NCBI GenBank assembly: GCA_019347575.1 | Contig: JAHWKY010000019.1 | Location: 1-64,000, forward strand | Source: Actinomycetota bacterium | Lineage (GTDB): Bacteria > Actinomycetota > Nitriliruptoria > Nitriliruptorales > Nitriliruptoraceae | Length of the DNA stretch: 64,000 nt | Direction of reading: 5' to 3' | In this document: positions 1-64,000 of the stretch, in pieces | Layout of the letters: the number at the start of each line of letters is the position of its first letter | Position numbering within the stretch: position 1 is the stretch's first letter | Notes under the pieces: generated by a model | The model's database searches: none | Seen by the model: the letters and a program-made list of their open reading frames with translations, nothing else | What the model was told of the DNA's origin: nothing | Translations under genes and position numbers: made by a program

Positions 1-525
1 GAAGTCGTCGCTGGAAGCGATGACCGCGAGGTGCATCAGCGCCTTGGCGGAGAGGCGGTCGTCGGCGACCGCCGCGACGAGCGGGGCGTACGCGCCAAGA
101 TCCTCGTCCCGGACGAGCGGGGCGTGCAGGCGCACGTGCTTGGCACGGACGGGGACGTTGACGTGGACCTCGAGGTCGTCTGGCGGTGTGCCGTCCGCCA
201 TCCAGGCGGACAGGGGCTGGGCCTGCTGCCAGTAGGCGGCTGGATCGCCGTCGCGGTGTCGCGACGGGACCGCCAGCGTCTTGCGGGGGTCGACGGTGAA
301 GCTCACCAGGCCCGGTCCGTGCTCGTCCACGTGCTGCTCGGCGTGTCGCTGCTCGAGGTAGGCAGACACCCGGCGGCCGTGCGCGTACGCCCCCGGCGCG
401 GCGCGGTCGAGCTCGCCGGGAGGTCCGAGCCGATCGCTGAGATCCGCGCGGGTCCGCAACCCCTCCTCCTCGATGAGAGGCAGGCGCCGCACCCGCGTGA
501 GGTGGAAGACGGTCACTCGGTCCAC
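1..525 (-). CDS. Hypothetical protein, C-terminus beyond window
   Basis: An open frame runs leftwards off the window edge for 175 codons. The chosen GTG at 525 is preceded by GAGG six bases upstream. The visible part begins VDRVTVFHLTRVRRL and is rich in Asp, Arg and His, with no signal peptide or membrane segment. The opening (aromatic-His-hydrophobic, then LIEEEGLRTR) loosely recalls the start of ADP-ribosyltransferase-like DarT/DUF4433 proteins, but this is too weak to name it. It follows the small gene at 568-834 on the same strand after 42 bases, so the two may be co-transcribed. Function unknown. Confidence 0.6.
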   Translation of the reverse strand, partial: MDRVTVFHLTRVRRLPLIEEEGLRTRADLSDRLGPPGELDRAAPGAYAHGRRVSAYLEQRHAEQHVDEHGPGLVSFTVDPRKTLAVPSRHRDGDPAAYWQQAQPLSAWMADGTPPDDLEVHVNVPVRAKHVRLHAPLVRDEDLGAYAPLVAAVADDRLSAKALMHLAVIASSDDF

Positions 526-567
526 GGCAGGCCTCGGTTGAGCGGACGGGCGAGGGTAGTGACGGGA

Positions 568-834
568 TCAGTCCTTGAGCTGACGATCGAGGTCGGCCTC
601 GAGTCGTTCGAGCTGCGCCTCAGCCTTCTGCAGATCCGACTGGCCGGTGTCGGCGGCGGCCGCGAGACGTCGCTGGTAGCCGCTGCGCCGCCCCACCGAC
701 ATCGTCGCGACGTCGATGCGCGCATGCACCGCGCGGAGACGTCCGGTGAAGGCGAGCAGCCGTTGCACGTCCACGAGAGGCCGCTCGGCCGGGCCCGCAC
801 CGTCGCGGTCCTCGTCCGAGGATGCATCCGCCAC
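568..834 (-). CDS. Small hypothetical protein with C-terminal coiled coil
   Basis: This 88-residue acidic and arginine-rich protein starts at GTG 834, chosen because AGGAG lies seven bases upstream. The last 35 residues (around SDLQKAEAQLERLEADLDRQ) have heptad spacing of Leu and Ala and charged flanks, so a short coiled coil is likely. There is no signal peptide or metal motif. It sits downstream of serB on the same strand, about 90 bases away, and upstream of the partial gene at the window edge. No family is recognised; it is probably a small cytoplasmic protein. Confidence 0.5.
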   Translation of the reverse strand: MADASSDEDRDGAGPAERPLVDVQRLLAFTGRLRAVHARIDVATMSVGRRSGYQRRLAAAADTGQSDLQKAEAQLERLEADLDRQLKD

Positions 835-922
835 GGTGCAGCTCCTAGCCCTCGCCTCCGTGCTGGTGTCGGGCCGTGGCCCCAACCAGCAACGGCGTTC
901 AGCGTAGTGGCAGGCAGTCAGG

Positions 923-2152
923 TCACGCAGGGGGTGTACCGGGCACCGGGACCGGGTCACCGGTGACCGTCGGGTCGTCGGCGTCGGCAGCTTCCACCTC
1001 GTCACGACGGATCCCGAGCACGAACAGGATCGCATCGAGGTAGGGCACCGAGACGGCGGTGTCGGCTGCTTCGCGCACCACCGGCTTGGCGTTGAACGCG
1101 ATGCCCAGTCCCGCACGCGCCAGCATGTCGAGGTCGTTGGCACCGTCGCCCACCGCGACGGTCTGCTCGAGCGGGACCCCCTCGCGGGCGGCGATCTCGG
1201 TCAGCAGCTCGGCCTTCCGGGCGCGGTCCACGACCGGGCCGACGATCTCCCCCGTGAGCCTGCCGTCCTCGACCTCGAGCTCGTTCGCGTAGGCGTGGTC
1301 GAGGCCGAGCTCGTCCGCGAGCCGGTCCGTCAACAGCGTGAAACCTCCGCTGACGATGCCGATGCGGAAGCCGAGTCGCTTGAGCGTGCGGATGAACGTG
1401 CGTGCGCCAGGCGTCAGCCGGACGCGCTCGCTGACGCGTCGCACCGCTTCGATGTCCAGACCTGCGAGCATCCTGACGCGCTCGCGGAGGGCGCTCTCGA
1501 AGTCGAGCTCACCCGTCATCGCTCGTTCGGTGAGATCGGCGACCTCGTTGGCGCGTCCGGCCTCGTCGGCGAGCAGCTCGATCAGCTCGTCCTCGATCAG
1601 GGTCGAGTCGACGTCCAGCACGACGAGGCGCTTGGCGCGACGCTCGAGGCCCTCTCGCTGGACGGCGATGTCGACACGGTGGACCCCCGCGGCCTCGACC
1701 AGTGCGGCCCGCATCGCGTCCCCGTCCCCACCCGCCACGATGAACTCGAACGTGACGACGGGGTACCGCGACAACCGCACGATGCGGTCGATGTTGCCGC
1801 CGTGGTCCGCGATCGCGGTGGTCACGGCGTGCAGGGCGGTGGGCGTCAGTCGGCTCGCCATGACCGTGACCGCCCAGTGCGGTCCCGCGACCGGTGACGG
1901 CCGGTCCTCGACGACCTCGAAATCGAGCTGGAGATCGCGGTCCCACCCGAAGAACAGCAGATCCTTCAGCACCCTGCTGTCACCCTCGGGGATGCTGATC
2001 AGCACGTCGAGGGTCAGCCGCTGTCGCACGACGACCTGCTCCATGTCGTAGAGCTCGACGTCGCCGCCGCTGAGAGCCTCGAGCAGACCCGCGGTGATCC
2101 CGGGCCGGTCACGCCCGGAGATGCGGACGAGGAGGGTTCGTCGATCGGTCAG
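923..2152 (-). CDS. serB: Phosphoserine phosphatase SerB, probable CTG start
   Basis: SerB removes phosphate from O-phospho-L-serine, the last step of serine synthesis. The C-terminal HAD domain shows the nucleophile motif DVDSTLIEDE, the GIVSGGF region and the GDGANDLDML metal motif. The N-terminal half has two ACT-type segments, as in actinobacterial SerB. The first in-frame ATG (2044) would remove the first ACT strand and helix, which are plainly encoded upstream (TDRRTLLVRISGRDRPGIT). No ATG, GTG or TTG precedes that segment in frame. CTG at 2152, with GAGG seven bases upstream, gives the family N-terminus (normally MTDRRTLLVRV). The CTG start is therefore an inference from conservation. 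409 residues. Confidence 0.88.
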   Translation of the reverse strand: MTDRRTLLVRISGRDRPGITAGLLEALSGGDVELYDMEQVVVRQRLTLDVLISIPEGDSRVLKDLLFFGWDRDLQLDFEVVEDRPSPVAGPHWAVTVMASRLTPTALHAVTTAIADHGGNIDRIVRLSRYPVVTFEFIVAGGDGDAMRAALVEAAGVHRVDIAVQREGLERRAKRLVVLDVDSTLIEDELIELLADEAGRANEVADLTERAMTGELDFESALRERVRMLAGLDIEAVRRVSERVRLTPGARTFIRTLKRLGFRIGIVSGGFTLLTDRLADELGLDHAYANELEVEDGRLTGEIVGPVVDRARKAELLTEIAAREGVPLEQTVAVGDGANDLDMLARAGLGIAFNAKPVVREAADTAVSVPYLDAILFVLGIRRDEVEAADADDPTVTGDPVPVPGTPPA

Positions 2153-2235
2153 AGACAGGCCTCGGAGCGGAGCGCGGCGAGCCTACCCAGGTCGCCGCTC
2201 CGGTGACCTACCGAGCGCCGTCGGGACGCTCGCGT

Positions 2236-2248
2236 ACCCTCCCCCGCC
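2236..2248 (+). promoter_or_regulatory. Candidate -10 box for a leaderless dapC transcript
   Basis: TACCCT lies 2236-2241, only seven bases before the dapC ATG, and no Shine-Dalgarno sequence is present between them. This is the spacing expected if transcription starts at or next to the ATG. Leaderless mRNAs are common in Actinobacteria. No convincing -35 element was seen. Confidence 0.3.
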
Positions 2249-3424
2249 ATGGTCACCTCCAACCCCGCCCTCCGACGCCTCGGCGGCTACCCGCTCGCGC
2301 GTCTGCAGGACCTCGCCGAGGACCTGCGCGCGAGCGGCGCGACGGTGCACGACTTCTCCATCGGCGACCCCGACGAGCCCACCCCCTCGTTCATCCGTCA
2401 GGCTCTGGTCGACGATCTCGGACCGGTCAGTCGCTACCCCACGGCCACCGGCCGTGTCGCGCTGCGGGAGGCCATCGCGAGCTGGGTAGGGCGTCGGCAC
2501 GGCGTCACGATCGACCCGGACGTGCACGTGCTACCCACCTCGGGGAGCAAGGAGGCCATCTTCCACCTGCCGCTGGCGGTGATCGATCCGCACGGATCGC
2601 GCCGGCACGTCCTGTGGGGGGACCCCGGCTACCCGGTCTACGGGCGGGGCGCGCTGTTCGCCGGAGGCGAGTCCGACCCGGTGACCCTGACGCACGCAGA
2701 CGGGTGGTTGCTCGACCTCGGGGCGCTCGATCACGACCGCCTCGATCGTGCGTGCATCGCGTGGGTCAACTACCCCCACAACCCCACTGGAGCGGCGGCT
2801 GATCGCGCCTACCTCGCCGATCAGGTCGGGGTCGCGCGCGATCGCGACGTCCTGCTGTGCTCCGACGAGTGCTACCAGGAGGTGTGGTTCGACGAGCCCG
2901 CCCCATCGGTGCTCGAGGCCTGCGGGGACGACCTGACCGGGGTCCTCGCGTTCGTGTCGCTGTCGAAGCGGTCGGGGATGACCGGCTACCGCTGTGGAGC
3001 CGTCATCGGCGACCCGGAACTGATCGCTCGGTTGCGCGTGCTGCGACCCAACATCGGCGCTGCGCCGCCGGGGTTCGTGCAGGCCGCAGCGGCGGCCGCG
3101 TGGGCCGACCAGGAGCACGTCGACGAGCGGCGCGCCGTGTTCGCCGCCAAGCGCGACGTCGTCCTGAGCTTCCTCGACCGGGCCGGCATGACGGTGTCCG
3201 GATCGGCGGCCACCTTCTACGTGTGGTTCCGCGCCCCGAACGGTGACGACGTCGACTACTGCGAAGCGTTGCTGAAGGAGCGGATCGTCGCGTCCCCGGG
3301 TCGCTCGTTCGGGGACGGCGGAGCGGGGTGGATCCGTCTGGCGCTCGTCCCGACGGTCGAGGCCTGCCGCGACGCCGTAGGGTCATGGGGCGAGGCCATC
3401 GACGCCGGACGGCTCCCGACGTGA
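2249..3424 (+). CDS. dapC: Class I/II aminotransferase, likely succinyldiaminopimelate transaminase
   Basis: A 391-residue PLP enzyme of fold type I. It has the aromatic/Gly substrate stretch near residues 125-135 (WGDPGYPVYG), the cofactor Asn motif NYPHNPTGA (about 178-186), and the Schiff-base lysine in SLSKRSGMTGYR (about 240). In the succinylase lysine route, DapC transfers an amino group to N-succinyl-2-amino-6-oxopimelate. The assignment rests on length, family resemblance and dapD/dapE lying 3 kb downstream on the same strand. Other aminotransferase specificities cannot be excluded. The last bases overlap the next gene (GTGA), so the two are translationally coupled. Confidence 0.82.
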   Translation: MVTSNPALRRLGGYPLARLQDLAEDLRASGATVHDFSIGDPDEPTPSFIRQALVDDLGPVSRYPTATGRVALREAIASWVGRRHGVTIDPDVHVLPTSGSKEAIFHLPLAVIDPHGSRRHVLWGDPGYPVYGRGALFAGGESDPVTLTHADGWLLDLGALDHDRLDRACIAWVNYPHNPTGAAADRAYLADQVGVARDRDVLLCSDECYQEVWFDEPAPSVLEACGDDLTGVLAFVSLSKRSGMTGYRCGAVIGDPELIARLRVLRPNIGAAPPGFVQAAAAAAWADQEHVDERRAVFAAKRDVVLSFLDRAGMTVSGSAATFYVWFRAPNGDDVDYCEALLKERIVASPGRSFGDGGAGWIRLALVPTVEACRDAVGSWGEAIDAGRLPT

Positions 3425-5031
3425 CGCAGCGTCCCTACCTCGTGGTCGTCTCCGCAGCGCTGCTCGCGGTCGGTCTGGTCGTCCTCGCGGTCCGCACCTC
3501 GGGTCCCGGCCCCGCGGCGGCCGACGCGCGTCCGGTCGTGGCGCAGCCGACCGCGACGACCGCCCCGGGAACCGCGGCCCCGGAACCGACGTCGCCTGCA
3601 GCGAGCCCCACGACCTCGCCCATGCCCGAGAACCGCGGGATGGTCGGGGCGTCCACCGTCGGTTCTCCCTGGGGCACGATCGCCGGGTTGCTGCAGTTCC
3701 GGGGCAACCCGACCCGCACCTGGTACGGGACCGGACCGGTCCCGACCGCGCCTCGGGAGGTGTGGCGCTACCCCGATCGGACCATGTGCACCGAGGAGGT
3801 GACCGGCGAGGAGGTCGTTCAGACCACCGACGCCGAGGGCAACGTCATCGACACCACGCGGCCCGTCACCAAGCTGTGGTGCGGGACGGGGTGGACCGGC
3901 CAGCCGGTCGTGTGGGAACGGCCCGATGGCGTGACCGAGGTGATCTTCGGGGGCTTCGACGGGGCGGTGCACTTCGTCGATGCCGCGACCGGTGAGGCGA
4001 CGCGCGCGAAGTTCCAGACCGGCCACATGATCAAGGGCTCGGTGACCCTCGATCCGAACGGGTTCCCGCTCCTCTACTTCGGCTCGCGCGACGACAACCT
4101 CCGCATCGTGGCACTGGACCGCGGTGATCCGGTCGAGCTGTGGCGACTCCCCGCGAACCCCAACCGGGTGTGGAACAACGACTGGGACGGCAACCCCGTC
4201 ATCGTCGACGGGCTGCTGCTCGAAGGCGGCGAGGACAGCTGGTTCTACGCCATCGAGCTCAACCGTGACACCGACGCCGACGGGCTGGTGACGGTCGCGC
4301 CGGAGGTGCTCGTCGAGGTGGAGGGGTGGAACGACCAGCTCTTCCGGGACGTCGGCGATCGCAACGTCTCGATCGAGAACTCGGTCGCCGTGTTCGAGGA
4401 CCGGGTCTACTTCGCCAACTCCGGCGGACGCGTCGTCGGCCTCGACCTCGCCGATGTCCGCAGGGGCGAGGCTCCGGTCGTCTTCGACTACTGGGTCGGC
4501 GACGACGTCGACGCTTCCATCGTCATCGACGCCGAGGGGATGCTGTACGTGTCGGTCGAGCTCGAGCGCTTCCTGCCCCGTGCCGAGGAGGTCGGACAGC
4601 TCGTCAAGCTCGATCCCTACACGGCGGGCGACCCGCGGGTCTGGGGCGTGGCGGTCCCGCCCCGCCCCCCCGGCGGCGGGCCCGACGACGGCGGGATCTG
4701 GGGCACCCCCGCTCTGCACGAGGGACTGCTCTACGCCACGACCCACCCGGGCGACCTGCTGGTCGTCGACACCGCCACGGGCGAGGTGGTGTGGCGCCAG
4801 GACATCGGCTACCACGAGTGGTCTTCACCCGTCGTCGTCGACGACACGCTGATCGTCGGGGCGTGCGAGGAGGGCGGGTTGCTCGCGTGGTCGCTGCGGG
4901 ACCCGCGTGCCCCGACCCCGCTATGGGATGTGACGGTCGGGGGTGGGGCGTGCATCGAGTCGACGCCGGCGGTCTGGAACGGCGGCATCTACGTCGGCAG
5001 TCGCGACGGCTTCTTCTACGGCCTGCGCTGA
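3421..5031 (+). CDS. Membrane-anchored PQQ-like beta-propeller protein
   Basis: This 536-residue protein starts at GTG 3421, overlapping the dapC stop by three bases. Residues about 5-25 form a single hydrophobic anchor or uncleaved signal, followed by an Ala/Pro/Thr-rich linker to about residue 75. The rest is a beta-propeller with repeated blades of the type G-x-V-x-x-x-D-x-x-T/A-G (for example FGGFDGAVHFVDAATGE, LLVVDTATGEVVW, IYVGSRDGFFYGL). Two Cys pairs occur in the extracellular part. The fold suggests ligand or protein binding outside the membrane. PQQ-dehydrogenase activity is not supported, as no PQQ or calcium ligands are evident. Coupling to dapC looks incidental. Confidence 0.75.
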   Translation: MTQRPYLVVVSAALLAVGLVVLAVRTSGPGPAAADARPVVAQPTATTAPGTAAPEPTSPAASPTTSPMPENRGMVGASTVGSPWGTIAGLLQFRGNPTRTWYGTGPVPTAPREVWRYPDRTMCTEEVTGEEVVQTTDAEGNVIDTTRPVTKLWCGTGWTGQPVVWERPDGVTEVIFGGFDGAVHFVDAATGEATRAKFQTGHMIKGSVTLDPNGFPLLYFGSRDDNLRIVALDRGDPVELWRLPANPNRVWNNDWDGNPVIVDGLLLEGGEDSWFYAIELNRDTDADGLVTVAPEVLVEVEGWNDQLFRDVGDRNVSIENSVAVFEDRVYFANSGGRVVGLDLADVRRGEAPVVFDYWVGDDVDASIVIDAEGMLYVSVELERFLPRAEEVGQLVKLDPYTAGDPRVWGVAVPPRPPGGGPDDGGIWGTPALHEGLLYATTHPGDLLVVDTATGEVVWRQDIGYHEWSSPVVVDDTLIVGACEEGGLLAWSLRDPRAPTPLWDVTVGGGACIESTPAVWNGGIYVGSRDGFFYGLR

Positions 5032-5051
5032 GGCCTGCGGCCCTTCGGGCG

Positions 5052-6653
5052 TCACCGACGCATCGCGTCGAGCAGCTCCGCGAACACGTCCGCCGTGACG
5101 GCAGCGGTGCCGCCGATGACGGTGCCGACGTCGAAGCGTGACGCCTGGTCGACGATGAAGTCGCGGACCGCGGTGGCACCGCCGGCGAGGTCGGCTGGAT
5201 GCACGAGCACCACGACGCCGCCGACCCGGGCGGCGTACGCACCCGCGGTGAGGCCGTCCGGGAAGTCGGCGCCGGTCGCGAACACGAGCGGGACGTCACC
5301 AGCGGAGAGCCGCGCCAGAGCCTGCTGCGCCACTGCGACGGTGGTGCCGTACCGGGAGGGCCCCTCGAGCCGCTCCACCTCGTAGCCGAGTTGTCGGAGT
5401 CGCGTCTCGACGGCGTCCGCGATGGCGGCGGTGCCGCCCAGCAGCCACACCTTCCGTGTATCGAGCTGAGCGAGGGTCGCCTCGGTCACCTGAGGGAGCG
5501 ATCCGCTGCGGGTCAACAGCGTCGGCAGCCGGTCGGGACCGGCCGACAGCGACCCGGCCGACAGCGCATCCGGCCACGAGTCACGCGCGGGGTCATCGTG
5601 CTGCCCGAGTGCCACGACGACCTCCGCGGCCGGGCTCGCCCCGACCTCGAGCGCGACCGCGCGTGCGGTCTGGAACCGGTCCGCCCCTTCCAGACGACGG
5701 ACCGTGAAGCCGCTCTCGACCAGCTGGTCCTCGACCGCCTGCGAGACCGCCGCGACGCCCCCGAGGATCCAGACGGTCTCGACCCTGAGATCACTCAGCG
5801 CCTGCAGGACCTCATTGGGAAGCTCGTCCTTCCGCGTCAGCAGCAGCGGGGCGTCGAGCTTCGCGGCCAGCGCGGTCGCCGCGAGTGCGTCCGGGAACGC
5901 GAAGCCCGTCGCGAGCAGGGCGTGCTCGGCCTCGGACCATCCGCGGCGTGCCGATGCCACCGCCGTGAGGATGCGGTCGTCCCCAGCCGTCCGCGACAGG
6001 CTGGCTCCGTCGGTCACGGTCACGGTCGCGTCGTCGGACGCGTCCTGGTCGTCGTCGTCGGTGACGGTCAGCGTGACGGTGAAGATGCCCTCCTGCGGGA
6101 ACGGCACGACGACGGTCGCGCCGGTGGCGTCGGCGTTGCCGTCACCATCGACGTCCCACGCGTAGGCCTCGATCGCGCCACCCTCCTCGGGATCCCGACT
6201 ACCGCGCCCGTCGAGGGTGACGCTGTCTCCTTCGACGACCTCGTAGGGCCCGCCAGCGTCGGCGATCGGCGCGGGCGGCTCGCCGGGATCCGACCCGTCG
6301 GTCACGAACACGGTTCCGGACATGCCCACGCCTCCGTCGGCACCGTGGACGGAGCAGTGGTATGGGAACTCGCCCGGAGCGTCGAACTTGTGGGTGAAGT
6401 CGATCGACCCTGTCGTCGGGGCGCCCGAGGAGAACGAGTCACCGTCCGCTTGGACGTTGTGGCTCCTGCTGCCAGCCGCCTTGACCCAGTGCACGGTGGT
6501 CCCGACCTCCACGGTGAGATCCTTCGGCGTGTAGGTGTCCGTGTTGGCACCGATGGTCACGGTCGCGTCGGGGTGGTCCGCACGGACGGGACCCGGTACC
6601 GACAGCGCTGCGACGACGCTCGTGCTGACCACGAGGACGAGCATGCGGTTCAC
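5052..6653 (-). CDS. Secreted cupredoxin-PKD-cell wall binding repeat 2 protein
   Basis: A 533-residue mosaic surface protein. GTG 6653 is chosen because GGGAGG lies eight bases upstream. Domains in order: signal peptide (about 1-25); a plastocyanin-like domain (about 28-125) with the type 1 copper ligands His (SHNV) and Cys, His, Met in FPYHCSVHG...GM; a PKD domain (about 135-225) starting ADAGGPYEV; then three cell-wall-binding repeat 2 units (about 230-533) with motifs such as GFAFPDALAA, WILGGVAAV and LEGADRFQTA. It would sit in the cell wall and bind copper. It is convergent with the beta-propeller gene (20 bases) and divergent from dapD. Confidence 0.82.
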   Translation of the reverse strand: MNRMLVLVVSTSVVAALSVPGPVRADHPDATVTIGANTDTYTPKDLTVEVGTTVHWVKAAGSRSHNVQADGDSFSSGAPTTGSIDFTHKFDAPGEFPYHCSVHGADGGVGMSGTVFVTDGSDPGEPPAPIADAGGPYEVVEGDSVTLDGRGSRDPEEGGAIEAYAWDVDGDGNADATGATVVVPFPQEGIFTVTLTVTDDDDQDASDDATVTVTDGASLSRTAGDDRILTAVASARRGWSEAEHALLATGFAFPDALAATALAAKLDAPLLLTRKDELPNEVLQALSDLRVETVWILGGVAAVSQAVEDQLVESGFTVRRLEGADRFQTARAVALEVGASPAAEVVVALGQHDDPARDSWPDALSAGSLSAGPDRLPTLLTRSGSLPQVTEATLAQLDTRKVWLLGGTAAIADAVETRLRQLGYEVERLEGPSRYGTTVAVAQQALARLSAGDVPLVFATGADFPDGLTAGAYAARVGGVVVLVHPADLAGGATAVRDFIVDQASRFDVGTVIGGTAAVTADVFAELLDAMRR

Positions 6654-6738
6654 GATGCCTACCTCCCTGTCGGACCCCAGCGCGCCCGCGGTCGAGCCTC
6701 CCCCCTCTTCTACGCTCCGGAGCGACCGGAGGTTCAGG

Positions 6739-7560
6739 GTGACCGACCAGCTCAAGGCGACCATCGAGGCGGCGTTCGCCGCCGACGACGACTCGTGGAA
6801 GGGCGGGGACGCCCGCTCGGCGGTGCACGAGGCCATCGACCTGCTCGACCGTGGCGAGGTACGGGTGGCCGAGAACGTGGACGGCGAGTGGCGTGTGAAC
6901 ACGTGGCTCAAGGAGGCGATCCTGCTGCTGTTCCGCCAGGCCGAGATGGAGACGATCGAGGTCGGCCCCTACGAGTACCGCGACAAGATCCCGCTGAAAC
7001 GCGGTTGGGAGCGAGCGGGCGTCCGCGTCGTGCCGCCAGCGACGGCGCGCTGGGGAGCCCACATCGAGTCCGGAGCCATCCTGATGCCCAGCTACGTGAA
7101 CATCGGGGCCTACGTCGGCGCCGGGTCGATGGTGGACACGTGGGCGACCGTCGGTTCGTGCGCGCAGATCGGCCGTGACGTGCACCTCGCCGGAGGGGTG
7201 GGCATCGGTGGCGTGCTCGAACCGCCCGGGGCGCGCCCCGTCATCGTCGAGGACGGGGCGTTCATCGGCTCACGCTGCATCGTCGTGGAGGGCAGCATCG
7301 TCGAGGCCGAGGCCGTCCTCGGCGCCAACACCGTCATCACCGCCTCGACGCCGATCATCGACGTGACCGGGCCGGAGCCGGTCGAGCACCGCGGCCGCGT
7401 CCCCGCCCGAGCCGTGGTCGTCCCCGGGACGCGTCCCAAGGAGTTCCCGGGCGGCACGGTGCAGCTCTCGGCCGCGATCGTCATCGGCCACCGCAAGGCG
7501 TCCACGGACCGCAAGGTGTCACTCAACGAGGCCCTCCGCGAGTTCGACGTGCAGGTCTGA
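6739..7560 (+). CDS. dapD: Tetrahydrodipicolinate N-succinyltransferase
   Basis: DapD transfers succinyl from succinyl-CoA to tetrahydrodipicolinate in lysine/diaminopimelate synthesis. The 273-residue protein is of the E. coli-like class, with a helical N-terminus and a left-handed beta-helix made of hexapeptide repeats (ILMPSYVNIGAYVGAGSMVD, VGSCAQIGRDVHLAGGVGIG). The GTG at 6739 has GGAGG six bases upstream and begins VTDQLKATIEAAF, the normal family start. It is followed one base after its stop by dapE, so the pair forms an operon. All hallmark residues seen look intact, in contrast to dapE. Confidence 0.93.
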   Translation: MTDQLKATIEAAFAADDDSWKGGDARSAVHEAIDLLDRGEVRVAENVDGEWRVNTWLKEAILLLFRQAEMETIEVGPYEYRDKIPLKRGWERAGVRVVPPATARWGAHIESGAILMPSYVNIGAYVGAGSMVDTWATVGSCAQIGRDVHLAGGVGIGGVLEPPGARPVIVEDGAFIGSRCIVVEGSIVEAEAVLGANTVITASTPIIDVTGPEPVEHRGRVPARAVVVPGTRPKEFPGGTVQLSAAIVIGHRKASTDRKVSLNEALREFDVQV

Positions 7561-7561
7561 G

Positions 7562-8629
7562 GTGGCCGACGCCGAAGCACTGACGGCACGGACCCTCGAA
7601 CTGCTGCGCATCCCATCGGTGACCGGCGACGAGTCCGCCATCGCCGATCACGTCGCTGCCACCTACGGCTCCGACCGCGTCACGCGCGTCGGCAACAGCG
7701 TCGTCGTTGGCGAGCCGTCGGGACGGCCGGCGATCGCGCTCGTCGGGCACCTCGACACCGTCCCCGCGACCGAGGACGACCGCGAGCCGCGGGTCGAGAG
7801 TGGCGTCATCGTCGGGCGCGGCGCGTCGGACATGAAGGGGGGGATCGCGGTCGGTGAACGGCTCCGCGCCGACCTCGCTGGCTCGTCACCGTACGACCTC
7901 GTGCTCGTGCTCTACGCGGCGGAGGAGGGACCGGACGAGCACAACGAGCTGCGCACGGTCCTCGCCGAGGTCCCGTGGCTCCACGATCTCGCCCTCGCGA
8001 TCATCCTCGAGCCGACCGACCTCGAGGTCCAGGCTGGCTGTCTCGGCGGCCTCCACGCGCTGCTGTTGTTCACGGGGCGCGCCGCGCACTCGGCCCGACC
8101 CTGGACCGGCGAGAACGCGCTGACGAAGGCCGGGTCCTTCCTCGCCGAGCTCCACGAGCGCCCCGCGCGGGAGGTCACCGTCGACGGCGTCACCTACCAC
8201 GACGTGTGGACGGCGACGCAGGCCAGCACCGAGAACGCACGCAACGTGGTACCCGATCGGTTCGTGGTGAACCTCAACTACCGCTTCGCGCCGTCGCGTG
8301 ACCTGGCCACGGCCGAGGCCGAGCTCCTCGCAACGGTGGACGGCCGTGCCGAGGTCGAGATCGTCGACCGTGCGGCCCCCGCTCCACCGCGTACCTCGGA
8401 TCGCCTCGTCGCGCGGTTCGTCGAGCTCGTCGGGGGCGGTGAGGTGACCGGCAAGTAGGCCTGGACCGACATCGCCCGGTTCGCCGAGATCGACGTGCCG
8501 GCGGTGAACTACGGGCCCGGGCTGACGTCCCAGGCGCACCAGCGCGGTGAGCACGTGCCGATCGACAGCCTGACGGCGGCCTACGACCGACTCCGCGCCT
8601 TCCTCACCGCGGATCCCGCTGCATGTTGA
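7562..8629 (+). pseudogene. dapE: Succinyldiaminopimelate desuccinylase dapE with in-frame amber codon
   Basis: DapE, a di-zinc M20 peptidase-family enzyme, hydrolyses N-succinyl-LL-diaminopimelate. Intact hallmarks include the metal-binding GHLDTVP (about residue 62), RGASDMKGG (about 87) and YAAEEGPDEHNEL. The frame is stopped by TAG at 8456-8458 after EVTGK, but continues without a break to TGA at 8627 with a normal DapE tail (AWTDIARFAEIDVPAVNYGP). The relatives usually have Gln here (KQAWTD), so a single C-to-T change from CAG explains the stop. It is either a new nonsense mutation, a read-through codon, or a sequencing error. The truncated 298-residue product would lack the last zinc-ligand region. 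Confidence 0.85.
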
Positions 8630-8754
8630 CCTGAGCCGTCCCCCCGGCTGGCACCACCGTCCGCACCCACACGTCGGCGAGGCCTGCACCCGCACGGACC
8701 GCGACGGTCTCGCGGTCGGCGCCCCGAGCTCCTGCTGACGGGCTAGGCTGCCGC

Positions 8755-8776
8755 AACCTGAACGACCTGTCAGGTT
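8755..8776. promoter_or_regulatory. Inverted repeat operator before lipase gene
   Basis: AACCTGA and TCAGGTT form a 7-bp inverted repeat separated by eight bases. It lies directly downstream of a possible -10 box (TAGGCT, 8744-8749) and 20 bases before the lipase start. A near-identical palindrome occurs at 57262-57282 before an acyl-CoA ligase gene. The regulator is unknown; a TetR-type repressor is a guess from size and symmetry. Confidence 0.4.
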
Positions 8777-8796
8777 CGCGGGCGAAGGGGACCACG

Positions 8797-9990
8797 GTGG
8801 CGCGGTGGACGGTCGCGGCGGGAGTGCTCCTCGTGCTGTCTCTGGGCAGCCAGGCACGGGCGCAGGACGGGGCGACCATCACGCCCGGCTTCCCCGACGA
8901 CTTCCCCGTCATCATCGACAACTCCCTCGGCGTGCCCGTCATCGGGTTCGGATCGGACGTCGGTGCGGTCACGCGCACGCCGGTCATCTTCCTCCACGGC
9001 AACAACGACACGCCCTACCCCACCGACTGCAACGGAGCGTTCGGCTACATCGTCAACATGGCGCAGTACTTCCTCGAACGCGGCTACACCCCGGGTGAGC
9101 TGTGGGGGCTGGGCTACCAGGGCGAACAGTGCGACCAGCTCGTCGATCCCACCATCAAGTCGGGCCCGACGCACTCGACCGTCGCCAACGTCCCGGACCT
9201 ACGAGCGTTCGTCGCGGCGGTCCTCGACTACACGGGCGCGGAACAGGTGGACATCGTCGGTCACAGTCTGGGCACGACGCTCACGCGCGAGTGGATGCGG
9301 CAGGACGACGCCTACCACCTCGTCCGCACCCTCGTCGGGGTCGACGGCCCCAACCACGGCATCCTCAACTGCTCGCCCGACCCCCGCAACTTCTGGCAGG
9401 CGCCCGCCCTCGGGGGGTTCACCCCCGACAGCGCCATCTGCGTCGAGTACGGCGCCGGCGACACGCCCTTCCTGACCACACTCAACGCCGGAGACGAGAC
9501 TCCCGGCCAGACCACCTACGTCGCCTTCGTGAACGCGGACGTGAGCTTCGTGTACATCGACGAGCAGGACGGCACGCTGCCGCCGGTACCGGCGCAGAAC
9601 CGTCGGGGAGAACCCGAGGACTTCTCGCGCAGCGCCTGGCTGGACGGCGCCGAGGTCGTGGAGTTCACCGGTCAGGGCCGCTACGACGGGGCGCTGCTGA
9701 CGGCGCACCTCGGCATCATCAACTCGCCCGAGGTGTGGCAGGCCGCGTACGAGCGACTGGCTGCTCCTGCGGTCGACGCGTTCGCCGGAGAGCAGCCGAC
9801 GCCGGATCGGGAGCGCCCACCGACGCCGGTCTCCGACCACGAGCTGAGAGCACCGCTGCCCGCCACCGGGGGTGGTCGTTCGACGGTGGTCGCGGGTGGC
9901 GGCGCGGCCATACTCGCCGTTCTGGCCCGGCCACGCGGCCAGGGTTGGCCTCGAGGTACCGGTCGGAAGGAAGGGGTGAGCCGACGGTGA
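8797..9990 (+). CDS. Secreted alpha/beta-hydrolase (lipase class 2-like) with LPATG tail
   Basis: A 397-residue extracellular lipase or esterase. Residues 1-22 are a signal peptide ending ARAQ. The oxyanion region FLHGNNDT is near residue 68 and the nucleophile elbow GHSLGTT near 153, typical of the bacterial lipase class 2 (EstA/LipA-like) fold. Asp and His of the triad are probably in the C-terminal half (HLGI). Near the end, LPATGG is followed by an Ala/Val/Gly-rich stretch and Arg residues, resembling a sortase sorting signal, although the tail after it is longer and less hydrophobic than usual. Likely cell-wall attached. Substrate unknown; the neighbouring sterol locus makes lipid esters plausible. 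Confidence 0.78.
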   Translation: MARWTVAAGVLLVLSLGSQARAQDGATITPGFPDDFPVIIDNSLGVPVIGFGSDVGAVTRTPVIFLHGNNDTPYPTDCNGAFGYIVNMAQYFLERGYTPGELWGLGYQGEQCDQLVDPTIKSGPTHSTVANVPDLRAFVAAVLDYTGAEQVDIVGHSLGTTLTREWMRQDDAYHLVRTLVGVDGPNHGILNCSPDPRNFWQAPALGGFTPDSAICVEYGAGDTPFLTTLNAGDETPGQTTYVAFVNADVSFVYIDEQDGTLPPVPAQNRRGEPEDFSRSAWLDGAEVVEFTGQGRYDGALLTAHLGIINSPEVWQAAYERLAAPAVDAFAGEQPTPDRERPPTPVSDHELRAPLPATGGGRSTVVAGGGAAILAVLARPRGQGWPRGTGRKEGVSRR

Positions 9991-10065
9991 GGTGAGCAGT
10001 CGTCACCGAACGTGGGAGCACCACGGACGGAGACCGTGGGAGTAACGACGGATGGAGGCGCGGCC

Positions 10066-10221
10066 ATGGACCTCACGGATCTCGACAACGCGCTCGCCGC
10101 GGCCGAGGAAGCGCTCGCACCGGTCTTCGGACCGAGCACCCGGAGGTTCATCGCGCGCCTCGTCCTGCAAGCGGCTCTGCCTCACCTGGCCCTGCCGAGT
10201 GGCTACGAGCATCCGGCCTGA
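10066..10221 (+). CDS. Small hypothetical protein (51 aa)
   Basis: A short frame starting at ATG 10066, which has GGAGG seven bases upstream. It encodes an amphipathic, alanine- and leucine-rich protein (MDLTDLDNALAAAEEAL) that looks helical, with no membrane span or Cys. It ends three bases before the convergent acetoacetate decarboxylase-family gene. No family recognised. A translated gene is supported only by the good ribosome binding site and normal codon usage. Confidence 0.4.
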   Translation: MDLTDLDNALAAAEEALAPVFGPSTRRFIARLVLQAALPHLALPSGYEHPA

Positions 10222-10224
10222 CGC

Positions 10225-10968
10225 TCAGCCGATCCTCTCAGCGGGACCGAACGTGCCGTTGAAGTGCTCGAACCACATCGACAGCAGCGGGCGCCTGGGC
10301 AGACCCAGCGTCCGCAGCGACGCCGCGAGCGGGTGGTCGCCGAGTTCGATACTCGCCCCGCCCAGCCGGATGCCGACGCCCCGCCCCGCCTGTTCCGCTC
10401 GCGTGCGGTGCAACTTCCCGTCGAGTTGGGTGTAGGTCGTGATGGTCTGCGGTCGCAGCGTCCTCGATCCGCCGGTCCGGACCGTCAGCGTCAGCACGTG
10501 TCGACCGTCCATGTCGAGACGGCCAACGGCGTGCCCGTCGCGGCGCTCGAACGAGATGTCCTCGACCGACTTGGGGAAACCCCAGATCCGCCGCCCCGCC
10601 TCGCACGTGAACTCCTGATCGACGGGCAGGGCCAGGATGTAGGTGCCGAGCCTGCCTCGGAGCATGCGGTAGGCGTCGGAGACGACGGGGACGCCGCGGG
10701 GCTGGTCTCGAGGGCGGACGAACAGCAGGATCGAGACCTCGAGGTAGTCGCCGAGGTCGTTGTCGTCGTAGTCGATGACACCGATGAGCAGCGGCGTGCG
10801 ACCCGGGAGGGCCGTCGCCACCTCGAGGTCGTCGGTGGGGAGCAGGCTCTGGGCCGCTCGCGACCTCACCAGGAACGTCGCCATCGCCGCACGTGCGTGA
10901 CGGACCTCGACGGGGAGGGTCACGTCGCGATCGAGGATCCGGTACGTCGGGGCGCTGTCGGTCTTCAC
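10225..10968 (-). CDS. Acetoacetate decarboxylase-family protein
   Basis: A 247-residue protein of the acetoacetate decarboxylase (ADC) superfamily. The core includes the substrate-side stretches YLEVSILLFVR, GTYILALPVDQEFTCEAGRRIWGFPKSVEDI and a C-terminal region ending in HFNGTFGPAERI, which match the family in layout. The lysine in GFPKSV corresponds by position to the Schiff-base lysine region of ADC proteins. The gene is divergent from kstR with a KstR-type operator between them, so it is probably in the regulon. Its role in sterol breakdown is unknown; decarboxylase activity is an inference from family only. Confidence 0.75.
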   Translation of the reverse strand: MKTDSAPTYRILDRDVTLPVEVRHARAAMATFLVRSRAAQSLLPTDDLEVATALPGRTPLLIGVIDYDDNDLGDYLEVSILLFVRPRDQPRGVPVVSDAYRMLRGRLGTYILALPVDQEFTCEAGRRIWGFPKSVEDISFERRDGHAVGRLDMDGRHVLTLTVRTGGSRTLRPQTITTYTQLDGKLHRTRAEQAGRGVGIRLGGASIELGDHPLAASLRTLGLPRRPLLSMWFEHFNGTFGPAERIG

Positions 10969-11017
10969 CCGCCCTCCTTCGCCACCGCCGAGCGTAGGCG
11001 CCGTCCGGAGGCTGTGC

Positions 11018-11031
11018 TAGAACGTGTTCCA
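11018..11031. promoter_or_regulatory. KstR-type operator 1 (kstR / ADC-family intergenic)
   Basis: TAGAACGTGTTCCA fits the published KstR consensus TnnAACnnGTTnnA. It lies 22 bases before the kstR ATG and 50 bases before the divergent ADC-family gene, so KstR likely controls itself and that gene. Confidence 0.85.
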
Positions 11032-11053
11032 GTTCACAGCGTGAGGGGTCTCG

Positions 11054-11656
11054 ATGGCATCGGATGTCGCGACGGGCATCGCCCCGGACGAGCTCAACGA
11101 CACGCAGCGAGAGCGCCGTGAGCGCATCCTCGAGGCGGCCACCGAGCTGGCCGTCGAAGGTGGCTACGAGGGCGTGCAGATGCGTGACGTCGCTGACCGC
11201 GCCGAGGTCGCGCTGGGGACCCTCTACCGCTACTTCCCGTCGAAGGTCCAGCTGCTCGTCAACGTCCTGCACCAGCTCGTGGCCGATATGACCGAGCAGA
11301 TCACGAAGCAATCGGTGCCGGGGTCGACGGCTGCGGATCGTGTGCTGAACCTGCTCAGCCGCGCGATGCGGACCCTGCGCCGCGAGCAGGCGCTCGCCGA
11401 CGCGATGATGCGGGCGCTGATGTTCGCCGACGCGAGCGCGGCCGCAGACGTGGAACGCGTCAGCGACGTCTTCACCGCAGCCGTCACGCACGCGCTCCGC
11501 GGCCCCGACCGTCCCACCCGCGACGACGACGCGGCGGTCGCACGGGTCATCGAGAACGTGTGGTGGGCCTACATCCTGTCGTGGCTCTCGGGGCGGCTCA
11601 CCGCCCGCGAACTCAGCGACGAACTCGAGGTCGCCGTCCGCCTTCTCGTGCGCTGA
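11054..11656 (+). CDS. kstR: TetR-family sterol catabolism repressor KstR
   Basis: A 200-residue TetR regulator. The N-terminal helix-turn-helix (about residues 15-65) contains VQMRDVADRAEVALGTLYRY followed by FPSKVQLLV, almost the same as mycobacterial KstR (VQMRAVADRADVAVGTLYRYFPSKVHLLV from memory). The C-terminal ligand domain has the family's ADASAA and WLSGRLT segments. KstR represses sterol catabolic genes and is released by a 3-oxo-cholestenoyl-CoA ester. The six operators in this window with the KstR consensus support orthology. ATG 11054 has GAGGGG five bases upstream. It is convergent with the CoA ligase gene, with no gap between their stops. Confidence 0.93.
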   Translation: MASDVATGIAPDELNDTQRERRERILEAATELAVEGGYEGVQMRDVADRAEVALGTLYRYFPSKVQLLVNVLHQLVADMTEQITKQSVPGSTAADRVLNLLSRAMRTLRREQALADAMMRALMFADASAAADVERVSDVFTAAVTHALRGPDRPTRDDDAAVARVIENVWWAYILSWLSGRLTARELSDELEVAVRLLVR

Positions 11657-13267
11657 TCACGCCTCGGCGAGGACCGCACGGGCCCACTTGTAATCGGGCT
11701 TGCCCGCGGGTGACCGGACCACCTCGTCGACGATCGCGAGCGCGCGCGGGACCTTGTACCGCGCGACCCGGTCGGCCAGGTGGGCTTCGATGTCCTCCGG
11801 CGACGGCGCCTGCTGCCCGGAGGAGACCTGCACGACCGCCCCGACCCGCTCGCCCCAAGTCTCGTCGGGGATCCCCGCGACGATCGCGTCCACGATCGCG
11901 GGGTGGGCCTTGAGCGCCGCCTCGACCTCCTCTGGGTAGATCTTCTCCCCGCCGGAGTTGATGCAGACCGACCCGCGCCCCATGACGTGGATCACCCCGT
12001 CCGTGTCGACGGTGGCGTAGTCGCCGGTGAGGACCCAACGCTCGTCGTCGATGACCGGGAAGGTCTCGGCGGTCTTGTCCTCGTCGTTGTAGTAGCCGAG
12101 CGGGATGTGGCCGCGCTGCGCCACACGTCCGATGTCGTCCGAGCCGGGGTCGACGACGCGGTGGTCGTCGGTGATGACCGCCGTCCGCTCGGTGACGTTG
12201 AACTTGAGGCCCTCGTCGGGGCTTGAGCCCTCCGCCTCCGAGCCGCTGTAGCCGGTCTCGGACGAGCCGAAGCTGTCGAGGATGTTGCCGCTCGGGATGG
12301 CCTCGTTGAGCCGTTCCCGGACGGTCTTGGACAGGATCGCCCCGGCGCTCGAGATCACGAACAGCGACGAGGTGTCGTAGTCGCCCTCCGCGAGCGCTTC
12401 GATGAGCGGGACGGCCATCGCGTCGCCGACGAGCGAGATCGTGTTGACCCCCTCGTTCCGGATCAGCGTCAGCGCTCCGTGACCAGAGTACTTCTCGATG
12501 AGGCAGACCTTGCTGCCGCCCCAGAAGCCGATGAACGTCCCGAGCTGGGCGGCGCCGTGCATCAGCGGCGGCGCCGCGAACATCGCGAGCTGGAACGCGC
12601 CCTCGGAGTTGTCGATGCGGGTGTGCAGCTCCTCAGGCGAGCTGACCGGCTCCGCCACGGGGTTGCCGCCGCCCATGCCCGCGAAGAACACGTCCTCGTG
12701 GCGCCACATGACGCCCTTCGGCATCCCCGTGGTGCCGCCGGTGTACAGGAGCCAGATGTCATCGCCGGAGCGGCCGGTGAAGTCGCGCTCGGACGAACCA
12801 CCGGCCAGGAACGCCTCGTACTCACGTGTGCCATCGGGCACGTCCCCGTCGGGCTCTCCCGAGACGATGAACAGCTCGAGGGTGTCGATGTCGTCGGCGA
12901 CGGCGGACACGCGCTGCGCGAACTGCCCCCCGAAGAGCAGGCCCTTGAGGTCGGCGTTGTCGTACAGGTAGCGCAGCTCGCCCTCGACGTAGCGGTAGTT
13001 GACGTTGACCGGGACCGCCGAGATCTTGAAGCAGGCGAGCATCATCTCGACGTACTCGTGGCCGTTGGTGATGTGGCAGCCGACGTGGTCGCCCTTCCCG
13101 ATCCCCGCGGCCGACAGCGCGTGCGCGAGCTGGTTCGCTCGCTCGTCGAGCTCGCGGTACGTGCGGCGGCTCGTCACCTCGCCGTCCGCGTCGGCGCACA
13201 CGAGCGCGGTGCGGTCGGGGATGTGGTCGACGATCGACTCGAACAACTCGCTGAGCTGGTACTCCAC
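11657..13267 (-). CDS. fadD19: Steroid side-chain CoA ligase, FadD19-like
   Basis: A 536-residue AMP-forming acyl-CoA synthetase. Motifs: P-loop LLYTGGTTGMPKGVMWRHED (about 170-190), GSSETG (about 312), the hinge GRGSVCINSGGEKIYPEE (about 427-445) and the C-terminal catalytic lysine in RSPAGKPDYKWA. The segments VNVNYRYVEGELRYLYDNAD and KGVMWRHED closely match mycobacterial FadD19, which activates the C26 carboxylate of sterol side chains and is required for C24-branched sterols. FadD3 is a close alternative but acts on ring fragments, for which no other genes are present. It is the last gene of the operon 15563-11657, 24 bases after the FadE beta gene. Confidence 0.82.
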   Translation of the reverse strand: MEYQLSELFESIVDHIPDRTALVCADADGEVTSRRTYRELDERANQLAHALSAAGIGKGDHVGCHITNGHEYVEMMLACFKISAVPVNVNYRYVEGELRYLYDNADLKGLLFGGQFAQRVSAVADDIDTLELFIVSGEPDGDVPDGTREYEAFLAGGSSERDFTGRSGDDIWLLYTGGTTGMPKGVMWRHEDVFFAGMGGGNPVAEPVSSPEELHTRIDNSEGAFQLAMFAAPPLMHGAAQLGTFIGFWGGSKVCLIEKYSGHGALTLIRNEGVNTISLVGDAMAVPLIEALAEGDYDTSSLFVISSAGAILSKTVRERLNEAIPSGNILDSFGSSETGYSGSEAEGSSPDEGLKFNVTERTAVITDDHRVVDPGSDDIGRVAQRGHIPLGYYNDEDKTAETFPVIDDERWVLTGDYATVDTDGVIHVMGRGSVCINSGGEKIYPEEVEAALKAHPAIVDAIVAGIPDETWGERVGAVVQVSSGQQAPSPEDIEAHLADRVARYKVPRALAIVDEVVRSPAGKPDYKWARAVLAEA

Positions 13268-13291
13268 GGCGGCACCTCCGTCAGGGTGGGT

Positions 13292-14374
13292 TCACTCGGC
13301 CAGGACCGCGCCGAGTCGGATGAGTTCGCGCGTGGGCGTCCCGAGCGTGTGCTCGAGCTGCTTGGCCCACACGAAGTAGCGGTGGAGGGGGTAGTCGAGG
13401 TCGACGCCGATCCCGCCGTGCAGGTGCTGGGCGGCGTGGACGACGCGCATCGCTCCGTCGCCGGCCCAGAACTTGGCGGTGTGCACCGCAGCCGCGCTGT
13501 CGAGCTCGGCGTCGAGCCGGTACAGCGCCTGCCACGCGGTCAGTCGCACCATCTCGGTGTCGACGAACGCGTCGGCCGCGCGCTGCGCGACGGCCTGGAA
13601 CTCGGCGATCGGCTTGTCGAACTGGCGCCGGTTCGACGTGTACTCGGCGGTCATCCGCAGCGCGCCCTCGCACACACCCGCCTGGATGGCGCACAGGACG
13701 GCCGCCCCCCGCTCGGCGACCCACCGCACCGCCTCCACGCCTTCGACGAGCAGCTCCGCCGGCGTCGCCTCGAAGATCACCTCGGCGTGCGGCTGACGGT
13801 TCGTGGTGAGTTGCGGGGTGACGTCGGTCGGCGCCGCGAGCAGAAGCGCCGGGCCGGCCGCGCTCACGGCCGAGACGATCGCGCGATCGGCCTCCGCCCC
13901 GTAGGGCACCAGCGTCTTGCGGCCGTGGAGGTGCCACGAGTCGCCGTCGCGCTCGGCTCGCACCGACGGGGCGTGCAGGTCGTCGTTGCCCACCTCCTCC
14001 AGCGCAACCGCGAGGAGCGTCTCCCCCGACACGACCCCGGGCAGCCACGCCGACCGCTGCTCGGGACTGCCGAAGCGCGCGAGCGCTGCCGCCCCGACGA
14101 TCGTCGGCATGAGCGGTAGAGGGGCGACGTGGCGGCCAGCCTCCTCGAAGACCCCGAGCAGGGACAGCAGCCCCAGCCCGCTGCCACCGTGCTCCTCGGG
14201 CACGACCGCCCCGACGACTCCACCCTCCGCGAGCGCGCGCCACAGGTCGGCGTCGTAGACCGAGCCTTCCCGCGACTCGAGCTCCTTCAAGTGTCCGTGG
14301 GTGCAACGGTCCGACAGCACGGAGCGGGCCACCTCCGCGAGCGCCTGCTGTTCCTCGGTCAGGGCGAAGTCCAC
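13292..14374 (-). CDS. Acyl-CoA dehydrogenase, FadE27-like beta subunit
   Basis: A 360-residue member of the actinobacterial acyl-CoA dehydrogenases that act as alpha2-beta2 heterotetramers on steroid-CoA substrates (ChsE family). It starts at GTG 14374 (GAGGAGG five bases upstream) with the usual MDFALTEEQQALAEV, and ends with a typical helical bundle (HAAQHLHGGIGVDLDYPLHRYFVWAKQLE). It is ten bases downstream of a FadE26-like gene, the same order as fadE26-fadE27 in mycobacteria. The pair should dehydrogenate C8 or C5 side-chain CoA esters. The subunits are expected to share one FAD site per heterodimer. Confidence 0.8.
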   Translation of the reverse strand: MDFALTEEQQALAEVARSVLSDRCTHGHLKELESREGSVYDADLWRALAEGGVVGAVVPEEHGGSGLGLLSLLGVFEEAGRHVAPLPLMPTIVGAAALARFGSPEQRSAWLPGVVSGETLLAVALEEVGNDDLHAPSVRAERDGDSWHLHGRKTLVPYGAEADRAIVSAVSAAGPALLLAAPTDVTPQLTTNRQPHAEVIFEATPAELLVEGVEAVRWVAERGAAVLCAIQAGVCEGALRMTAEYTSNRRQFDKPIAEFQAVAQRAADAFVDTEMVRLTAWQALYRLDAELDSAAAVHTAKFWAGDGAMRVVHAAQHLHGGIGVDLDYPLHRYFVWAKQLEHTLGTPTRELIRLGAVLAE

Positions 14375-14384
14375 GGCAGCCTCC

Positions 14385-15563
14385 TCAGCGCAGCGATCGC
14401 GGCATCTTCAGTCCGAAGATGGCGATCAGGTCGCGCTGGATCTCGTTGGTGCCGCCTCCGAAGGTGAGGATCAGCGAGCCTCGGTAGGCCCGCTCGACCC
14501 GTCCGGAGATGACCGCGCCGGGCGAGCCGCGCTTCAGTGAGCCGGCACTGCCCATGACCTCCATGAGGTAGCCGTAGCACTCGCAGTACATCTCGGTGCC
14601 GTAGACCTTGGTCGCCGAGGACTCCTCGACGTTGACGACCTCCTGTGTCACGCCCCATGCGACCTTCCAGTTGATGAGGCGCAGCGCGTCGAGCTTGGCG
14701 TGGACCTTGCCGAGCAGGAGGCGGACCCACTCCTGATCGATCACCCGGCGCCCGTCGGCGAGCTTGGTGTCCTTGGCCCACTCGCGCACGTCGACGTAGT
14801 TCTTCTCGAGCATCCCAGGGGTGGCGAGGGAGACGCGCTCGAAGTTGAGCTGGTGCACGATGCACTTCCAGCCCTCGTTCAGACCTCCGACGACGTTGCT
14901 CAACGGCACGCGGACGTCCTCGTAGTAGGTCATAAAGGTCCGCGCGTCGCCCATCACCTCGATGGGCGTGTAGCTGAAGCCATCGGCGTCCGTGGGGACG
15001 ATCACGATCGAGATGCCCTGGTGCTTCGAGGCGTCCGGGTCGGTCCGGCACGCGAGCCAGATGTAGTCGGCGTGATCGGTCAACGAGGTGAAGATCTTCT
15101 GCCCGTTGATGATCAGCTCATCGCCCTCGACGACGGCGCGGGTCGTGAGGCTGCCGAGGTCCGTCCCGGCCTCGGGCTCGGTGTACCCGATCGCGAAGAT
15201 GCACTCGCCGCGCAGGATCCGTGGGAGGAAGTGGTCCTTCTGCTCCTGCGACCCGAACGTCTGGATCGAGGGGCCGATGCTGTTGATCGTCAGGAACGGG
15301 ATGGGCAGGCCGGCGCGCATGGCCTCGTCGAAGAAGATCCACTGCTCGATCGCGGACCTGGCCTGCCCGCCGTACTCGGTGGGCCAGCCGATCCCGATCC
15401 ATCCGTCGGCTGCGAGTTGGCGGAGTGCGGCCGTGGACTGTGGCCCTCCGCCGAACTCGCCCACGGCGACCTCGTCGTGAAGCTCCGAGGTCACCAGGGC
15501 CTGGAAGTAGGCCCGCAGCTCGTCGCGCAGCGCGCGCTGCTCGTCGTCGAGGTCGATGCGCAC
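14385..15563 (-). CDS. Acyl-CoA dehydrogenase, FadE26-like alpha subunit
   Basis: A 392-residue acyl-CoA dehydrogenase. GTG 15563 is chosen because GGGAG lies five bases upstream and the product begins VRIDLDDEQRALRDELRAYF, as FadE26 does. FAD and substrate segments are present (FAIGYTEPEAGTDLGSLTT at about 130, FTSLTDHADYIWLACRTDP, and LTFGGGTNEIQRDLIA near the end). It is closest by eye to ChsE4 (FadE26). The KstR operator at 15594 is 30 bases upstream, so it heads the operon fadE-fadE-fadD19. A second alpha/beta pair exists at 42349-44680. Confidence 0.83.
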   Translation of the reverse strand: MRIDLDDEQRALRDELRAYFQALVTSELHDEVAVGEFGGGPQSTAALRQLAADGWIGIGWPTEYGGQARSAIEQWIFFDEAMRAGLPIPFLTINSIGPSIQTFGSQEQKDHFLPRILRGECIFAIGYTEPEAGTDLGSLTTRAVVEGDELIINGQKIFTSLTDHADYIWLACRTDPDASKHQGISIVIVPTDADGFSYTPIEVMGDARTFMTYYEDVRVPLSNVVGGLNEGWKCIVHQLNFERVSLATPGMLEKNYVDVREWAKDTKLADGRRVIDQEWVRLLLGKVHAKLDALRLINWKVAWGVTQEVVNVEESSATKVYGTEMYCECYGYLMEVMGSAGSLKRGSPGAVISGRVERAYRGSLILTFGGGTNEIQRDLIAIFGLKMPRSLR

Positions 15564-15593
15564 GCGCACTCCCGGGCCGTGGACCCGTGATAC

Positions 15594-15607
15594 TAGAACA
15601 CGTTCCA
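15594..15607. promoter_or_regulatory. KstR-type operator 2 (fadE26-like / dodecin)
   Basis: TAGAACACGTTCCA matches TnnAACnnGTTnnA, within a longer run TACTAGAACACGTTCCAGTT shared with operator 3. It lies 30 bases upstream of the FadE26-like start on the minus strand and 105 bases before the divergent dodecin gene. Confidence 0.88.
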
Positions 15608-15619
15608 GTTGTTCGTCAC

Positions 15620-15645
15620 GTGCTCGAGTAGCGGAGCGGCAGCAC
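15620..15645. repeat. Repeat family B copy
   Basis: A 26-base copy of a short repeat whose ends GTGCT and AGCAC are complementary, with the core GTAGCGgAGCGG. Here it lies beside KstR operator 2. Other copies are at 20158, 28676, 46966, 46999, 53111 and 53142, with fragments at 19927 and 53176. Confidence 0.7.
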
Positions 15646-15712
15646 GCAGGGCTTGACGGCGGGCTCCCCGGCGGACAGAGTCCGGGCCACCCCAACCACA
15701 CGGAGTGCCACA

Positions 15713-15928
15713 ATGGCGGAGAGCGTCTACAAGGTCATCGAGCTCGTCGGGACCAGCACCGAGTCCTGGGAGAAGGCTGCCGCGGCCGCGGTGGCTCGCG
15801 CGAACGAATCGCTGCGTGACCTTCGCGTCGCCGAGGTGACCGAGCTCGACATGACGCTCGAGAACGGCGTGGTGAAGGCCTACCGCGCCAAGGTCAACGT
15901 CTCGTTCAAGTACGAGGGTGGCGAGTAG
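15713..15928 (+). CDS. Dodecin flavoprotein
   Basis: A 71-residue dodecin. The pattern VYKVIELVGTS near the start, then WEKAAAAAVARAN and a beta strand pair to VKAYRAKVNVSFKYE, is the complete dodecin fold; twelve copies form a hollow shell that stores FMN or riboflavin (bacterial forms). The Trp in ESWEKA is the residue that stacks on the isoalloxazine ring. ATG 15713 has GGAG seven bases upstream. It is divergent from the flavin-dependent FadE operon with a KstR operator between, so a supply role for flavin during sterol growth is possible but inferred. Confidence 0.92.
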   Translation: MAESVYKVIELVGTSTESWEKAAAAAVARANESLRDLRVAEVTELDMTLENGVVKAYRAKVNVSFKYEGGE

Positions 15929-15939
15929 CGCGCGACGCC

Positions 15940-16014
15940 GGCGGCGCGGACCGGCGCGTAGCGCCGGGAGCACACGCCGGATGTGAACAGGCCCCTGGCG
16001 GCGCGGACCGGCGC
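15940..16014. repeat. Direct repeat pair and hairpin between dodecin and SDR genes
   Basis: GGCGGCGCGGACCGGCGC occurs twice (15940-15957 and 15997-16014). Between them CCGGCGC-GTA-GCGCCGG (15951-15967) is a perfect 7-bp hairpin without a T-run. It sits between two convergent genes, so a bidirectional transcription stop is likely. Confidence 0.5.
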
Positions 16015-16016
16015 CC

Positions 16017-16790
16017 TCAGCTGCCGTGTCCGAACCCCGAGGTGCACGTCGCACCGCCGTCGAACACGAACTCCGCGCCGGTCGCGTAGCTCGACTCGTC
16101 CGAGGCGAGGAAGAGCATCAGGTTGGCTATCTCGGCGGGCTGACCCATGCGCTGCATCGGGACCATCTTCCCGATGGGCGTCAGGTCGACCTCGCCCAGG
16201 TTCTCCGACGCGCCCGCGACCATCGGGGTCTCGATCGCGCCCGGATGGATCGAGTTGACCCGGATCCCGTAGCGCGCGAACTCGAGCGCGGCCGACTTCG
16301 TCATGCCCCGCACCGCGAACTTCGACGCCGCGTAGGCGGACAGGTAGGGCATGCCACCCAGCCCTTCGACCGACGACGAGTTGATGATCGAGCCACCGCC
16401 TGCTCGCTTCATGGCGGGCAGGGCGGCCTTCATCCCGAGCCAGACGCCGAGCTGGTTGACCTCGATCACCGTCCGGTACTCGTCGGGGTCCATGTTCTCG
16501 ATGGAGCCGAACCTCAGGATCCCAGCGTTGTTGACGAGCACGTCGAGCAGTGCGTAGGTCTGCTCGGCGGTGGCGACCGCCGCCTCCCAGGCGGCCAGGT
16601 CGGTCACGTCGAGCGGGGCGAACGTGCACGCGTCGCCCAACCGCTCCGCGATGCGGTGACCGTCCTTTTCGAGGACGTCCCCGATCACGACGCGGGCACC
16701 TTCCTCGATGAACCGCTCGGCTGCCGAGGCGCCGATGCCGCGCGCCCCGCCCGAGATCAGCGCGACCTTGCCTTCCAACCGGCCTGCCAT
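16017..16790 (-). CDS. SDR, 3alpha/20beta-hydroxysteroid dehydrogenase-like
   Basis: A 257-residue classical short-chain dehydrogenase. It has the NAD-binding GGARGIG (about 15-21), acidic D at IGDVLEKDG for NAD(H), NNAG (about 90), the catalytic Ser (SSSVEG) and YAASK. It closely resembles mycobacterial FabG3, a 20beta-hydroxysteroid dehydrogenase (shared GIRVNSIHPG, LASDESSYATGAEFVFDGG). ATG 16790 has GAGGAG seven bases upstream. It lies 69 bases after the Ltp3-like gene, separated by a strong hairpin, so it may be expressed separately from the KstR operon. It probably interconverts a hydroxy and keto group on a steroid. Confidence 0.8.
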   Translation of the reverse strand: MAGRLEGKVALISGGARGIGASAAERFIEEGARVVIGDVLEKDGHRIAERLGDACTFAPLDVTDLAAWEAAVATAEQTYALLDVLVNNAGILRFGSIENMDPDEYRTVIEVNQLGVWLGMKAALPAMKRAGGGSIINSSSVEGLGGMPYLSAYAASKFAVRGMTKSAALEFARYGIRVNSIHPGAIETPMVAGASENLGEVDLTPIGKMVPMQRMGQPAEIANLMLFLASDESSYATGAEFVFDGGATCTSGFGHGS

Positions 16791-16815
16791 CCGCTGACTC
16801 CTCACCGCCTGGTTC

Positions 16816-16857
16816 GTGACGTCACTTCGTCGGCTCGAGTGGACGAGGTGACGTCAC
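16816..16857. terminator. Strong hairpin with duplicated GTGACGTCAC
   Basis: Two 16-base arms (16816-16831 and 16842-16857) pair with a single mismatch around a 10-base loop. Each arm carries the 10-base perfect palindrome GTGACGTCAC. It lies directly after the Ltp3-like stop. It could stop transcription or be two operator half-sites for an unknown regulator. Confidence 0.55.
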
Positions 16858-16859
16858 GA

Positions 16860-18017
16860 TCACGGCCTGCCGCTTCCGACCACCCACATGGCGAAGAACT
16901 GGCTGCCGCCTCCGTAGGCGTGGCCCATCGCGGTTCGCGCGCCGTCGACCTGGTGCTCACCGGCCTGGCCCCGCACCTGGAGAGCCGCCTCGAGGAACCG
17001 CAGCATCCCCGACGCGCCGATGGGGTTGGTGGACAGCACTCCCCCGGACATGTCGACCGGGAAGTCGCCGTCGAGCTGGGTCGAGCCATCCTGGACCATC
17101 TTCCAGCCCTCGTGCTCCGGCGCGATCCCGAGGTTCTCGAGCCACATCGGCTCGAACCAGCTGAACGGCACGTACATCTCGGCGCAGTCGATCTGGCTGC
17201 GGGGGTCGCTGATGCCGGCCTCGGCGTAGACCGCCTCGGCGCAGGCGCGCCCTGCCCACGGGTTGACGCGGTCACGGCCGGCACCGATGGTCGGCTCGGA
17301 ACGGACCGCGGTCCCGTGCACCCAGGCGACCCCGTCGCGCCCGTCGGCGACGCGGTCGGAGGCCAGCACTATCGCGGCCGCGCCGTCGGACGAGGGGCAC
17401 GTCTCGGCGTAGCGGATCGGGTCCCACAGCATCGGCGACTCGACGACCGCCTCGTAGGTGACGTCCTCCTGGTGGATGTGCGCGTAGGGGTTCTTCAACG
17501 CGTTCAAGCGGTCCTTGAGCGCGACGAGGTAGCCGGTGTTCTCGGGGGCACCGCTCTTCTTGATGTAGGCGCGCACGATGGGGCTGAAGTAGCCGCCGGC
17601 GCCGGCGAGCAGGGGCGTGGAGAACGGGATCGGGACCGACAGCGCCCACATCGCGTTGGATTCGGACTGCTTCTGGAAGGCGACCGTCAGGACGCGGTCG
17701 AACCGCCCGGCGCTCACGTGGTGGGTGGCGACGACCGCGGTCGAACCTCCGACCGACCCGGCCGTGTGTACCCGCAGCATCGGCTTGCCGGTCGCACCCA
17801 GGGCGTCGGCGAGCATGAGCTCGGGCATCATCACGCCCTCGAACATGTCCGGCGCCTTGCCGATCACGACGGCGTCGATGTCACCCCAGTCCATCTCGGC
17901 ATCGGCGAGCGCGCGCTCGGCGGCCTCCCGGACGAGACCGGGGATGGAGACGTCCTTGCGTTCGGCCTTGTGGTGCGTCTGCCCGCACCCGACGACCGCG
18001 ACCCTTCGCGCTCCCAT
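16860..18017 (-). CDS. ltp3: Thiolase-like steroid side-chain lyase Ltp3
   Basis: A 385-residue thiolase-superfamily protein of the SCP-x/lipid-transfer thiolase group. Long stretches match mycobacterial Ltp3 (Rv3523 as remembered): RVHTAGSVGGSTAVVA, KQSESNAMWALS, WDPIRYAETCPSSDGAAA, YVPFSWFEPMWLENLG and GHAYGGGSQFFAMWVVG. In Rhodococcus, Ltp3 and Ltp4 are needed to degrade C24-branched sterol side chains, probably as aldol-lyases. ATG 18017 overlaps the previous stop (ATGA). It closes the operon headed at 20137. The gene order DUF35-Ltp4-Ltp3 is the same as in mycobacteria. Confidence 0.88.
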   Translation of the reverse strand: MGARRVAVVGCGQTHHKAERKDVSIPGLVREAAERALADAEMDWGDIDAVVIGKAPDMFEGVMMPELMLADALGATGKPMLRVHTAGSVGGSTAVVATHHVSAGRFDRVLTVAFQKQSESNAMWALSVPIPFSTPLLAGAGGYFSPIVRAYIKKSGAPENTGYLVALKDRLNALKNPYAHIHQEDVTYEAVVESPMLWDPIRYAETCPSSDGAAAIVLASDRVADGRDGVAWVHGTAVRSEPTIGAGRDRVNPWAGRACAEAVYAEAGISDPRSQIDCAEMYVPFSWFEPMWLENLGIAPEHEGWKMVQDGSTQLDGDFPVDMSGGVLSTNPIGASGMLRFLEAALQVRGQAGEHQVDGARTAMGHAYGGGSQFFAMWVVGSGRP

Positions 18018-19066
18018 CACCGCGCCTCCAGGACGCACACGAGGTTGTGCTGTAGCAGTGGGCCGGAAGTCGCGTGGGCGACCGCCCGGTTGGCTTCGCC
18101 ATCGCGGATCCGCTGCGCCGCCTCGCCGATCCGGATCAGTCCTGCGGCCATCACAGGGTTGCTGACGAGCGCTCCTCCGCTGGGGTTGATCCTCGTCGCG
18201 CCGTTCAGTCCCAGCGCGCGACGCAGGATCAGCTCCTGCGAGCTGAACGGGGCGTACAGCTCGGCGACGTCAACGGGACCCTCGGCGACGCCGGCTTCCT
18301 CGGCGGCGCGCCGGGTCGACGGCGAGTCGGTGAGGTCGCGCGTGCCGATCGCGGTCGGTTCGATGCGGTGGTCGATACCGGTGATCCAGGCGGGGCGCTC
18401 GCTCAGCTCGCGGGCTCGGTCGCCGGTCGCCAGCACGACGGCTGTGCAGCCATCGGTGATCGGGGCGCAATCGTGCTTGCGCAGGGGGTCGGCGAAGACG
18501 GGGCGTTCGAGCAGTTCGTCGGCGGTGCTCTGACCTGAGCGGACGGCGTGGGGGTTGCCGACGGCATCGGTCAGGCTGCGCGCGGCCACCTCCGCGAGGT
18601 CGCGCTCGTCCACGCCGTCCTCGAGGAGCAGGCGCGCCTGCAGTGCGGCGAGGGAGACCGAGTCCGGCCACAGCGGCGTGACGGTGTAGGGATCCATCTG
18701 CAGCGCGAGCACCCGCGGCAGGTCGCCCGGTGAGGACTTGCCGAACCCGTAGACGAGCGCCGTGTCGATGTCACCGTGCTGCAGGCGCAGCCACGCCTCG
18801 TACAGGGCGAAGGCGCCGTCCTGCTCGACGTGTGACTCCGCGATCGGTGGCCACGCGCCGATCGCGTCGAGCGCGTTGACGAACGCGAACGGCTGTCCGG
18901 CGAGGTAGTCGCTCGACCCGCTGACGACGAACCCCATGTCGCCCTTGGCGAGGCCGGTGGGGGCGAGGGCCTCGTCGATGACCGGGATGAGCATCTCGAT
19001 CTCGTTGCGACGCTCCTCCCGGGGCGTCGCGAACGAGCTGTAGCCGACGACAGCGACGTCGACCAT
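18017..19066 (-). CDS. ltp4: Thiolase-like steroid side-chain lyase Ltp4
   Basis: A 349-residue thiolase-like protein beginning VDVAVVGYSSFA. It lacks the normal thiolase Cys-His-Cys set, as expected for an Ltp-type retro-aldolase partner rather than a thiolase; typical segments are CAPITDGCTAVVLA, ELYAPFSSQELILRRALG and NPVMAAGLIRIGEAAQRI. Size and position agree with Ltp4 (Rv3522-like). Both ends overlap neighbours by ATGA, so the DUF35 protein, Ltp4 and Ltp3 are translationally coupled and probably form a complex, by analogy with Ltp2-ChsH2. Together they are expected to cleave side chains of plant-type sterols. Confidence 0.83.
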   Translation of the reverse strand: MVDVAVVGYSSFATPREERRNEIEMLIPVIDEALAPTGLAKGDMGFVVSGSSDYLAGQPFAFVNALDAIGAWPPIAESHVEQDGAFALYEAWLRLQHGDIDTALVYGFGKSSPGDLPRVLALQMDPYTVTPLWPDSVSLAALQARLLLEDGVDERDLAEVAARSLTDAVGNPHAVRSGQSTADELLERPVFADPLRKHDCAPITDGCTAVVLATGDRARELSERPAWITGIDHRIEPTAIGTRDLTDSPSTRRAAEEAGVAEGPVDVAELYAPFSSQELILRRALGLNGATRINPSGGALVSNPVMAAGLIRIGEAAQRIRDGEANRAVAHATSGPLLQHNLVCVLEAR

Positions 19067-19569
19067 CACACGAACTCGGCGTAGGAGTCGAACGGGGCGT
19101 CGGGCTCGTCCACCGGCTCGACGTGGCTGATCGACGCCATGGACGGCGTGCGTTCCTCCTCGGGCTTCCACACGGCACGGACACGCATCCCCATCCGGAC
19201 CTCGTCGGGATCGATGCCCTGCAGCAACAGCTGGGCGGTCGTGTCGGAGCCGTCGAAGAGGATCTCAGCGCAGACGTAGGGCAGATCGACCGCACGGTTG
19301 GCGAAGTTGATGTTGACGATGCAGAACGTGGTGACCGTGCCGGTGTCGGCGAGCTCGACCTCCTCACCGAACAACGACCCGCACATGGAGCACGCCCCGC
19401 GGGGCGGGGCGTACACCTTGCCGCACTCGGGACAGCGCCGACCCAGCAGCTTGCCCTCGGGGATGTGGCGCAGGAACTGGCTCGGTGACTCGCCGGGGGT
19501 GTAGCGGTACTCGAGGTGGACCGGCGTGATGACCTCGGTGAGCGGCTCGGGCAGCGCGACGTCCGTCAC
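19066..19569 (-). CDS. DUF35 zinc-ribbon/OB-fold partner of Ltp proteins
   Basis: A 167-residue DUF35 protein. The N-terminal rubredoxin-like zinc ribbon has two CxxC pairs (RRCPECGKVYAPPRGACSMCG, about residues 45-66, split here by the family spacer), followed by an OB fold with GTVTTFCIVN and MRVRAVWKPEE. Such domains dock Ltp-type aldolases (ChsH2-Ltp2 is the studied case) and may bind acyl-CoA. GTG 19569 is the start: the bases just before it, GGGGGGAGG, are the edge of repeat family A and act as the ribosome binding site. An upstream extension would only translate the repeat. Confidence 0.82.
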   Translation of the reverse strand: MTDVALPEPLTEVITPVHLEYRYTPGESPSQFLRHIPEGKLLGRRCPECGKVYAPPRGACSMCGSLFGEEVELADTGTVTTFCIVNINFANRAVDLPYVCAEILFDGSDTTAQLLLQGIDPDEVRMGMRVRAVWKPEEERTPSMASISHVEPVDEPDAPFDSYAEFV

Positions 19570-19570
19570 G

Positions 19571-19621
19571 CCTCCCCCCTCGAGGGGGGAGGGGCCGGCG
19601 TTGCCGGCCTGGGGGGTGAGG
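19571..19621. repeat. Repeat family A, copy 1 (supplies SD of DUF35 gene)
   Basis: A 51-base element made of a perfect C6/G6 palindrome (CCTCCCCCCTCGAGGGGGGA, then GG) and a GCCGGC-GTT-GCCGGC core, ending in GGGGGGTGAGG. Its edge lies one base from the GTG of the minus-strand gene. Two further copies lie in tandem at 36822-36943 before livF. Confidence 0.85.
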
Positions 19622-19630
19622 CACGATAGG

Positions 19631-20137
19631 TCACGCGGCCGGCTCCTTTTTCGGCTCGTCCGAGTCACCGGTCGGCTCGAAGCAGGCGATGTCGGTGATG
19701 CGCCCCTGGGGCTCGTCGCTCCAGCGGATGCGCACGCGCTGCCCGGTTACGACCTGGTCGGGCGCAGAGACGTCCAGGGCGTGGAGCATGGTCGTGTCGG
19801 CACCGTCGAGGCGGACGAGCACCCACGCGAACGTCCGGTCCAGCGGCTGGCCCGGTCGGGGCGTGGGGTTCCACGCCCAGCTCACGACCTCACCCTCGGC
19901 GGCGACCTCGACCCACTCGTCCTCCTGTGCTACCGCTTCGGCTCGTCGCGCACCGAGCGACTCCGAGGTGAGCGGGTCGTACTCCTGGGGCGGCACCAGC
20001 ACGCGCCCGTCGCGGCCGCGGATGCCGAGGATGCGGCGGTCGCGGAGCCCGGCCAGGAAGGTGCCGATCACGGGGCCGGTGGAGCGGGTGTAGTCGTACG
20101 ACAGGACGTGCGGAGCCTCCAGCACCTCCTCGGTCAC
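19631..20137 (-). CDS. DUF35-type OB-fold protein without zinc ribbon
   Basis: A 168-residue protein beginning MTEEVLEAPHVLSYDYTRS. It has the OB-fold half of a DUF35 protein (GEVVSWAWNPTP, RTFAWVLVRLDGADTTMLHA, GQRVRIRWSD) but the cysteines of the zinc ribbon are missing (GIRGRDGRVLVPPQEYDP). From memory, mycobacterial Rv3521 carries this region fused to a second, zinc-bearing DUF35 domain; here the two halves are separate genes 61 bases apart, with repeat family A between them. It is the first gene of the KstR-controlled operon to ltp3. A C-terminal Lys/Glu tail follows the fold. Confidence 0.78.
   Translation of the reverse strand: MTEEVLEAPHVLSYDYTRSTGPVIGTFLAGLRDRRILGIRGRDGRVLVPPQEYDPLTSESLGARRAEAVAQEDEWVEVAAEGEVVSWAWNPTPRPGQPLDRTFAWVLVRLDGADTTMLHALDVSAPDQVVTGQRVRIRWSDEPQGRITDIACFEPTGDSDEPKKEPAA
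19927..19942. repeat. Fragment of repeat family B inside the DUF35 gene
   Basis: GTGCTACCGCTTCGG matches the first half of repeat family B and is translated on the minus strand as AEAVAQ, the same peptide that family B copies give in the esterase at 46898. It may be a decayed insertion or chance similarity. Confidence 0.35.
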
Positions 20138-20157
20138 CCCATCCTCCGGTCTGTTCT

Positions 20158-20185
20158 GTGCTACCGCCTGCGGCTACTTGAGCAC
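20158..20185. repeat. Repeat family B copy
   Basis: A 28-base variant with GTGCT and AGCAC ends, centred on CGCCTGCGGC. It lies between KstR operator 3 and the start of the DUF35 gene, so it would be in the 5' leader of the ltp operon and could form a hairpin there. Confidence 0.6.
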
Positions 20186-20207
20186 TCTGTTCGCGGGGCG
20201 CCGATAC

Positions 20208-20221
20208 TAGAACACGTTCCA
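20208..20221. promoter_or_regulatory. KstR-type operator 3 (DUF35-ltp4-ltp3 operon)
   Basis: TAGAACACGTTCCA, identical over the core to operators 2 and 4. It lies 71 bases upstream of the GTG of the first gene of the minus-strand operon 20137-16860. Confidence 0.88.
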
Positions 20222-20235
20222 GTTTGCTGGCAACG

Positions 20236-22155
20236 TCAGGCCAGGGACCCGTCCTCGTCGACCCACAGCAGCACGCTGTCCTCGAAGTCCACCAGCAGCG
20301 CGCCCTCGTCAGGGGCGGCCGTGACCTCCCCCAGGCCCGCGACCACGAAGTCCTCGCTGTAGCCGAGGAGCTCCACCGACGTTCCCGTGGCGACGTCCAC
20401 CGCGTCCACCGCGAGGCTCGACTGACGGAACGCCACCGCCCCGTCGCCGGAGAGATCGGAGCCGTAGACGGTCCCGCTCTCGGGCAACGAGCCGATCGGC
20501 TTGAACCGGTCGTCGTAGAGCGTCACCCCGTTGACGAGAACACGGTCGCCGTCGGCATCGACCGCCAGCGTGGCGATCGACATCCCCGTGGCCCTCGAGG
20601 TCACCGCGGCCGGCTCGGTCGCGGGCTCCCACAGCAGGAGCCGCCCGTCCTCCGGGACGGTCTCGCCGGCGTAGATGCGGGAGCGGTCGCGGCTGCGTTC
20701 GATGATCGTGTCCGGCGCGACCTCGGCGAGCTCGTCGAGGTCTCCGGTCGCGAGGTCGACGATGTAGAGGTGCGATGGTGCGGCGCCAGGGGCGTCGTAG
20801 CGCGTACTCACGAGCGCACGACCGTCGTCGGTCACCGCGATCCGTGCGAGGTGCTGCTCGCCCAGTCCGAGGTCCATCGTGCGCACGACCTCGCCGGCGT
20901 CGGGATCGACCACGCTGATGACGTCCGTCGTCCGATCCGTGACGAAGAGCGTGCCGTCCGGTGCGACGTCGACATCCCACGGCTCACTCCCGACCGGGAT
21001 GGAACCGCGCCTGATCCCGGTCCGCGCATCGATGACCTCCAGGCGACCGCGCCCGGCGTTGGCGACGTAGGCGACGTCGTCATCGGTGATGACCGCGTCA
21101 CCGAGCAGCGCGTCGTCCGGCAGCTGCACACGCGTGGGGATCTCGCTCGGTGCCGGAGGACACGCGGTCGGGTCGGCGACGTAAGCGCCGGACTCGAGCT
21201 GTGCGGCGACGTCGTCGCGCACGGCTGCCGGACCGCCAAGGACGAAGATCTCGCCGGGCTGGAGACGGGCGAGCTCGCAACCGACCTCGACGGGGATGGC
21301 GTCGGGGCGGACGAGCAGGAGCGGCTCGGCGTGGAGGCCGGCGAATGCGGCCCCCGCCAGCGCGTCGGGGAAGTCCGTGCCCGTGGCGACGAACGCCGAG
21401 TTGGAGAACGAGTGGAGCGAGCGGCTGACGGCGGCGCTGGTGCCGTAGCGGTCGGCTCCCGCGATGCGACGTACCGTCACGCCCATCGCGGCGAGCTCGC
21501 TCACGATGGCGGGGTCGATCGCGTCGGGACCTCCGATGACCTCGACGGACGTGGCGCCGAGCCGTTCGATCTCGGCCCGCGTCGATCCCGGCAGCGACTG
21601 CCGTCTCGTCAACAGCAGCGGCTCACCGAACGCACCGGCGAGCGCCGAGGCGGACAGCGCATCGGCGAAGCCCTCGCCCGTGGTGAGGAACGCCGTCTCC
21701 GCCCCTTCTTCGAAGACGAGCTCGGAGAGGAAAGCGGCGGTCTCGTACCGGTCCGCTCCACCGACCGGCAGCGCCCCGTCGGTGGCGAAGTCCTCGAGCG
21801 CATCGACCACGTCGTCCCGCACCGCTGCTGGCCCCCCGACGACGAGGATGAACTCCGGCTGGAGACGGCGCAGCTCCCGCACCGTCGCTCCGGGGATCAC
21901 CTTGTGGCGCACCAGCAGCACCGGCCCGAGGCCCGCCGCGACGGGGCCGGCTGCCAGCGCATCGGGGAAGCTCTCTCCGGTCGTGACGAAGGCGAACTCG
22001 GCCCCGTCGGGCCAGCTGGCCTCGCTGATCGCTGCCGCGGTCTCGTAGCGGTCGTCACCCCAGAGACGGGCGACCGGCGCCGCTTCGGCCGTCACCGGTA
22101 CGAGCAGGGTGGCGATGACCGCCGCGACGATCAGGATCCGTCCCCGTGTGCCCAC
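20236..22155 (-). CDS. Secreted cell wall binding repeat 2 / YVTN beta-propeller protein
   Basis: A 639-residue surface protein. GTG 22155 has GGAGGG six bases upstream and is followed by a signal peptide (ILIVAAVIATLLVPVTAEAA). Residues about 28-330 hold three cell-wall-binding repeat 2 units (repeated motifs WGDDRYETAAAIS, GESFPDALAA, LVVGGPAAV). After a short linker with ACPP, residues about 345-639 form a YVTN-type beta-propeller (AYVANAGRGRLEVIDARTG, EPWDVDVAPDGTLFVTDR, SVVDPDAGEVV). It would be held in the wall by the repeats with the propeller outward. It lies within the sterol locus but downstream of a KstR operator that faces the other way, so it is probably not in the regulon. Confidence 0.83.
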   Translation of the reverse strand: MGTRGRILIVAAVIATLLVPVTAEAAPVARLWGDDRYETAAAISEASWPDGAEFAFVTTGESFPDALAAGPVAAGLGPVLLVRHKVIPGATVRELRRLQPEFILVVGGPAAVRDDVVDALEDFATDGALPVGGADRYETAAFLSELVFEEGAETAFLTTGEGFADALSASALAGAFGEPLLLTRRQSLPGSTRAEIERLGATSVEVIGGPDAIDPAIVSELAAMGVTVRRIAGADRYGTSAAVSRSLHSFSNSAFVATGTDFPDALAGAAFAGLHAEPLLLVRPDAIPVEVGCELARLQPGEIFVLGGPAAVRDDVAAQLESGAYVADPTACPPAPSEIPTRVQLPDDALLGDAVITDDDVAYVANAGRGRLEVIDARTGIRRGSIPVGSEPWDVDVAPDGTLFVTDRTTDVISVVDPDAGEVVRTMDLGLGEQHLARIAVTDDGRALVSTRYDAPGAAPSHLYIVDLATGDLDELAEVAPDTIIERSRDRSRIYAGETVPEDGRLLLWEPATEPAAVTSRATGMSIATLAVDADGDRVLVNGVTLYDDRFKPIGSLPESGTVYGSDLSGDGAVAFRQSSLAVDAVDVATGTSVELLGYSEDFVVAGLGEVTAAPDEGALLVDFEDSVLLWVDEDGSLA

Positions 22156-22276
22156 TGCGTCCCTCCGTTGCCGGCGAAGGTCAACGTAGGCGAGCGAGAG
22201 CCCTCCCCCGGGCAACACCCGCCTCCCTATCCGTCCGGGAACGGCGCCGGTCGACCTCGTTGGACCCGGCCCCCCG

Positions 22277-23851
22277 TCACACGAGAGCGCTGTCGCGGCC
22301 CTCCCAGTACGGGGCGCGGAGCTCGCGCTTGAGGAGCTTGCCGGTGGCGGTGCGCGGGAGCTCGGCGTGGAAGTCGATGGTGCGTGGGACCTTGTAGCCC
22401 CCGAGGTGGTCGCGGCAGTAGGCGATCAGCTCCTCGGCGAGGTCGTCACTCACCGCGTCGGGATCGACGAGCTGCACGGCAGCCTTAACCTCCTCGCCCC
22501 AGTCATCGTTGGGGACGCCGAACACGGCGCAGTCGAGGACGGCCTCGTGCTGGAGGAGCTGGGACTCGATCTCGGCTGGGTAGATGTTGACGCCGCCGGA
22601 GATGATCATGTCGACCTTACGGTCACGCAGGAACAGGAAGCCGTCCTCGTCGAGCTCACCCACGTCCCCGACGGTGAAGAAGCCCTGCTCGTTCCAGGTC
22701 CGCTTGGTCTTGTCCTCGTCGCCGTGGTACTCGAAGGTGCGGTCGCCCATCTTCATCCAGACCGTGCCGATCTCGCCGGCGGGCAGCTCGTTGCCGTCAT
22801 CGTCGAGGATCTTGATCTCGCTGATCGGCCAGGCGTTGCCGACCGTGCCGGGCTTGCGTAACCAGTCCTCGGGGGTCGCGAGCGTTCCGCCTCCCTCGGT
22901 CGCCGCGTAGTACTCGTAGACCACCGGGCCCCACCACTCGAGCATCGCGTGCTTGGTCGGGACGGGGCACGGGGCGGCGCTGTGGATGACGTGGGTGAGG
23001 CTGGACACGTCGTAGCGCCTGCGCTCGTCCTCCGGCAGCTTCAGCATCCGGTTGAACATCGTCGGCACCATGTGGCTGGTCGTGACGCGATAGCGCTCGA
23101 TGCGCTCGAGCGTCCCCTCCGGGGTCCACTTGTCCATGAGCACGACCGTGTGGCCGAACTGCAACGCGGCGAGGACGAACTGCATAACGGCGGTGTGGTA
23201 CAGCGGGGCGACCGCGAGGTGGACGTGGTCCTCGCCGGGCTGGATGCCGAACAGGTAGTTGAGGAAGCCGGACAGGCTCGCCTGGGTGTCCGCGTCGACC
23301 TCGGGGAGCGGCCGCTCGACCCCCTTCGGACGCCCCGTGGTCCCCGAGGTGTAGTTCATGAACCCGCCCGCCGTGCGGTCGTCGGGCGCCGTGTCGGGGT
23401 GCCCGTCGCGGAACGTGAGCCAGTCCCGGTACCCCTCCAGCGCCCCGACGCTGAAGCGCGCCTCGGCCGGAAGCGTGGGGACGTCGTCGGTGACCGCGGT
23501 GACCGCGTCCTCGAAGCGGCTGTGCGCCACGAACGCCCTCGCCCCGCTGTCCTCGACGATGTAGGCCACCTCGTCGCCGGCGAGGTGCCAGTTGATCGGC
23601 ACGAGGTGCCACCCGGACTGCATGACCGCGAGGATCAACCCGATGGCCTCGGCGCTGTTGGGTAGCAGCATCGCCACGACGTCGCCGCGCTCGAGGCCGA
23701 GCCCGCGGAGGGCGTGGGTGATGCGGTGGACGTTGCCGAGGATCGCGCCCCGCGTGTGCTCGGTGCCGTCCGGCTCGATGACGCAGAGCGCTTCCGGCTC
23801 GAGCTGTGCCAACGCGTAGAACCCCGTCACCGGTTGCTGCTGCTCGCTCAT
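22277..23851 (-). CDS. Fatty/steroid acyl-CoA synthetase (FadD family)
   Basis: A 524-residue AMP-forming ligase. Motifs: MNYTSGTTGRPKGVERP (about 170), YYAATEGGG (about 310), GDVGELDEDGFLFLRDRKVDMIISGGVNIYP (about 400-430, the hinge) and the C-terminal lysine in TATGKLLKREL. The start ATG 23851 has GGGGA six bases upstream. KstR operator 4 is 33 bases upstream, so it belongs to the sterol regulon. It is less similar to FadD19 than the 11657 gene; FadD17 or FadD4-like roles are possible. Substrate may be a shortened side chain or a released fatty acid. Confidence 0.8.
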   Translation of the reverse strand: MSEQQQPVTGFYALAQLEPEALCVIEPDGTEHTRGAILGNVHRITHALRGLGLERGDVVAMLLPNSAEAIGLILAVMQSGWHLVPINWHLAGDEVAYIVEDSGARAFVAHSRFEDAVTAVTDDVPTLPAEARFSVGALEGYRDWLTFRDGHPDTAPDDRTAGGFMNYTSGTTGRPKGVERPLPEVDADTQASLSGFLNYLFGIQPGEDHVHLAVAPLYHTAVMQFVLAALQFGHTVVLMDKWTPEGTLERIERYRVTTSHMVPTMFNRMLKLPEDERRRYDVSSLTHVIHSAAPCPVPTKHAMLEWWGPVVYEYYAATEGGGTLATPEDWLRKPGTVGNAWPISEIKILDDDGNELPAGEIGTVWMKMGDRTFEYHGDEDKTKRTWNEQGFFTVGDVGELDEDGFLFLRDRKVDMIISGGVNIYPAEIESQLLQHEAVLDCAVFGVPNDDWGEEVKAAVQLVDPDAVSDDLAEELIAYCRDHLGGYKVPRTIDFHAELPRTATGKLLKRELRAPYWEGRDSALV

Positions 23852-23883
23852 CGCGCGTCCCCTGCTCGGCGCGGGGCGCATAC

Positions 23884-23897
23884 TAGAACACGTTCCA
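23884..23897. promoter_or_regulatory. KstR-type operator 4 (FadD gene)
   Basis: TAGAACACGTTCCA, preceded by TAC as in operators 2 and 3. It is 33 bases before the FadD start on the minus strand. The downstream end of the AbiEi/DUF559 gene with its palindrome lies 50 bases away. Confidence 0.88.
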
Positions 23898-23921
23898 CTT
23901 CTGCGGGGCGCCGCTGGGGCT

Positions 23922-23957
23922 GAAGAGTTGAGTACGTCAGAACGCACTCAACGCTTC
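23922..23957. repeat. AbiEi/DUF559 cassette 1, left palindrome
   Basis: Two 16-base arms, GAAGAGTTGAGTACGT and ACGCACTCAACGCTTC, pair with two mismatches around CAGA. The stop codon of the AbiEi/DUF559 gene (23948-23950) is inside the right arm. A close copy lies exactly 1100 bases away at 25022-25057, on the other side of the gene. Confidence 0.85.
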
Positions 23958-24937
23958 AGGCTCGCTCGGAGCTCGGGACAGACGCGGCAACGGCGCTGAC
24001 GGCACGGCGTCGCGATCGGCGGCGGCCGCTCGGGATCGGCGCCTGCGTGTGCTGCAGCGAGCTCCTCGGCGATGCTCTCGACGTCGTTCTCGATGCGATC
24101 GCGCGTCAACCAGCTGACGTCCCAACCGCCCTTCTTCGCCTCGACCCACCGCTTCCGGTCGGTGCGGAACGCGCGCCCGCCAGCCCGCGACTGCGGGCTG
24201 TCGCACTCGTAAGCGAACCAGATCGAGGGGAACGGTAGATCGAGGTGGATGACGCGCCCGTCGCCACACAGGAACGGGAACGGCGAGGGGTACGGGGCGT
24301 GACCGAGAGACCTCACGAGCCTACGAGAGTCGAGCTCGAGCACCGAGTCGACGGTATCCGAGATCGTGGCTTCGTAGGCGCGGCGCACAGACCCCGTCCC
24401 GTTCGCGTGGCCGCAGCGCCAGAGCACGTCCTCGAGGGCACCGCGCGGCAGGTGACCTCGCTGCTGGGCGTTGATTGTCCACTCGAGCACGACCGGCCCG
24501 GGGTTCCGGCGGCCGCTGTGCAGCAGCGACCACGCGGGTACCAGCGCACGGATCCCCCGGGCCGACTGCACATCGCGCTGGAGAAGTTTGGCACTGCGGA
24601 TGATGTCGTCCACGCCGACCAGGGTCGGCCGGGCGCGATCGGCCGGGACCGCAACCTGGAGCTGTGATGGTCGAGCGTCGGTGATGCCGTGCAGGTAGAG
24701 CGCGCTCTGCCCCGTGATGGCGCTGCGGTCACCAGCCGTGAGAACGGCCGCCATCGCTTCCGCCTGGAACGAACGCTCGGCGCCGGGCATCAACCAGGAA
24801 CCTCGCTGGAGGCGGGTTCCTCCGTCGGCGGACATGCGGGCGCGGAAAGACCGCAGATCGATCCCCTCGTTGGCGGCTTGGCGGACGTGGACGACCTGGT
24901 GCTGCTGGGCCGCGAGGTCGTAGATGCGCTTGATCAT
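23948..24937 (-). CDS. AbiEi-like/DUF559 orphan protein (cassette 1)
   Basis: A 329-residue protein. Residues about 5-55 look like the AbiEi-type winged helix (LAAQQHQVVHVRQAANEGID, then RLQRGSWLMPGA), and the C-terminal 90 residues look like a DUF559/Vsr-like PD-(D/E)xK nuclease region (VIHLDLPFPSIWFAYECD, then FRTDRKRWVEAKKGGWDVSWLT). The cysteine-rich tail CRQRRCRVC may bind metal. No AbiEii toxin partner is next to it. Such orphan genes are frequent in Actinobacteria and their function is unknown. Palindromes of the same family lie at both ends (23922 and 25022). ATG 24937 is the best start though without a strong SD. Confidence 0.7.
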   Translation of the reverse strand: MIKRIYDLAAQQHQVVHVRQAANEGIDLRSFRARMSADGGTRLQRGSWLMPGAERSFQAEAMAAVLTAGDRSAITGQSALYLHGITDARPSQLQVAVPADRARPTLVGVDDIIRSAKLLQRDVQSARGIRALVPAWSLLHSGRRNPGPVVLEWTINAQQRGHLPRGALEDVLWRCGHANGTGSVRRAYEATISDTVDSVLELDSRRLVRSLGHAPYPSPFPFLCGDGRVIHLDLPFPSIWFAYECDSPQSRAGGRAFRTDRKRWVEAKKGGWDVSWLTRDRIENDVESIAEELAAAHAGADPERPPPIATPCRQRRCRVCPELRASLKR

Positions 24938-25021
24938 GGCGCACACGATGCAACCTCGCGGTTGCCACGTCGAGGCCAGCGTTCGATCCGCTGGGGACAA
25001 CCCGCCGGCACCCGCGACGTT

Positions 25022-25057
25022 GAAGCGTTGGGTACGTCTGTACGCACTCAACTCTTC
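25022..25057. repeat. AbiEi/DUF559 cassette 1, right palindrome
   Basis: Arms GAAGCGTTGGGTACGT and ACGCACTCAACTCTTC pair with three mismatches around CTGT. With one flanking base each side, 33 of 38 bases match the left palindrome in direct orientation and 31 of 38 in inverted orientation. It lies 85 bases upstream of the gene's ATG and 53 bases after the P450 stop. Confidence 0.85.
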
Positions 25058-25109
25058 AGTCTCACCGGGGGCGGGGCGGCCGGGTGGCAGGCGGGGCGGG
25101 GCGCGGGGA

Positions 25110-26321
25110 CTAGGGGGTGAAGCGGACGGGCATGGTCTTGATGCCGTTGATGAAGTTGCTGCGCAGGCGGCGGACCTCGCCGGCGGGCTCGATGTCGGGC
25201 ATGCGGTCGGCGATGACGTCGAACATGATGCGGATCTCGAGCTTCGCCAGGTGCGCCCCGAGGCAGTAGTGGGGACCGCCACCGCCGAAGCTGATGTGGG
25301 GGTTCGGGGCGCGGGCGACGTCGAAGGTGTAGGGGGCCTCGAACACGTCCTCGTCGCGGTTGCCCGACGCGTACCACAGCACGACCTTGTCACCGTCCCG
25401 GATCTCGCGGCCGCGGATGACGTCGTCGCGCATCGCGGTGCGGCGGAACTGGATGACGGGGTGTGCCCAGCGGATGATCTCGTCGGCCGCGGTGTCGAGC
25501 AGCGATGGCTCCGCCTTGAGCTTCTTCCACTCCCCCGGGTGGTCGAACAGCGCCTGCATCCCGTGGCTGATGGCGTTGCGCGTCGTCTCGTTGCCGGCCA
25601 CCGCCAGCAGGATGAAGAAGAGGTCGAACTCCATCTCGCTCAGCCGGTTCCCGTCCACCTCCGCGTTCACGAGGGCGGTCACGATGTCGTCGCGCGGCTC
25701 GGCCTCACGTTGCTGGCGCAGGTTCTCGGCGTACGTGAACATCTCGGCGGCGGCGACACGAGCGTCCTCCGGCGACGTCTGGAACTCGGGGTCGTCGAAG
25801 CCGATGAGGCGGTTGCTGATCTCGAAGATGAAATCGCGTTCCTCGATCGGGGCGCCCATGAGCTCGGCGATGACCTCGAGTGGGAGCTCCGCGGACACCC
25901 AGCGCACGAAGTCGCCCTCACCTTCCTCGAGGGCGCGATCCACGATGGCGTTGGTGTAGTCGCGGATGCGCTCCTCGAGCCGGGCGATCACGCGGGGCGT
26001 GAAGCCGCTGTTGACGATGGACCGCAGGCGGGTGTGTTCCGGAGGGTCCTGGTTGACCATCATGAGCTGCAGCTCCTCGAGCTCGTTGTTCATCGTCGGC
26101 TCGCGGAAGATGGAGGTGCGCTCGAAGCTGGAGTAGATCTCGGGCCTGCGTGAGGCGTAGACGATGTCCTCGTGCTTGGTCAGTGCCCAGAACGGCACGC
26201 CCTCGTAGGGGTCCTCGTGGAGGTGGACGGGGTCCTCTCGCCGGAGCACGTCGAACATCTCGTACGGGAACGCCTCGATGTAGTTGTCGTGGTTGGCGAT
26301 GTCGACTTCGTGTAGGTCCAT
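25110..26321 (-). CDS. Cytochrome P450, steroid C26(27)-monooxygenase (CYP125/CYP142-like)
   Basis: A 403-residue soluble P450. The I-helix AGNETTRN (about 240), ExxR in DEIIRW (about 282), and haem loop FGGGGPHYCLGAHLAK with the Cys ligand (about 350) are present. Segments SGFTPRVIARLEERI, RRTAMRDDVIRGREI and LRSNFINGIK match CYP125, which oxidises the sterol terminal methyl stepwise to the C26 acid. CYP142 is the other candidate. ATG 26321 has GGGAGGAG six bases upstream and lies one base after the previous stop. No ferredoxin or reductase gene is adjacent. It ends the operon starting with chsH2. Confidence 0.86.
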   Translation of the reverse strand: MDLHEVDIANHDNYIEAFPYEMFDVLRREDPVHLHEDPYEGVPFWALTKHEDIVYASRRPEIYSSFERTSIFREPTMNNELEELQLMMVNQDPPEHTRLRSIVNSGFTPRVIARLEERIRDYTNAIVDRALEEGEGDFVRWVSAELPLEVIAELMGAPIEERDFIFEISNRLIGFDDPEFQTSPEDARVAAAEMFTYAENLRQQREAEPRDDIVTALVNAEVDGNRLSEMEFDLFFILLAVAGNETTRNAISHGMQALFDHPGEWKKLKAEPSLLDTAADEIIRWAHPVIQFRRTAMRDDVIRGREIRDGDKVVLWYASGNRDEDVFEAPYTFDVARAPNPHISFGGGGPHYCLGAHLAKLEIRIMFDVIADRMPDIEPAGEVRRLRSNFINGIKTMPVRFTP

Positions 26322-26322
26322 C

Positions 26323-27444
26323 TCAGGCTCCTCCCACGATGCGGTGCACGCGCCCCGCCGCCTCCCGCGCCCCACTGACCAGGTCAGCCATGACCTCGAC
26401 GACGGGGCGCGCTTCGTGCAGCGCCCCGACGATCTGGCCCACGGGGGTCCCCACGAGGTCGTGCCGCCCCGCCGCGCGGAAGCGAGCCAGAGCCTCGGAG
26501 GTCAGCAGGTACTGCAGCGGCATCTGCAGTGGATCAGGGTTGTCGTCCGACTCCCACGCCTCGAGCCAGGAGGTCTTGAGCTGCCGCGCGGGCTTGCCGG
26601 TCAGACCGCGCGAGCGCAGCGTGTCGCGGGAGGTCGCCTCCCACAGCAGTTTCTGCAACCCGTCGGGTAGCGCGCACTCGGTGGTCGACAGCCAGATCGA
26701 GCCGGTCCACACCCCCTGCGCCCCGAGCGCCAACGCCGCCGCGACCTGACGTCCGTCCCCCACGCCGCCCGCGGCGAGCACGGGGGCCGGGGCGACCGCG
26801 TCGACGACCTCCGGCCACAGCACCATCGAGGCGATGTCTCCCGTGTGGCCCCCGGCCTCCCAGCCCTGCGCGACGACGATGTCCACGCCCTGCTCGCGCT
26901 GCTTCAGCGCTTGATCCACCCGCCCGACGAGCGCGGCCACCTTGATGCCGGCCTCGTGGGCGCGGTCCACGACCTCCTTCGAAGGAGGTCCCAGCGCCGA
27001 TGCCAGCAGCGCGGGCGAGTGCCGGAAGGCGACGTCGAGTTGAGGCTCGTGTGCCGCATCCGCCCAGCCGAGAACGCCCCGCACCTCCTCGCCGTCCTCG
27101 GGCAGCGGCGGGACGTCGTGGTCCGCGAGGAAACGCTCGACGAACGCTCGGTGCTCCTCGGGGATCAGCGCAGCGAGCTTGTCCTCGAGATCGTCGAACC
27201 CACCGGCCTCGACCTGCGCGCGGGAGACCGGCATGACGAGGTTGACGCCGTAGGGACGGCCGTCGGCCTCGGCCTCGACCACATCGAGCGCCTCGTCCAG
27301 CTCGGTCGCCTCGCCGCCGTAGCGCACCGCCCCGAGCACCCCGAACCCGCCCGCGCGGCTGATCGCTCCGGCGACCTCGGGCACGTAGCTGAACCCGAAG
27401 ATCGGGTACTCGATACCCAGCTCGCGGGACAGCTCGGTCTGCAT
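26323..27444 (-). CDS. Nitronate monooxygenase-family flavoprotein
   Basis: A 373-residue TIM-barrel FMN enzyme of the nitronate monooxygenase/2-nitropropane dioxygenase family. Features: YPIFGFSYVPEVAGAISRAGG near the start, VAQGWEAGGHTG (about 190, phosphate/flavin binding), and VLAAGGVGDGRQVAAALALGAQGVW (about 220). In sterol degraders a relative (IpdC) acts on ring C/D CoA esters, but this protein's N-terminus differs from IpdC and no other ring genes are nearby, so that role is not claimed. It lies between ltp2 and the P450 in one operon, which suggests a flavin-linked oxidation or reduction of a sterol side-chain intermediate. Confidence 0.72.
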   Translation of the reverse strand: MQTELSRELGIEYPIFGFSYVPEVAGAISRAGGFGVLGAVRYGGEATELDEALDVVEAEADGRPYGVNLVMPVSRAQVEAGGFDDLEDKLAALIPEEHRAFVERFLADHDVPPLPEDGEEVRGVLGWADAAHEPQLDVAFRHSPALLASALGPPSKEVVDRAHEAGIKVAALVGRVDQALKQREQGVDIVVAQGWEAGGHTGDIASMVLWPEVVDAVAPAPVLAAGGVGDGRQVAAALALGAQGVWTGSIWLSTTECALPDGLQKLLWEATSRDTLRSRGLTGKPARQLKTSWLEAWESDDNPDPLQMPLQYLLTSEALARFRAAGRHDLVGTPVGQIVGALHEARPVVEVMADLVSGAREAAGRVHRIVGGA

Positions 27445-27493
27445 CGGATCTCCTCCGTGGTCGGTCCGGGTGGTTCGGTCCGTGGTTGGTCTG

Positions 27494-28663
27494 TCAACGA
27501 TCGACGGCGAGGATGAGTCCGCTCGTGGGCACGCCAGTCCCGGCCGTGACCAGAACGTGCTCGACGTCCGCGACCTGGTTGACGGAGGTGCCCCACACCT
27601 GGCGGACCCCCTCCGCCACGCCGTTCATCCCGTGCAGGTACGCCTCGCCGAGCTGGCCTCCGTGCGTGTTCACCGGCAGCCGTCCACCGAGCTCGATGCC
27701 CCCGTCGGCGACGAAATCCTTGGCCTCGCCCCGCCCGCAGAACCCCAGCTCCTCGAGCTGGCGCAGCACCTCCGGGGTGAAGTGGTCGTAGATCATCGCC
27801 GTCTGGATATCGGCTGGCTCGATGCCGGCCTGACGCCACAGCTGCTCGCCGACCAGGTGCATCTCCGGCAGCCTCGTGATGTCGCCGTGGTAGTAGCTGG
27901 TCATCTGCTGCTGGTGGTCGGCCGACCCCTGGGCGGCCGCGGCGACGACGGCCGGAGGCCGGCGCAACGATCGCGCACGCTCGAGCGAGGTAACGACGAT
28001 CGCCTGTGCCCCGTCGGTCTCCTGGCAGCAGTCGAGCAGGCGCAACGGTTCGACGACCCAGCGCGAGGCTTGGTGCTCGTCGAGGGTGATGGGGCGCTCG
28101 AAGAAGTAGGCCGCCGGGTTGGTGGCGGCGTGCTTGCGCATCGCCACGGCCACGCGGCCGAGATCCTGGCTCGTGGTACCGGAGTCGTGGAGGTAGCGCT
28201 GCGCCGCCATCGCGACCCAGGCGGCAGGGGTCATGAACCCGAAGGGCGTGTACCAGCCCCACTCGGCCTCCTCGGCGTTCTCGGACCACTCGCTGCGGCC
28301 CCGCCCGTAGCGCCGCCCGGAGCGCTCGTTGAAGGCGCGGTAGCACACGACCACCTCGGCCATGCCGGTCGTGACCGCCATGGCGGCCTGCTGGATCGTG
28401 GCGCAGGCCGCCCCGCCGCCGTAGTGGACGCGGCTGAAGTAGGTCAGGGCGCCGATCCCGACCGCCTCGGCGACCTGGATCTCGGGGTTGTCCTCGAGCT
28501 TGTAGGTCACGAGCCCGTCGACCTCGAAGGGCTGCAGGCCCGCGTCCTCGATGGCGGCACGCACCGCCTCGGCCGCGAGCTGAAGCGGCGACCGCCCCGA
28601 GTCCTTCGAGAACTCGGTGGCGCCGATGCCGGCGATCGCGGTGGTCCGGGAGAAGTCGCTCAC
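27494..28663 (-). CDS. ltp2: Steroid side-chain aldolase Ltp2
   Basis: Ltp2 performs the last step of side-chain removal: retro-aldol cleavage of 17-hydroxy-3-oxo-pregnenoyl-carboxyl-CoA to androstenedione and propionyl-CoA. The 389-residue protein matches mycobacterial Ltp2 across its length, including IAGIGATEFSKDSGRS, SRVHYGGGAACATIQQAAMA, YRAFNERSGRRYG, PLRLLDCCQETDGAQAIVVT, LEELGFCGRGEAKDF and GTGVPTSGLILA. Start ATG 28663 overlaps the chsH1 stop (ATGA). Ltp2 is stable only with the DUF35 domain of ChsH2, and both partners are encoded directly upstream. Confidence 0.95.
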   Translation of the reverse strand: MSDFSRTTAIAGIGATEFSKDSGRSPLQLAAEAVRAAIEDAGLQPFEVDGLVTYKLEDNPEIQVAEAVGIGALTYFSRVHYGGGAACATIQQAAMAVTTGMAEVVVCYRAFNERSGRRYGRGRSEWSENAEEAEWGWYTPFGFMTPAAWVAMAAQRYLHDSGTTSQDLGRVAVAMRKHAATNPAAYFFERPITLDEHQASRWVVEPLRLLDCCQETDGAQAIVVTSLERARSLRRPPAVVAAAAQGSADHQQQMTSYYHGDITRLPEMHLVGEQLWRQAGIEPADIQTAMIYDHFTPEVLRQLEELGFCGRGEAKDFVADGGIELGGRLPVNTHGGQLGEAYLHGMNGVAEGVRQVWGTSVNQVADVEHVLVTAGTGVPTSGLILAVDR

Positions 28664-29112
28664 GTCGACGCCTGGGTGCTCGAGAAGCGAAGCGGTAGCA
28701 CAGCCTCAGGCAGCTCGACCCGGACCCTGCCGGTGACGTGGTTGCCGGTGGCGTTGCGCCCCGTGACCGCGACGGTCACCATCGTCCCCTCGATCGCGGT
28801 CACCTCGCCGCTGAACTTCAGCGTGGCGCCGGCGACGTGTGGGACGCCGAGGCGGATCGCTGTGCCCTTGGCGATCGCCTGTGGTCCGGCCCAGTCGGTG
28901 ACGTACTTCACGCACAGACCGTTGGTCGTCAGGATGTTCAGGAAGACGTCCGGCAGACCACTGGCCTGCGCGACCTCGGGGTCGTGGTGGACCGGTTCGA
29001 AGTCGCGGGTCGCGATCGCGGTCGTCACGACGAAGCTGCGCGAGGTCACCAGCTCGACCACGGGGAGCACCGCCCCGACGGTGACGTCATCGATCGTGAG
29101 GGAGTCGCTCAT
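28660..29112 (-). CDS. chsH1: Steroid enoyl-CoA hydratase subunit ChsH1 (MaoC-like)
   Basis: A 150-residue MaoC-like hot-dog subunit that pairs with ChsH2 to hydrate the 17(20)-unsaturated pregnenoyl CoA ester. The hydratase motif DFEPVHHDPEVA (about 36-47), VFLNILTTNGL, and YVTDWAGP agree with mycobacterial ChsH1. Both ends overlap neighbours by four bases (ATGA). The C-terminal tail (PEAVLPLRFSSTQAST) is longer than the mycobacterial protein because a repeat family B copy (28676-28701) is read in frame. Confidence 0.93.
   Translation of the reverse strand: MSDSLTIDDVTVGAVLPVVELVTSRSFVVTTAIATRDFEPVHHDPEVAQASGLPDVFLNILTTNGLCVKYVTDWAGPQAIAKGTAIRLGVPHVAGATLKFSGEVTAIEGTMVTVAVTGRNATGNHVTGRVRVELPEAVLPLRFSSTQAST
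28676..28701. repeat. Repeat family B copy inside the 3' end of chsH1
   Basis: A 26-base copy with ends GTGCT/AGCAC and core AGCGAAGCGGTAGC. On the coding strand it gives VLPLRFSST, part of the extra C-terminal tail of ChsH1. Confidence 0.7.
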
Positions 29113-30086
29113 GCGTCGTCCTCCTGACCCAGCGCGGGCGCGAACAGGGGGAGGATGTAGTCGGGCTCGACCTCGCGCCAGGTCAGCTCCACCGCCATGC
29201 CGATGGTCACCTCGGCGGGGTCGATGTCGACGATCTCGGACACGAACCGCACGCCCTCGTCGAGGTCGATCACCGCGACCGCGAACGGTGGATCGGTGCC
29301 GGGTAGGGGCGGGTGGTGGTGAACGACGTAGCTGTGGATGGTGCCGCGCCCCGCGCTGGTCACCGTGTCCCGCTCGGTGGCGCCACACGCCCCGCACATC
29401 GGTCGGGGCGGGTGGCGCAACGTCCCGCACGCGGCGCAGCGCTGGATGCGCAGCTCGCGCGCTTCGACCCCCTCCCAGAAGAACGCGTTGTCGCGGTTGA
29501 TCGGCGGCCGGGGTCGGCGGGGCGAGCCCGGGTCGGACACGGCGCTCTGGCCCGCCTTCGGCTTCGCGGGTGGCGGGCGGAACTTCAGCAGCCGCATCCG
29601 GGCGACGCCAACGGCTTCCCCGCTGCCGAGCAACTTGTAGTCGTGCCTGACCGTGACGAAGTAGCCCTCCCCGAGCGCTGTCGTCTTGACGTCCGACAGC
29701 GACTCGATCGAGATCTCCTCGTAGAGGTGGTCGCCAGGCCGGACCTCGCGCAGGTAGTCGTGCTCGTAGTCCGTCGCGACCACGGCGGTGTACCCGGCGT
29801 CGTCGAGCACCCCGAAGACGCGGTCGCGGGCACTGCCGCTCTTGCCGGCGGAGATCTCGAGCGTCCAGCTGCCGAGCATCGCGGGCGGGGCGACGACGCC
29901 TCCGTGGCGCGACGCCGCGGCGACCTCGGGATCGGTGTACACCGGGTTGGTCTCCTCGAAAGCCCGCACCCAGTGCACGACCATCGCCTCGTTGACGGGA
30001 TACGGGGCGACCTTCTCGTCGTCCGGGGGCTGTCCCACGTGCGCACGCGCCGCCTCGATGGCGGCGATCGTCGCGTCGTCGGTCAC
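29109..30086 (-). CDS. chsH2: ChsH2: MaoC-like hydratase fused to DUF35
   Basis: A 325-residue two-domain protein. Residues about 1-175 are a MaoC-like domain (VNEAMVVHWVRAFEETNPVY, YEHDYLREVRPGDHLYEEI); residues about 195-325 are DUF35 with a zinc ribbon of two CxxC pairs (CAACGTLRHPPRPMCGACG) and an OB fold. The first domain forms the heteromeric hydratase with ChsH1; the DUF35 domain holds and activates Ltp2. GTG 30086 was chosen for the AGG six bases upstream and the family start. It heads the operon chsH2-chsH1-ltp2-NMO-P450, which has the order of the mycobacterial igr operon minus its two fadE genes. KstR operator 5 is 96 bases upstream. Confidence 0.94.
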   Translation of the reverse strand: MTDDATIAAIEAARAHVGQPPDDEKVAPYPVNEAMVVHWVRAFEETNPVYTDPEVAAASRHGGVVAPPAMLGSWTLEISAGKSGSARDRVFGVLDDAGYTAVVATDYEHDYLREVRPGDHLYEEISIESLSDVKTTALGEGYFVTVRHDYKLLGSGEAVGVARMRLLKFRPPPAKPKAGQSAVSDPGSPRRPRPPINRDNAFFWEGVEARELRIQRCAACGTLRHPPRPMCGACGATERDTVTSAGRGTIHSYVVHHHPPLPGTDPPFAVAVIDLDEGVRFVSEIVDIDPAEVTIGMAVELTWREVEPDYILPLFAPALGQEDDA

Positions 30087-30181
30087 GCGGGCACCTCGCC
30101 TCGAGCTCGGACCTTCACCAGGATGGTGCCCAACTGCGGCGCACATCCGCCGACCACATCGAGCACCACCCTCCGCAGAAC

Positions 30182-31410
<1,229 letters not shown>

Positions 31411-31411
<1 letters not shown>

Positions 31412-32226
31412 TGGGTCGAGGGGAGCTGCCGGGGAACGACGATCTCATCGTCGAGCAGGATGGCCACGTCGTCACGGTCACGATGAACCGCCCCGAGGCG
31501 AAGAACGCGTGGTCCGGGCTGATGATCGAGGGCATGGCCGCGGCGTGGGAGTGGATCGACGCCGAGCCGTCGGTACGGGTCGCGATCCTCACTGGGGCGG
31601 GCGGCACGTTCTGCGCGGGCGCCGACCTCAAGGACATGAGCTCGCGCCGCTCCGAGGGCGACGACGGCTTCGCGGACCGCGTGAAGGGCGCCAACGTGGC
31701 GTTCACCGCGATGCTACGCAACCACTCGCTCAGCAAGCCGCTGATCGCCGCGGTCGAGGGCTACGCCGTCGCCGGCGGTACCGAGATCCTGCAGGCCACC
31801 GACATCCGCATCGCCGGCGAGTCCGCGCGGTTCGGGCTCGCCGAGGTGCAGCGCGCGCTGTTCCCGATCGGCGGTTCGACCGTGCGGCTGCAGCGTCAGG
31901 TGCCGTTCACCAAGGCGATGGAGATCCTCCTCACCGGCGAGCAGATCGACGCGGCCGAGGCGCTTCGGATCGGCCTGGTCGGCCGCGTCGTCCCCGACGG
32001 CGAGGCGTTGAACGAGGCGAGACGGATCGCCAACCGCATCGCCCGCAACGGCCCGCTCGCGGTGCAGGCGATCAAGCGCTCGGCGCGGGAGACGGCGAGC
32101 CTGCCCGAGGAGGAGGCGCTGAAGCTCGAGCTCGAGATCGGGATGCGGGTGTTCGCGTCGGAGGACGCGAAGGAGGGTCCGCGCGCGTTCGCGGAGAAGC
32201 GTGACCCGAGGTTCCAAGGGAAGTAG
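31411..32226 (+). CDS. echA19: Steroid enoyl-CoA hydratase EchA19
   Basis: A 271-residue crotonase. EchA19 hydrates the first enoyl-CoA of the C8 sterol side chain in mycobacteria. The oxyanion hole motif AGADLKDM and the catalytic Glu region AGGTEILQATD followed by FGLAEVQRALFPIGGS are present. The end, VFASEDAKEGPRAFAEKRDP, is typical of EchA19. It starts at ATG 31411 overlapping the FadA5 stop by one base, so the two are translationally coupled. Confidence 0.9.
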
Positions 32227-32265
32227 CCGGGGCGCGTGCCCCTCAGGTCAGCGGGAGGAGAAGCC

Positions 32266-33036
32266 ATGGCGTTCCGTGGCAAGGTCGCACTCGTCACCGG
32301 AGGCGGCAGCGGCATGGGTCAGCTCGCCGCGACGCGTCTCGCGCAACGGGGCGCGAAGGTCGCCGCGCTGGACGTGAACGAGGAGGGGTTGGCCGCGACG
32401 GCCGGGGCGCACGAGAACGTCACGACGTTCGTGTGCGATGTCAGCGACGCCGGACGCGTCCAGCAGGTCGTCAAGCAGGTCGAGACCGACCTCGGCCCGA
32501 TCGACCGCACGATGGCCGCCGCCGCGATCATGCCCACCGGCCTGCTCGCTGAGATGGACACCGAGGTCATCCGCAAGATCGTCGAGGTCGACTACCTCGG
32601 CGTCGTCAACACCGTCAAGGCGACGCTGCCGGGGATGCTCGAGCGGCGGCGGGGCGACATGGTGATCTTCGCCTCGTTGATGGGCTACCTCCCGACGATG
32701 TACCTCGGGGCGTACTGCGCGGCGAAGGCGGCGGTGGTCGCGTTCGCCGAGATCCTCTACCACGAGAACCGCGACAGCGGCCTCCGCTTCGCGCTCGTCG
32801 CCCCGCCCAACGTCGAGACCCCCCTGCTGAACCAGGTCACCTCGCCGATGAAGACGCTGCACGACAAGCGCACCCCCGACCCGCTCACGCCGGCCGAGGT
32901 GATCGACGCCATCGAGGCCAGCCTCGAGCGGGGCGCGTTCCTCTGCGCGCCGGGCGCCGCCAGGGCCTCGATCAAGGCGCGGCGGTTCATCCCGAACGTC
33001 ATCTGGAAGAACATGCACAAGATCGAGGGCTTCTGA
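32266..33036 (+). CDS. SDR with altered NNAG motif
   Basis: A 256-residue short-chain dehydrogenase, third gene of the fadA5 operon, starting at ATG 32266 with GGGAGGAG six bases upstream. It has the cofactor loop TGGGSGMG (about 11-18), Asp for NAD selectivity (ALDVNEEG) and YxxxK (YCAAK, about 152). The structural NNAG motif after the fourth strand is AAAAIM, which is unusual for an active SDR; the Ser of the triad may be in FASLMG. It could still be active, since some SDRs vary here. A hydroxyacyl-CoA or steroid dehydrogenase role is inferred from its operon. Confidence 0.75.
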   Translation: MAFRGKVALVTGGGSGMGQLAATRLAQRGAKVAALDVNEEGLAATAGAHENVTTFVCDVSDAGRVQQVVKQVETDLGPIDRTMAAAAIMPTGLLAEMDTEVIRKIVEVDYLGVVNTVKATLPGMLERRRGDMVIFASLMGYLPTMYLGAYCAAKAAVVAFAEILYHENRDSGLRFALVAPPNVETPLLNQVTSPMKTLHDKRTPDPLTPAEVIDAIEASLERGAFLCAPGAARASIKARRFIPNVIWKNMHKIEGF

Positions 33037-33040
33037 GCCC

Positions 33041-33086
33041 ATCGATGTTGGTACATCGCACCGTGTGGGGTTGCGATGTACCCACA
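33041..33086. repeat. AbiEi/DUF559 cassette 2, left palindrome
   Basis: GGTACATCGCA (33050-33060) and TGCGATGTACC (33072-33082) form an 11-bp perfect inverted repeat. The outer edge ATCGATGT is kept on the left only. About 40 of 49 bases match the reverse complement of the right palindrome at 33985-34037. Confidence 0.8.
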
Positions 33087-33995
33087 CAGGTCGCGTGCGG
33101 CCCGCCATCCACCGGCTGGCGGTCGCTGGACAGGCCCTTCATCCACAGGCTCCGTGCACCCCGGTGCACGAGGGCCGGGATCGGCGTGCGATGGCCACGC
33201 GTCTTCGCCTTCGCGAACGTCCCCGACTCGAGGGACCTGCAGGTCCGGGCGGCGGCGCTCGCAGCCGGCCCTCAGGCTGCCCTGTCGCACGTCACGGCGG
33301 CGGAGGTGCTCGAGCTACGCCACCTGCCTACGGGTCTCGCGGAGAGCCGCATCGACATCGCGGTGCCGCGCGGGCACAGCCCGACGGTCCGGGGTGTGAT
33401 CGTGCACCACCCGATCCTGCTGCCCTACGACCACATCATCGAGGAGGAGGACCTGCGGTACACGAACGTCCCGCGGACGCTGCTCGACCTGGCGAACGTC
33501 GTCTGGGAGCGGTCCTACCGTCGCATCCTCGACGCCGCCCTGTCCGAGGAGCGCACCTCGTGCGACGAACTCAACGCGATGATCGCGTTCCTGGGCTCGT
33601 TCCCCGGCGTCCGCCTGGCGCGGAGGACGGTCGAGGCGTTCGATCCCCGGATGGTCGGCTCGCGCTCGGACCTCGAGCGCACCTTCTTCCGGGGGCTCCA
33701 GGCAGCCGGGGTGGACCTCCCCACCGCCAACGTCGAGATCCGGGACGCCGACGGCCGGCAACGGTTCCTCGACTTCGCCTACATCCCGGAGCGGCAGCCG
33801 ATCGAGATCGACTCCGACCGCTACCACGCGTCGACCCTGGCACGAGCGGAGGACGGGGCGCGACAGAACGCGATCGCCCTCACCGGGGAGTGGCGCGCCC
33901 CGCTGCGCTTCGATGAACACGACGTCCGCGAGAGGATGCCCCGGGTGGCGGAAGAGGTGCGGCGGACCCTGACGCGGATCCGCGCATCGATGTAG
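33045..33995 (+). CDS. DUF559/AbiEi-like orphan protein (cassette 2)
   Basis: A 316-residue open frame. The part from about residue 50 resembles AbiEi-DUF559 proteins: WPRVFAFANVPDSRDLQVR, then SHVTAAEVLELRHLP (like TGQSALYLHGI in cassette 1), IDIAVPRGHSP and a C-terminal DUF559 nuclease-like region (RFLDFAYIPERQPIEIDSDR, then RAEDGARQNAIALTGEWRAPLRF). The winged helix expected before residue 50 is missing or degenerate, and the first ATG (33045) is inside the left palindrome without a ribosome binding site; GTG 33186 is another possible start. The TAG stop is inside the right palindrome, as in cassette 1. Function unknown. Confidence 0.62.
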   Translation: MLVHRTVWGCDVPTQVACGPPSTGWRSLDRPFIHRLRAPRCTRAGIGVRWPRVFAFANVPDSRDLQVRAAALAAGPQAALSHVTAAEVLELRHLPTGLAESRIDIAVPRGHSPTVRGVIVHHPILLPYDHIIEEEDLRYTNVPRTLLDLANVVWERSYRRILDAALSEERTSCDELNAMIAFLGSFPGVRLARRTVEAFDPRMVGSRSDLERTFFRGLQAAGVDLPTANVEIRDADGRQRFLDFAYIPERQPIEIDSDRYHASTLARAEDGARQNAIALTGEWRAPLRFDEHDVRERMPRVAEEVRRTLTRIRASM

Positions 33996-34037
33996 CTACA
34001 TCGCATCCTCGGAGGGTGCGTTGTACCTACATCGATG
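33985..34037. repeat. AbiEi/DUF559 cassette 2, right palindrome
   Basis: Arms of 24 bases around a 5-base loop (TCGGA) with three mismatches; the outer 11 bases CATCGATGTAG and CTACATCGATG are perfect. The gene's TAG stop is in the left arm. The convergent membrane protein gene stops three bases after the palindrome. Confidence 0.85.
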
Positions 34038-34039
34038 GG

Positions 34040-34642
34040 TCAGGAGAGGGGCTCGCAGATCTTGCAGGGCTGCATGCCGGGTTCGGCGTCGGGGTCGACC
34101 TCGCGGAGGTCGTCGCGGCCCACGACCACGGAGCAGTCGGGGAGGTGGAACATCGTCCCGGTGGGGGTGGCGACCAGCAACGCGGGCAGGCCCGCCGAGC
34201 TCCGGGCGACCGCATCGACGGCACGCCCCGGCGTCGCCGCGAGATCGGCGCGCAGCACGTCGATGAGTTCGCGCACCTTGTCGGCCTCGTCGCGCGACTG
34301 CTCCGCGAGCCGTGCCAGCCACGACCCGACGTAGAGCAACCCGCCCATGAGCATCAGGCCCATGCCGAGCAGCCCACCCGAGATCAGGTACGGGACCTGC
34401 TCGAACAAGAACGGGGTGTTCGCCGCCCCGAGCCAGCCGAGGATGATCGCCCCGAGCCCCGCCGGGAGCATGAGCAGCGCGAGGAACGCCAGGATGCGGT
34501 CGAGGGTCCAGTACCGGATGCGTCGATCGCGCTTGGCGATGCCCGCCATGCGCGCGAACGTCGCGAGCCGCCCCGACCGCTGCTCGTCGTCGGACGCCCC
34601 GCCGGTGGCGGGCTCGTCGATGGGTACGTCCGCGGTCGCCAT
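34040..34642 (-). CDS. Two-TM membrane protein with C-terminal Cys/His motif
   Basis: A 200-residue protein. ATG 34642 has GGAG six bases upstream, while the ATG at 34660 has none. Two hydrophobic helices (about residues 48-70 and 78-102) are followed by a helical charged stretch and a small C-terminal motif FHLPDCSVV ... PCKIC, whose His and three Cys resemble the small zinc-binding tails (H-x3-C ... C-x2-C) found on other actinobacterial membrane proteins. It is the last gene of the ABC transporter operon, ten bases after the secreted protein gene. Function unknown; an accessory envelope component for the transporter is inferred. Confidence 0.65.
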   Translation of the reverse strand: MATADVPIDEPATGGASDDEQRSGRLATFARMAGIAKRDRRIRYWTLDRILAFLALLMLPAGLGAIILGWLGAANTPFLFEQVPYLISGGLLGMGLMLMGGLLYVGSWLARLAEQSRDEADKVRELIDVLRADLAATPGRAVDAVARSSAGLPALLVATPTGTMFHLPDCSVVVGRDDLREVDPDAEPGMQPCKICEPLS

Positions 34643-34652
34643 CGTGGTCTCC

Positions 34653-36113
34653 TCAGCCATCCGCCGGCACTCGTAGGTCGGGCACGCGCTTCGGCGCCCC
34701 ACGCTCACAGAACGGACTCGTCATCCCGCCCATCGCGCGGTCCGTGAGGTAGGGCAGCGCGTAGGCAGCCAGGGCGACGAGCGCGAGCCACAGCACGTAC
34801 GTCGTCGACGGGATCCCCGAGCCCGCCGGGATCGCGGCGAGGACCTGTGGCTCGCCACCTCCCGTCGGAGGTGGCGCCACTTGCGGGGCGGGCTCAGCCG
34901 GCGCCGCGACGGGCGGCTGGAACACGCCGGTCTGCGGCGGCGGGGGGTTGGAGACGCCGGTGGCAGGCGGGACGGGGGCCGGTGGGTCCACGGGGGCCGC
35001 GGGTGGAGGCGGCAGCGGCGGCAGCTCGAAGGGTTCGGTCGCAGCGGCACGGACCGATCCGCGACCGAAGACGTAGTGGATCTCCGGTCCGAGCCCGAGG
35101 AAGCCCAGGAGTGCCACGTAGATGTCGGGGGGTAGGTTGGCGATGACGTCGTTGATCGGCACCGGCCCCGTGAGCGCCTCCTTCATCACGGTCGTGTCGA
35201 CCACGATGATGAGTCCACCGGCTTCACGCGCGGCGTCAGCGCCGTTGACGGTCTCCTCGTGCGCGGTGAGGATGACCTCGATGCCGAGTGCTTCACGGAT
35301 GTCCTGCTGTGCCGGGTTCTCGACCGGCGGGGGGCCGTCACCCGGCTCCTCGTCCTGCACCGGACGGGCCCCCTCCTCGTCGACGACGTAGCCCTGCCCG
35401 GCGATCGTCAGCCCGTTGACCTCCGTGTGTCCCGTCGTCGTGCCGGTCACCCCGTCGGACCGCGCCGTCATCTGAGTCCGCACCGAGTCGATCGTGATCA
35501 CCCCGCCCATGAGCGCGACGTCCTCGGCGGCCGCGTCCATGCTCGTGACCGTGACCGCCTCGTCCTCGGGAACCGTCGAGAGCGACAGCGACGACACCGA
35601 GCCGTAGCCGGCGTTCTCGGGGTTCGGAGACTGCGAGGAAACCGCGGTCGCCAGCACGTCGAGCCCGAGCGCCTCGGCGTGCATCCCCGATCCCGTCCCG
35701 GGCGCCGCCTGATCGTCCTCGTGGGGCGGAGCCGGGTAGCTCGCGTTGGCGCGGACGAACCAGTCCTCTTCGCACGAGCAGATGGTCGAGAACCCGTCAC
35801 CGAAGGCGGGTCCGGGCCACGTCGAGGACGCGGTCGCACGCGATGTCGGCCCGGTCTGCAGGGTCGTGCGGGTGTAGGAGGTGCTCGCCTCCATCTGCGG
35901 CTCGCCCGGGTCGGTCGGGATCGGGATGCTCTGCTCGAAGAACAGGATCGAGAACGGTGAGGCCTCGGCCTTGCTCGTGTAGCCGCCGAGTTCACCCGGA
36001 TCGGTCCGGATCTCGACCTCCTGTGCGACCGCCCCGGGCAGCAGCGGCAGGGTCGCCCCGCCGACGACCACGGCGGACACGATGGATGCCCACGCCCGCG
36101 TCCGACGCCTCAC
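34653..36113 (-). CDS. Secreted, membrane-anchored protein coupled to ABC transporter
   Basis: A 486-residue protein of no recognised family. Residues 1-30 are a signal peptide ending GAVAQ. The central 320 residues are Ser/Thr/Asp-rich and look beta-rich, with one CSC motif (STICSCEED, about 110). A proline-rich stalk (about 370-440, repeats of PPP and PAP) leads to one transmembrane helix (TYVLWLALVALAAYALPYL, about 445-463) and a short tail. So it is displayed outside on a stalk. Its GTG start overlaps the livF stop (GTGA), strong evidence that it works with the transporter, perhaps as a receptor or docking factor for a hydrophobic substrate. Confidence 0.72.
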   Translation of the reverse strand: MRRRTRAWASIVSAVVVGGATLPLLPGAVAQEVEIRTDPGELGGYTSKAEASPFSILFFEQSIPIPTDPGEPQMEASTSYTRTTLQTGPTSRATASSTWPGPAFGDGFSTICSCEEDWFVRANASYPAPPHEDDQAAPGTGSGMHAEALGLDVLATAVSSQSPNPENAGYGSVSSLSLSTVPEDEAVTVTSMDAAAEDVALMGGVITIDSVRTQMTARSDGVTGTTTGHTEVNGLTIAGQGYVVDEEGARPVQDEEPGDGPPPVENPAQQDIREALGIEVILTAHEETVNGADAAREAGGLIIVVDTTVMKEALTGPVPINDVIANLPPDIYVALLGFLGLGPEIHYVFGRGSVRAAATEPFELPPLPPPPAAPVDPPAPVPPATGVSNPPPPQTGVFQPPVAAPAEPAPQVAPPPTGGGEPQVLAAIPAGSGIPSTTYVLWLALVALAAYALPYLTDRAMGGMTSPFCERGAPKRVPDLRVPADG

Positions 36114-36820
36114 GCCGCACCTCCCAGGTACGCCTCGGAGAGCTGGTCCTCGATGTCCTGCGGTTGACCGATCGCGGTCACGCGTCCGTGGACCATGACC
36201 ACGCCGTACTCCGCGACGGCGAGGGCCGTCCGAGCGAACTGTTCGATCACCAGGACCGAGATCCCTTCCCGTGCGATCCGGCTGACGATCGCGTACAGCT
36301 CCTCGACGATCAAGGGTGCCAACCCCATCGACAGTTCGTCCAGTAGCAGCAGCTCCGGGTCGGTGGCGAGCGCCCGGGACATCGCGAGCATCTGCTGCTC
36401 ACCACCCGACAGGGTGCCCGCGAGCTGCTCGCGGCGCTCGCCGAGGCGCGGGAAGTACTCGAAGGCCCGGTCGCGCAGGTCGCGTTCCGGCGCCGACGCC
36501 GAGTACGCGAACAGGCGGATGTTCTCGCTCACGCTGAGGTTGGGGAAGATGCCGCGCCCCTCGGGGATCGTGCAGGTGCCGGCGCGCGCCAGCGCATCCG
36601 GAGCCAGACCGTTCACATGGTGCCCGTTGATGTGCACGTGACCCTCGGTGGGCTCCATCTGGCCGGAGATGACCTTGAGCGTCGTGGTCTTGCCCGCACC
36701 GTTGGGTCCGAGCAGCGCGACGACGGTGCCCCGCGGGACGGTGAAGCTGACACCCCGCAGCACCTCGATGCGTCCGTAGGCAGCGTGCACGTCGCGCAGC
36801 TCGAGGATCGGCGTGGTCAT
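36110..36820 (-). CDS. livF: Branched-chain-type ABC transporter ATPase LivF
   Basis: A 236-residue ATPase of the HAAT (Liv) class. It has Walker A GPNGAGKTT (about 37-45), the signature LSGGEQQ (about 133) and Walker B LLLLDELSMGL. Its length and the ending GEAYLGG-like SEAYLGGAA are typical of LivF. The ATG is preceded by GGGGGGAGG from repeat family A. It overlaps the next gene by four bases. LivF pairs with LivG to power the fused permease. The substrate is not known. Confidence 0.92.
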   Translation of the reverse strand: MTTPILELRDVHAAYGRIEVLRGVSFTVPRGTVVALLGPNGAGKTTTLKVISGQMEPTEGHVHINGHHVNGLAPDALARAGTCTIPEGRGIFPNLSVSENIRLFAYSASAPERDLRDRAFEYFPRLGERREQLAGTLSGGEQQMLAMSRALATDPELLLLDELSMGLAPLIVEELYAIVSRIAREGISVLVIEQFARTALAVAEYGVVMVHGRVTAIGQPQDIEDQLSEAYLGGAA

Positions 36821-36821
36821 A

Positions 36822-36943
36822 CCTCCCCCCTGGAGGGGGGAGGGGCCGGCGTTGCCGGCCTGGGGGGTGAGGTTCGATCGGTAATTGCCTCCCCCCTGGA
36901 GGGGGGAGGTGCCGGCGTTGCCGGCCTGGGGGGTGAGGTTCGA
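36822..36943. repeat. Repeat family A, two tandem copies before livF
   Basis: Copies at 36822-36877 and 36888-36943 are 56 bases each and nearly identical, joined by ten bases (TCGGTAATTG). Each has the C6/G6 palindrome and the GCCGGCGTTGCCGGC core. The inner copy ends one base before the livF ATG, providing its GGGGGGAGG ribosome binding site. They fill the whole livG-livF gap. Confidence 0.9.
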
Positions 36944-36947
36944 ACCG

Positions 36948-37700
36948 TCATACGCCCGCCTCCTCGACCGCGACCTCTGCCCCGAGGTAGGCCGCCTGGA
37001 CCTCGTCGTTGGCCTGGATCTCCTCGGGTCGGCCAGAGGCGATGATGCGACCGAAGTCGAGCACGTCGATCCACTCGCACACGTCCATGACGAGCTCGAC
37101 GTCGTGCTCGACCATCAGGATCGACTTGCCACGGCGTGCGAGCTCGCGGAGCAGGTCGCCGAACTCGGCGGTCTCCTCCTCGTCCTGTCCGGACGCGGGC
37201 TCATCGAGCAGCAGCAGCTCGGGATCGATCGCGAGCGCACGGCCGAGCTCGGTGCGCCGAGCCATCCCGGTGGGGATGGAGTCAGCGGGCTGGTGCCGGA
37301 AGTCCTCGAGCCCGATCAGGTCGATCAGCTCCTCGGCGACGAGGCGCGGTTGGGGTGCGTCGTTGTTCCACGAGCGGTGGATCTCGGCAGACACCAGCAG
37401 GTTCTCGTACACGGTCAGCGACCCGAACACCTCGAGGCGTTGGAAGGTCCGCCCGATGCCCCGCCGCGCCCGCGCCTGGACGGCGAACGACGTGACGTCC
37501 TCGCCCTTCCAGAACACCTGGCCGGACGTCGGTTCCTGCAGCCCGGAGATGATGTTGAAGGTGGTGGTCTTGCCCGCTCCGTTGGGACCGATGAGCGCCG
37601 CGATCCGTCCCGACTCGACGTCGATCGAGGCGTGATCGACCGCGATGACACCGCCGAAGCGCATGACGACGTCGCGGACCTCGAGGATGACGTCACCCAA
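36948..37700 (-). CDS. livG: Branched-chain-type ABC transporter ATPase LivG
   Basis: A 250-residue ATPase with Walker A GPNGAGKTT (about 38-46) and the LivG-type ending (NDEVQAAYLGAEVAVEEAG). The usual signature is replaced by IPTGMARRTELGRALA, while Walker B LLLLDEPASGQ is normal. TTG at 37700 is the start; GGAGG lies upstream and the first residues are MGDVILEVRDV. It overlaps the permease gene by eight bases. The altered signature (LSxGxxR to PTGMARR) is worth note, as LivF has a normal one. Confidence 0.88.
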   Translation of the reverse strand: MGDVILEVRDVVMRFGGVIAVDHASIDVESGRIAALIGPNGAGKTTTFNIISGLQEPTSGQVFWKGEDVTSFAVQARARRGIGRTFQRLEVFGSLTVYENLLVSAEIHRSWNNDAPQPRLVAEELIDLIGLEDFRHQPADSIPTGMARRTELGRALAIDPELLLLDEPASGQDEEETAEFGDLLRELARRGKSILMVEHDVELVMDVCEWIDVLDFGRIIASGRPEEIQANDEVQAAYLGAEVAVEEAGV

Positions 37701-39660
37701 CCGGGGTCACCTCCCCGAGGACCAGCGTGTCGTCATCAGCCGGCTCGAGCGAGGCGGGGCGCGGCTCGTCGCCGTCCTCGTCGACGGTGCCGCCTTTGGC
37801 GGTCTTGAACAGCCACCCCGCGATGCCGTTGGGGTTGCGGCCGAGCAGGATCGCCGCGACACCGATCAGCAGAGCTGCGAGCCCCCCGACGGCCGGGAAG
37901 CGGTCCTGCAGTACCGGCAACCAACCGAGCGCCATACCACCGATCAGCGCTCCCGTGATGGAGGTGATGCCTCCGACGACCGCGAGCAGGAGGACCGGCA
38001 GGCTCTGGAACATCGTGAAGTCGGCCGCGCCCACGGACACCCGCATCCCCGAGAACATGGCGCCCGCGACCCCGGCCATCCCAGCGGAGATGGCGAAGAC
38101 CGCGACCCGGGTTCCGGTGATGTTGAGCCCGAGGGTCCCGCACGCCGCGGGGCTATCGCGGGTCGCGAGCAGGAAACGGCCGTAGCGACCGCGCCGGATC
38201 CACAAGGTGAAGAACGCGAGCAGGACGAACGCGACGGCGACGGCGACGGTCATCGCCGCCTCGCTCGCCAGCGAGATGCCGAGCACGGTGGGCCGCTGGA
38301 CCTCCGCGGCACCGCCCAGCGAGAACCCCAACTCCGAGGTCTCGAACACGAGCTTGTCCATCGCCACCGCGAACGCCAGTGTCGCGAGGCCGAGGTAGAG
38401 ACCTCGGAGCCGGAGCGCCGGGATGGCGATGATCGCTCCGGTGATCGCGGCGACCAGTCCCGCAGCGAGCAACGTTCCCAGGTTGAGGTTGCCACCGAAG
38501 GTCCGGGCCACGACGAGAGCGCCGAAGCCGACGAAGGTCATCTGGCCCAGCGAGACATCGCCCCCGTAGCCCGTGAGCACCACCAGGGACAGCATGATCA
38601 GTGCCAGGGAGAGCGAGTTGCCGAGGTTGGCGGTGTTGGCGGCGCCGGCGAACTGCGTGATGACCACCACGGCCGTGATCAGCACGACGCCCCACGTGAC
38701 CGCCCGCCGCCAGGTCGGCACCTTCACGAGCGTGGCGCCCTGAACCGTGCCGACCCGCAGCTTCTCCTGCGGCAGCAGGATCATGATGGCGAACAGGAAG
38801 ACGGTCGGGAGCGCGGCACGGAACCCGCCGAGGACCCCCTCGAAACGCTCGACGAACGCCTGCGGCAACCCCTGCTGCTGGATCAGGAGCGAGTACTGGG
38901 TCAGCAGTCCCAGGATCAAGGCGCCGATGAACGTGCGCGGGAGGTTGACGAGCTTGCCGAGCATCGCCGCCGCGTACGCGTTGACCACCAGCAGCGTCAG
39001 CTGGAAGTAGTCGAGGCCGAGCTCGTTGATGAGCAGGATGCCGGCCAGCGCCGCCAGCGAGCTGCCCAGCGCCCAGGACAGCATCCCGAGCAGACCGGGC
39101 CGCGCGCCCTGGAGCGCGAGCAGCTCCCGGTTGTCGACGATCGCGCGCATCGCGACCCCGGTACGGGTGCGGTTGAGGAGCACGTAGAGCGCGATCGCCA
39201 CCGCGAGCGCGATCACGAACGTCAACACCTCGTGCGCGGTGACGAACACACCGAACACCTCGAACGAGGTCGCCGAGAAGAACTCCTCCACGGACCGTCC
39301 GGTCGGCGGCCACCGGTTCTGGGCGAAACCGATGAGCATCACGAGCAGACCGACGGTCACCGTCAACGACACCGTGACCGAGGCGCCCGCAAGGTGGCGC
39401 ATCATCACCCTCTCGATGATGGCGCCGAACAGCGGGGCGATGACCAGCACGACCAGGAGGAGCGCGACGACCGCGGGAAGTCCACGGTTGACGTCGAGCT
39501 CCCAGTACACGAAGGCCATCACCATGCCGACGGCGCCGTGGGCCATGTTGAACACGTTCGACGTCGCGTACGTGATGACCAGGCCGCTGGCGGCGATCGC
39601 GTACGCAGAGCCCACGACCAACCCGAAGATCGTGAAGCTGAGGAAGCTGTCGAAGCTCAC
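37693..39660 (-). CDS. Fused LivH-LivM ABC permease
   Basis: A 655-residue permease that joins the two Liv permeases. Residues about 1-300 are LivH-like (SAYAIAASGLVITYATSNVFNMAHGAVG) and about 330-620 LivM-like (GYGGDVSLGQMTFVGFGALV, ALRLRGLYLGLATLAFAVAM, GVAGAMFSGMRVSVG), followed by a charged cytoplasmic tail rich in Asp and Glu. About 16-18 membrane helices are expected. The GTG start 39660 overlaps the substrate-binding protein stop (GTGA). LivH-LivM fusions are known in Actinobacteria. The frame remains open upstream to about 40674, but that part is antisense-frame overlap with the binding protein and is not translated by this reading. Confidence 0.92.
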   Translation of the reverse strand: MSFDSFLSFTIFGLVVGSAYAIAASGLVITYATSNVFNMAHGAVGMVMAFVYWELDVNRGLPAVVALLLVVLVIAPLFGAIIERVMMRHLAGASVTVSLTVTVGLLVMLIGFAQNRWPPTGRSVEEFFSATSFEVFGVFVTAHEVLTFVIALAVAIALYVLLNRTRTGVAMRAIVDNRELLALQGARPGLLGMLSWALGSSLAALAGILLINELGLDYFQLTLLVVNAYAAAMLGKLVNLPRTFIGALILGLLTQYSLLIQQQGLPQAFVERFEGVLGGFRAALPTVFLFAIMILLPQEKLRVGTVQGATLVKVPTWRRAVTWGVVLITAVVVITQFAGAANTANLGNSLSLALIMLSLVVLTGYGGDVSLGQMTFVGFGALVVARTFGGNLNLGTLLAAGLVAAITGAIIAIPALRLRGLYLGLATLAFAVAMDKLVFETSELGFSLGGAAEVQRPTVLGISLASEAAMTVAVAVAFVLLAFFTLWIRRGRYGRFLLATRDSPAACGTLGLNITGTRVAVFAISAGMAGVAGAMFSGMRVSVGAADFTMFQSLPVLLLAVVGGITSITGALIGGMALGWLPVLQDRFPAVGGLAALLIGVAAILLGRNPNGIAGWLFKTAKGGTVDEDGDEPRPASLEPADDDTLVLGEVTPVG

Positions 39661-41237
39661 TCGACCGGCACCTGTTGCACGTGGTTGTCGCAGCGCATGC
39701 CCTGACCCGCGGGCTCGACGCGGTGGAACGCCCCGTCGCGCGGGGCGATGATGATCACGCAGTCCGCCGGGATCTTCTCCCCGATGTTCTGCGGCGGGAT
39801 GAGGCCGTTGCCCTCGAAGCCGTTGACCTGACCGAGCTTGTCGATCAGCGCGGTGCGCGACAGCTCCGGCATCGTCTTCAGGGTCTCGACGAACAGGCGC
39901 GCCGCCGACCAGGCGTAGATGCCCAGTCCGGTGGGACGCGCGCCCGGCTCGACCTGGTTGACCCACTGGGCGTAGAGCAACAGCTCGGGGTGGCGGTCCG
40001 CCTCCTCGAGGATCACGCTCGGGACCGCGATCTGGGTGTTCGTCGCCGCGAGCGACCCGCGGCGATCCTGGGTGAGGATGTCGGGGGTGTAGGCGTTGGA
40101 CTGCAGGGCGTAGATGGACGGGGCGTAGTTCTGCTGCTGCATCGCGTCCGCGAGCCGCAGACCCTGCTGCCACGCGCCCTGGAAGGCGACGAAGTCGAGC
40201 GGGGGACCGCCGTCGGATGGGTTCTTCATGGTGAGGACGTGGGAGCCGTAGTTGGTCTCGGAGATGTCGATGCCCTGGATCTCGACGAAGTCGTAGCCGG
40301 CACCCGCCTCGGTGCCAGGTACGACCAGCTCGTTGACCTGGTACTCGGTCGTCTCGGCCCTGATGTAGTAGAAGCCGGCGCGCTTCACGTCCGCCTGGGT
40401 GGCCCAGTAGTTGTACTCCGCGAGCGGCTGCCAGCCGGGGCTCATCGCATCGGTCGAGAACGCGGTGGGGACCTGCTGCATGGTCTTGTTCGGCGCCGCG
40501 GTGCGCAGGTCGGGGTAGTTGCAGTCGCGCACGACCGGGGCGGCGCCCTGCTCGAACGCCGACATCGAGCCGACCGCGGCGAAGGTCTTGCTGCACGCGT
40601 CGGTGTAGGCCTGTCGGTTGCCGTTGGAGTCGAGCCGTGTGTCGTAGCGGGCGAGGTCGAGCTGGCGGCCACACACCCCGCCCTCGGTGCCGTTGATCAT
40701 CGCGAAGTAGGCCAGGGTGGCGAGCTGTGCGTCCTTGAACAGCCCGGGGACCGCCCCGCCGATGTCGGACGCGTTCGCGACCTTGATCACGTCGTCGGTG
40801 ATCGCGACCTGGGGCACGTCCGCCCCGACCGACGCGCCGCAGGCAGCCGCTCCACCGGTCGTGCCCTCGCCGGCGCTCCCGGTCGTGCTCGCGTCGCCCG
40901 TGGCCGTCCCGCCCGTCGTCTCCCCACCGGAGGTCGCGGTCTCCTGGGTGGTCGCGCCCGTCGTCCCGCCGGTCGTGCCTCCGGTCGCCGTACCGGTCGT
41001 TGCGGTCGAACCGGTCGTTCCGGTCGTTGCGGTCGTGGTGCCACCGGTGGTGGTGGCCGGCACCTCAGTCGCCCCGGTCGTGGGAGCGTCCGCCCCCGTG
41101 GTGTCGCCGCCCGTCGTGGCCCCGAGTGCGCCCTGCTCGATGACGAACTGCCGTTGCTCGTCGGTCAGACGCGCCCCGCAAGCCACGGTGACCATGCTCG
41201 CGAGCATGAGGAGCGCCAGCACTCGTACCCTGCTCAC
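39657..41237 (-). CDS. ABC transporter substrate-binding lipoprotein
   Basis: A 526-residue periplasmic-binding protein type 1 (Peripla_BP_6-like). It starts at GTG 41237 with GGAGGA six bases upstream. The signal peptide ends with a lipobox-like TVAC (Cys about 21), followed by a Thr/Gly-rich low-complexity linker (about 40-140) that should lift the binding domain off the membrane. The binding domain (about 145-526) contains FKDAQLATLAYFAMINGTEGG, YDFVEIQGIDISETNYGSHV and YAWSAARLFVETLK. The long linker is unusual for LivJ proteins. It opens the transporter operon. A KstR operator is absent; paired 27-base repeats lie upstream. Confidence 0.87.
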   Translation of the reverse strand: MSRVRVLALLMLASMVTVACGARLTDEQRQFVIEQGALGATTGGDTTGADAPTTGATEVPATTTGGTTTATTGTTGSTATTGTATGGTTGGTTGATTQETATSGGETTGGTATGDASTTGSAGEGTTGGAAACGASVGADVPQVAITDDVIKVANASDIGGAVPGLFKDAQLATLAYFAMINGTEGGVCGRQLDLARYDTRLDSNGNRQAYTDACSKTFAAVGSMSAFEQGAAPVVRDCNYPDLRTAAPNKTMQQVPTAFSTDAMSPGWQPLAEYNYWATQADVKRAGFYYIRAETTEYQVNELVVPGTEAGAGYDFVEIQGIDISETNYGSHVLTMKNPSDGGPPLDFVAFQGAWQQGLRLADAMQQQNYAPSIYALQSNAYTPDILTQDRRGSLAATNTQIAVPSVILEEADRHPELLLYAQWVNQVEPGARPTGLGIYAWSAARLFVETLKTMPELSRTALIDKLGQVNGFEGNGLIPPQNIGEKIPADCVIIIAPRDGAFHRVEPAGQGMRCDNHVQQVPVE

Positions 41238-41259
41238 TCCGGCTCCTCCCATCGCCCGT

Positions 41260-41322
41260 GCCGTACAAGTTGGCGGCCGTGTCGCTCTGACGGCCGCCGT
41301 ACAAGTGGGCGGCCGTGTCGCT
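41260..41322. repeat. 27-base direct repeat upstream of the transporter operon
   Basis: Copies at 41260-41286 and 41296-41322 differ at one base and are 36 bases apart. Each contains GCCGTACAAGT, and GGCCGCC-gtacaagtg-GGCGGCC (41292-41314) is an inverted repeat around the second copy. They sit 23-85 bases upstream of the binding-protein GTG, in promoter position, so paired operator sites are likely. Confidence 0.65.
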
Positions 41323-41349
41323 CGAGGCCAACCGTAGGCCCTGCCGCGT

Positions 41350-42321
41350 CTACATGCCGCCCGCTTTCAGAAGCTCGATCGCCGCGAAGCTCTGCTTGGG
41401 ATCGCGGGTCTCCCAGTACTTGCTCACGGCGGCCGCGAGGTCCTCCACGTCCCAGTGCCCGGACTCGGCGTCGAACCGCTGCTCGAGGCTCGGGGCGGCG
41501 ACCAGACCCACGTAGCCGCCGTGCACGACGAACACCTGACCGCTCACCGCCTCGGCCGCTGGTGAGGACAGGAACGCGACGAGCGGTGCCACGTGCTCGG
41601 GCGCGATCGGGTCGTAGTCGCCCTCGGCCTGCGCCCCGAAAACCTCGGCGGTCATGCGGGTCCGCGCGCGGGGGCAGATGGCGTTGGCACGCACGCCGTA
41701 CTTCCCGCACGAGTTCGCGATCGACATCGTCAGCCCGACGATCCCCGACTTCGCGGCGGAGTAGTTGGGCTGGCCCGGTGAGCCGATCAGGAACGCCTCG
41801 GAGGAGGTGTTGACGATGCGCGCGTAGACCGGCCCATCCGACTCCTTGGAGCGGTCTCGCCAGTACGACGTCGCCGCTCGGCAGGTCGCGAAGTGGCCTC
41901 GGAGGTGGACCCGGATCACCGCGTCCCACTCCTCGTCGGACATCGAGAAGAGCATGCGGTCGCGGATGATCCCGGCGTTGTTGACGAGGATGTCGAGGCC
42001 ATCGAACGTCTCGATCGCGGTGCGGACGAGCCCGTCGGCATCGTCCGTGTCGGCGACGTCGCCGTGGTGCGCGACCGCCTCGCCGCCCAGATCAGCGATC
42101 TCAGCCACGACCTCGTCAGCGAGACGGGCTCCCTCAGCACTGTCCCGCCCGCCCGGTCGCTCCGCGACCTCCCGGCGATCCCCCGCCGGGCTCGCCCCGA
42201 CGTCGTTGACGACGACGCGCGCACCCTGCTTCGCCAGCTCCAGTGCCTCGACGCGGCCGAGGCCGCGCCCCGCCCCCGTGACGATCGCGACCTTGCCGTC
42301 CAGCCTCGTTGCCTCGCTCAA
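41350..42321 (-). CDS. Hsd4A-like hydroxysteroid/hydroxyacyl-CoA dehydrogenase
   Basis: A 323-residue SDR of the 17beta-HSD type 4 group. It has TGAGRGLG (about 15-22), VVVNDVGAS, VNNAGIIRDRML (about 118), SSEAFLIGSPGQPNYSAAK (catalytic Tyr and Lys) and the PRARTRMTAEVF stretch close to mycobacterial Hsd4A (Rv3502c-like). Hsd4A oxidises the beta-hydroxyacyl CoA of the side chain. The start is TTG 42321 (GAGGAG seven bases upstream). It follows a FadE27-like gene by 27 bases, and in mycobacteria hsd4A is near fadE26-fadE27, which supports the call. Confidence 0.85.
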   Translation of the reverse strand: MSEATRLDGKVAIVTGAGRGLGRVEALELAKQGARVVVNDVGASPAGDRREVAERPGGRDSAEGARLADEVVAEIADLGGEAVAHHGDVADTDDADGLVRTAIETFDGLDILVNNAGIIRDRMLFSMSDEEWDAVIRVHLRGHFATCRAATSYWRDRSKESDGPVYARIVNTSSEAFLIGSPGQPNYSAAKSGIVGLTMSIANSCGKYGVRANAICPRARTRMTAEVFGAQAEGDYDPIAPEHVAPLVAFLSSPAAEAVSGQVFVVHGGYVGLVAAPSLEQRFDAESGHWDVEDLAAAVSKYWETRDPKQSFAAIELLKAGGM

Positions 42322-42348
42322 GCGCGTGCTCCTCGTGTCCGGTGCGTG

Positions 42349-43443
42349 TCAAGCGGGCTCGGCCGCGAGCGTCCGGCCCAGGCTCAGCAGCTGGTCGGTG
42401 CCGCTGCCGAGCGTGAACTCGATGCGCTTGGCCCAGCCGAAGTAGCGGTGCAGGCCGTAGCTGTGGTCCACGCCGACGCCACCGTGGACGTGGTGGACCC
42501 CGTACAGCACGCGGTGACCGGCCTCTGCGGCCCACCACTTCGCGATGGTGACCTCGTCGGTCGCAGCGAGCCCCTCGGCCAGCCGCCACGCCGCCTGCAG
42601 GGCGGTCAGACGCACCGCCTCCGCGTCTATGTAGGCGTCGGCGACGCGGTGACCGACCGCCTGGAACGTCGCGACGGGGCGCCCGAACTGCTCCCGTTCG
42701 GAGGTGTAGGCGGCGGCACGCTCGACGGCGCGCGTGCACACGCCCGACTGCAGCGATGCGAGCCCGGCGAGGGCCCGTTCACGGAGCCACGCCGGGGCGC
42801 CGTCGCCGGGGATCCCGAGCGCCTCCGCGGGAGCATCGGCCAGCTCGACCGTGCCAGCCGGCCAGCCGCCGGTGAGCGATCCGGCGGTGATGCTCAGGCC
42901 CTCGCTGTCGGCGTCGAGGAGGTGGAGGCCCTCGTCACCGTCGCTGGTCACCCCAGCGACGACGAGGTGATCGACGAGCGGGGCGAGCGGCACGACGCTG
43001 CGGCTTCCGTTGAGCCTCCAGTGGTCGCCATCGGGTGTCGCCACCACGTCGGGGTCGTGGGTCGTCCCGAGCGCCCCGCTCAAGGTGACCTCGCCCGCGA
43101 CGACGCCGGGCAGGAGACGTGCACGCTGCTGCTCGGTCCCGAACGCTGCGATCGGCAACGCCCCGAGCACCAGCGTCTCCCATGCCGGCACCTGAGCCAC
43201 GTGTGCCCCGACCTGCTCGAGCAGCAGGTGCAGCTCGAGGAAGGTCAGGCCGCCGCCACCGTGCTCCTCGGGGAGCGCGATGCCGAGCAGGCCCGCGTCG
43301 GCGAGCTCACGCCAGGTCGAGCGGTCGAACCACTCCCCCGCGGCGTCGAGCGTGTCGAGCGAGGCGTTGGTGACCTGGCCTCCGAGGATCCGCGCCCCGA
43401 GGTCGCGGACGGTCTCCTGGGCTTCGTCGAGGCGGAAGTCCAC
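42349..43443 (-). CDS. Acyl-CoA dehydrogenase, FadE27-like beta subunit (second pair)
   Basis: A 364-residue acyl-CoA dehydrogenase subunit. GTG 43443 has GAGGTAG upstream and gives VDFRLDEAQETVRDL. Typical segments are GVCTRAVERAAAYTSEREQFGRPVA and HHVHGGVGVDHSYGLHRYFGWAKRIEF. It is four bases after the FadE26-like gene. It is a paralogue of the subunit at 13292 with the same architecture but distinct sequence. The pair would be a heterotetramer for a different side-chain length than the first pair. Confidence 0.82.
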   Translation of the reverse strand: MDFRLDEAQETVRDLGARILGGQVTNASLDTLDAAGEWFDRSTWRELADAGLLGIALPEEHGGGGLTFLELHLLLEQVGAHVAQVPAWETLVLGALPIAAFGTEQQRARLLPGVVAGEVTLSGALGTTHDPDVVATPDGDHWRLNGSRSVVPLAPLVDHLVVAGVTSDGDEGLHLLDADSEGLSITAGSLTGGWPAGTVELADAPAEALGIPGDGAPAWLRERALAGLASLQSGVCTRAVERAAAYTSEREQFGRPVATFQAVGHRVADAYIDAEAVRLTALQAAWRLAEGLAATDEVTIAKWWAAEAGHRVLYGVHHVHGGVGVDHSYGLHRYFGWAKRIEFTLGSGTDQLLSLGRTLAAEPA

Positions 43444-43447
43444 GCGG

Positions 43448-44680
43448 CTACCTCGTCCCACGCGGCATGTCGAGACCGAGCCAGGCGATGATGTCGCGCT
43501 GGATCTCGTTGACGCCGCCGCCGAACGTCAGGATGACGGCGCGGCGGATCATCTCCTCGAGGTCCCCGTCGAGCACCGCTCCGGCAGCGTCGGGTTGCAG
43601 GACGGAGGCGTCGCCGACCACCTCCATGAGCAGGCGCCACGCCTCGATGAAGAACTCGGTGCCGAACACCTTCATCGCGGAGGCATCGGCCGGATCGATG
43701 CGTCCTTCCGACGCTTCCCACGCGACCTTCCAGTTGAGCAGGCGCAGGTACTCCAGCTTCGCGCGGACCCGGGCGAGGTTGACCTGGACCCACTCCTGGT
43801 CGATCACGCGACGGCCGTCGGGGAGCTTGCTCTGCTGCGCCCAGGCACGGACGGCGTCGAGGCGTCGCTCGACCACGCCGGAAGGCGCCAGGGCGATGCG
43901 TTCGTGGTTGAGCTGGCTCGTGATCAAGCGCCAGCCCTCGTTGACCTCCCCGACGAGGTTGGCCACCGGGACGCGGACGTCCTCGTAGTAGGTGGCGGAG
44001 GTGAGGCCACCGCCCATGGTCGACACCTTGGTCCAGCTGAACCCGGGGCTGTCGGTGGGGACGATGATGATCGAGATGCCCTCGTGCTTCTTCGCGCCGG
44101 GCGTTGGGTGGGCGCCGGGAGCGGTTGTCGGGTCGGTACGGCACGCGAGCCAGACGTGGTCCGCGACGTGGATCAGGCTGGTCCACATCTTCTGGCCGTC
44201 TATCACCCACGTGTCGCCATCGAGGACTGCGCGAGTCGTCAGGCTGGCGAGGTCCGTGCCGGACGAAGCCTCGGAGTAGCCGATCGCGAACAGCGTCTCG
44301 CCCGCCGCGATCCCGGGGAGGTAGCGGGCCTTCTGCTCGTCGGTGCCATGGGCCATGATCGTCGGACCGACGGTGTTGGTGGCCAGGAAGGGGATCGGGG
44401 CGCCGATGCGCTGGGTCTCGTCGAAGAAGACGAACGCCTCGACCGGTGACAGATCGCGCCCACCCCACTCGGACGGCCACGTCGGGCACAGCCACCCGTC
44501 GGCGCCGAACCGTCGGATCAGCTGGCGGTAGGCGCTGTCGTCTCCGAGACGTGCGTCGATGCCGACACCGTGCACCTCGCGGTGGACCTGGGCGCGGACG
44601 TCGGCCGTCAGGACGGACTCGAAGTACGAGCGGACCTCGTGTCGGAACGCCTGCTGCTCCGGCGTCAGCCCGATGTGCAT
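43448..44680 (-). CDS. Acyl-CoA dehydrogenase, FadE26-like alpha subunit (second pair)
   Basis: A 410-residue acyl-CoA dehydrogenase that starts at ATG 44680 (GGGGAG four bases upstream). It shows FAIGYSEASSGTDLASLTT, MWTSLIHVADHVWLACRTDP and ILTFGGGVNEIQRDIIAWLG. It is closest by eye to FadE26/ChsE4, and the linked beta subunit and Hsd4A-like gene repeat the mycobacterial neighbourhood. KstR operator 6 is 43 bases upstream. It heads the operon fadE26-fadE27-hsd4A. Confidence 0.84.
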   Translation of the reverse strand: MHIGLTPEQQAFRHEVRSYFESVLTADVRAQVHREVHGVGIDARLGDDSAYRQLIRRFGADGWLCPTWPSEWGGRDLSPVEAFVFFDETQRIGAPIPFLATNTVGPTIMAHGTDEQKARYLPGIAAGETLFAIGYSEASSGTDLASLTTRAVLDGDTWVIDGQKMWTSLIHVADHVWLACRTDPTTAPGAHPTPGAKKHEGISIIIVPTDSPGFSWTKVSTMGGGLTSATYYEDVRVPVANLVGEVNEGWRLITSQLNHERIALAPSGVVERRLDAVRAWAQQSKLPDGRRVIDQEWVQVNLARVRAKLEYLRLLNWKVAWEASEGRIDPADASAMKVFGTEFFIEAWRLLMEVVGDASVLQPDAAGAVLDGDLEEMIRRAVILTFGGGVNEIQRDIIAWLGLDMPRGTR

Positions 44681-44722
44681 CGCTCTCCCCGAGCGCCGAC
44701 GTGGATGCAGGACCAGGCAAGG

Positions 44723-44736
44723 TATAACACGTTCTA
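44723..44736. promoter_or_regulatory. KstR-type operator 6 (FadE26-like / PaaI divergent)
   Basis: TATAACACGTTCTA fits TnnAACnnGTTnnA. It lies 43 bases before the FadE26-like ATG and 32 bases before the PaaI-like start on the other strand, so both probably respond to KstR. Confidence 0.82.
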
Positions 44737-44768
44737 GTTTCGTGTCCACAGCGGTCGGAGTCGTTCCC

Positions 44769-45398
44769 GTGACGGTCCCCCAGGAGATCCTCGACATCTA
44801 CTTCGCCCCGGACAGCGATGCGTCGCCCGCTCGGGTGGCCCGCCACCGGGTCACAGCTCTGCTCCGAGCGATCTCGAACCAGCTGCTCGCGGTCGATACC
44901 GAGGCGGCCGACCTCGGCGACACGATCGCGGCATTGGAGACCGCCCAGGCGCACCTCGTGACCGAGCCGGTCCGCGCGGAGTCGCCGGCGCGAGCACCCA
45001 ACGGCGACGGTCGGCTGGTCGAGCGCTCGCCGGTCAGCGGTCAGGGCAACCCCGTCGCCCCGCCGCTGATGCTGTCGTTCGACGGTGCACGCGCCGTCGG
45101 CACCGCCGTGTTCGACGAGCGCTACGAGGGACCTCCCGGCCACGTCCACGGCGGCGTCGTCGCGGCTGCGCTCGACGAGATCCTCGGCGTGGGCCAGATC
45201 GGCTCGGGCCAGGTCGGTCCCACCGGTGAGCTCACCATCCGCTTCCACCGCCCCACGCCGTTGCACCTGCCCATCCGGTTCGAGTCGTGGGTGGAGGAGC
45301 GAGCGGGGCGCAAGGTCCGGGTCCGCGCGGAGGTCCGCTGCGACGACGATCTCCTCGCGGAGGCCACCGGCCTCTTCATCTCCGCCGAGCCCCGCTGA
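44769..45398 (+). CDS. PaaI-family acyl-CoA thioesterase
   Basis: A 209-residue hot-dog thioesterase. GTG 44769 has GGAG eight bases upstream. The C-terminal 110 residues hold the fold, with GPPGHVHGGVVAAALDEILG (the catalytic Asp/Glu helix with HGG) and TGELTIRFHRPTPLHLPIRFESW. The first 90 residues are a helical extension of unknown role. It is divergent from the FadE26-like operon with a KstR operator between them. It may free CoA from stalled steroid or fatty acyl-CoA intermediates; substrate unknown. Confidence 0.8.
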   Translation: MTVPQEILDIYFAPDSDASPARVARHRVTALLRAISNQLLAVDTEAADLGDTIAALETAQAHLVTEPVRAESPARAPNGDGRLVERSPVSGQGNPVAPPLMLSFDGARAVGTAVFDERYEGPPGHVHGGVVAAALDEILGVGQIGSGQVGPTGELTIRFHRPTPLHLPIRFESWVEERAGRKVRVRAEVRCDDDLLAEATGLFISAEPR

Positions 45399-45411
45399 CC
45401 CGTCCCACCCG

Positions 45412-45478
45412 AGGTTGAACCCCTGAACCGAAGGTTGAACCCCTGAACCGGTCGATCGGGTTCACTGGTTCGACCTTC
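45412..45478. terminator. 20-bp-stem hairpin preceded by a direct repeat
   Basis: AGGTTGAACCCCTGAACCG occurs twice (45412-45430 and 45432-45450). The second copy is the left arm of a hairpin, 45430-45449 pairing with 45459-45478 (three mismatches) and a 9-base loop. It lies between convergent genes, suggesting a bidirectional terminator. A hairpin with the same design is at 59422-59470. Confidence 0.65.
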
Positions 45479-45485
45479 TGGGTGC

Positions 45486-46901
45486 TCAGGCGTGCTCGGC
45501 GGCCTCCAGGAACTCGGACATGGCCTTCTCCCAGGCCGTGATGAGGGGCCACACGTCGGGGACGGTGTCGCGGCAAGCGACCAGCCCGATGAACATCGTG
45601 TCGAGGTAGCTCACCAGCGTGATGTTGAGGCCCTGGCCGTGCACGAGCGGGCCGAGCGGGTACATGGACTGCATCTGCGACCCGGCGACGTACAGCGGGA
45701 TCGGCGGCCCCGGCACGTTGCTGATCGTGACGTTCGCCAGAGGAGGGTGACGCTTCTGCAGGCCGAGCTGGCTGTAGAAGCGGAACGCCTGGACCGCGAT
45801 CGCCGGGGTCGCGTGCTGGGTCCAGTCCCGCATGATGTCGGCGCTCAGCGCCCCGAGTCTCTCCTTGGCCTTGCCGGTGACGCGCTGGATGGCGCGGAGC
45901 TGGTCGACCGGGTCGTCCTCGATGTCCCCGAGTGGCACGGTCATGCCGGCGACCTGGTTGCCGGCAGACTCCTCGCCCTCGACGCGGATCGAGATCGGAC
46001 ACGCGGCGACCAGCGACTTATCGGGATCGTCGCCGTGCTCACGGAGGAACGCGCGGAGTGCGCGTCCGCTGATCGCCAGCACCACGTCGTTCAGCTTGAC
46101 GTCGAACGCCGCCTTGATCGTCTTCAGCTCGTCGAGGCTGACCTTGCCGAAAGCGACCTGCCGGTGGGGACCGACCGGCTCGTTCAGCAGCGTGTGCGGC
46201 CCCAGGGTGGCGATGCCGCCGTCGTCCTCCTTCGAGGTGACCCGGTCCTTCAGCAGACCCGCCACCGTCCCGGCGGTTCCTGCCACGGTCCGGAGCAGCT
46301 TGGGTGGGTTGACGACGTTGGAGACCACCGCCTTGCCGAGCAGCCTCACGTCGGAGGGCACGTCCTCGGGTACCCAGGCGCTCTCGGGCGGATCGACCTG
46401 ACGCGGCTCGGGGTCGAGGTCGAAGAGGTGGATCATCATCTCGCTGCCACCGACACCGTCGATGATGACGTGGTGGGCCTTGCCGACCATCGCCCAGCGT
46501 CCGTCCTCGATGCCTTCCACGACGTGGATCTCCCAGAAGGGGTGGTGGCGGTCCATGGGCCGCGAGTGCAGCTGGCCGACGTACTCGGCCAGCTCGCGCG
46601 CCCCGCCCGGTGCCGGCAACGCGGCCCGCCGCACGTGGAAGTCGAGGTCGAAGTTCGGGTCCTCGATGAACATCGGATGGTCCAGGTCGAGGGGGACCTC
46701 GACGAGTCGCTGGCGGAACGGTGGGAACAGGTGGAGGCGGCTCGAGATCAGGTCGCGCACGCGCTGGTGGATCTCCCGGGGGTGCTGTAGGCCACCGGGG
46801 ATGGTGGACGGGTCGAAGACACCTGCGAACGTGACGTGCTGGTGGACGTTCGCCGTCTCCATGTAGAGGAAGATCGCGTCCTTGCCGTCGACCCGTCTCA
46901 T
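45486..46901 (-). CDS. Wax ester synthase/diacylglycerol acyltransferase
   Basis: A 471-residue WS/DGAT enzyme that joins acyl-CoA to a long-chain alcohol or diacylglycerol, giving storage lipid. The active-site motif HHVIIDG (about 138-144) and the C-terminal NISNVPGP (about 375, as ISNVPGPP) are present. The N-terminal half binds acyl-CoA. It overlaps the esterase gene by ATGA and follows an SDR, forming a three-gene operon. The association with a sterol locus raises steryl or wax ester metabolism as an inference. It is cytoplasmic or membrane associated. Confidence 0.9.
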   Translation of the reverse strand: MRRVDGKDAIFLYMETANVHQHVTFAGVFDPSTIPGGLQHPREIHQRVRDLISSRLHLFPPFRQRLVEVPLDLDHPMFIEDPNFDLDFHVRRAALPAPGGARELAEYVGQLHSRPMDRHHPFWEIHVVEGIEDGRWAMVGKAHHVIIDGVGGSEMMIHLFDLDPEPRQVDPPESAWVPEDVPSDVRLLGKAVVSNVVNPPKLLRTVAGTAGTVAGLLKDRVTSKEDDGGIATLGPHTLLNEPVGPHRQVAFGKVSLDELKTIKAAFDVKLNDVVLAISGRALRAFLREHGDDPDKSLVAACPISIRVEGEESAGNQVAGMTVPLGDIEDDPVDQLRAIQRVTGKAKERLGALSADIMRDWTQHATPAIAVQAFRFYSQLGLQKRHPPLANVTISNVPGPPIPLYVAGSQMQSMYPLGPLVHGQGLNITLVSYLDTMFIGLVACRDTVPDVWPLITAWEKAMSEFLEAAEHA

Positions 46902-48283
46902 CGCCGTCCCCTCGGCTCGGCGTCCCGCGTGGCTCCCACGCGCGCATCGTTGTCGCGTTCGGGTTGTGCTACCGCTTCGCTACTTGAGCACTCGGGTTGT
47001 GCTACCCCTTCGCTACTTGAGCCCTCGGCCTGCTCGTCGTCGCTGGCCTCGGCATCGCGGACGTTACGCCACCGCGTCCGCACCTGCTCCAGGAAACGCA
47101 CGCACCCGTCGATGACCGCGATCGACCGGATCGACGGGAACACATCGAAGGCGTGCTGGGTGCCGGGCAGCTCGAGGTACAGCACCGGGTTGGCGCTCAC
47201 CTCGCGGAGTTGACGCACGAACTCGCGCGCGGTCGAGGTCGGGGCGAGCGAGTCCTTCGATCCGTGGACGACGAGGAACGGGGGCGCGTCGGGGTTGATC
47301 TGGTCGATCGGCGAGGCGAGCTCGAACAGGTCGGGGCGCTCGTCGACGAACGCCTTGAGGAGGTACTCCTGCACGAAGCGCATCCAGTCGTCGAAGCCGA
47401 AACCGGCGTCGCGGTCGAGGAGGTCGTAGATGCCGTAGAAGGGCAGGCAGGCTCCGACCGAGGTGTCGGCGTGCTCGAAGCCGGGCTGCAGCTCGGGACG
47501 GCCCGGGGTCAACGCGGCGAGCGCGGCCAAGTGACCACCGGCCGAGTTGCCGGCGATGACCAGCTTGCTCGGATCGATCCCGAGCTCGTCGGCGTGCTCG
47601 CGGACCCAGGCGATGCCGTGCTTCACGTCGATCAGGTGATCGGGGAAGGTGGCGGCTGGCGAGAGTCGGTAGTCGATCGACACGCACACCCACCCCAGCG
47701 CGGCGAGCTCGAACATCAAGGGCAGGCCCTGCCGCTCACGGAACCCGATCACCCACCCGCCGCCGTGGACGTAGACGAGTACCGGGGCGGTCGGCTCGGG
47801 ATCCTTCGGCCGGTGGATGTCGAGGCGCAGCTCCTTCCCGCCGACGCGGGCCCAGGGACGATGCCACTGCGAGGTCACGGCGGGGTGGCGCGCGATCGGG
47901 GCGATCAGCCACCGCAGCCGCAGGCGCCTCGCGGCACGGTCGCGCTGGCGCGGGGGAGGCTCCTCGGGCAAGCCCTCGCGCAGCACCTCCTCGACGAGGG
48001 ACCGGGCACGGAGGACGTTGCGCAGGATGTAGGCGTTGCCGACCCACTGCAGCAGCGTCAAGCCGAGCGCGACCCATCCTGGCCAGTGCTCCAGCGCCCC
48101 GTTGGCGATGAACAGACCCGCGGCCACGGCCTGCCAGACGTAGTGGTGCACGACCAGTTCGTTGGTGAGCCACCCGGCGAAGAAGCTCGGGATGCCCCAT
48201 GGCAGGCGCGAGGGCCACAGCGCCGACTTGGTGAACCACGCCCCGATGAGCGCACCCACCAGGTACAGCCACGAGACGGTCAC
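46898..48283 (-). CDS. Alpha/beta-hydrolase esterase, LipC-like, with repeat-derived tail
   Basis: A 461-residue protein. Residues about 1-90 contain three to four membrane helices (LYLVGALIGAWF, SFFAGWLTNELVV). The rest is a hormone-sensitive-lipase-family esterase with VYVHGGGWVIGF (oxyanion, about 170), GNSAGGH (nucleophile, about 245), Asp in HGSKDSLAP and His in TQHAFD. The organisation resembles mycobacterial LipC. The last about 40 residues include two near-copies of the peptide SSSEAVAQPE, created by repeat family B (46966-47024). GTG 48283 is the start. It is coupled to the WS/DGAT gene. Confidence 0.85.
   Translation of the reverse strand: MTVSWLYLVGALIGAWFTKSALWPSRLPWGIPSFFAGWLTNELVVHHYVWQAVAAGLFIANGALEHWPGWVALGLTLLQWVGNAYILRNVLRARSLVEEVLREGLPEEPPPRQRDRAARRLRLRWLIAPIARHPAVTSQWHRPWARVGGKELRLDIHRPKDPEPTAPVLVYVHGGGWVIGFRERQGLPLMFELAALGWVCVSIDYRLSPAATFPDHLIDVKHGIAWVREHADELGIDPSKLVIAGNSAGGHLAALAALTPGRPELQPGFEHADTSVGACLPFYGIYDLLDRDAGFGFDDWMRFVQEYLLKAFVDERPDLFELASPIDQINPDAPPFLVVHGSKDSLAPTSTAREFVRQLREVSANPVLYLELPGTQHAFDVFPSIRSIAVIDGCVRFLEQVRTRWRNVRDAEASDDEQAEGSSSEGVAQPECSSSEAVAQPERDNDARVGATRDAEPRGRR
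46966..47024. repeat. Repeat family B, two tandem copies inside esterase gene
   Basis: Copies at 46966-46991 and 46999-47024 (33-base period). On the coding strand they give SSSEGVAQPE and SSSEAVAQPE in tandem at the protein's C-terminus. The family ends GTGCT/AGCAC are intact in the first copy. Confidence 0.75.
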
Positions 48284-48287
48284 CGGC

Positions 48288-49175
48288 TCAGCCGTCCCGT
48301 TGCTGAGAGCCTGCCCACTGGTCCATCAGGTCGAACAGCGGCATCCGCTCCTGCCCGAGCTCATCGAAGCGCGCCGCGATCTCGTCGGGCGACCAGCGGG
48401 CGCCCGTGCTGATCTCGCGCACCTCCTGGGGCTGGTTCCAGACCGCGAGGCGGGCTCCGACCGCGGTGTAGACCTGACCGGTCACATCCTTCGCCGCGTC
48501 GGACAGCAGGTAGACGACCATGGGGGCAACGTCCTCGGCCTCCCCCATCTCGATCGACATGGGGACGTTGTCGCTCATCCTCGTCTTGGCGACCGGGGCG
48601 ATGGCGTTGGCGCGGACGCCGTACTTGCGCATGCCGGCCGCCGCCGACCGCACGAGGCTGACGATGCCGCCCTTGGCCGCGGAGTAGTTGGCCTGCGCGA
48701 TCGAGCCCTGGAACGCCCCGCTGGTGAACCCGACGAGGCTGCCGCTGCGCTGCTCACGCATCGCCTCGGTCGCCGCGCGGAACACGGTGAAGTGTCCCTT
48801 GAGGTGCACATCGATCACCGCGTCCCACTCATCCTCGCTCATGTTGAACAGCATGCGCTCACGCAGGATCCCGGCGGGGCACACGACCCCATCGATGGTC
48901 CCCCACTCCTCCATCGCGGTGTTCACGATCCGCGCCCCGTCGGCCATCGAGGTCACATCGGCGCTGAGCGCGATGGCGGTCCCGCCGGCCGCCTCGATCT
49001 CCTTCGCGACCTGCTCGGCGATCTCGGACTTGGGGTCGGAGCCGTCCATCTCGACACCGATGTCGGCGACGACCACGTTGGCGCCCTCGGCGGCGCACGC
49101 GAGCGCGACCGCGCGACCGATACCGCGCCCCGCACCGGTCACCGCGACGCTCTTGCCCTCGAGGAACCCGGCCAA
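48288..49175 (-). CDS. Hsd4-like short-chain dehydrogenase
   Basis: A 295-residue SDR with TGAGRGIG (about 13-20), NAD Asp in VVADIGVEMDG, a variant NNAG motif (VCPAGILRERML), and NYSAAK for the catalytic Tyr and Lys. The C-terminal section ALAVWNQPQEV resembles 17beta-HSD type 4-like proteins. It lies five bases upstream of the esterase gene and starts the operon SDR-esterase-WS/DGAT. There is no KstR operator upstream; instead nested palindromes lie at 49285-49330. Substrate unknown, perhaps a hydroxyacyl-CoA or steroid alcohol. Confidence 0.78.
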   Translation of the reverse strand: MAGFLEGKSVAVTGAGRGIGRAVALACAAEGANVVVADIGVEMDGSDPKSEIAEQVAKEIEAAGGTAIALSADVTSMADGARIVNTAMEEWGTIDGVVCPAGILRERMLFNMSEDEWDAVIDVHLKGHFTVFRAATEAMREQRSGSLVGFTSGAFQGSIAQANYSAAKGGIVSLVRSAAAGMRKYGVRANAIAPVAKTRMSDNVPMSIEMGEAEDVAPMVVYLLSDAAKDVTGQVYTAVGARLAVWNQPQEVREISTGARWSPDEIAARFDELGQERMPLFDLMDQWAGSQQRDG

Positions 49176-49284
49176 CTCGCGACCTCCGGAGGTGGGTGTG
49201 AGGCGCCGAGGCTACCGGTTCCTGACGGGGCGTCAGGAACCGCGGGGCGCTCCGACGAACGTCCCTTGCGCTCCACCCTCACGC

Positions 49285-49330
49285 AACTTGAATGGTTGGG
49301 GGCATCCAGATGCACCCGAGTAGTCAAGTT
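49285..49330. promoter_or_regulatory. Nested palindromes between SDR and MBL genes
   Basis: AACTTGA (49285-49291) and TCAAGTT (49324-49330) enclose a second inverted repeat, GGGGGCATC-CA-GATGCACCC. The site lies between two divergent genes, 18 bases before the MBL start. It looks like an operator for an unknown regulator. Confidence 0.4.
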
Positions 49331-49348
49331 CCGTCGGGAGGAGCCACC

Positions 49349-49969
49349 GTGAAGGTCACCAAGTACCCACAGTCGACACTGGTCCTCGAGAAGCCGGACG
49401 CGGGGCGGGTGTTGATCGACCCGGGGACGCTCGCGTTCGCCGACTTCGACCTCGACGACTTCGGTCACATCGACGCGGTGCTCTACACGCACCGCCACGC
49501 CGACCACCTCGATGAGTCCAGGCTCGACGGCATCGAGGAGCGCGGCATCGCCATGTACGGCAACGCCGACGTGTGCAAGATCCTCGGGGCGGAACGCTCG
49601 ACCGAGGTCGTCAACCGCCAGAGCTTCGACGTGGCGGGGTTCGAGGTCGAGGCTCGCGACCTGCCCCACGTCGAGATGGTCGACGGCTCGCCGGGCCCAC
49701 CGAACACGGGCTACGTCATCGACGGACGCTTCTTCCACCCCGGCGACGGGCGCGAGCTGCCAGGGTTGTCGGTCGAGGTGCTCGCGGCGCCGATCGCGGG
49801 ACCGAGCATCAGCTTCCGTGACGCCTACCGGTTCGTCGAGATGCTCGGGGCGGAGACGGTCATCCCGATCCACTACGACTACTTCATCGCCAACCCCGAC
49901 CAGTTCGGCGAGTACTGCGGCATCGCCAAGGTCGTCGTGCTCGGGGCGGGGGAATCCGCGGACGTGTAG
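49349..49969 (+). CDS. Metallo-beta-lactamase-fold hydrolase
   Basis: A 206-residue MBL-fold protein of the UlaG/PF13483-like group. The zinc motif THRHADHLD (about 50-58), the His of FHPGDG (about 130) and IHYDYF (about 172) fit two-metal binding. It starts at GTG 49349 (GGGAGGAG five bases upstream). The fold suggests a cytoplasmic hydrolase for a phosphodiester or lactone; substrate unknown. It is divergent from the SDR operon and convergent with the LVIVD protein gene, whose stop is ten bases away. Confidence 0.82.
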   Translation: MKVTKYPQSTLVLEKPDAGRVLIDPGTLAFADFDLDDFGHIDAVLYTHRHADHLDESRLDGIEERGIAMYGNADVCKILGAERSTEVVNRQSFDVAGFEVEARDLPHVEMVDGSPGPPNTGYVIDGRFFHPGDGRELPGLSVEVLAAPIAGPSISFRDAYRFVEMLGAETVIPIHYDYFIANPDQFGEYCGIAKVVVLGAGESADV

Positions 49970-49979
49970 ATCGTCGGGC

Positions 49980-51497
49980 TTACTCCGCCGCGGTGGCGAC
50001 CAGCGCATCGGCGAACGTGGTGCCTGTCGGGACCGCGCCGCCGTTGGTCGACGCGAGGTTGCAGAGGTAGCGCTCGGTGTTCGCGAACGCGCCCGTCTGG
50101 AAGCGGTCGAGGTTCTGGTACCACGACCCGATCAGCTGCTCGTCGGTGGGTGGGATGCCCTCGCGGTCGAACGCGATGATGTCGATGCCGCGGGCGTAGT
50201 CGACGTTGTAGACGATGTCGAGCGTCCGCCCGACTCCCGGTACCTCGACCTGGCCGACGAAGTGGGCAGCCCCCGCCTCGGTGACGACCGGCTGGAACCA
50301 ACCCACCTCCGTCATCTCGCCGTTGGAGCTGTCCACCTGCACGAAGCGCGTGCCGTGCTCGTACCACGACGCGGCGATCAGGTCGTCCTGGACCGTGAAC
50401 CAGTGACCGGAGCAGCCGAGACCCGCGTTGACCACGGGGCGGCCGTCGGTCACGAGCAAGCCGTTGGCGGGCTTGAGCTGCTCCACGAGCGCCATCTCGC
50501 GGCCCTTGTCCCAGTCGCGCATGTCCCAGGTGGAAAGACCGCCGGCGTTGTCGCAGAACGGGTTGACGGTGGTCTCGGCGTTGCCGATGAACAGCTCGCC
50601 GGCACGCAGCGCCGAGGTGCCCTCGAATGAGCCCTCCTGGTAGGAGTCCTCGGGGTGCTCGTCCCACTGCTCTCGCGGAGCGCGTGGCACGAAGCCGAGC
50701 GCGTCGGGGCGCACGTTGTTGTGCTGGTAGCGGTCGTTGGCGGGTGGCTGGCCCCTGGTGACGACCGTCGGGTTCGCGGGATCGTCGCTGGGATCGACCA
50801 CGAAGCGCGTACCCGAGTCGCTGATCATGATCCCGGCCTCATCGCGGTTCCACGCGTGTCCGCCGGTCACGCCCGCCCCGACCCGCGTGATCGTGGTGTC
50901 GTCCGGACCCTTGCCCTCGACGTGGAGGATGTCGTTGCTCGAGCCGTAGATCCACTCGCAGGCGTCATCGGCACAGGTGGAGGTGTGGTTGCGCTCGTGG
51001 ATGTAGGCACTGATCTGCGGCCGCAGCACCCGTCCCGGCACGACCTCCTCGATGTCGATCACGTAGACGCCGCCGAGCGTGCCGGCGCGCCCGCCGGTCG
51101 GCGAGACCCCAACGGTGTCGATCGAGATGATGGCGCGAGAACCGTCGGCGGAGACGTCGACGTCCTCGTTCTGGAAGTGCCCGAGCGGGAGGTGTCCCAT
51201 CAGGACCGGCGCGGTGGGCACCGAGACGTCGTAGATCGACAGGCCCTTGACGCCGGTCATGTAGAAGCGCGGCTGGCCCTCGACCTCGACGTACTTGCCG
51301 CCCACACCCGGCGACTCGGTGAAGAGCGTCCCGAGGTAGTAGACGTTGGGCGAGTTCGCGTACGCCCCGTCGAACCCGAGCGTCCCCACGCCCGTGATGT
51401 TGCCGTCGCCGAGCTGTCCGGTCGGGGATACCGCGGTGGTGAAGCCGGTGGCGGCCAGCGCCAGGGCGGCGAGGGCGGCGAGGATGGGACGGCGCAT
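49980..51497 (-). CDS. Secreted LVIVD-type beta-propeller protein
   Basis: A 505-residue exported protein. ATG 51497 is chosen because AGGAG lies eight bases upstream; the in-frame GTG 51506 would overlap that SD. A signal peptide (about 1-22) is followed by a propeller of LVIVD-like repeats (GLSIYDVSVPTAPVLMGHLP, GGVYVIDIEE, GTRFVVDPSDDP). Cys pairs (STCADDACEW, NPFCDN, GLGCSGH) suggest disulphides. Family members are extracellular and uncharacterised. Nothing in the sequence gives a catalytic role. Confidence 0.75.
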   Translation of the reverse strand: MRRPILAALAALALAATGFTTAVSPTGQLGDGNITGVGTLGFDGAYANSPNVYYLGTLFTESPGVGGKYVEVEGQPRFYMTGVKGLSIYDVSVPTAPVLMGHLPLGHFQNEDVDVSADGSRAIISIDTVGVSPTGGRAGTLGGVYVIDIEEVVPGRVLRPQISAYIHERNHTSTCADDACEWIYGSSNDILHVEGKGPDDTTITRVGAGVTGGHAWNRDEAGIMISDSGTRFVVDPSDDPANPTVVTRGQPPANDRYQHNNVRPDALGFVPRAPREQWDEHPEDSYQEGSFEGTSALRAGELFIGNAETTVNPFCDNAGGLSTWDMRDWDKGREMALVEQLKPANGLLVTDGRPVVNAGLGCSGHWFTVQDDLIAASWYEHGTRFVQVDSSNGEMTEVGWFQPVVTEAGAAHFVGQVEVPGVGRTLDIVYNVDYARGIDIIAFDREGIPPTDEQLIGSWYQNLDRFQTGAFANTERYLCNLASTNGGAVPTGTTFADALVATAAE

Positions 51498-51623
51498 CGG
51501 GGTCACTCCTGGAGCATTCGGGCGGGGGATCGCCTCGCCTCACCGCCTACTTCGACGTGTGCGCCCCGTGTCCCTCCTCCTCCTCCTCGCAGCAGCGATG
51601 TGTAGTTGACGCGGGATGGCGTG

Positions 51624-53087
51624 TCATCCGCGCATCGATCCGTGAGAGGCGCCTGATCCCTGACGTGCGACCGCGGGGACGTAGGTGCCGACCGGTTCGC
51701 GTGTCCACCACGCCCCGCTCTCCCTCCGCTCGGCCGGGGAGCTGAACCGGTAGCGGTAGCGGATCGCCCGCACCGCGCGGGGCGGCTCGCCGTCGAAGGG
51801 GTCATCCCGGAGCAGCGCGAGGATCCTGGGGTTAGCGGCCAGCAACGCCTCGATCATCGGGACGAACCAGCGGTCGCGGAACCCCGGCGAGGGCGACATC
51901 GCCGCGAACCACATCAGCCAGTCGAGTCGGAGGTGGTACGGGGCGACCTGCGGCGGTCTGCGGCGAACGTCGGTGGGCTTGCCCTTGAACTCGTACTCGC
52001 GCCACTCCGCGGACGTGTCGGCCGGGTCGTCGAGCGTGCCCTCCACCACGATCTCGTAGCGGGTCTTGGTGATGGAGCCGAACGCCCCGTACGTGTTCAC
52101 CAGCCGCAGGGCGTCGAAGCTGCGGTTCATCGCCTGACCCGGTGACAGCAGGTTGCGCACGACCGGCACCGAGCGGACCGCCACCAGCGCGGTGAGCGCG
52201 ATGGCGAGCCCGCCGAACCACACCGGCGGGTCGGCCAGGTCCGCCGGGGCTGACGCCGGCAGCAGCGCGTCGAGGAACCCACCGCTCAGGGCGGTGAACC
52301 CCAGCACGAGCGTCAGGGCGTTCAACCAGGCGAAGTTGCCCGACACCATCAGGTAGGCCTGCGTCACCACGATCACCGCGCCGCCGACGCTCGCGACCGG
52401 CTGCGGGGTGAAGAGCAGGAAGGGGATCGCGAGCTGGGTGACGTGGTTCGCGCCGACCTCGATCCGGTGCGCCCACCGTGGCAGGTGGTGGAAGTACCAG
52501 CTCAGCGGGTTGGGCATCGGCTGGGTCTCGTGGTGGTACTCCAGGCACGTCAGGTCGCGCCAGCAGGGGTCGCCCCGCAGCTTGATGAGTCCCGCCCCGA
52601 ACTCGACCCGGAACAGCAGCCAGCGCAGCAACCAGATCACCAGCAGAGGCGGGGCGACGTCGGCCGGCCCGAGGAAGATGGCGAGGAAGCCCGCCTCGAC
52701 CAGCAGCGACTCCCACCCGAACGCGTACCACACCTGGCCGATGTTGAGCAGCGACAGGTACAGCGCCCACAGGACGATCCACGTCCCCATCGAGACCACG
52801 ATCGGTCCCGACTCGGTGAGGCCCAGGACCGCGGCGGCTGACAGACCGATCCCGAGCCAGCCCGCCACCAGCACGCCCCCGTCGGAGTAGCGCCAGTGGA
52901 ACAGGCTGGGGCTCTGACGGAAGGCCACCCGTTCCACGAAGCGACGGGCGGGTGTCAGCCCGTCGTCTCCGAGCAGCCCGCGCCACTGGTGGACGACCGC
53001 CACGAAAGCGAGGAGGTAGATCGCCGCCAGGGCACGCTGGAACAGCCAGCGCGCGAGCCAGTACTCCTCGGCGCCGAGCCAGTCCAC
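51624..53087 (-). CDS. Lipase maturation factor-family membrane protein
   Basis: A 487-residue integral membrane protein resembling lipase maturation factor (LMF1/2). Hallmarks are the N-terminal YWLARWLFQRALAAIYLLAF, the LLVEAGFLAIFLGP loop, FGAGLIKLRGDPCWRDLTCLEYHHETQPMPNP (about 165-197) and, after about seven membrane segments, WLMWFAAMSP and DPFDGEPPRAVRAIRYRYRF. In animals LMF helps fold lipases in the ER; bacterial homologues have no proven role. It may assist secreted lipase folding (a lipase is at 8797) but the distance is large. Start ATG 53087. Confidence 0.85.
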   Translation of the reverse strand: MDWLGAEEYWLARWLFQRALAAIYLLAFVAVVHQWRGLLGDDGLTPARRFVERVAFRQSPSLFHWRYSDGGVLVAGWLGIGLSAAAVLGLTESGPIVVSMGTWIVLWALYLSLLNIGQVWYAFGWESLLVEAGFLAIFLGPADVAPPLLVIWLLRWLLFRVEFGAGLIKLRGDPCWRDLTCLEYHHETQPMPNPLSWYFHHLPRWAHRIEVGANHVTQLAIPFLLFTPQPVASVGGAVIVVTQAYLMVSGNFAWLNALTLVLGFTALSGGFLDALLPASAPADLADPPVWFGGLAIALTALVAVRSVPVVRNLLSPGQAMNRSFDALRLVNTYGAFGSITKTRYEIVVEGTLDDPADTSAEWREYEFKGKPTDVRRRPPQVAPYHLRLDWLMWFAAMSPSPGFRDRWFVPMIEALLAANPRILALLRDDPFDGEPPRAVRAIRYRYRFSSPAERRESGAWWTREPVGTYVPAVARQGSGASHGSMRG

Positions 53088-53110
53088 GCATGCCCCCTTC
53101 CCTCACTCTC

Positions 53111-53190
53111 GTGCTACCGCTCCGCTGCTTGAGCACTCCTCGTGCTACCGCTTCGCTACTTGAGCACTCCTCCTCGTGCTACCTCTCCGG
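53111..53190. repeat. Repeat family B, two full and one partial tandem copy
   Basis: Full copies at 53111-53136 and 53142-53167 and a truncated one at 53176-53190, between the LMF gene start and the small protein gene. Spacing is 31 and 34 bases. They fill much of this 213-base intergenic region, together with no clear promoter. Confidence 0.75.
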
Positions 53191-53300
53191 ACGAACGTAC
53201 CCACGACCGCGGGACCGCCCTCCGTCCGGTCGGGCAAGGGGCGAGCGAGCGCCGCCTCGGGCACGCACCTTGGAACCGCCAGCTACGAGGAGGATCAACC

Positions 53301-53558
53301 TTGGGTCAGAAGGACCACGGACCATCGGTCAAGGACGACGAGCAGTACGAGTCCCTGCGCGAGGAGGGCATGTCGAAGGAGAAGGCCGCCCGCATCGCCA
53401 ACGCCGACCGTTCGAAGGCCGGCAAGCGCGGTGGCTCCTCGAGCAAGTACGAGGACTGGAACAAGGACGAGCTGTACGAGAAGGCCAAGGACGTCGGCAT
53501 CGAGGGCCGCTCCGACATGAGTAAGAAGGAGCTCATCAACGCCCTCCGCAACCACTGA
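53301..53558 (+). CDS. Small Rho-N/SAP-like domain protein (DUF7218-like)
   Basis: An 85-residue, highly charged protein. The TTG start at 53301 is chosen because GAGGAGGA lies six bases upstream and the product begins GQKDHGPSVKDDEQYE, as in this actinobacterial small-protein family (GPSVKDDEQYEALR...MSKEKAARIAN). The C-terminal 35 residues (YEDWNKDELYEKAKDVG, then MSKKELINALRNH) match the Rho N-terminal/SAP helix pair that binds nucleic acid. Function not established; a nucleic-acid-associated stress protein is plausible. Confidence 0.78.
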   Translation: MGQKDHGPSVKDDEQYESLREEGMSKEKAARIANADRSKAGKRGGSSSKYEDWNKDELYEKAKDVGIEGRSDMSKKELINALRNH

Positions 53559-53624
53559 CACTGCCCTCACTACGCTCGTTCACGCCCGACCCGGTCGGCG
53601 CGTGACCGAGCGTGAGGTGTCCCA

Positions 53625-55910
53625 CTGGGGAGTACCGAGGAGCGGATCCGTCGTGGCGTCCGGATCGACGGCACCGTGCAGGGGGTCGGGTTCCGTCCGT
53701 ACGTGTACGCGCTGGCGACCGAGCTCGGCCTGACCGGTCACGTCGGCAACGACGCGGCCGGGGTCTTCATCGAGATCGAGGGGCGCGAACCAGCGATCGA
53801 ACGGTTCCTCACGAGGCTCCCCGTCGAACTGCCACCGCTCGCTCGGATCGAGCGCTTCGACGTCGAACCACTCACGCCGGTCGGCACGCACACCTTCACG
53901 ATCGTCGCCAGCGACGCCGGCGGGGTGCGGACGGCACAGATCTCGCCCGACGTCGCCACGTGCGACGACTGCCTCGCTGAGGTGACCGACCGCCGTGATC
54001 GTCGCCACCGGTACCCGTTCACGAACTGCACGAACTGCGGGCCGCGGCTGACCATCGTCACGGGCGTGCCCTACGACCGTCCCAACACGACGATGGCGCG
54101 GTTCGACATGTGTGAGGCCTGCGCCGCCGAGTACGCCGACCCTCGCGACCGTCGCTTCCACGCCCAGCCGGTGTGCTGTCCCGCCTGTGGGCCGTCGCTG
54201 CGTCTCGTCGCGTCATCGGGCGAGGTGCTCCGAGGCGACCCCATCGAGCAGACGGCACGGCTGCTCCTGGACGGCCGGGTCGTCGCGGTGAAGGGTGTCG
54301 GTGGGTACCACCTCGCGGTGGACGCGACATCGGAGGAGGCGACCGCGGCGCTGCGGCGGCGCAAGCACCGCGAGGAGAAGCCCTTCGCCCTGATGGTCGC
54401 CGACCTGGCGACGGCACGCGAGCTCTGCGAGGTCGGGGAGACCGAAGCGGAGCTGCTGACCGGCCGCGAGCGCCCCATCCTGCTGCTGCCGCGACGCCAG
54501 GACGCCGCGATCGCCTCGTCCGTCGCCCCACGGAACCGCTCGCTCGGGCTGATGCTGCCCTACACCCCCCTGCACCACCTGCTGTTGGTTGCGGTCGACC
54601 GCCCCCTCGTGCTGACGAGCGGGAACGTGTCCGACGAGCCCATCGCCTTCCGCGACGACGACGCCTTCGAGCGCCTCGGACCCATCGCCGACGCCTTCCT
54701 CACCCACGAGCGCCCCATCCACACCCGCGTCGACGACTCGGTCGTTCGGGTGATCGGCGATCGCGTCACCCCGCTCAGGCGATCGCGTGGTTACGCCCCA
54801 CGCCCGGTCGAGGTCGCGTGGCCGTTCCCGCGTCACGTCCTCGCGGTCGGCGCCGAGTTGAAGAACACCTTCGCGCTCGCGAAGGACCAGCACGTGTTCG
54901 TCTCGCACCACATCGGCGATCTCGAGAACCACGAGACGCTGCGAGCCTTCACCGACGGGATCGCCCACTTCGCGCGCCTGTTCGACATCTCCCCGGAGGT
55001 CGTCGCCCACGACCTGCACCCCGAGTACCTGTCGACGAAGTACGCGTCCGAACTCGACGACGTCGAACTCGTGGGCGTGCAGCACCACCACGCCCACATC
55101 GTCTCGTGTCTCGCGGACAACGCCGTCGACGGGCCGGTCATCGGGTTCGCGTTCGACGGCACCGGTTACGGCGACGACGGGACCATCTGGGGGGGCGAGG
55201 TGCTGGTCGCCGACCGCGCCGAACACGACCGCGTCGGCCACCTCTCGACCGTCCCGCTCGCGGGCGGAGCCGCCGCCATCCGTGAACCGTGGCGCATGGC
55301 CGCCACCCACCTCGACGCCGCTGGTCTCGCGTCAGAGGCTCTGGAGGTCCGCCGACGCAACGCCGAGCGCTGGGACGACGTCGTCGCGGTCGGCCGCTCC
55401 GGCATCAACTCCCCACCCACCTCGAGCGTGGGGCGGCTGTTCGACGCGGTCGCCGCCCTCGTCGGCATCCGCGACGCCGTTACCTACGAGGGCCAGGCCG
55501 CCATCGAGCTGGAGCAGGCCGCCGATGTCACGGTGGACGCCGCCTACCCAGCGACGCTGGACACGAGCGGGGCGCCGTTCACCATCGCCGCGAGCGACCT
55601 GATCCGGGCCGTCGTCGACGACCTCCGGGATGGTGTGCCGGCGCCGACCATCGCCGCGAGGTTCCACGCCGGGCTGATCGGCGTCGTGGTCGAGGCGGCG
55701 GAGCACGTCCGGGGGGTGACGGGACTAACGACGGTGGCGCTGTCCGGAGGGGTCTTCCAGAACGTGCGCTTGGTCGAGGGCGTGCTCGCGGCGCTGACGC
55801 AGGCGGGCTTCGAGGTCCTCACCCACCGGCGGGTGCCACCCAACGACGGTGGCATCAGCCTCGGTCAGGCCGTCATCGCCGCAGCCGTGAGCTCACGCAG
55901 CACGTGGTAG
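53625..55910 (+). CDS. hypF: Carbamoyltransferase HypF, probable CTG start
   Basis: HypF makes the thiocarboxamide on HypE that supplies cyanide ligands to [NiFe] hydrogenase. Domains: acylphosphatase-like (VQGVGFRPYVY, about 19-30), zinc-finger region with four CxxC pairs (CDDC, CTNC, CEAC, CPAC, about 105-185), YrdC-like (about 200-380) and a Kae1-like C-terminal domain with HHHAHIVSC (metal) and VALSGGVFQN. The first standard start, GTG 53676, would cut off the first beta strand (RIRRGVRIDGT) of the acylphosphatase domain. CTG at 53625, with GAGGTG five bases upstream, restores it; no ATG/GTG/TTG is available. No other hyp or hydrogenase gene is in the window. Confidence 0.9.
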   Translation: MGSTEERIRRGVRIDGTVQGVGFRPYVYALATELGLTGHVGNDAAGVFIEIEGREPAIERFLTRLPVELPPLARIERFDVEPLTPVGTHTFTIVASDAGGVRTAQISPDVATCDDCLAEVTDRRDRRHRYPFTNCTNCGPRLTIVTGVPYDRPNTTMARFDMCEACAAEYADPRDRRFHAQPVCCPACGPSLRLVASSGEVLRGDPIEQTARLLLDGRVVAVKGVGGYHLAVDATSEEATAALRRRKHREEKPFALMVADLATARELCEVGETEAELLTGRERPILLLPRRQDAAIASSVAPRNRSLGLMLPYTPLHHLLLVAVDRPLVLTSGNVSDEPIAFRDDDAFERLGPIADAFLTHERPIHTRVDDSVVRVIGDRVTPLRRSRGYAPRPVEVAWPFPRHVLAVGAELKNTFALAKDQHVFVSHHIGDLENHETLRAFTDGIAHFARLFDISPEVVAHDLHPEYLSTKYASELDDVELVGVQHHHAHIVSCLADNAVDGPVIGFAFDGTGYGDDGTIWGGEVLVADRAEHDRVGHLSTVPLAGGAAAIREPWRMAATHLDAAGLASEALEVRRRNAERWDDVVAVGRSGINSPPTSSVGRLFDAVAALVGIRDAVTYEGQAAIELEQAADVTVDAAYPATLDTSGAPFTIAASDLIRAVVDDLRDGVPAPTIAARFHAGLIGVVVEAAEHVRGVTGLTTVALSGGVFQNVRLVEGVLAALTQAGFEVLTHRRVPPNDGGISLGQAVIAAAVSSRSTW

Positions 55911-57142
55911 AGCGTCGTCTGGACCTCCTGGATGCGGTGCACCGACGCGGACGGCACGACGAAGAGGTGGTCGATGGCGTCGCTGCTCGCCATCGTCCCG
56001 CCATCCCCACCCGCGAACCCCACCGTCACCATCCCGATCTCTCGGGCAGCCTCGAACGCGCGGATGAGGTTGGGCGAGTTGCCGCTCGTCGACAGCGCGA
56101 CGAACGCATCACCGGGGCGGCCGAAGGCGCGCACCTGGCGGGAGAACACGACCTCGAAGTCGACGTCGTTCGACAGGGCGGTGATGACCGCGACATCGTT
56201 GGTCAGGCACAGCGCCGGCACCGGCGACCAGCCGTGAGGCGGGTCGAGGTGGACGCGAGCAACCTCCTGCGCGTCGCTGCTGCTCCCGCCGTTCCCGCAA
56301 CTGAGCAGCCTCCCACCCCTCCGGAAGGACTCCCCCAGCGCCGCGGCCGCCCGTGCGAGCTCGTCGGCGTAGGCCTCGCCGGTCCGGGTGCGGAGCTGCA
56401 CGACCTCGGCGACCTTGTCGCGGCTGGACGCAGCCACCTCCTCGAGCACGGCCTCGATGTCCGAGCCGCCCTCGTACAGGAACGGGTAGAGCTCGCCTAG
56501 GCCGTCGGGACCCGTCTCGGCCGCGGATGCGTCGCCGGTCACGACGTCCGGCTGCTCGAGGAAGACGTGGACCAGCTCCCACAGCACGTGGTAGGTCGTG
56601 ACGTGAGCCTCCTTCACCACCAACGGATCGTCGGACGCCGCCAGCAGGACGTGGTCGACGGCTCCGCTGTCGGCGATGGCACCACCGTCACCTCCGACGA
56701 GCGCGATCGTCAGCAGCCCGGCCTCGTGCGCGGCCTCGAGACCACGCAGCACGTTGCGACAGTCGCCGTCGTGGGACAGCCCGAGTGCGATGTCGGTGGG
56801 CCGGCCCACGACGCGGAGCGTGTGCGCGTAGACCTCGTCGAAGCCGTGTCGCGACGCGACGCTCGTGAAGCTCGCCGCGTCGGCGTTGAGCGAGATGGCT
56901 GGCAGCGCGCGCTTGCCGACGATGACGGGGTGGACGAACTCCACCGACACGTGCTGCGCGTCGGTCGTCGGGCCGCCGTTGCCGAAGGCGATCAGGGTCC
57001 CGCCCTCGAGGAAGCGACCCGCCATCGCGTGGCACGCGATCGCCAGTGGCTCGGCGGAGTTCGCCAGCACCGCGACCGGCTCGACACGACGACCGAACGC
57101 CGCGCTCGCCGTCTCCAGCAGCTGCGTCGGTCCGGTCGCCAT
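55865..57142 (-). CDS. Tandem SIS-domain protein (GmhA-like twice)
   Basis: A 425-residue protein with two SIS sugar-isomerase domains, each like phosphoheptose isomerase GmhA: first about 1-200 (FGNGGPTTDAQHVSVEF, LSHDGDC), second about 235-425 (SCGNGGSSSDAQEVARVHL, LSTSGNSPNLIRAFEAA). GmhA converts sedoheptulose 7-phosphate to a D-glycero-D-manno-heptose phosphate. A two-domain form may be pseudo-dimeric. Its 3' end overlaps that of hypF by 46 bases. From memory, SIS genes are neighbours of hydrogenase-maturation genes in several Actinobacteria, so a link with HypF is possible. Confidence 0.85.
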   Translation of the reverse strand: MATGPTQLLETASAAFGRRVEPVAVLANSAEPLAIACHAMAGRFLEGGTLIAFGNGGPTTDAQHVSVEFVHPVIVGKRALPAISLNADAASFTSVASRHGFDEVYAHTLRVVGRPTDIALGLSHDGDCRNVLRGLEAAHEAGLLTIALVGGDGGAIADSGAVDHVLLAASDDPLVVKEAHVTTYHVLWELVHVFLEQPDVVTGDASAAETGPDGLGELYPFLYEGGSDIEAVLEEVAASSRDKVAEVVQLRTRTGEAYADELARAAAALGESFRRGGRLLSCGNGGSSSDAQEVARVHLDPPHGWSPVPALCLTNDVAVITALSNDVDFEVVFSRQVRAFGRPGDAFVALSTSGNSPNLIRAFEAAREIGMVTVGFAGGDGGTMASSDAIDHLFVVPSASVHRIQEVQTTLYHVLRELTAAAMTA

Positions 57143-57261
57143 CTTCTCCTCCCAGCGGGGGTTACGGCCCCCTGAGCGAGGCTGCGTGGAGGATGTGTCT
57201 CACAGGTGAGCCAGATGCTCCACGGAGCGGGGTCCGAGGGTACTCCTGGGCCTCCAGCGCT

Positions 57262-57282
57262 AACCTGACACACCGTCAGGTT
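57262..57282. promoter_or_regulatory. Palindromic operator before acyl-CoA ligase
   Basis: AACCTGAC-acacc-GTCAGGTT, an 8-bp perfect inverted repeat with a 5-base spacer, overlapping a possible -10 (TAACCT, 57261-57266). It is similar to the site at 8755-8776. A repressor for fatty or steroid acyl-CoA metabolism is an inference. Confidence 0.45.
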
Positions 57283-57327
57283 CTGCGTCGGCGACGAGCA
57301 CGACGGGCGGGATCCGGAGGAGGTGGC

Positions 57328-59430
57328 GTGGAGGCGCGCGTGGCGGACCTCGACCGGTTCTTCACGCCCCGCGTCGTCGCCGTCATCGGTGCCACCGACG
57401 ACCCCGACTCACCCGCCTGGATGAGCTGGGACCAGATCCGGCGCTGGGGCGAGGCGCACGGGGCGCAGGTCATCCCGATCAACCCCGGTCGCGAGCGGGT
57501 CGACGACCTGACCGCGTACGGATCCATCCTCGACGTGCCCGGCGAGGTGGACCTCGTCGCGATCCTCATCAGCAAGCCCGAGGCGGTCCTGCCCGAGATC
57601 ATCGAGAAGAAGGCGCGGTTCGCGGTCCTCTTCTCGGCCGGTTTCGCCGAGACCGGCGACGAGGGCGAGGCGCGCCAGCGCGCCATCGTCGAGATGCTGG
57701 CCGGCACCGACCTGCGGCTGCTCGGACCGAACACCACGCTCAACGCGTTCCAGGACTTCTCCCCGGACGTCGGTGGCGGCAAGCGCGTCGGTCTGATCAC
57801 CCAGTCCGGTCACCAGGGACGACCGCTGTACCAGGCGCAGGAACTCGGGCTCGGGCTCAAGGCGTGGGCACCCACCGGCAACGAGGCCGATCTCGAAGCC
57901 GCCGACTTCCTGCGTTGGTTCGCCGACCAGGACGACGTCGGCGCCGTCGCCGCGTACATCGAGGGCTTCAAGGACGGCGGGGCGCTGCTGCGCGCGCTCG
58001 ACCATGCCGCCGCCCGCGCGGTGCCGTTCGTGTGCGTGAAGGTCGGCCGCACAGACGTGGGCCGGTCGTGGGCGCGGTCGCACTCGGGCCACCTCGCGGG
58101 CTCCGACCAGGTCACCGACGCGGCCTTCCGCCAGTACGGCGTCACCCGGGTCGACACGCTCGACGAGCTCGCCGACGTGTCGATGCTGCTCGCGCGCGCC
58201 ACCCCGCCCCGTGGTAACGGGCTCGCCATCTACTCGATCTCCGGCGGCACCGGGGCCCACGCCGCGGACCTCGCGGCCGCCCGCGGCCTCGAGCTCCCGG
58301 AGCTGTCGGAGCCGACCCAGGGACGACTGCACGAGCTCATCGCGCCCTTCCTCCGCGTGTCCAACCCCGTCGACAGCGGTGGCCACCCCACCGGGGACGA
58401 GCGTGGTCCCCGCATCCTCGAAGCGATCCTCGCCGACCCCGCCGTGTCGCTGCTGCTCGTGCCGATCCCCGGTGCGGTCCCTCCCATCTCGGAGAAGTTC
58501 GCACAGGACCTCGTCGATGCGGCTCGCGGCACCGACAAGCCGATCTGCGTCGTGTGGGGTTCCCCCGTCGGAACCGAACCGGCCTACCGCGACATCCTCC
58601 TGCCCAGCGGCCTGCCGGTCTTCCGCTCGCTCGGCAACGCGCTCACCGCGATCCGCGCGTACTTCGCCTGGCACCGCTTCCGGTCGAGCTACGTCTCCGC
58701 TCTGCCGCCCCGCGCCCCGCACGACGCCCGCGCGGCCGTGGCGCGCGAGGTCATCGGCGACGGCGGGGCGCTCAGCGAGGTCACGGCGAAGCGTTTGGTC
58801 AACGGCTACGGCATCGTGATGCCGCGCGAGGAGCTGTGCAGCTCCTCCGACGAGGCGGTCGCGGCGGCAGCCGAGATCGGCTACCCGGTCGTGATGAAGG
58901 TTGTGTCGCCACACCTGCAGCACAAGACCGACCTCGGGCTCGTCGCCCTCGGCGTCCTCGACGAGCGGGGCGTGCGGGACACCTACGACCGGCTGCTCGG
59001 CGCGGTGACGGGCCACGTCCCGCCCGACTCGATCGAGGGCGTCCTCGTGGCCGAGCAGCTCAGCGGCGGGACCGAGACCATCCTCGGCCTCGTCCGCGAC
59101 GAGCTGTTCGGGCCGACGGTCGTGTTCGGGATCGGCGGGGTGGCGGTCGAGGTGTACCGCGACGTCACCTTCCGGGTCGTGCCCTTCACCCGCGCCGAGG
59201 CCGAGCGGATGGTCCGCGAGGTGCGCGGGCTGCCGCTGCTGACCGGGGCGCGAGGTCGCCCCGCCGCCGACCTCGACGCGCTCGTCGACGCCGTCATGGC
59301 GGTCCAGGACCTCGCGCTCGACCTCGGCGACGACCTCGTGGAGCTCGACCTCAACCCGCTGCTCGCCCGCCCCGACGGCGTCGTCGCCCTCGACGCCCTC
59401 GCCGTCGTCCGCTCAGCCTCGGAAGATTGA
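57328..59430 (+). CDS. NDP-forming acyl-CoA ligase (acetate-CoA ligase family), alpha-beta fusion
   Basis: A 700-residue fused acyl-CoA synthetase (NDP-forming) of the ACD family. GTG 57328 follows GGAGG by seven bases. Order: CoA-binding Rossmann domain (about 10-105, VVAVIGATDDPDSPAW), succinyl-CoA-ligase-like domains with the swinging His in RSHSGHLAGSD (about 250), then an ATP-grasp domain (about 480-700; VMKVVSPHLQHKTDLGLVALG, VFGIGGVAVEVYRD). It makes acyl-CoA with ATP giving ADP and phosphate. The substrate may be acetate or a small carboxylic acid. The stop is inside a 20-bp-stem hairpin. Confidence 0.86.
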   Translation: MEARVADLDRFFTPRVVAVIGATDDPDSPAWMSWDQIRRWGEAHGAQVIPINPGRERVDDLTAYGSILDVPGEVDLVAILISKPEAVLPEIIEKKARFAVLFSAGFAETGDEGEARQRAIVEMLAGTDLRLLGPNTTLNAFQDFSPDVGGGKRVGLITQSGHQGRPLYQAQELGLGLKAWAPTGNEADLEAADFLRWFADQDDVGAVAAYIEGFKDGGALLRALDHAAARAVPFVCVKVGRTDVGRSWARSHSGHLAGSDQVTDAAFRQYGVTRVDTLDELADVSMLLARATPPRGNGLAIYSISGGTGAHAADLAAARGLELPELSEPTQGRLHELIAPFLRVSNPVDSGGHPTGDERGPRILEAILADPAVSLLLVPIPGAVPPISEKFAQDLVDAARGTDKPICVVWGSPVGTEPAYRDILLPSGLPVFRSLGNALTAIRAYFAWHRFRSSYVSALPPRAPHDARAAVAREVIGDGGALSEVTAKRLVNGYGIVMPREELCSSSDEAVAAAAEIGYPVVMKVVSPHLQHKTDLGLVALGVLDERGVRDTYDRLLGAVTGHVPPDSIEGVLVAEQLSGGTETILGLVRDELFGPTVVFGIGGVAVEVYRDVTFRVVPFTRAEAERMVREVRGLPLLTGARGRPAADLDALVDAVMAVQDLALDLGDDLVELDLNPLLARPDGVVALDALAVVRSASED

Positions 59431-59470
59431 ACCGGTGAACCTGATGCTCCGGTTCAACGGTTCGATCTTC
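59422..59470. terminator. 20-bp-stem hairpin overlapping the ligase stop
   Basis: GAAGATTGAACCGGTGAACC (59422-59441) pairs with 59451-59470 with two mismatches and a 9-base loop. The TGA stop (59428-59430) is in the left arm. Stem length, loop length and the GAAG.. TGAACC layout match the hairpin at 45430-45478. Confidence 0.65.
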
Positions 59471-59487
59471 AGCGGGAGGTGGATGTG

Positions 59488-60339
59488 ATGGGGCTGCCCG
59501 AGCCGCCGGACGTCGGGGCGTCGGCGCTCCCGCCAGGGACGTTCGACGGCGCGGTCGTCGCCGTGACCGGAGGTGGGACGGGCCTGGGCAAGGCCATCGC
59601 GGTCGAGTTCGCGCGGCTGGGGGCGAGCGTCGCGATCCTCAGCCGCAACCCCGCCCACCACCAGGCGGGGATCGCCGCCATCGGCGAGGTCGGGGCGCGC
59701 GCCACCGCCGTGGCGTGCGACGTGCGCGATCCCGATCAGGTCGGGGCGGCGTTCAACGCGGTCGTGGCCCGGCTCGGACTGCCCGACGTGCTCGTGAACA
59801 ACGCGGCCGGCAACTTCCCCGTCGCCGCCGAGGAGCTGTCGCCCAACGGGTGGCGAGCGGTGACCCAGATCGTCGCGGACGGCACGTTCTTCTGCTCGCG
59901 CGAGTTCGCGCGACGCCACCTCGACGCCGGCACACCGGGCAGCATCGTGAACATCGGGGCGAGCTACGCCTGGACCGGCGGACCGGGGTTCGTGCACTCG
60001 GCTGCCGCGAAGGCCGCGGTCAAGAACCTCACCGAGACGCTCGCGGTCGAGTGGGCGCCCTACGGCATCCGGGTCAACTGCCTCGTTCCCGGCCTCTTCC
60101 CGCACGAGGACGAGGCCGACCACATCCGTGGCGTGCCCGAGCGCGGCGACCGCGAGGACGAGCGCTCACCGGCGGGGCGCGTCGGCCGACCACGCGAGCT
60201 CGGTTGGGCGGCGACCTTCCTGGCGTCGCCGTACGGCACCTACATCAGCGGGGCCACGCTGACCGTCGACGGGGCGAACTGGCAGCGTCGGTCACTGCTG
60301 CAACCTCCCTTCACCCCGATCCGCGACCAGCTCAGCTGA
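59488..60339 (+). CDS. SDR, 2,4-dienoyl-CoA reductase-like
   Basis: A 283-residue SDR that starts at ATG 59488 (GGGAGG eight bases upstream; GTG 59479 would abut that SD). It carries TGGGTGLG, the dienoyl-CoA reductase-like NNAAGNF (about 108), and a catalytic region with HSAAAKAAVKN in place of the usual YxxxK, as in peroxisomal-type dienoyl-CoA reductases that use Lys and Ser/Asp. It would handle unsaturated acyl-CoA with double bases at even positions during beta-oxidation. Close to the enoyl-CoA hydratase gene, which is convergent. Confidence 0.78.
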   Translation: MGLPEPPDVGASALPPGTFDGAVVAVTGGGTGLGKAIAVEFARLGASVAILSRNPAHHQAGIAAIGEVGARATAVACDVRDPDQVGAAFNAVVARLGLPDVLVNNAAGNFPVAAEELSPNGWRAVTQIVADGTFFCSREFARRHLDAGTPGSIVNIGASYAWTGGPGFVHSAAAKAAVKNLTETLAVEWAPYGIRVNCLVPGLFPHEDEADHIRGVPERGDREDERSPAGRVGRPRELGWAATFLASPYGTYISGATLTVDGANWQRRSLLQPPFTPIRDQLS

Positions 60340-60355
60340 CCGGAAGTCGCCGGCC

Positions 60356-61114
60356 TCACGACCGGTCGCGCGCCTCGCGGCGGGCGCGGAACTCGTCACC
60401 GGCCATGACCACCGTCTGCGCCAGCATCTCGTGGGTGAGGGTGTCCTCAACCGGCGGGTTGGCCAGCCCCCGCACGGTCTGCATCGCCATCCGCACTGCG
60501 AGCGGCGGGAACGCGGCGATGGTGTGGGCGATCTCGAGCGCGACCTCATCGAGCTCCTCGACGGCCGTGACACGCGAGACCACGCCGTGCCGGAGCGCCT
60601 CGTCAGCGTCCATCACCCGCCCCGTCAGGGCGAGGTCGGCCGCCACGCCGTGACCAGCCATCTGGAACAGCCGCGCGACACCGGCAGAGTCGGGGATCAC
60701 ACCGTGCTTGACCTCCGGCAGCATCATCCTGGCGTCGTCCGCCGCGATGCGCAGGTCGCACAGCAGCGCCCGCTCGAACGACCCACCGATGACCCACCCC
60801 TTCAAGGCGACGACGACCGGCGCGGGCATCGTCAGGAGCAGGCGCGTGTAGCGGTGCCCCCGCGCGATGTAGTCGAGGTCGCTGACCCCGTCGGGGCGCT
60901 GACCGAGCTCCTCCGTATCACGTCCCGACGAGAAGCTGGGACCCTCGCCCCGCCACACGATCGCGCGGACGCTCCGGTCGTCGTGGAGCCGCTCCCACGC
61001 CGCGAACAGCTCGTCGTCCATGGCGTCGGTGAACGCGTTGTGCCGTTCGGGGCGATCGAGCGTGAGTACCGCCACGTCGCCGTCACGCTCGAGCCGAACC
61101 GTCTCCGCTGTCAC
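60356..61114 (-). CDS. Enoyl-CoA hydratase/isomerase family protein
   Basis: A 252-residue crotonase-fold protein. It has RPERHNAF, oxyanion region SSGRDTEEL, WVIGGSFERALLCDLRIA with the first catalytic Glu, and MMLPEVKHGVIPDSAGVARLF with the second; Asp-Ser replaces the usual Gly in the latter loop. It hydrates or isomerises enoyl-CoA. The exact substrate is not known. It is convergent with the dienoyl-CoA reductase-like gene and divergent from the FadD with a lysine-rich tail, both lipid genes, so a shared beta-oxidation role is likely. Confidence 0.82.
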   Translation of the reverse strand: MTAETVRLERDGDVAVLTLDRPERHNAFTDAMDDELFAAWERLHDDRSVRAIVWRGEGPSFSSGRDTEELGQRPDGVSDLDYIARGHRYTRLLLTMPAPVVVALKGWVIGGSFERALLCDLRIAADDARMMLPEVKHGVIPDSAGVARLFQMAGHGVAADLALTGRVMDADEALRHGVVSRVTAVEELDEVALEIAHTIAAFPPLAVRMAMQTVRGLANPPVEDTLTHEMLAQTVVMAGDEFRARREARDRS

Positions 61115-61234
61115 GGACCCTGCTCCTGGCCTAGCCTGGGGACGGCGAACGCTACTCGGCGCAGGGCCCGATCCGAGGGGGACTCGGGAGACGCCGGGTC
61201 AGGGCGCCACGTCGGATCGACAGCGGAGTGACGG

Positions 61235-62995
61235 ATGCTCGAGGCCAGGACCCTGTGGGAGCTCATCAGCAAGCGTGCGGACGCCACGCCTGACGCGCCG
61301 ATGGTCATCGACGACACCGGCCGGGAGCTGACCTTCGGCGAGTACGCCGAACGCGTCGAACGTGTGGGGGTCGGTCTCCAGGCCTGGAACGTCAAGGCGG
61401 GCGATGTCGTGTCGTGGCAGCTGCCGACATGGCAGGAGTCGATGCTCATCGTCGGGGCGCTGTCGCGCATGCGCGTCATCCAGAACCCGATCCTGCACAT
61501 CTACCGGGAACGCGAGGTCGGCTTCATCGTGCGCGAGGCCCAGACCAAGCTCCTCATCGTCCCCGAGGAGTTCGGCGGCTTCGACTTCGCCTCGTTCGCT
61601 CGCGGCATCGCGGCCGACGTCGAGGGGCTCGATGTCAAGCTCATCACCCGACCCGGCCTGGCCGAGGTCGATCAGCTCGAGGACCTGCCGAAGCCACCTC
61701 GGACCGACTTCGAGGACGAGGCTCCGGTGCGTTGGTACTTCTACACCTCCGGGACCACCGCCAACCCCAAGGGGGCGCAGCACACCGACGCGACGATCAT
61801 GGCGGTGTCGCGTGGCATGTGCGAATCCCTGGAGCTGACCCCGGACGATCGCTCCGCGCTGGTGTTCCCCTTCCCGCACATCGGCGGGATCATCTGGCTC
61901 TTCTCGAGCCTGCTCGTCGGATTCCCGAACGTCATCGACCAGGCTTTCAACCCCGAAACGACCATCGGGTTCCTCGACGGTCAGGACGTCACGCTCGCCG
62001 GCGCGGGCACGTACTTCCACCAGGCCTACCTCGCCGCGAAGAAGGAGAACGCGAAGCTGTTCAGCTCCGTCCGCGGCTTCCCCGGCGGCGGCGCCCCCAA
62101 GCCCCCACAGCTCCACCACGCGATGAGGGAAGCGTGGCCGGACAGCGCCGGGATCCTCAGCGGGTACGGGCTCACCGAGGCGCCCATCCTCACCATGGCC
62201 ACGCCCGACGACGAGGACGAGGCGCTCGCGAACACCGAGGGCCGGGCCATGCCCGGCGTCGAACTCAAGCTCGTGACCCTCGACGGCGAGGTCGCGACAG
62301 CCGGCGAGGAGGGCGAGGTCCGCGCCAAGGCGCCGCAGCTCATGGTGGGCTACCTCGACGCCAGCCTCGGCGAGGAGGCGTTCGACGAGGACGGCTTCTT
62401 CCGCACCGGCGACCTGGGCAAGCTCGACGAGGACGGGTTCCTGACGATCACGGGCCGTGTCAAGGACGTCATCATCCGCAAGGGCGAGAACATCTCCGCC
62501 AAGGAGGTCGAGGACGTGCTGTACGACCACGACGCCATCGCCGACGTGGCCGTCATCGGACTGCCCGATGACGAGACCGGCGAGCGCGCGTGCGCGGTGC
62601 TGGTCGTGGCCGACGGGGCCGACGCCCCGACGCTCCCCGACGTCCAGGGGTTCCTGGAGCAGCAGAAGCTCAACAAGCGCAAGTGGCCCGAGCAGGTCGA
62701 GGTCGTCGACGCGCTCCCCCGCAGCCCCGCCGGCAAGGTCCTGAAGTTCGAGTTGCGTGACCGCTTCGCCGGGACGGAGCGACCCCAGCCAGTTGCCTCC
62801 GACGACGCCGACGAGCAAGCCGCGGAGGAGAAGTCGGCCAAGGACGAGTCGAGCGCCAAGAAGAAGACCAAGAAGAAGACGAAGAAGTCCTCGAAGGGCT
62901 CCGGGAAGAAGTCCCAGAAGAAAGGCGCCGGCGAGAAGAGCGCGGAGGTCAAGGCCGCCAAGGCGAAGGCGCCAGAGGGCAAGAACCCCGAGTAG
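61235..62995 (+). CDS. AMP-dependent acyl-CoA synthetase with lysine-rich tail
   Basis: A 586-residue FadD-family enzyme. The catalytic part (1-510) has FYTSGTTANPKGAQHTD (about 170), GYGLTEAPI (about 310), GDLGKLDEDGFLTITGRVKDVIIRKGENISAKEVE (about 390-425) and the lysine in SPAGKVLKFELR (about 502). It ends with a roughly 65-residue extension, rich in Lys, Ser and Ala (DESSAKKKTKKKTKKSSK region), resembling histone-like or basic tails and absent from normal FadD proteins. The tail could bind nucleic acid, polyphosphate or membrane lipid. Its substrate is unknown; it stands alone between a hydratase gene and a phosphohexomutase gene. Confidence 0.85.
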   Translation: MLEARTLWELISKRADATPDAPMVIDDTGRELTFGEYAERVERVGVGLQAWNVKAGDVVSWQLPTWQESMLIVGALSRMRVIQNPILHIYREREVGFIVREAQTKLLIVPEEFGGFDFASFARGIAADVEGLDVKLITRPGLAEVDQLEDLPKPPRTDFEDEAPVRWYFYTSGTTANPKGAQHTDATIMAVSRGMCESLELTPDDRSALVFPFPHIGGIIWLFSSLLVGFPNVIDQAFNPETTIGFLDGQDVTLAGAGTYFHQAYLAAKKENAKLFSSVRGFPGGGAPKPPQLHHAMREAWPDSAGILSGYGLTEAPILTMATPDDEDEALANTEGRAMPGVELKLVTLDGEVATAGEEGEVRAKAPQLMVGYLDASLGEEAFDEDGFFRTGDLGKLDEDGFLTITGRVKDVIIRKGENISAKEVEDVLYDHDAIADVAVIGLPDDETGERACAVLVVADGADAPTLPDVQGFLEQQKLNKRKWPEQVEVVDALPRSPAGKVLKFELRDRFAGTERPQPVASDDADEQAAEEKSAKDESSAKKKTKKKTKKSSKGSGKKSQKKGAGEKSAEVKAAKAKAPEGKNPE

Positions 62996-63007
62996 AGGGA
63001 TCGAGGC

Positions 63008-64000
63008 TCAGCCTGGGCCGACGCCGAGGAAGGTGGCGAGGTCGTGCGCGATGCGCGCGGCATCGGCACGGGCTTGCTCGGCGGGGCGGTCGGTGGGGCC
63101 CCGCACGTCGACGTAGATCTTGAGCTTCGGTTCGGTACCACTGGGGCGGACCAGCGCCCGGCCGCCGTCGAAGGTCAGTTCGACCACCGCGTCGTCGGGG
63201 AGCCACCGGGGCCGTTGGTCCGCTCCGCTCCGCAGGTCGCGCACCGACTCGACCTGCCGACCGGCGAGCGCCTCCGGATGACGGTCGATGCCGATCCGTT
63301 CCATCGCGGCCGCCATCTCGGCCGGGCCATCGGGGCCGGCACGGACGATGCTGAGCGGGGCGCTGATCCAGCGACCGTGGGCTCCGTACAGCTCGTCGAG
63401 GTAGCCCAGGACGGTCGTGCCTCTGGCGCTGCACGCGGCGGCGAGGTCGGCGAAGGCGACCGCGGCGTTGATCCCGTCCTTGTCCCGGACGAGCTCGCCG
63501 ACGCAGTAGCCGAGCGCCTCCTCGAAGCCGAGCACGAGCCGCGCCCCCTCAGTCTCGGCGAGGTCGAGGGCAGCGTTGCAGATCCACTTGAAGCCGGTGA
63601 GCGTCACCTCGTGACGCGCCCCGTGCGCCTCGGCGATCGCTGTCGCCATCGGCGTGGACACGATCGAGGTCACGACCAGCCGCTCCGCCGCGGCGCGGTC
63701 GTGGCGCAGGAGGTGGTCGGCTAAGAGGACGCCGATCTCGTTCCCGTCCAGGGGTCGCCAGCCCGCGTCGCTGTCCGGGACGGCGACGGCGAGTCGGTCG
63801 ACGTCGGGGTCGTTGGCGAGGACGAGGTCGGCGTCGACCTCGGTGGCCAGTGCGAGCACCGCGTCCAGCGCCCCGGGCTCCTCCGGGTTGGGGAACGGAA
63901 CGGTCGGGAAACCCCCATCGGGTTCCCGCTGGGAGGCGACCTGGTGGACCTCGTACCCGGCCGCCTCGAGGGCGCATCGGACCGGTTCGCCTCCGACACC
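63008..64000 (-). CDS. Phosphoglucomutase/phosphomannomutase, N-terminus beyond window
   Basis: The C-terminal 330 residues of an alpha-D-phosphohexomutase. It shows the metal-binding DPDVDR (NDPDVDRLAVAVPD), the sugar-binding loop LGFEEALGYCVG and the phosphate-binding RPSGTEPKLKIY near the end. The N-terminal phosphoserine loop is outside the window at the right. The reaction is sugar-1-phosphate to sugar-6-phosphate exchange; glucose or mannose type cannot be decided. The gene reads leftwards and stops 12 bases after the FadD gene's stop. Confidence 0.9.
   Translation of the reverse strand, partial: GVGGEPVRCALEAAGYEVHQVASQREPDGGFPTVPFPNPEEPGALDAVLALATEVDADLVLANDPDVDRLAVAVPDSDAGWRPLDGNEIGVLLADHLLRHDRAAAERLVVTSIVSTPMATAIAEAHGARHEVTLTGFKWICNAALDLAETEGARLVLGFEEALGYCVGELVRDKDGINAAVAFADLAAACSARGTTVLGYLDELYGAHGRWISAPLSIVRAGPDGPAEMAAAMERIGIDRHPEALAGRQVESVRDLRSGADQRPRWLPDDAVVELTFDGGRALVRPSGTEPKLKIYVDVRGPTDRPAEQARADAARIAHDLATFLGVGPG

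Follow-up and report, generated by a model that had tools for sequence, protein, structure and literature searches.

Predicted AbiEi-nuclease genes of Actinomycetota lie between matched palindromes that have REP-like dispersed copies

A family of genes in Actinomycetota, encoding an AbiEi-type DNA-binding part joined to a predicted nuclease fold, is linked to palindromic DNA, with a pair of matched palindromes placed around the gene. The link between gene and palindromes is seen directly, and from it we infer binding and cleavage of the palindromes by the encoded protein and a route by which they are copied. Gene and palindromes together probably form a REP/RAYT-like element, whose enzyme would be an AbiEi-nuclease, whose palindromes would be double AbiEi-type operators, and which would be mobile.

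Gene 1 lies in the 64,000-bp window, by which we mean the whole stretch of DNA that was analysed. The first-pass annotation had described this gene as enclosed by two related palindromes spaced 1100 bp from each other, the left one containing the gene's stop codon, and all of this is present as described:

23922 to 23957, strand not applicable: left palindrome of gene 1, overlapping the gene-1 3′ end and stop codon; 33/38 identical to the right copy; DNA fold z −5.85
23948 to 24937, minus strand: gene 1, 329 aa; predicted AbiEi-like DNA-binding part (residues 1–192) and Vsr/DUF559-type nuclease fold (195–302)
25022 to 25057, strand not applicable: right palindrome of gene 1, beginning 85 bp upstream of the gene-1 start codon (operator position)

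The identity of 33/38 was obtained between positions 23921–23958 and 25021–25058, the 1100 bp are counted from start to start, and the stop codon is a TGA on the minus strand (23948–23950). At palindrome pairs the left/right match reaches about 50 bp, longer than the 36 bp first called, and the relative orientation of the two copies differs among elements. Single-strand folding energies for gene 1 were −17.1 kcal/mol (left) and −9.9 kcal/mol (right), equalled by 0/200 and 2/200 shuffles respectively. No known structured RNA was matched in Rfam up to E 0.1 across 23800–34200. The neighbours of gene 1 are an AMP-binding enzyme and a cytochrome P450, and an adjoining AbiEii nucleotidyltransferase toxin is absent.

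A second pair, reported earlier at 33041–34037, is also real; its copies are 78–82% alike and their sequence is unrelated to that of the gene-1 pair:

33038 to 33086, strand not applicable: left palindrome of gene 2, an independent element with a palindrome unrelated to that of gene 1
33045 to 33995, plus strand: gene 2, same protein family as gene 1; coding-potential start at about 33186
33982 to 34039, strand not applicable: right palindrome of gene 2, overlapping the gene-2 stop codon

The first ATG of gene 2, at 33045, falls within its left palindrome. Three lone palindromes in the window belong to elements elsewhere in the genome:

45430 to 45478, strand not applicable: dispersed palindrome of the family flanking a gene-1 paralogue at G000:C1:141227-142009
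57181 to 57228, strand not applicable: dispersed palindrome of the family flanking a nuclease gene on G000:C46
59417 to 59475, strand not applicable: dispersed palindrome of the same family as 45430–45478, directly behind a gene 3′ end

Another dispersed palindrome family, of the GAACTTG..ATGGTTGGGGGCA type, occurs at 49277–49338 of the window and at G000:C19:64719-64770, C1:271576 and C1:283770. No matching nuclease gene was found for it in the DNA read; the gene is perhaps elsewhere or lost. The window also holds an isolated strong hairpin, TCGTGACGTCAC..GTGACGTCACGA, at 16807–16866 and, near an ORF start, a direct repeat at 36826–36944 (period 66 bp, 37/38 bases identical) that is apparently unrelated to the palindromes.

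The gene-1 product is predicted to be an AbiEi-type DNA-binding part fused to a nuclease fold, fold likeness itself being no proof of activity. An AlphaFold model (mean pLDDT 86.9) was compared by fold with PDB structures. Residues 1–192 of the model match the AbiEi antitoxin 6y8q (Z 13.0 over 182 residues) and also 1zel (Z 9.3), while residues ~195–302 match I-Bth0305I (3r3p, Z 10.3), 3hrl (Z 10.1) and Vsr (1cw0, Z 9.7). We take 3hrl to be a DUF559-type protein; its PDB title reads just putative endonuclease-like protein. PADLOC identified gene 1 as AbiEi (E 4e-21). In Pfam, gene 1 matched AbiEi_1 and had no DUF559 match, and other members matched MTES_1575 or DUF559 weakly. Residues D233, E244 and D246 are invariant across 12 sequences.

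A nuclease domain closest to I-Bth0305I, DUF559 and Vsr, with invariant acidic residues, would suit a classical homing endonuclease gene. Such an enzyme cuts a gene-free site into which its gene is then copied; the palindromes would be remnants of the target site and their dispersal would be incidental. The recurrence of several elements at the same site across genera, described below, would also fit. However, homing leaves unexplained both the matched two-sided palindromes, with a different sequence for each element, and the dispersed and tandem palindromes that lack a gene, and we consider it improbable.

When the same genome was searched with the proteins of genes 1 and 2 and afterwards with a profile, about 10 further family members came up, some of them fragments. 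The complete members (L006, L007, L008, L009, L010 and L011) each have mutually matched flanks, which are unlike the palindromes of most other elements; at L006 there are five palindrome copies, split two and three between the sides. Two paralogues show damage, L005 having lost its N-terminus and retained a single palindrome, and L013 carrying a frameshift. As a control, flank pairs were scored for 379 predicted genes of 600–1500 bp in 840 kb of DNA from this genome. A score above the threshold of 23.4 was reached by 9/379 genes, seven of which are AbiEi-nuclease genes, so that the pairing goes beyond chance. The two exceptions, among some 370 non-family genes, are a gatB-like gene between two repeat copies and a nitrilase-like gene (G000:C12:129723-130821; L053:9723-10821) bracketed by two L008-family palindromes; palindromes can thus enclose an unrelated gene.

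Matched flanks are also common among relatives. A profile of eight proteins has matches in 29/35 Nitriliruptoraceae (Actinomycetota) genomes, and 53 of the 76 genes in this family of bacteria have matched flanks, with the threshold set at the 99th percentile of 903 mismatched flank pairings. A survey of other actinobacterial genes, which had been suggested earlier, gave matched flanks for 39/64 genes, from 29 genomes; this phylum sample comprised 149 genomes, 45 of them carrying members, and the threshold was again the 99th percentile of mismatched flanks. Roughly one third of family members are without matched flanks at the threshold used. The flank score counts any repeated flank, palindromic or not, and at L089 it was a 40-bp direct repeat that was scored; most matched flank segments are palindromic, some weakly. 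The palindromes have a median length of 48 bp and differ in sequence from gene to gene; the median distance from the upstream palindrome to the start of protein homology is about 94 bp. Palindrome similarity appears to rise with protein similarity, as a trend only: the random 95th percentile was exceeded by 3/6 pairs with more than 65% protein identity and by 28/735 pairs with less than 35%, the L089 value being spoiled by its 40-bp direct repeat, which outscored its palindrome. For gene 1 itself, the sole close relative in the order is a 57% identical truncated copy in its own genome. There is no orthologue in 36 genomes of the order, and no close relative was confirmed in the named genome collection. 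The gene is therefore not fixed at its position in all relatives, which had been put forward as an argument against a mobile cassette.

Profiles made from the flanking palindromes of each gene found 37 further copies away from the genes in 840 kb of the same genome, nearly all of them intergenic. Of these, 25/37 have a gene 3′ end no more than 30 bp away, compared with 17% for random intergenic placement, a count for which genes were called with a simple codon-usage script and in which copies within one array are not independent. Only 3/37 lie within 30 bp of a gene 5′ end. Convergent spacers are over-represented (12/36 sites), and tandem palindrome arrays repeat every 60–72 bp. In this 840-kb sample L006 and L010 have essentially no dispersed copies, and a single extra copy of the gene-1 palindrome was seen.

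Genome-wide searches for dispersed copies covered three genes, each in a different genome: L007 in its own genome, L090 in G028 and L173 in G050. Using a covariance model, at least 40 distinct copies of the L007 palindrome were found in its own genome, three flanking the gene and at least 37 elsewhere, these counts being lower bounds from 150 candidates scored per genome. Among the 150 candidates scored in each of the family genomes, there was no match in 29/35, and one borderline match in each of four others. In G028 the same model gave at least 13 matches, which are copies of the palindrome flanking that genome's own gene, L090; 12 copies were read there in seven loci, two of which hold three-copy arrays at about 72 bp. 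The complete genome G050 belongs to a different family of the phylum; there, a half-site of the L173 palindrome has 23 matches, compared with none in seven other genomes and 0 for a reversed-pattern control. Of 15 dispersed palindromes in G050, 10 have a gene 3′ end no more than 30 bp away. A glycerophosphodiester phosphodiesterase-like gene in G050 (L296:1517-2399) is bracketed by two dispersed palindromes.

For these three genes, dispersed copies are specific to genomes with the cognate gene and essentially absent from genomes lacking that gene. The first-pass annotation had held that a palindrome scattered at many unrelated gene ends would indicate a common terminator. Several elements do show such scattering, yet their copies go with genomes that carry the matching gene, which points to a REP-like family rather than a common terminator. 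Ordinary transcription terminators at both gene ends, alike by common origin or gene conversion, would place hairpins at gene 3′ ends and could give the excess of convergent spacers. They would not give a repeat found only with its own element and in genomes with the matching gene, a left/right match far exceeding that of other genes, or a copy upstream of the gene start. Neither gene-1 palindrome has a T tract, and there is none after a hairpin anywhere at 23700–25300. Furthermore, the L007 copies keep their sequence, including conserved internal mismatches, without compensatory pairing changes. This implies that they are related by descent or copying and makes selection for folding alone, as expected of an RNA stem, unlikely. 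Taken together, we regard terminators as very improbable.

Some loci carry apparent traces of insertion and decay. At L089:1351-2561 an exact 40-bp direct repeat brackets the palindrome-gene-palindrome unit. This 40-bp repeat terminates in the stop codon of the host gene, which is alpha/beta-hydrolase-like and would therefore have been left whole by the insertion. An exact 18-bp direct repeat lies outside the element at L084, and these are the only two loci with direct repeats outside the palindromes. The direct repeats, together with the truncated and frameshifted gene copies, suggest gain and loss of elements. An empty site with one palindrome left, or a clean junction, was sought in related genomes, as the earlier annotation had proposed, and none was found. 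For gene 1 there is no orthologue in 36 genomes of the order and its P450 neighbour is not syntenic; for L090 and for a dispersed array of G028, the flanking genes exist elsewhere but never side by side. L090 sits behind a glnA-like gene that is without the element in four other genomes, but these provide no usable junction. Targeting of tRNA genes was rejected, as no tRNA was present in 58 element loci.

Several elements hold the same place across genera, with proteins that are 51–66% identical, so that they either move rarely or are kept for a function. The proposal of a single-gene cassette thus stands in part, in that the direct repeats at two loci and the damaged copies speak for it, while the fixed places across genera and the lack of a clean empty site speak against it. 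The palindromes of such same-site elements are mostly unrelated between genera yet matched within a locus, the match being weak in a few loci, which suggests that the two copies of a pair change in concert. Such behaviour could come from active copying, or from a conserved function whose sites change fast.

An alternative explanation is a stably inherited, autoregulated nuclease, for which the palindromes would be regulatory operators or borders, and the dispersed copies a regulon or chromosome-organisation sites instead of products of mobility. AbiEi proteins do autoregulate through inverted repeats (PMC7319586), and the median position of the upstream palindrome, some 94 bp ahead of the homology, and the orthologous sites shared across genera are what this explanation would predict. 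It accounts poorly for dispersed copies that lie behind genes and not before them, for same-site palindromes that are largely replaced between genera, and for tandem arrays, damaged gene copies and direct repeats that resemble element turnover. We judge it rather unlikely. 

The suggestion in the first-pass annotation that a nuclease-like protein might act on its own palindromes, or be regulated through them, agrees with the predicted AbiEi-nuclease fold, the matched pairs that recur in most relatives examined and the known binding of AbiEi to inverted repeats of such a size (PMC7319586).

REP/RAYT-like spreading is favoured because of the nuclease domain, the gene-specific dispersal, the 60–72 bp arrays, the damaged copies and the direct repeats. 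Judging from palindrome size and position and from the protein fold, each palindrome, with two arms of about 18–23 bp round a short centre (~48 bp overall), would be a double AbiEi-type operator, bound by the AbiEi-like part of the protein encoded by the enclosed gene. The C-terminal Vsr/DUF559-type domain would be the cutting part, and the upstream palindrome copy probably doubles as an autoregulatory operator. A cut or nick at or near the palindromes, followed by repair copying, would spread the palindromes, and the whole palindrome-gene-palindrome unit would spread more rarely than the palindromes alone. New copies would land just behind stop codons, where insertion harms little. The chances seem to us about even that these elements make up a previously undescribed, phylum-wide class of mobile, REP-like DNA of Actinomycetota. 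In this class an AbiEi-derived antitoxin fold joined to a Vsr-type nuclease would replace the HUH transposase and copy its palindromic operator to gene 3′ ends, with specificity and palindrome changing together, and fast. If so, the existence of another enzyme family, unrelated to the first and with private palindromes of its own, would show a repeated origin of REP-like repeats. A concrete job would be found for many genes whose present annotation is orphan AbiEi or DUF559, and the protein-palindrome pairs would form a natural set for studying how DNA specificity changes.

Among known systems, REP/RAYT elements share with those described here a single gene between cognate palindromes, dispersed and mostly extragenic copies, tandem clusters, several families per genome and non-complementary parts within the palindrome (PMC2817692, PMC3733652, PMC6006769). 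The enzyme is different: that of RAYT is a Y1 HUH transposase, whereas here it is an AbiEi + Vsr/DUF559-fold protein. RAYT as the enzyme was rejected, as the Y1 transposase domain PF01797 is absent from four family genomes (G000, G028, G015 and G009) while being detected in E. coli and other controls. RAYTs are the enzymes tied to REP palindromes; their classes have been reported missing from Actinobacteridae, except subclass 1.1 (PMC6006769), and CGTC-type REPs have no known dedicated enzyme (PMC3733652). The palindromes here also differ from REPs in being about 48 bp long, and the GTAG/GTGG tetranucleotide at the hairpin foot is absent from the aligned L007 and L008 families and from the gene-1 and G050 copies.

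The AbiE type IV toxin-antitoxin systems (S. agalactiae; M. tuberculosis Rv2827c) resemble gene 1 in the N-terminal fold, and their inverted-repeat operator of about 49 bp upstream of the gene has a likely counterpart in the upstream palindrome. In S. agalactiae, AbiEi binds a pair of 23-bp inverted repeats with a gap of 3 bp, about 49 bp in all, and AbiEi proteins autoregulate through inverted repeats (PMC7319586). The size and position of the upstream palindrome (median 48 bp; promoter region) fit such paired 23-bp repeats. In contrast to AbiE, gene 1 is without an adjoining toxin and its product carries a predicted nuclease domain as well; a further palindrome lies downstream, and palindrome copies are dispersed.

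The EDxHD/Vsr-like homing endonuclease I-Bth0305I shares the nuclease-domain fold, the free-standing gene and the conserved acidic residues, but here matched palindromes are private to each element and palindromes are dispersed without the gene. When orthologous sites across genera were examined as homing sites, occupied ones were found and no clean empty one. Pfam DUF559 and REase_MTES_1575 are related through the C-terminal domain, by weak sequence match in several members and by fold (3hrl). Possible counterparts of the consistent short target-site duplication of insertion sequences are the 40-bp repeat of L089 and the 18-bp repeat of L084 only. In the open-access literature, which was the scope of the search, no paper tied AbiEi or DUF559 to REP repeats, and no link between DUF559 and palindromic repeats was found. 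The palindrome-flanked AbiEi-nuclease system, with its presumed mobilisation, lacks a defining feature of RAYT and one of AbiE, and does not fit homing alone.
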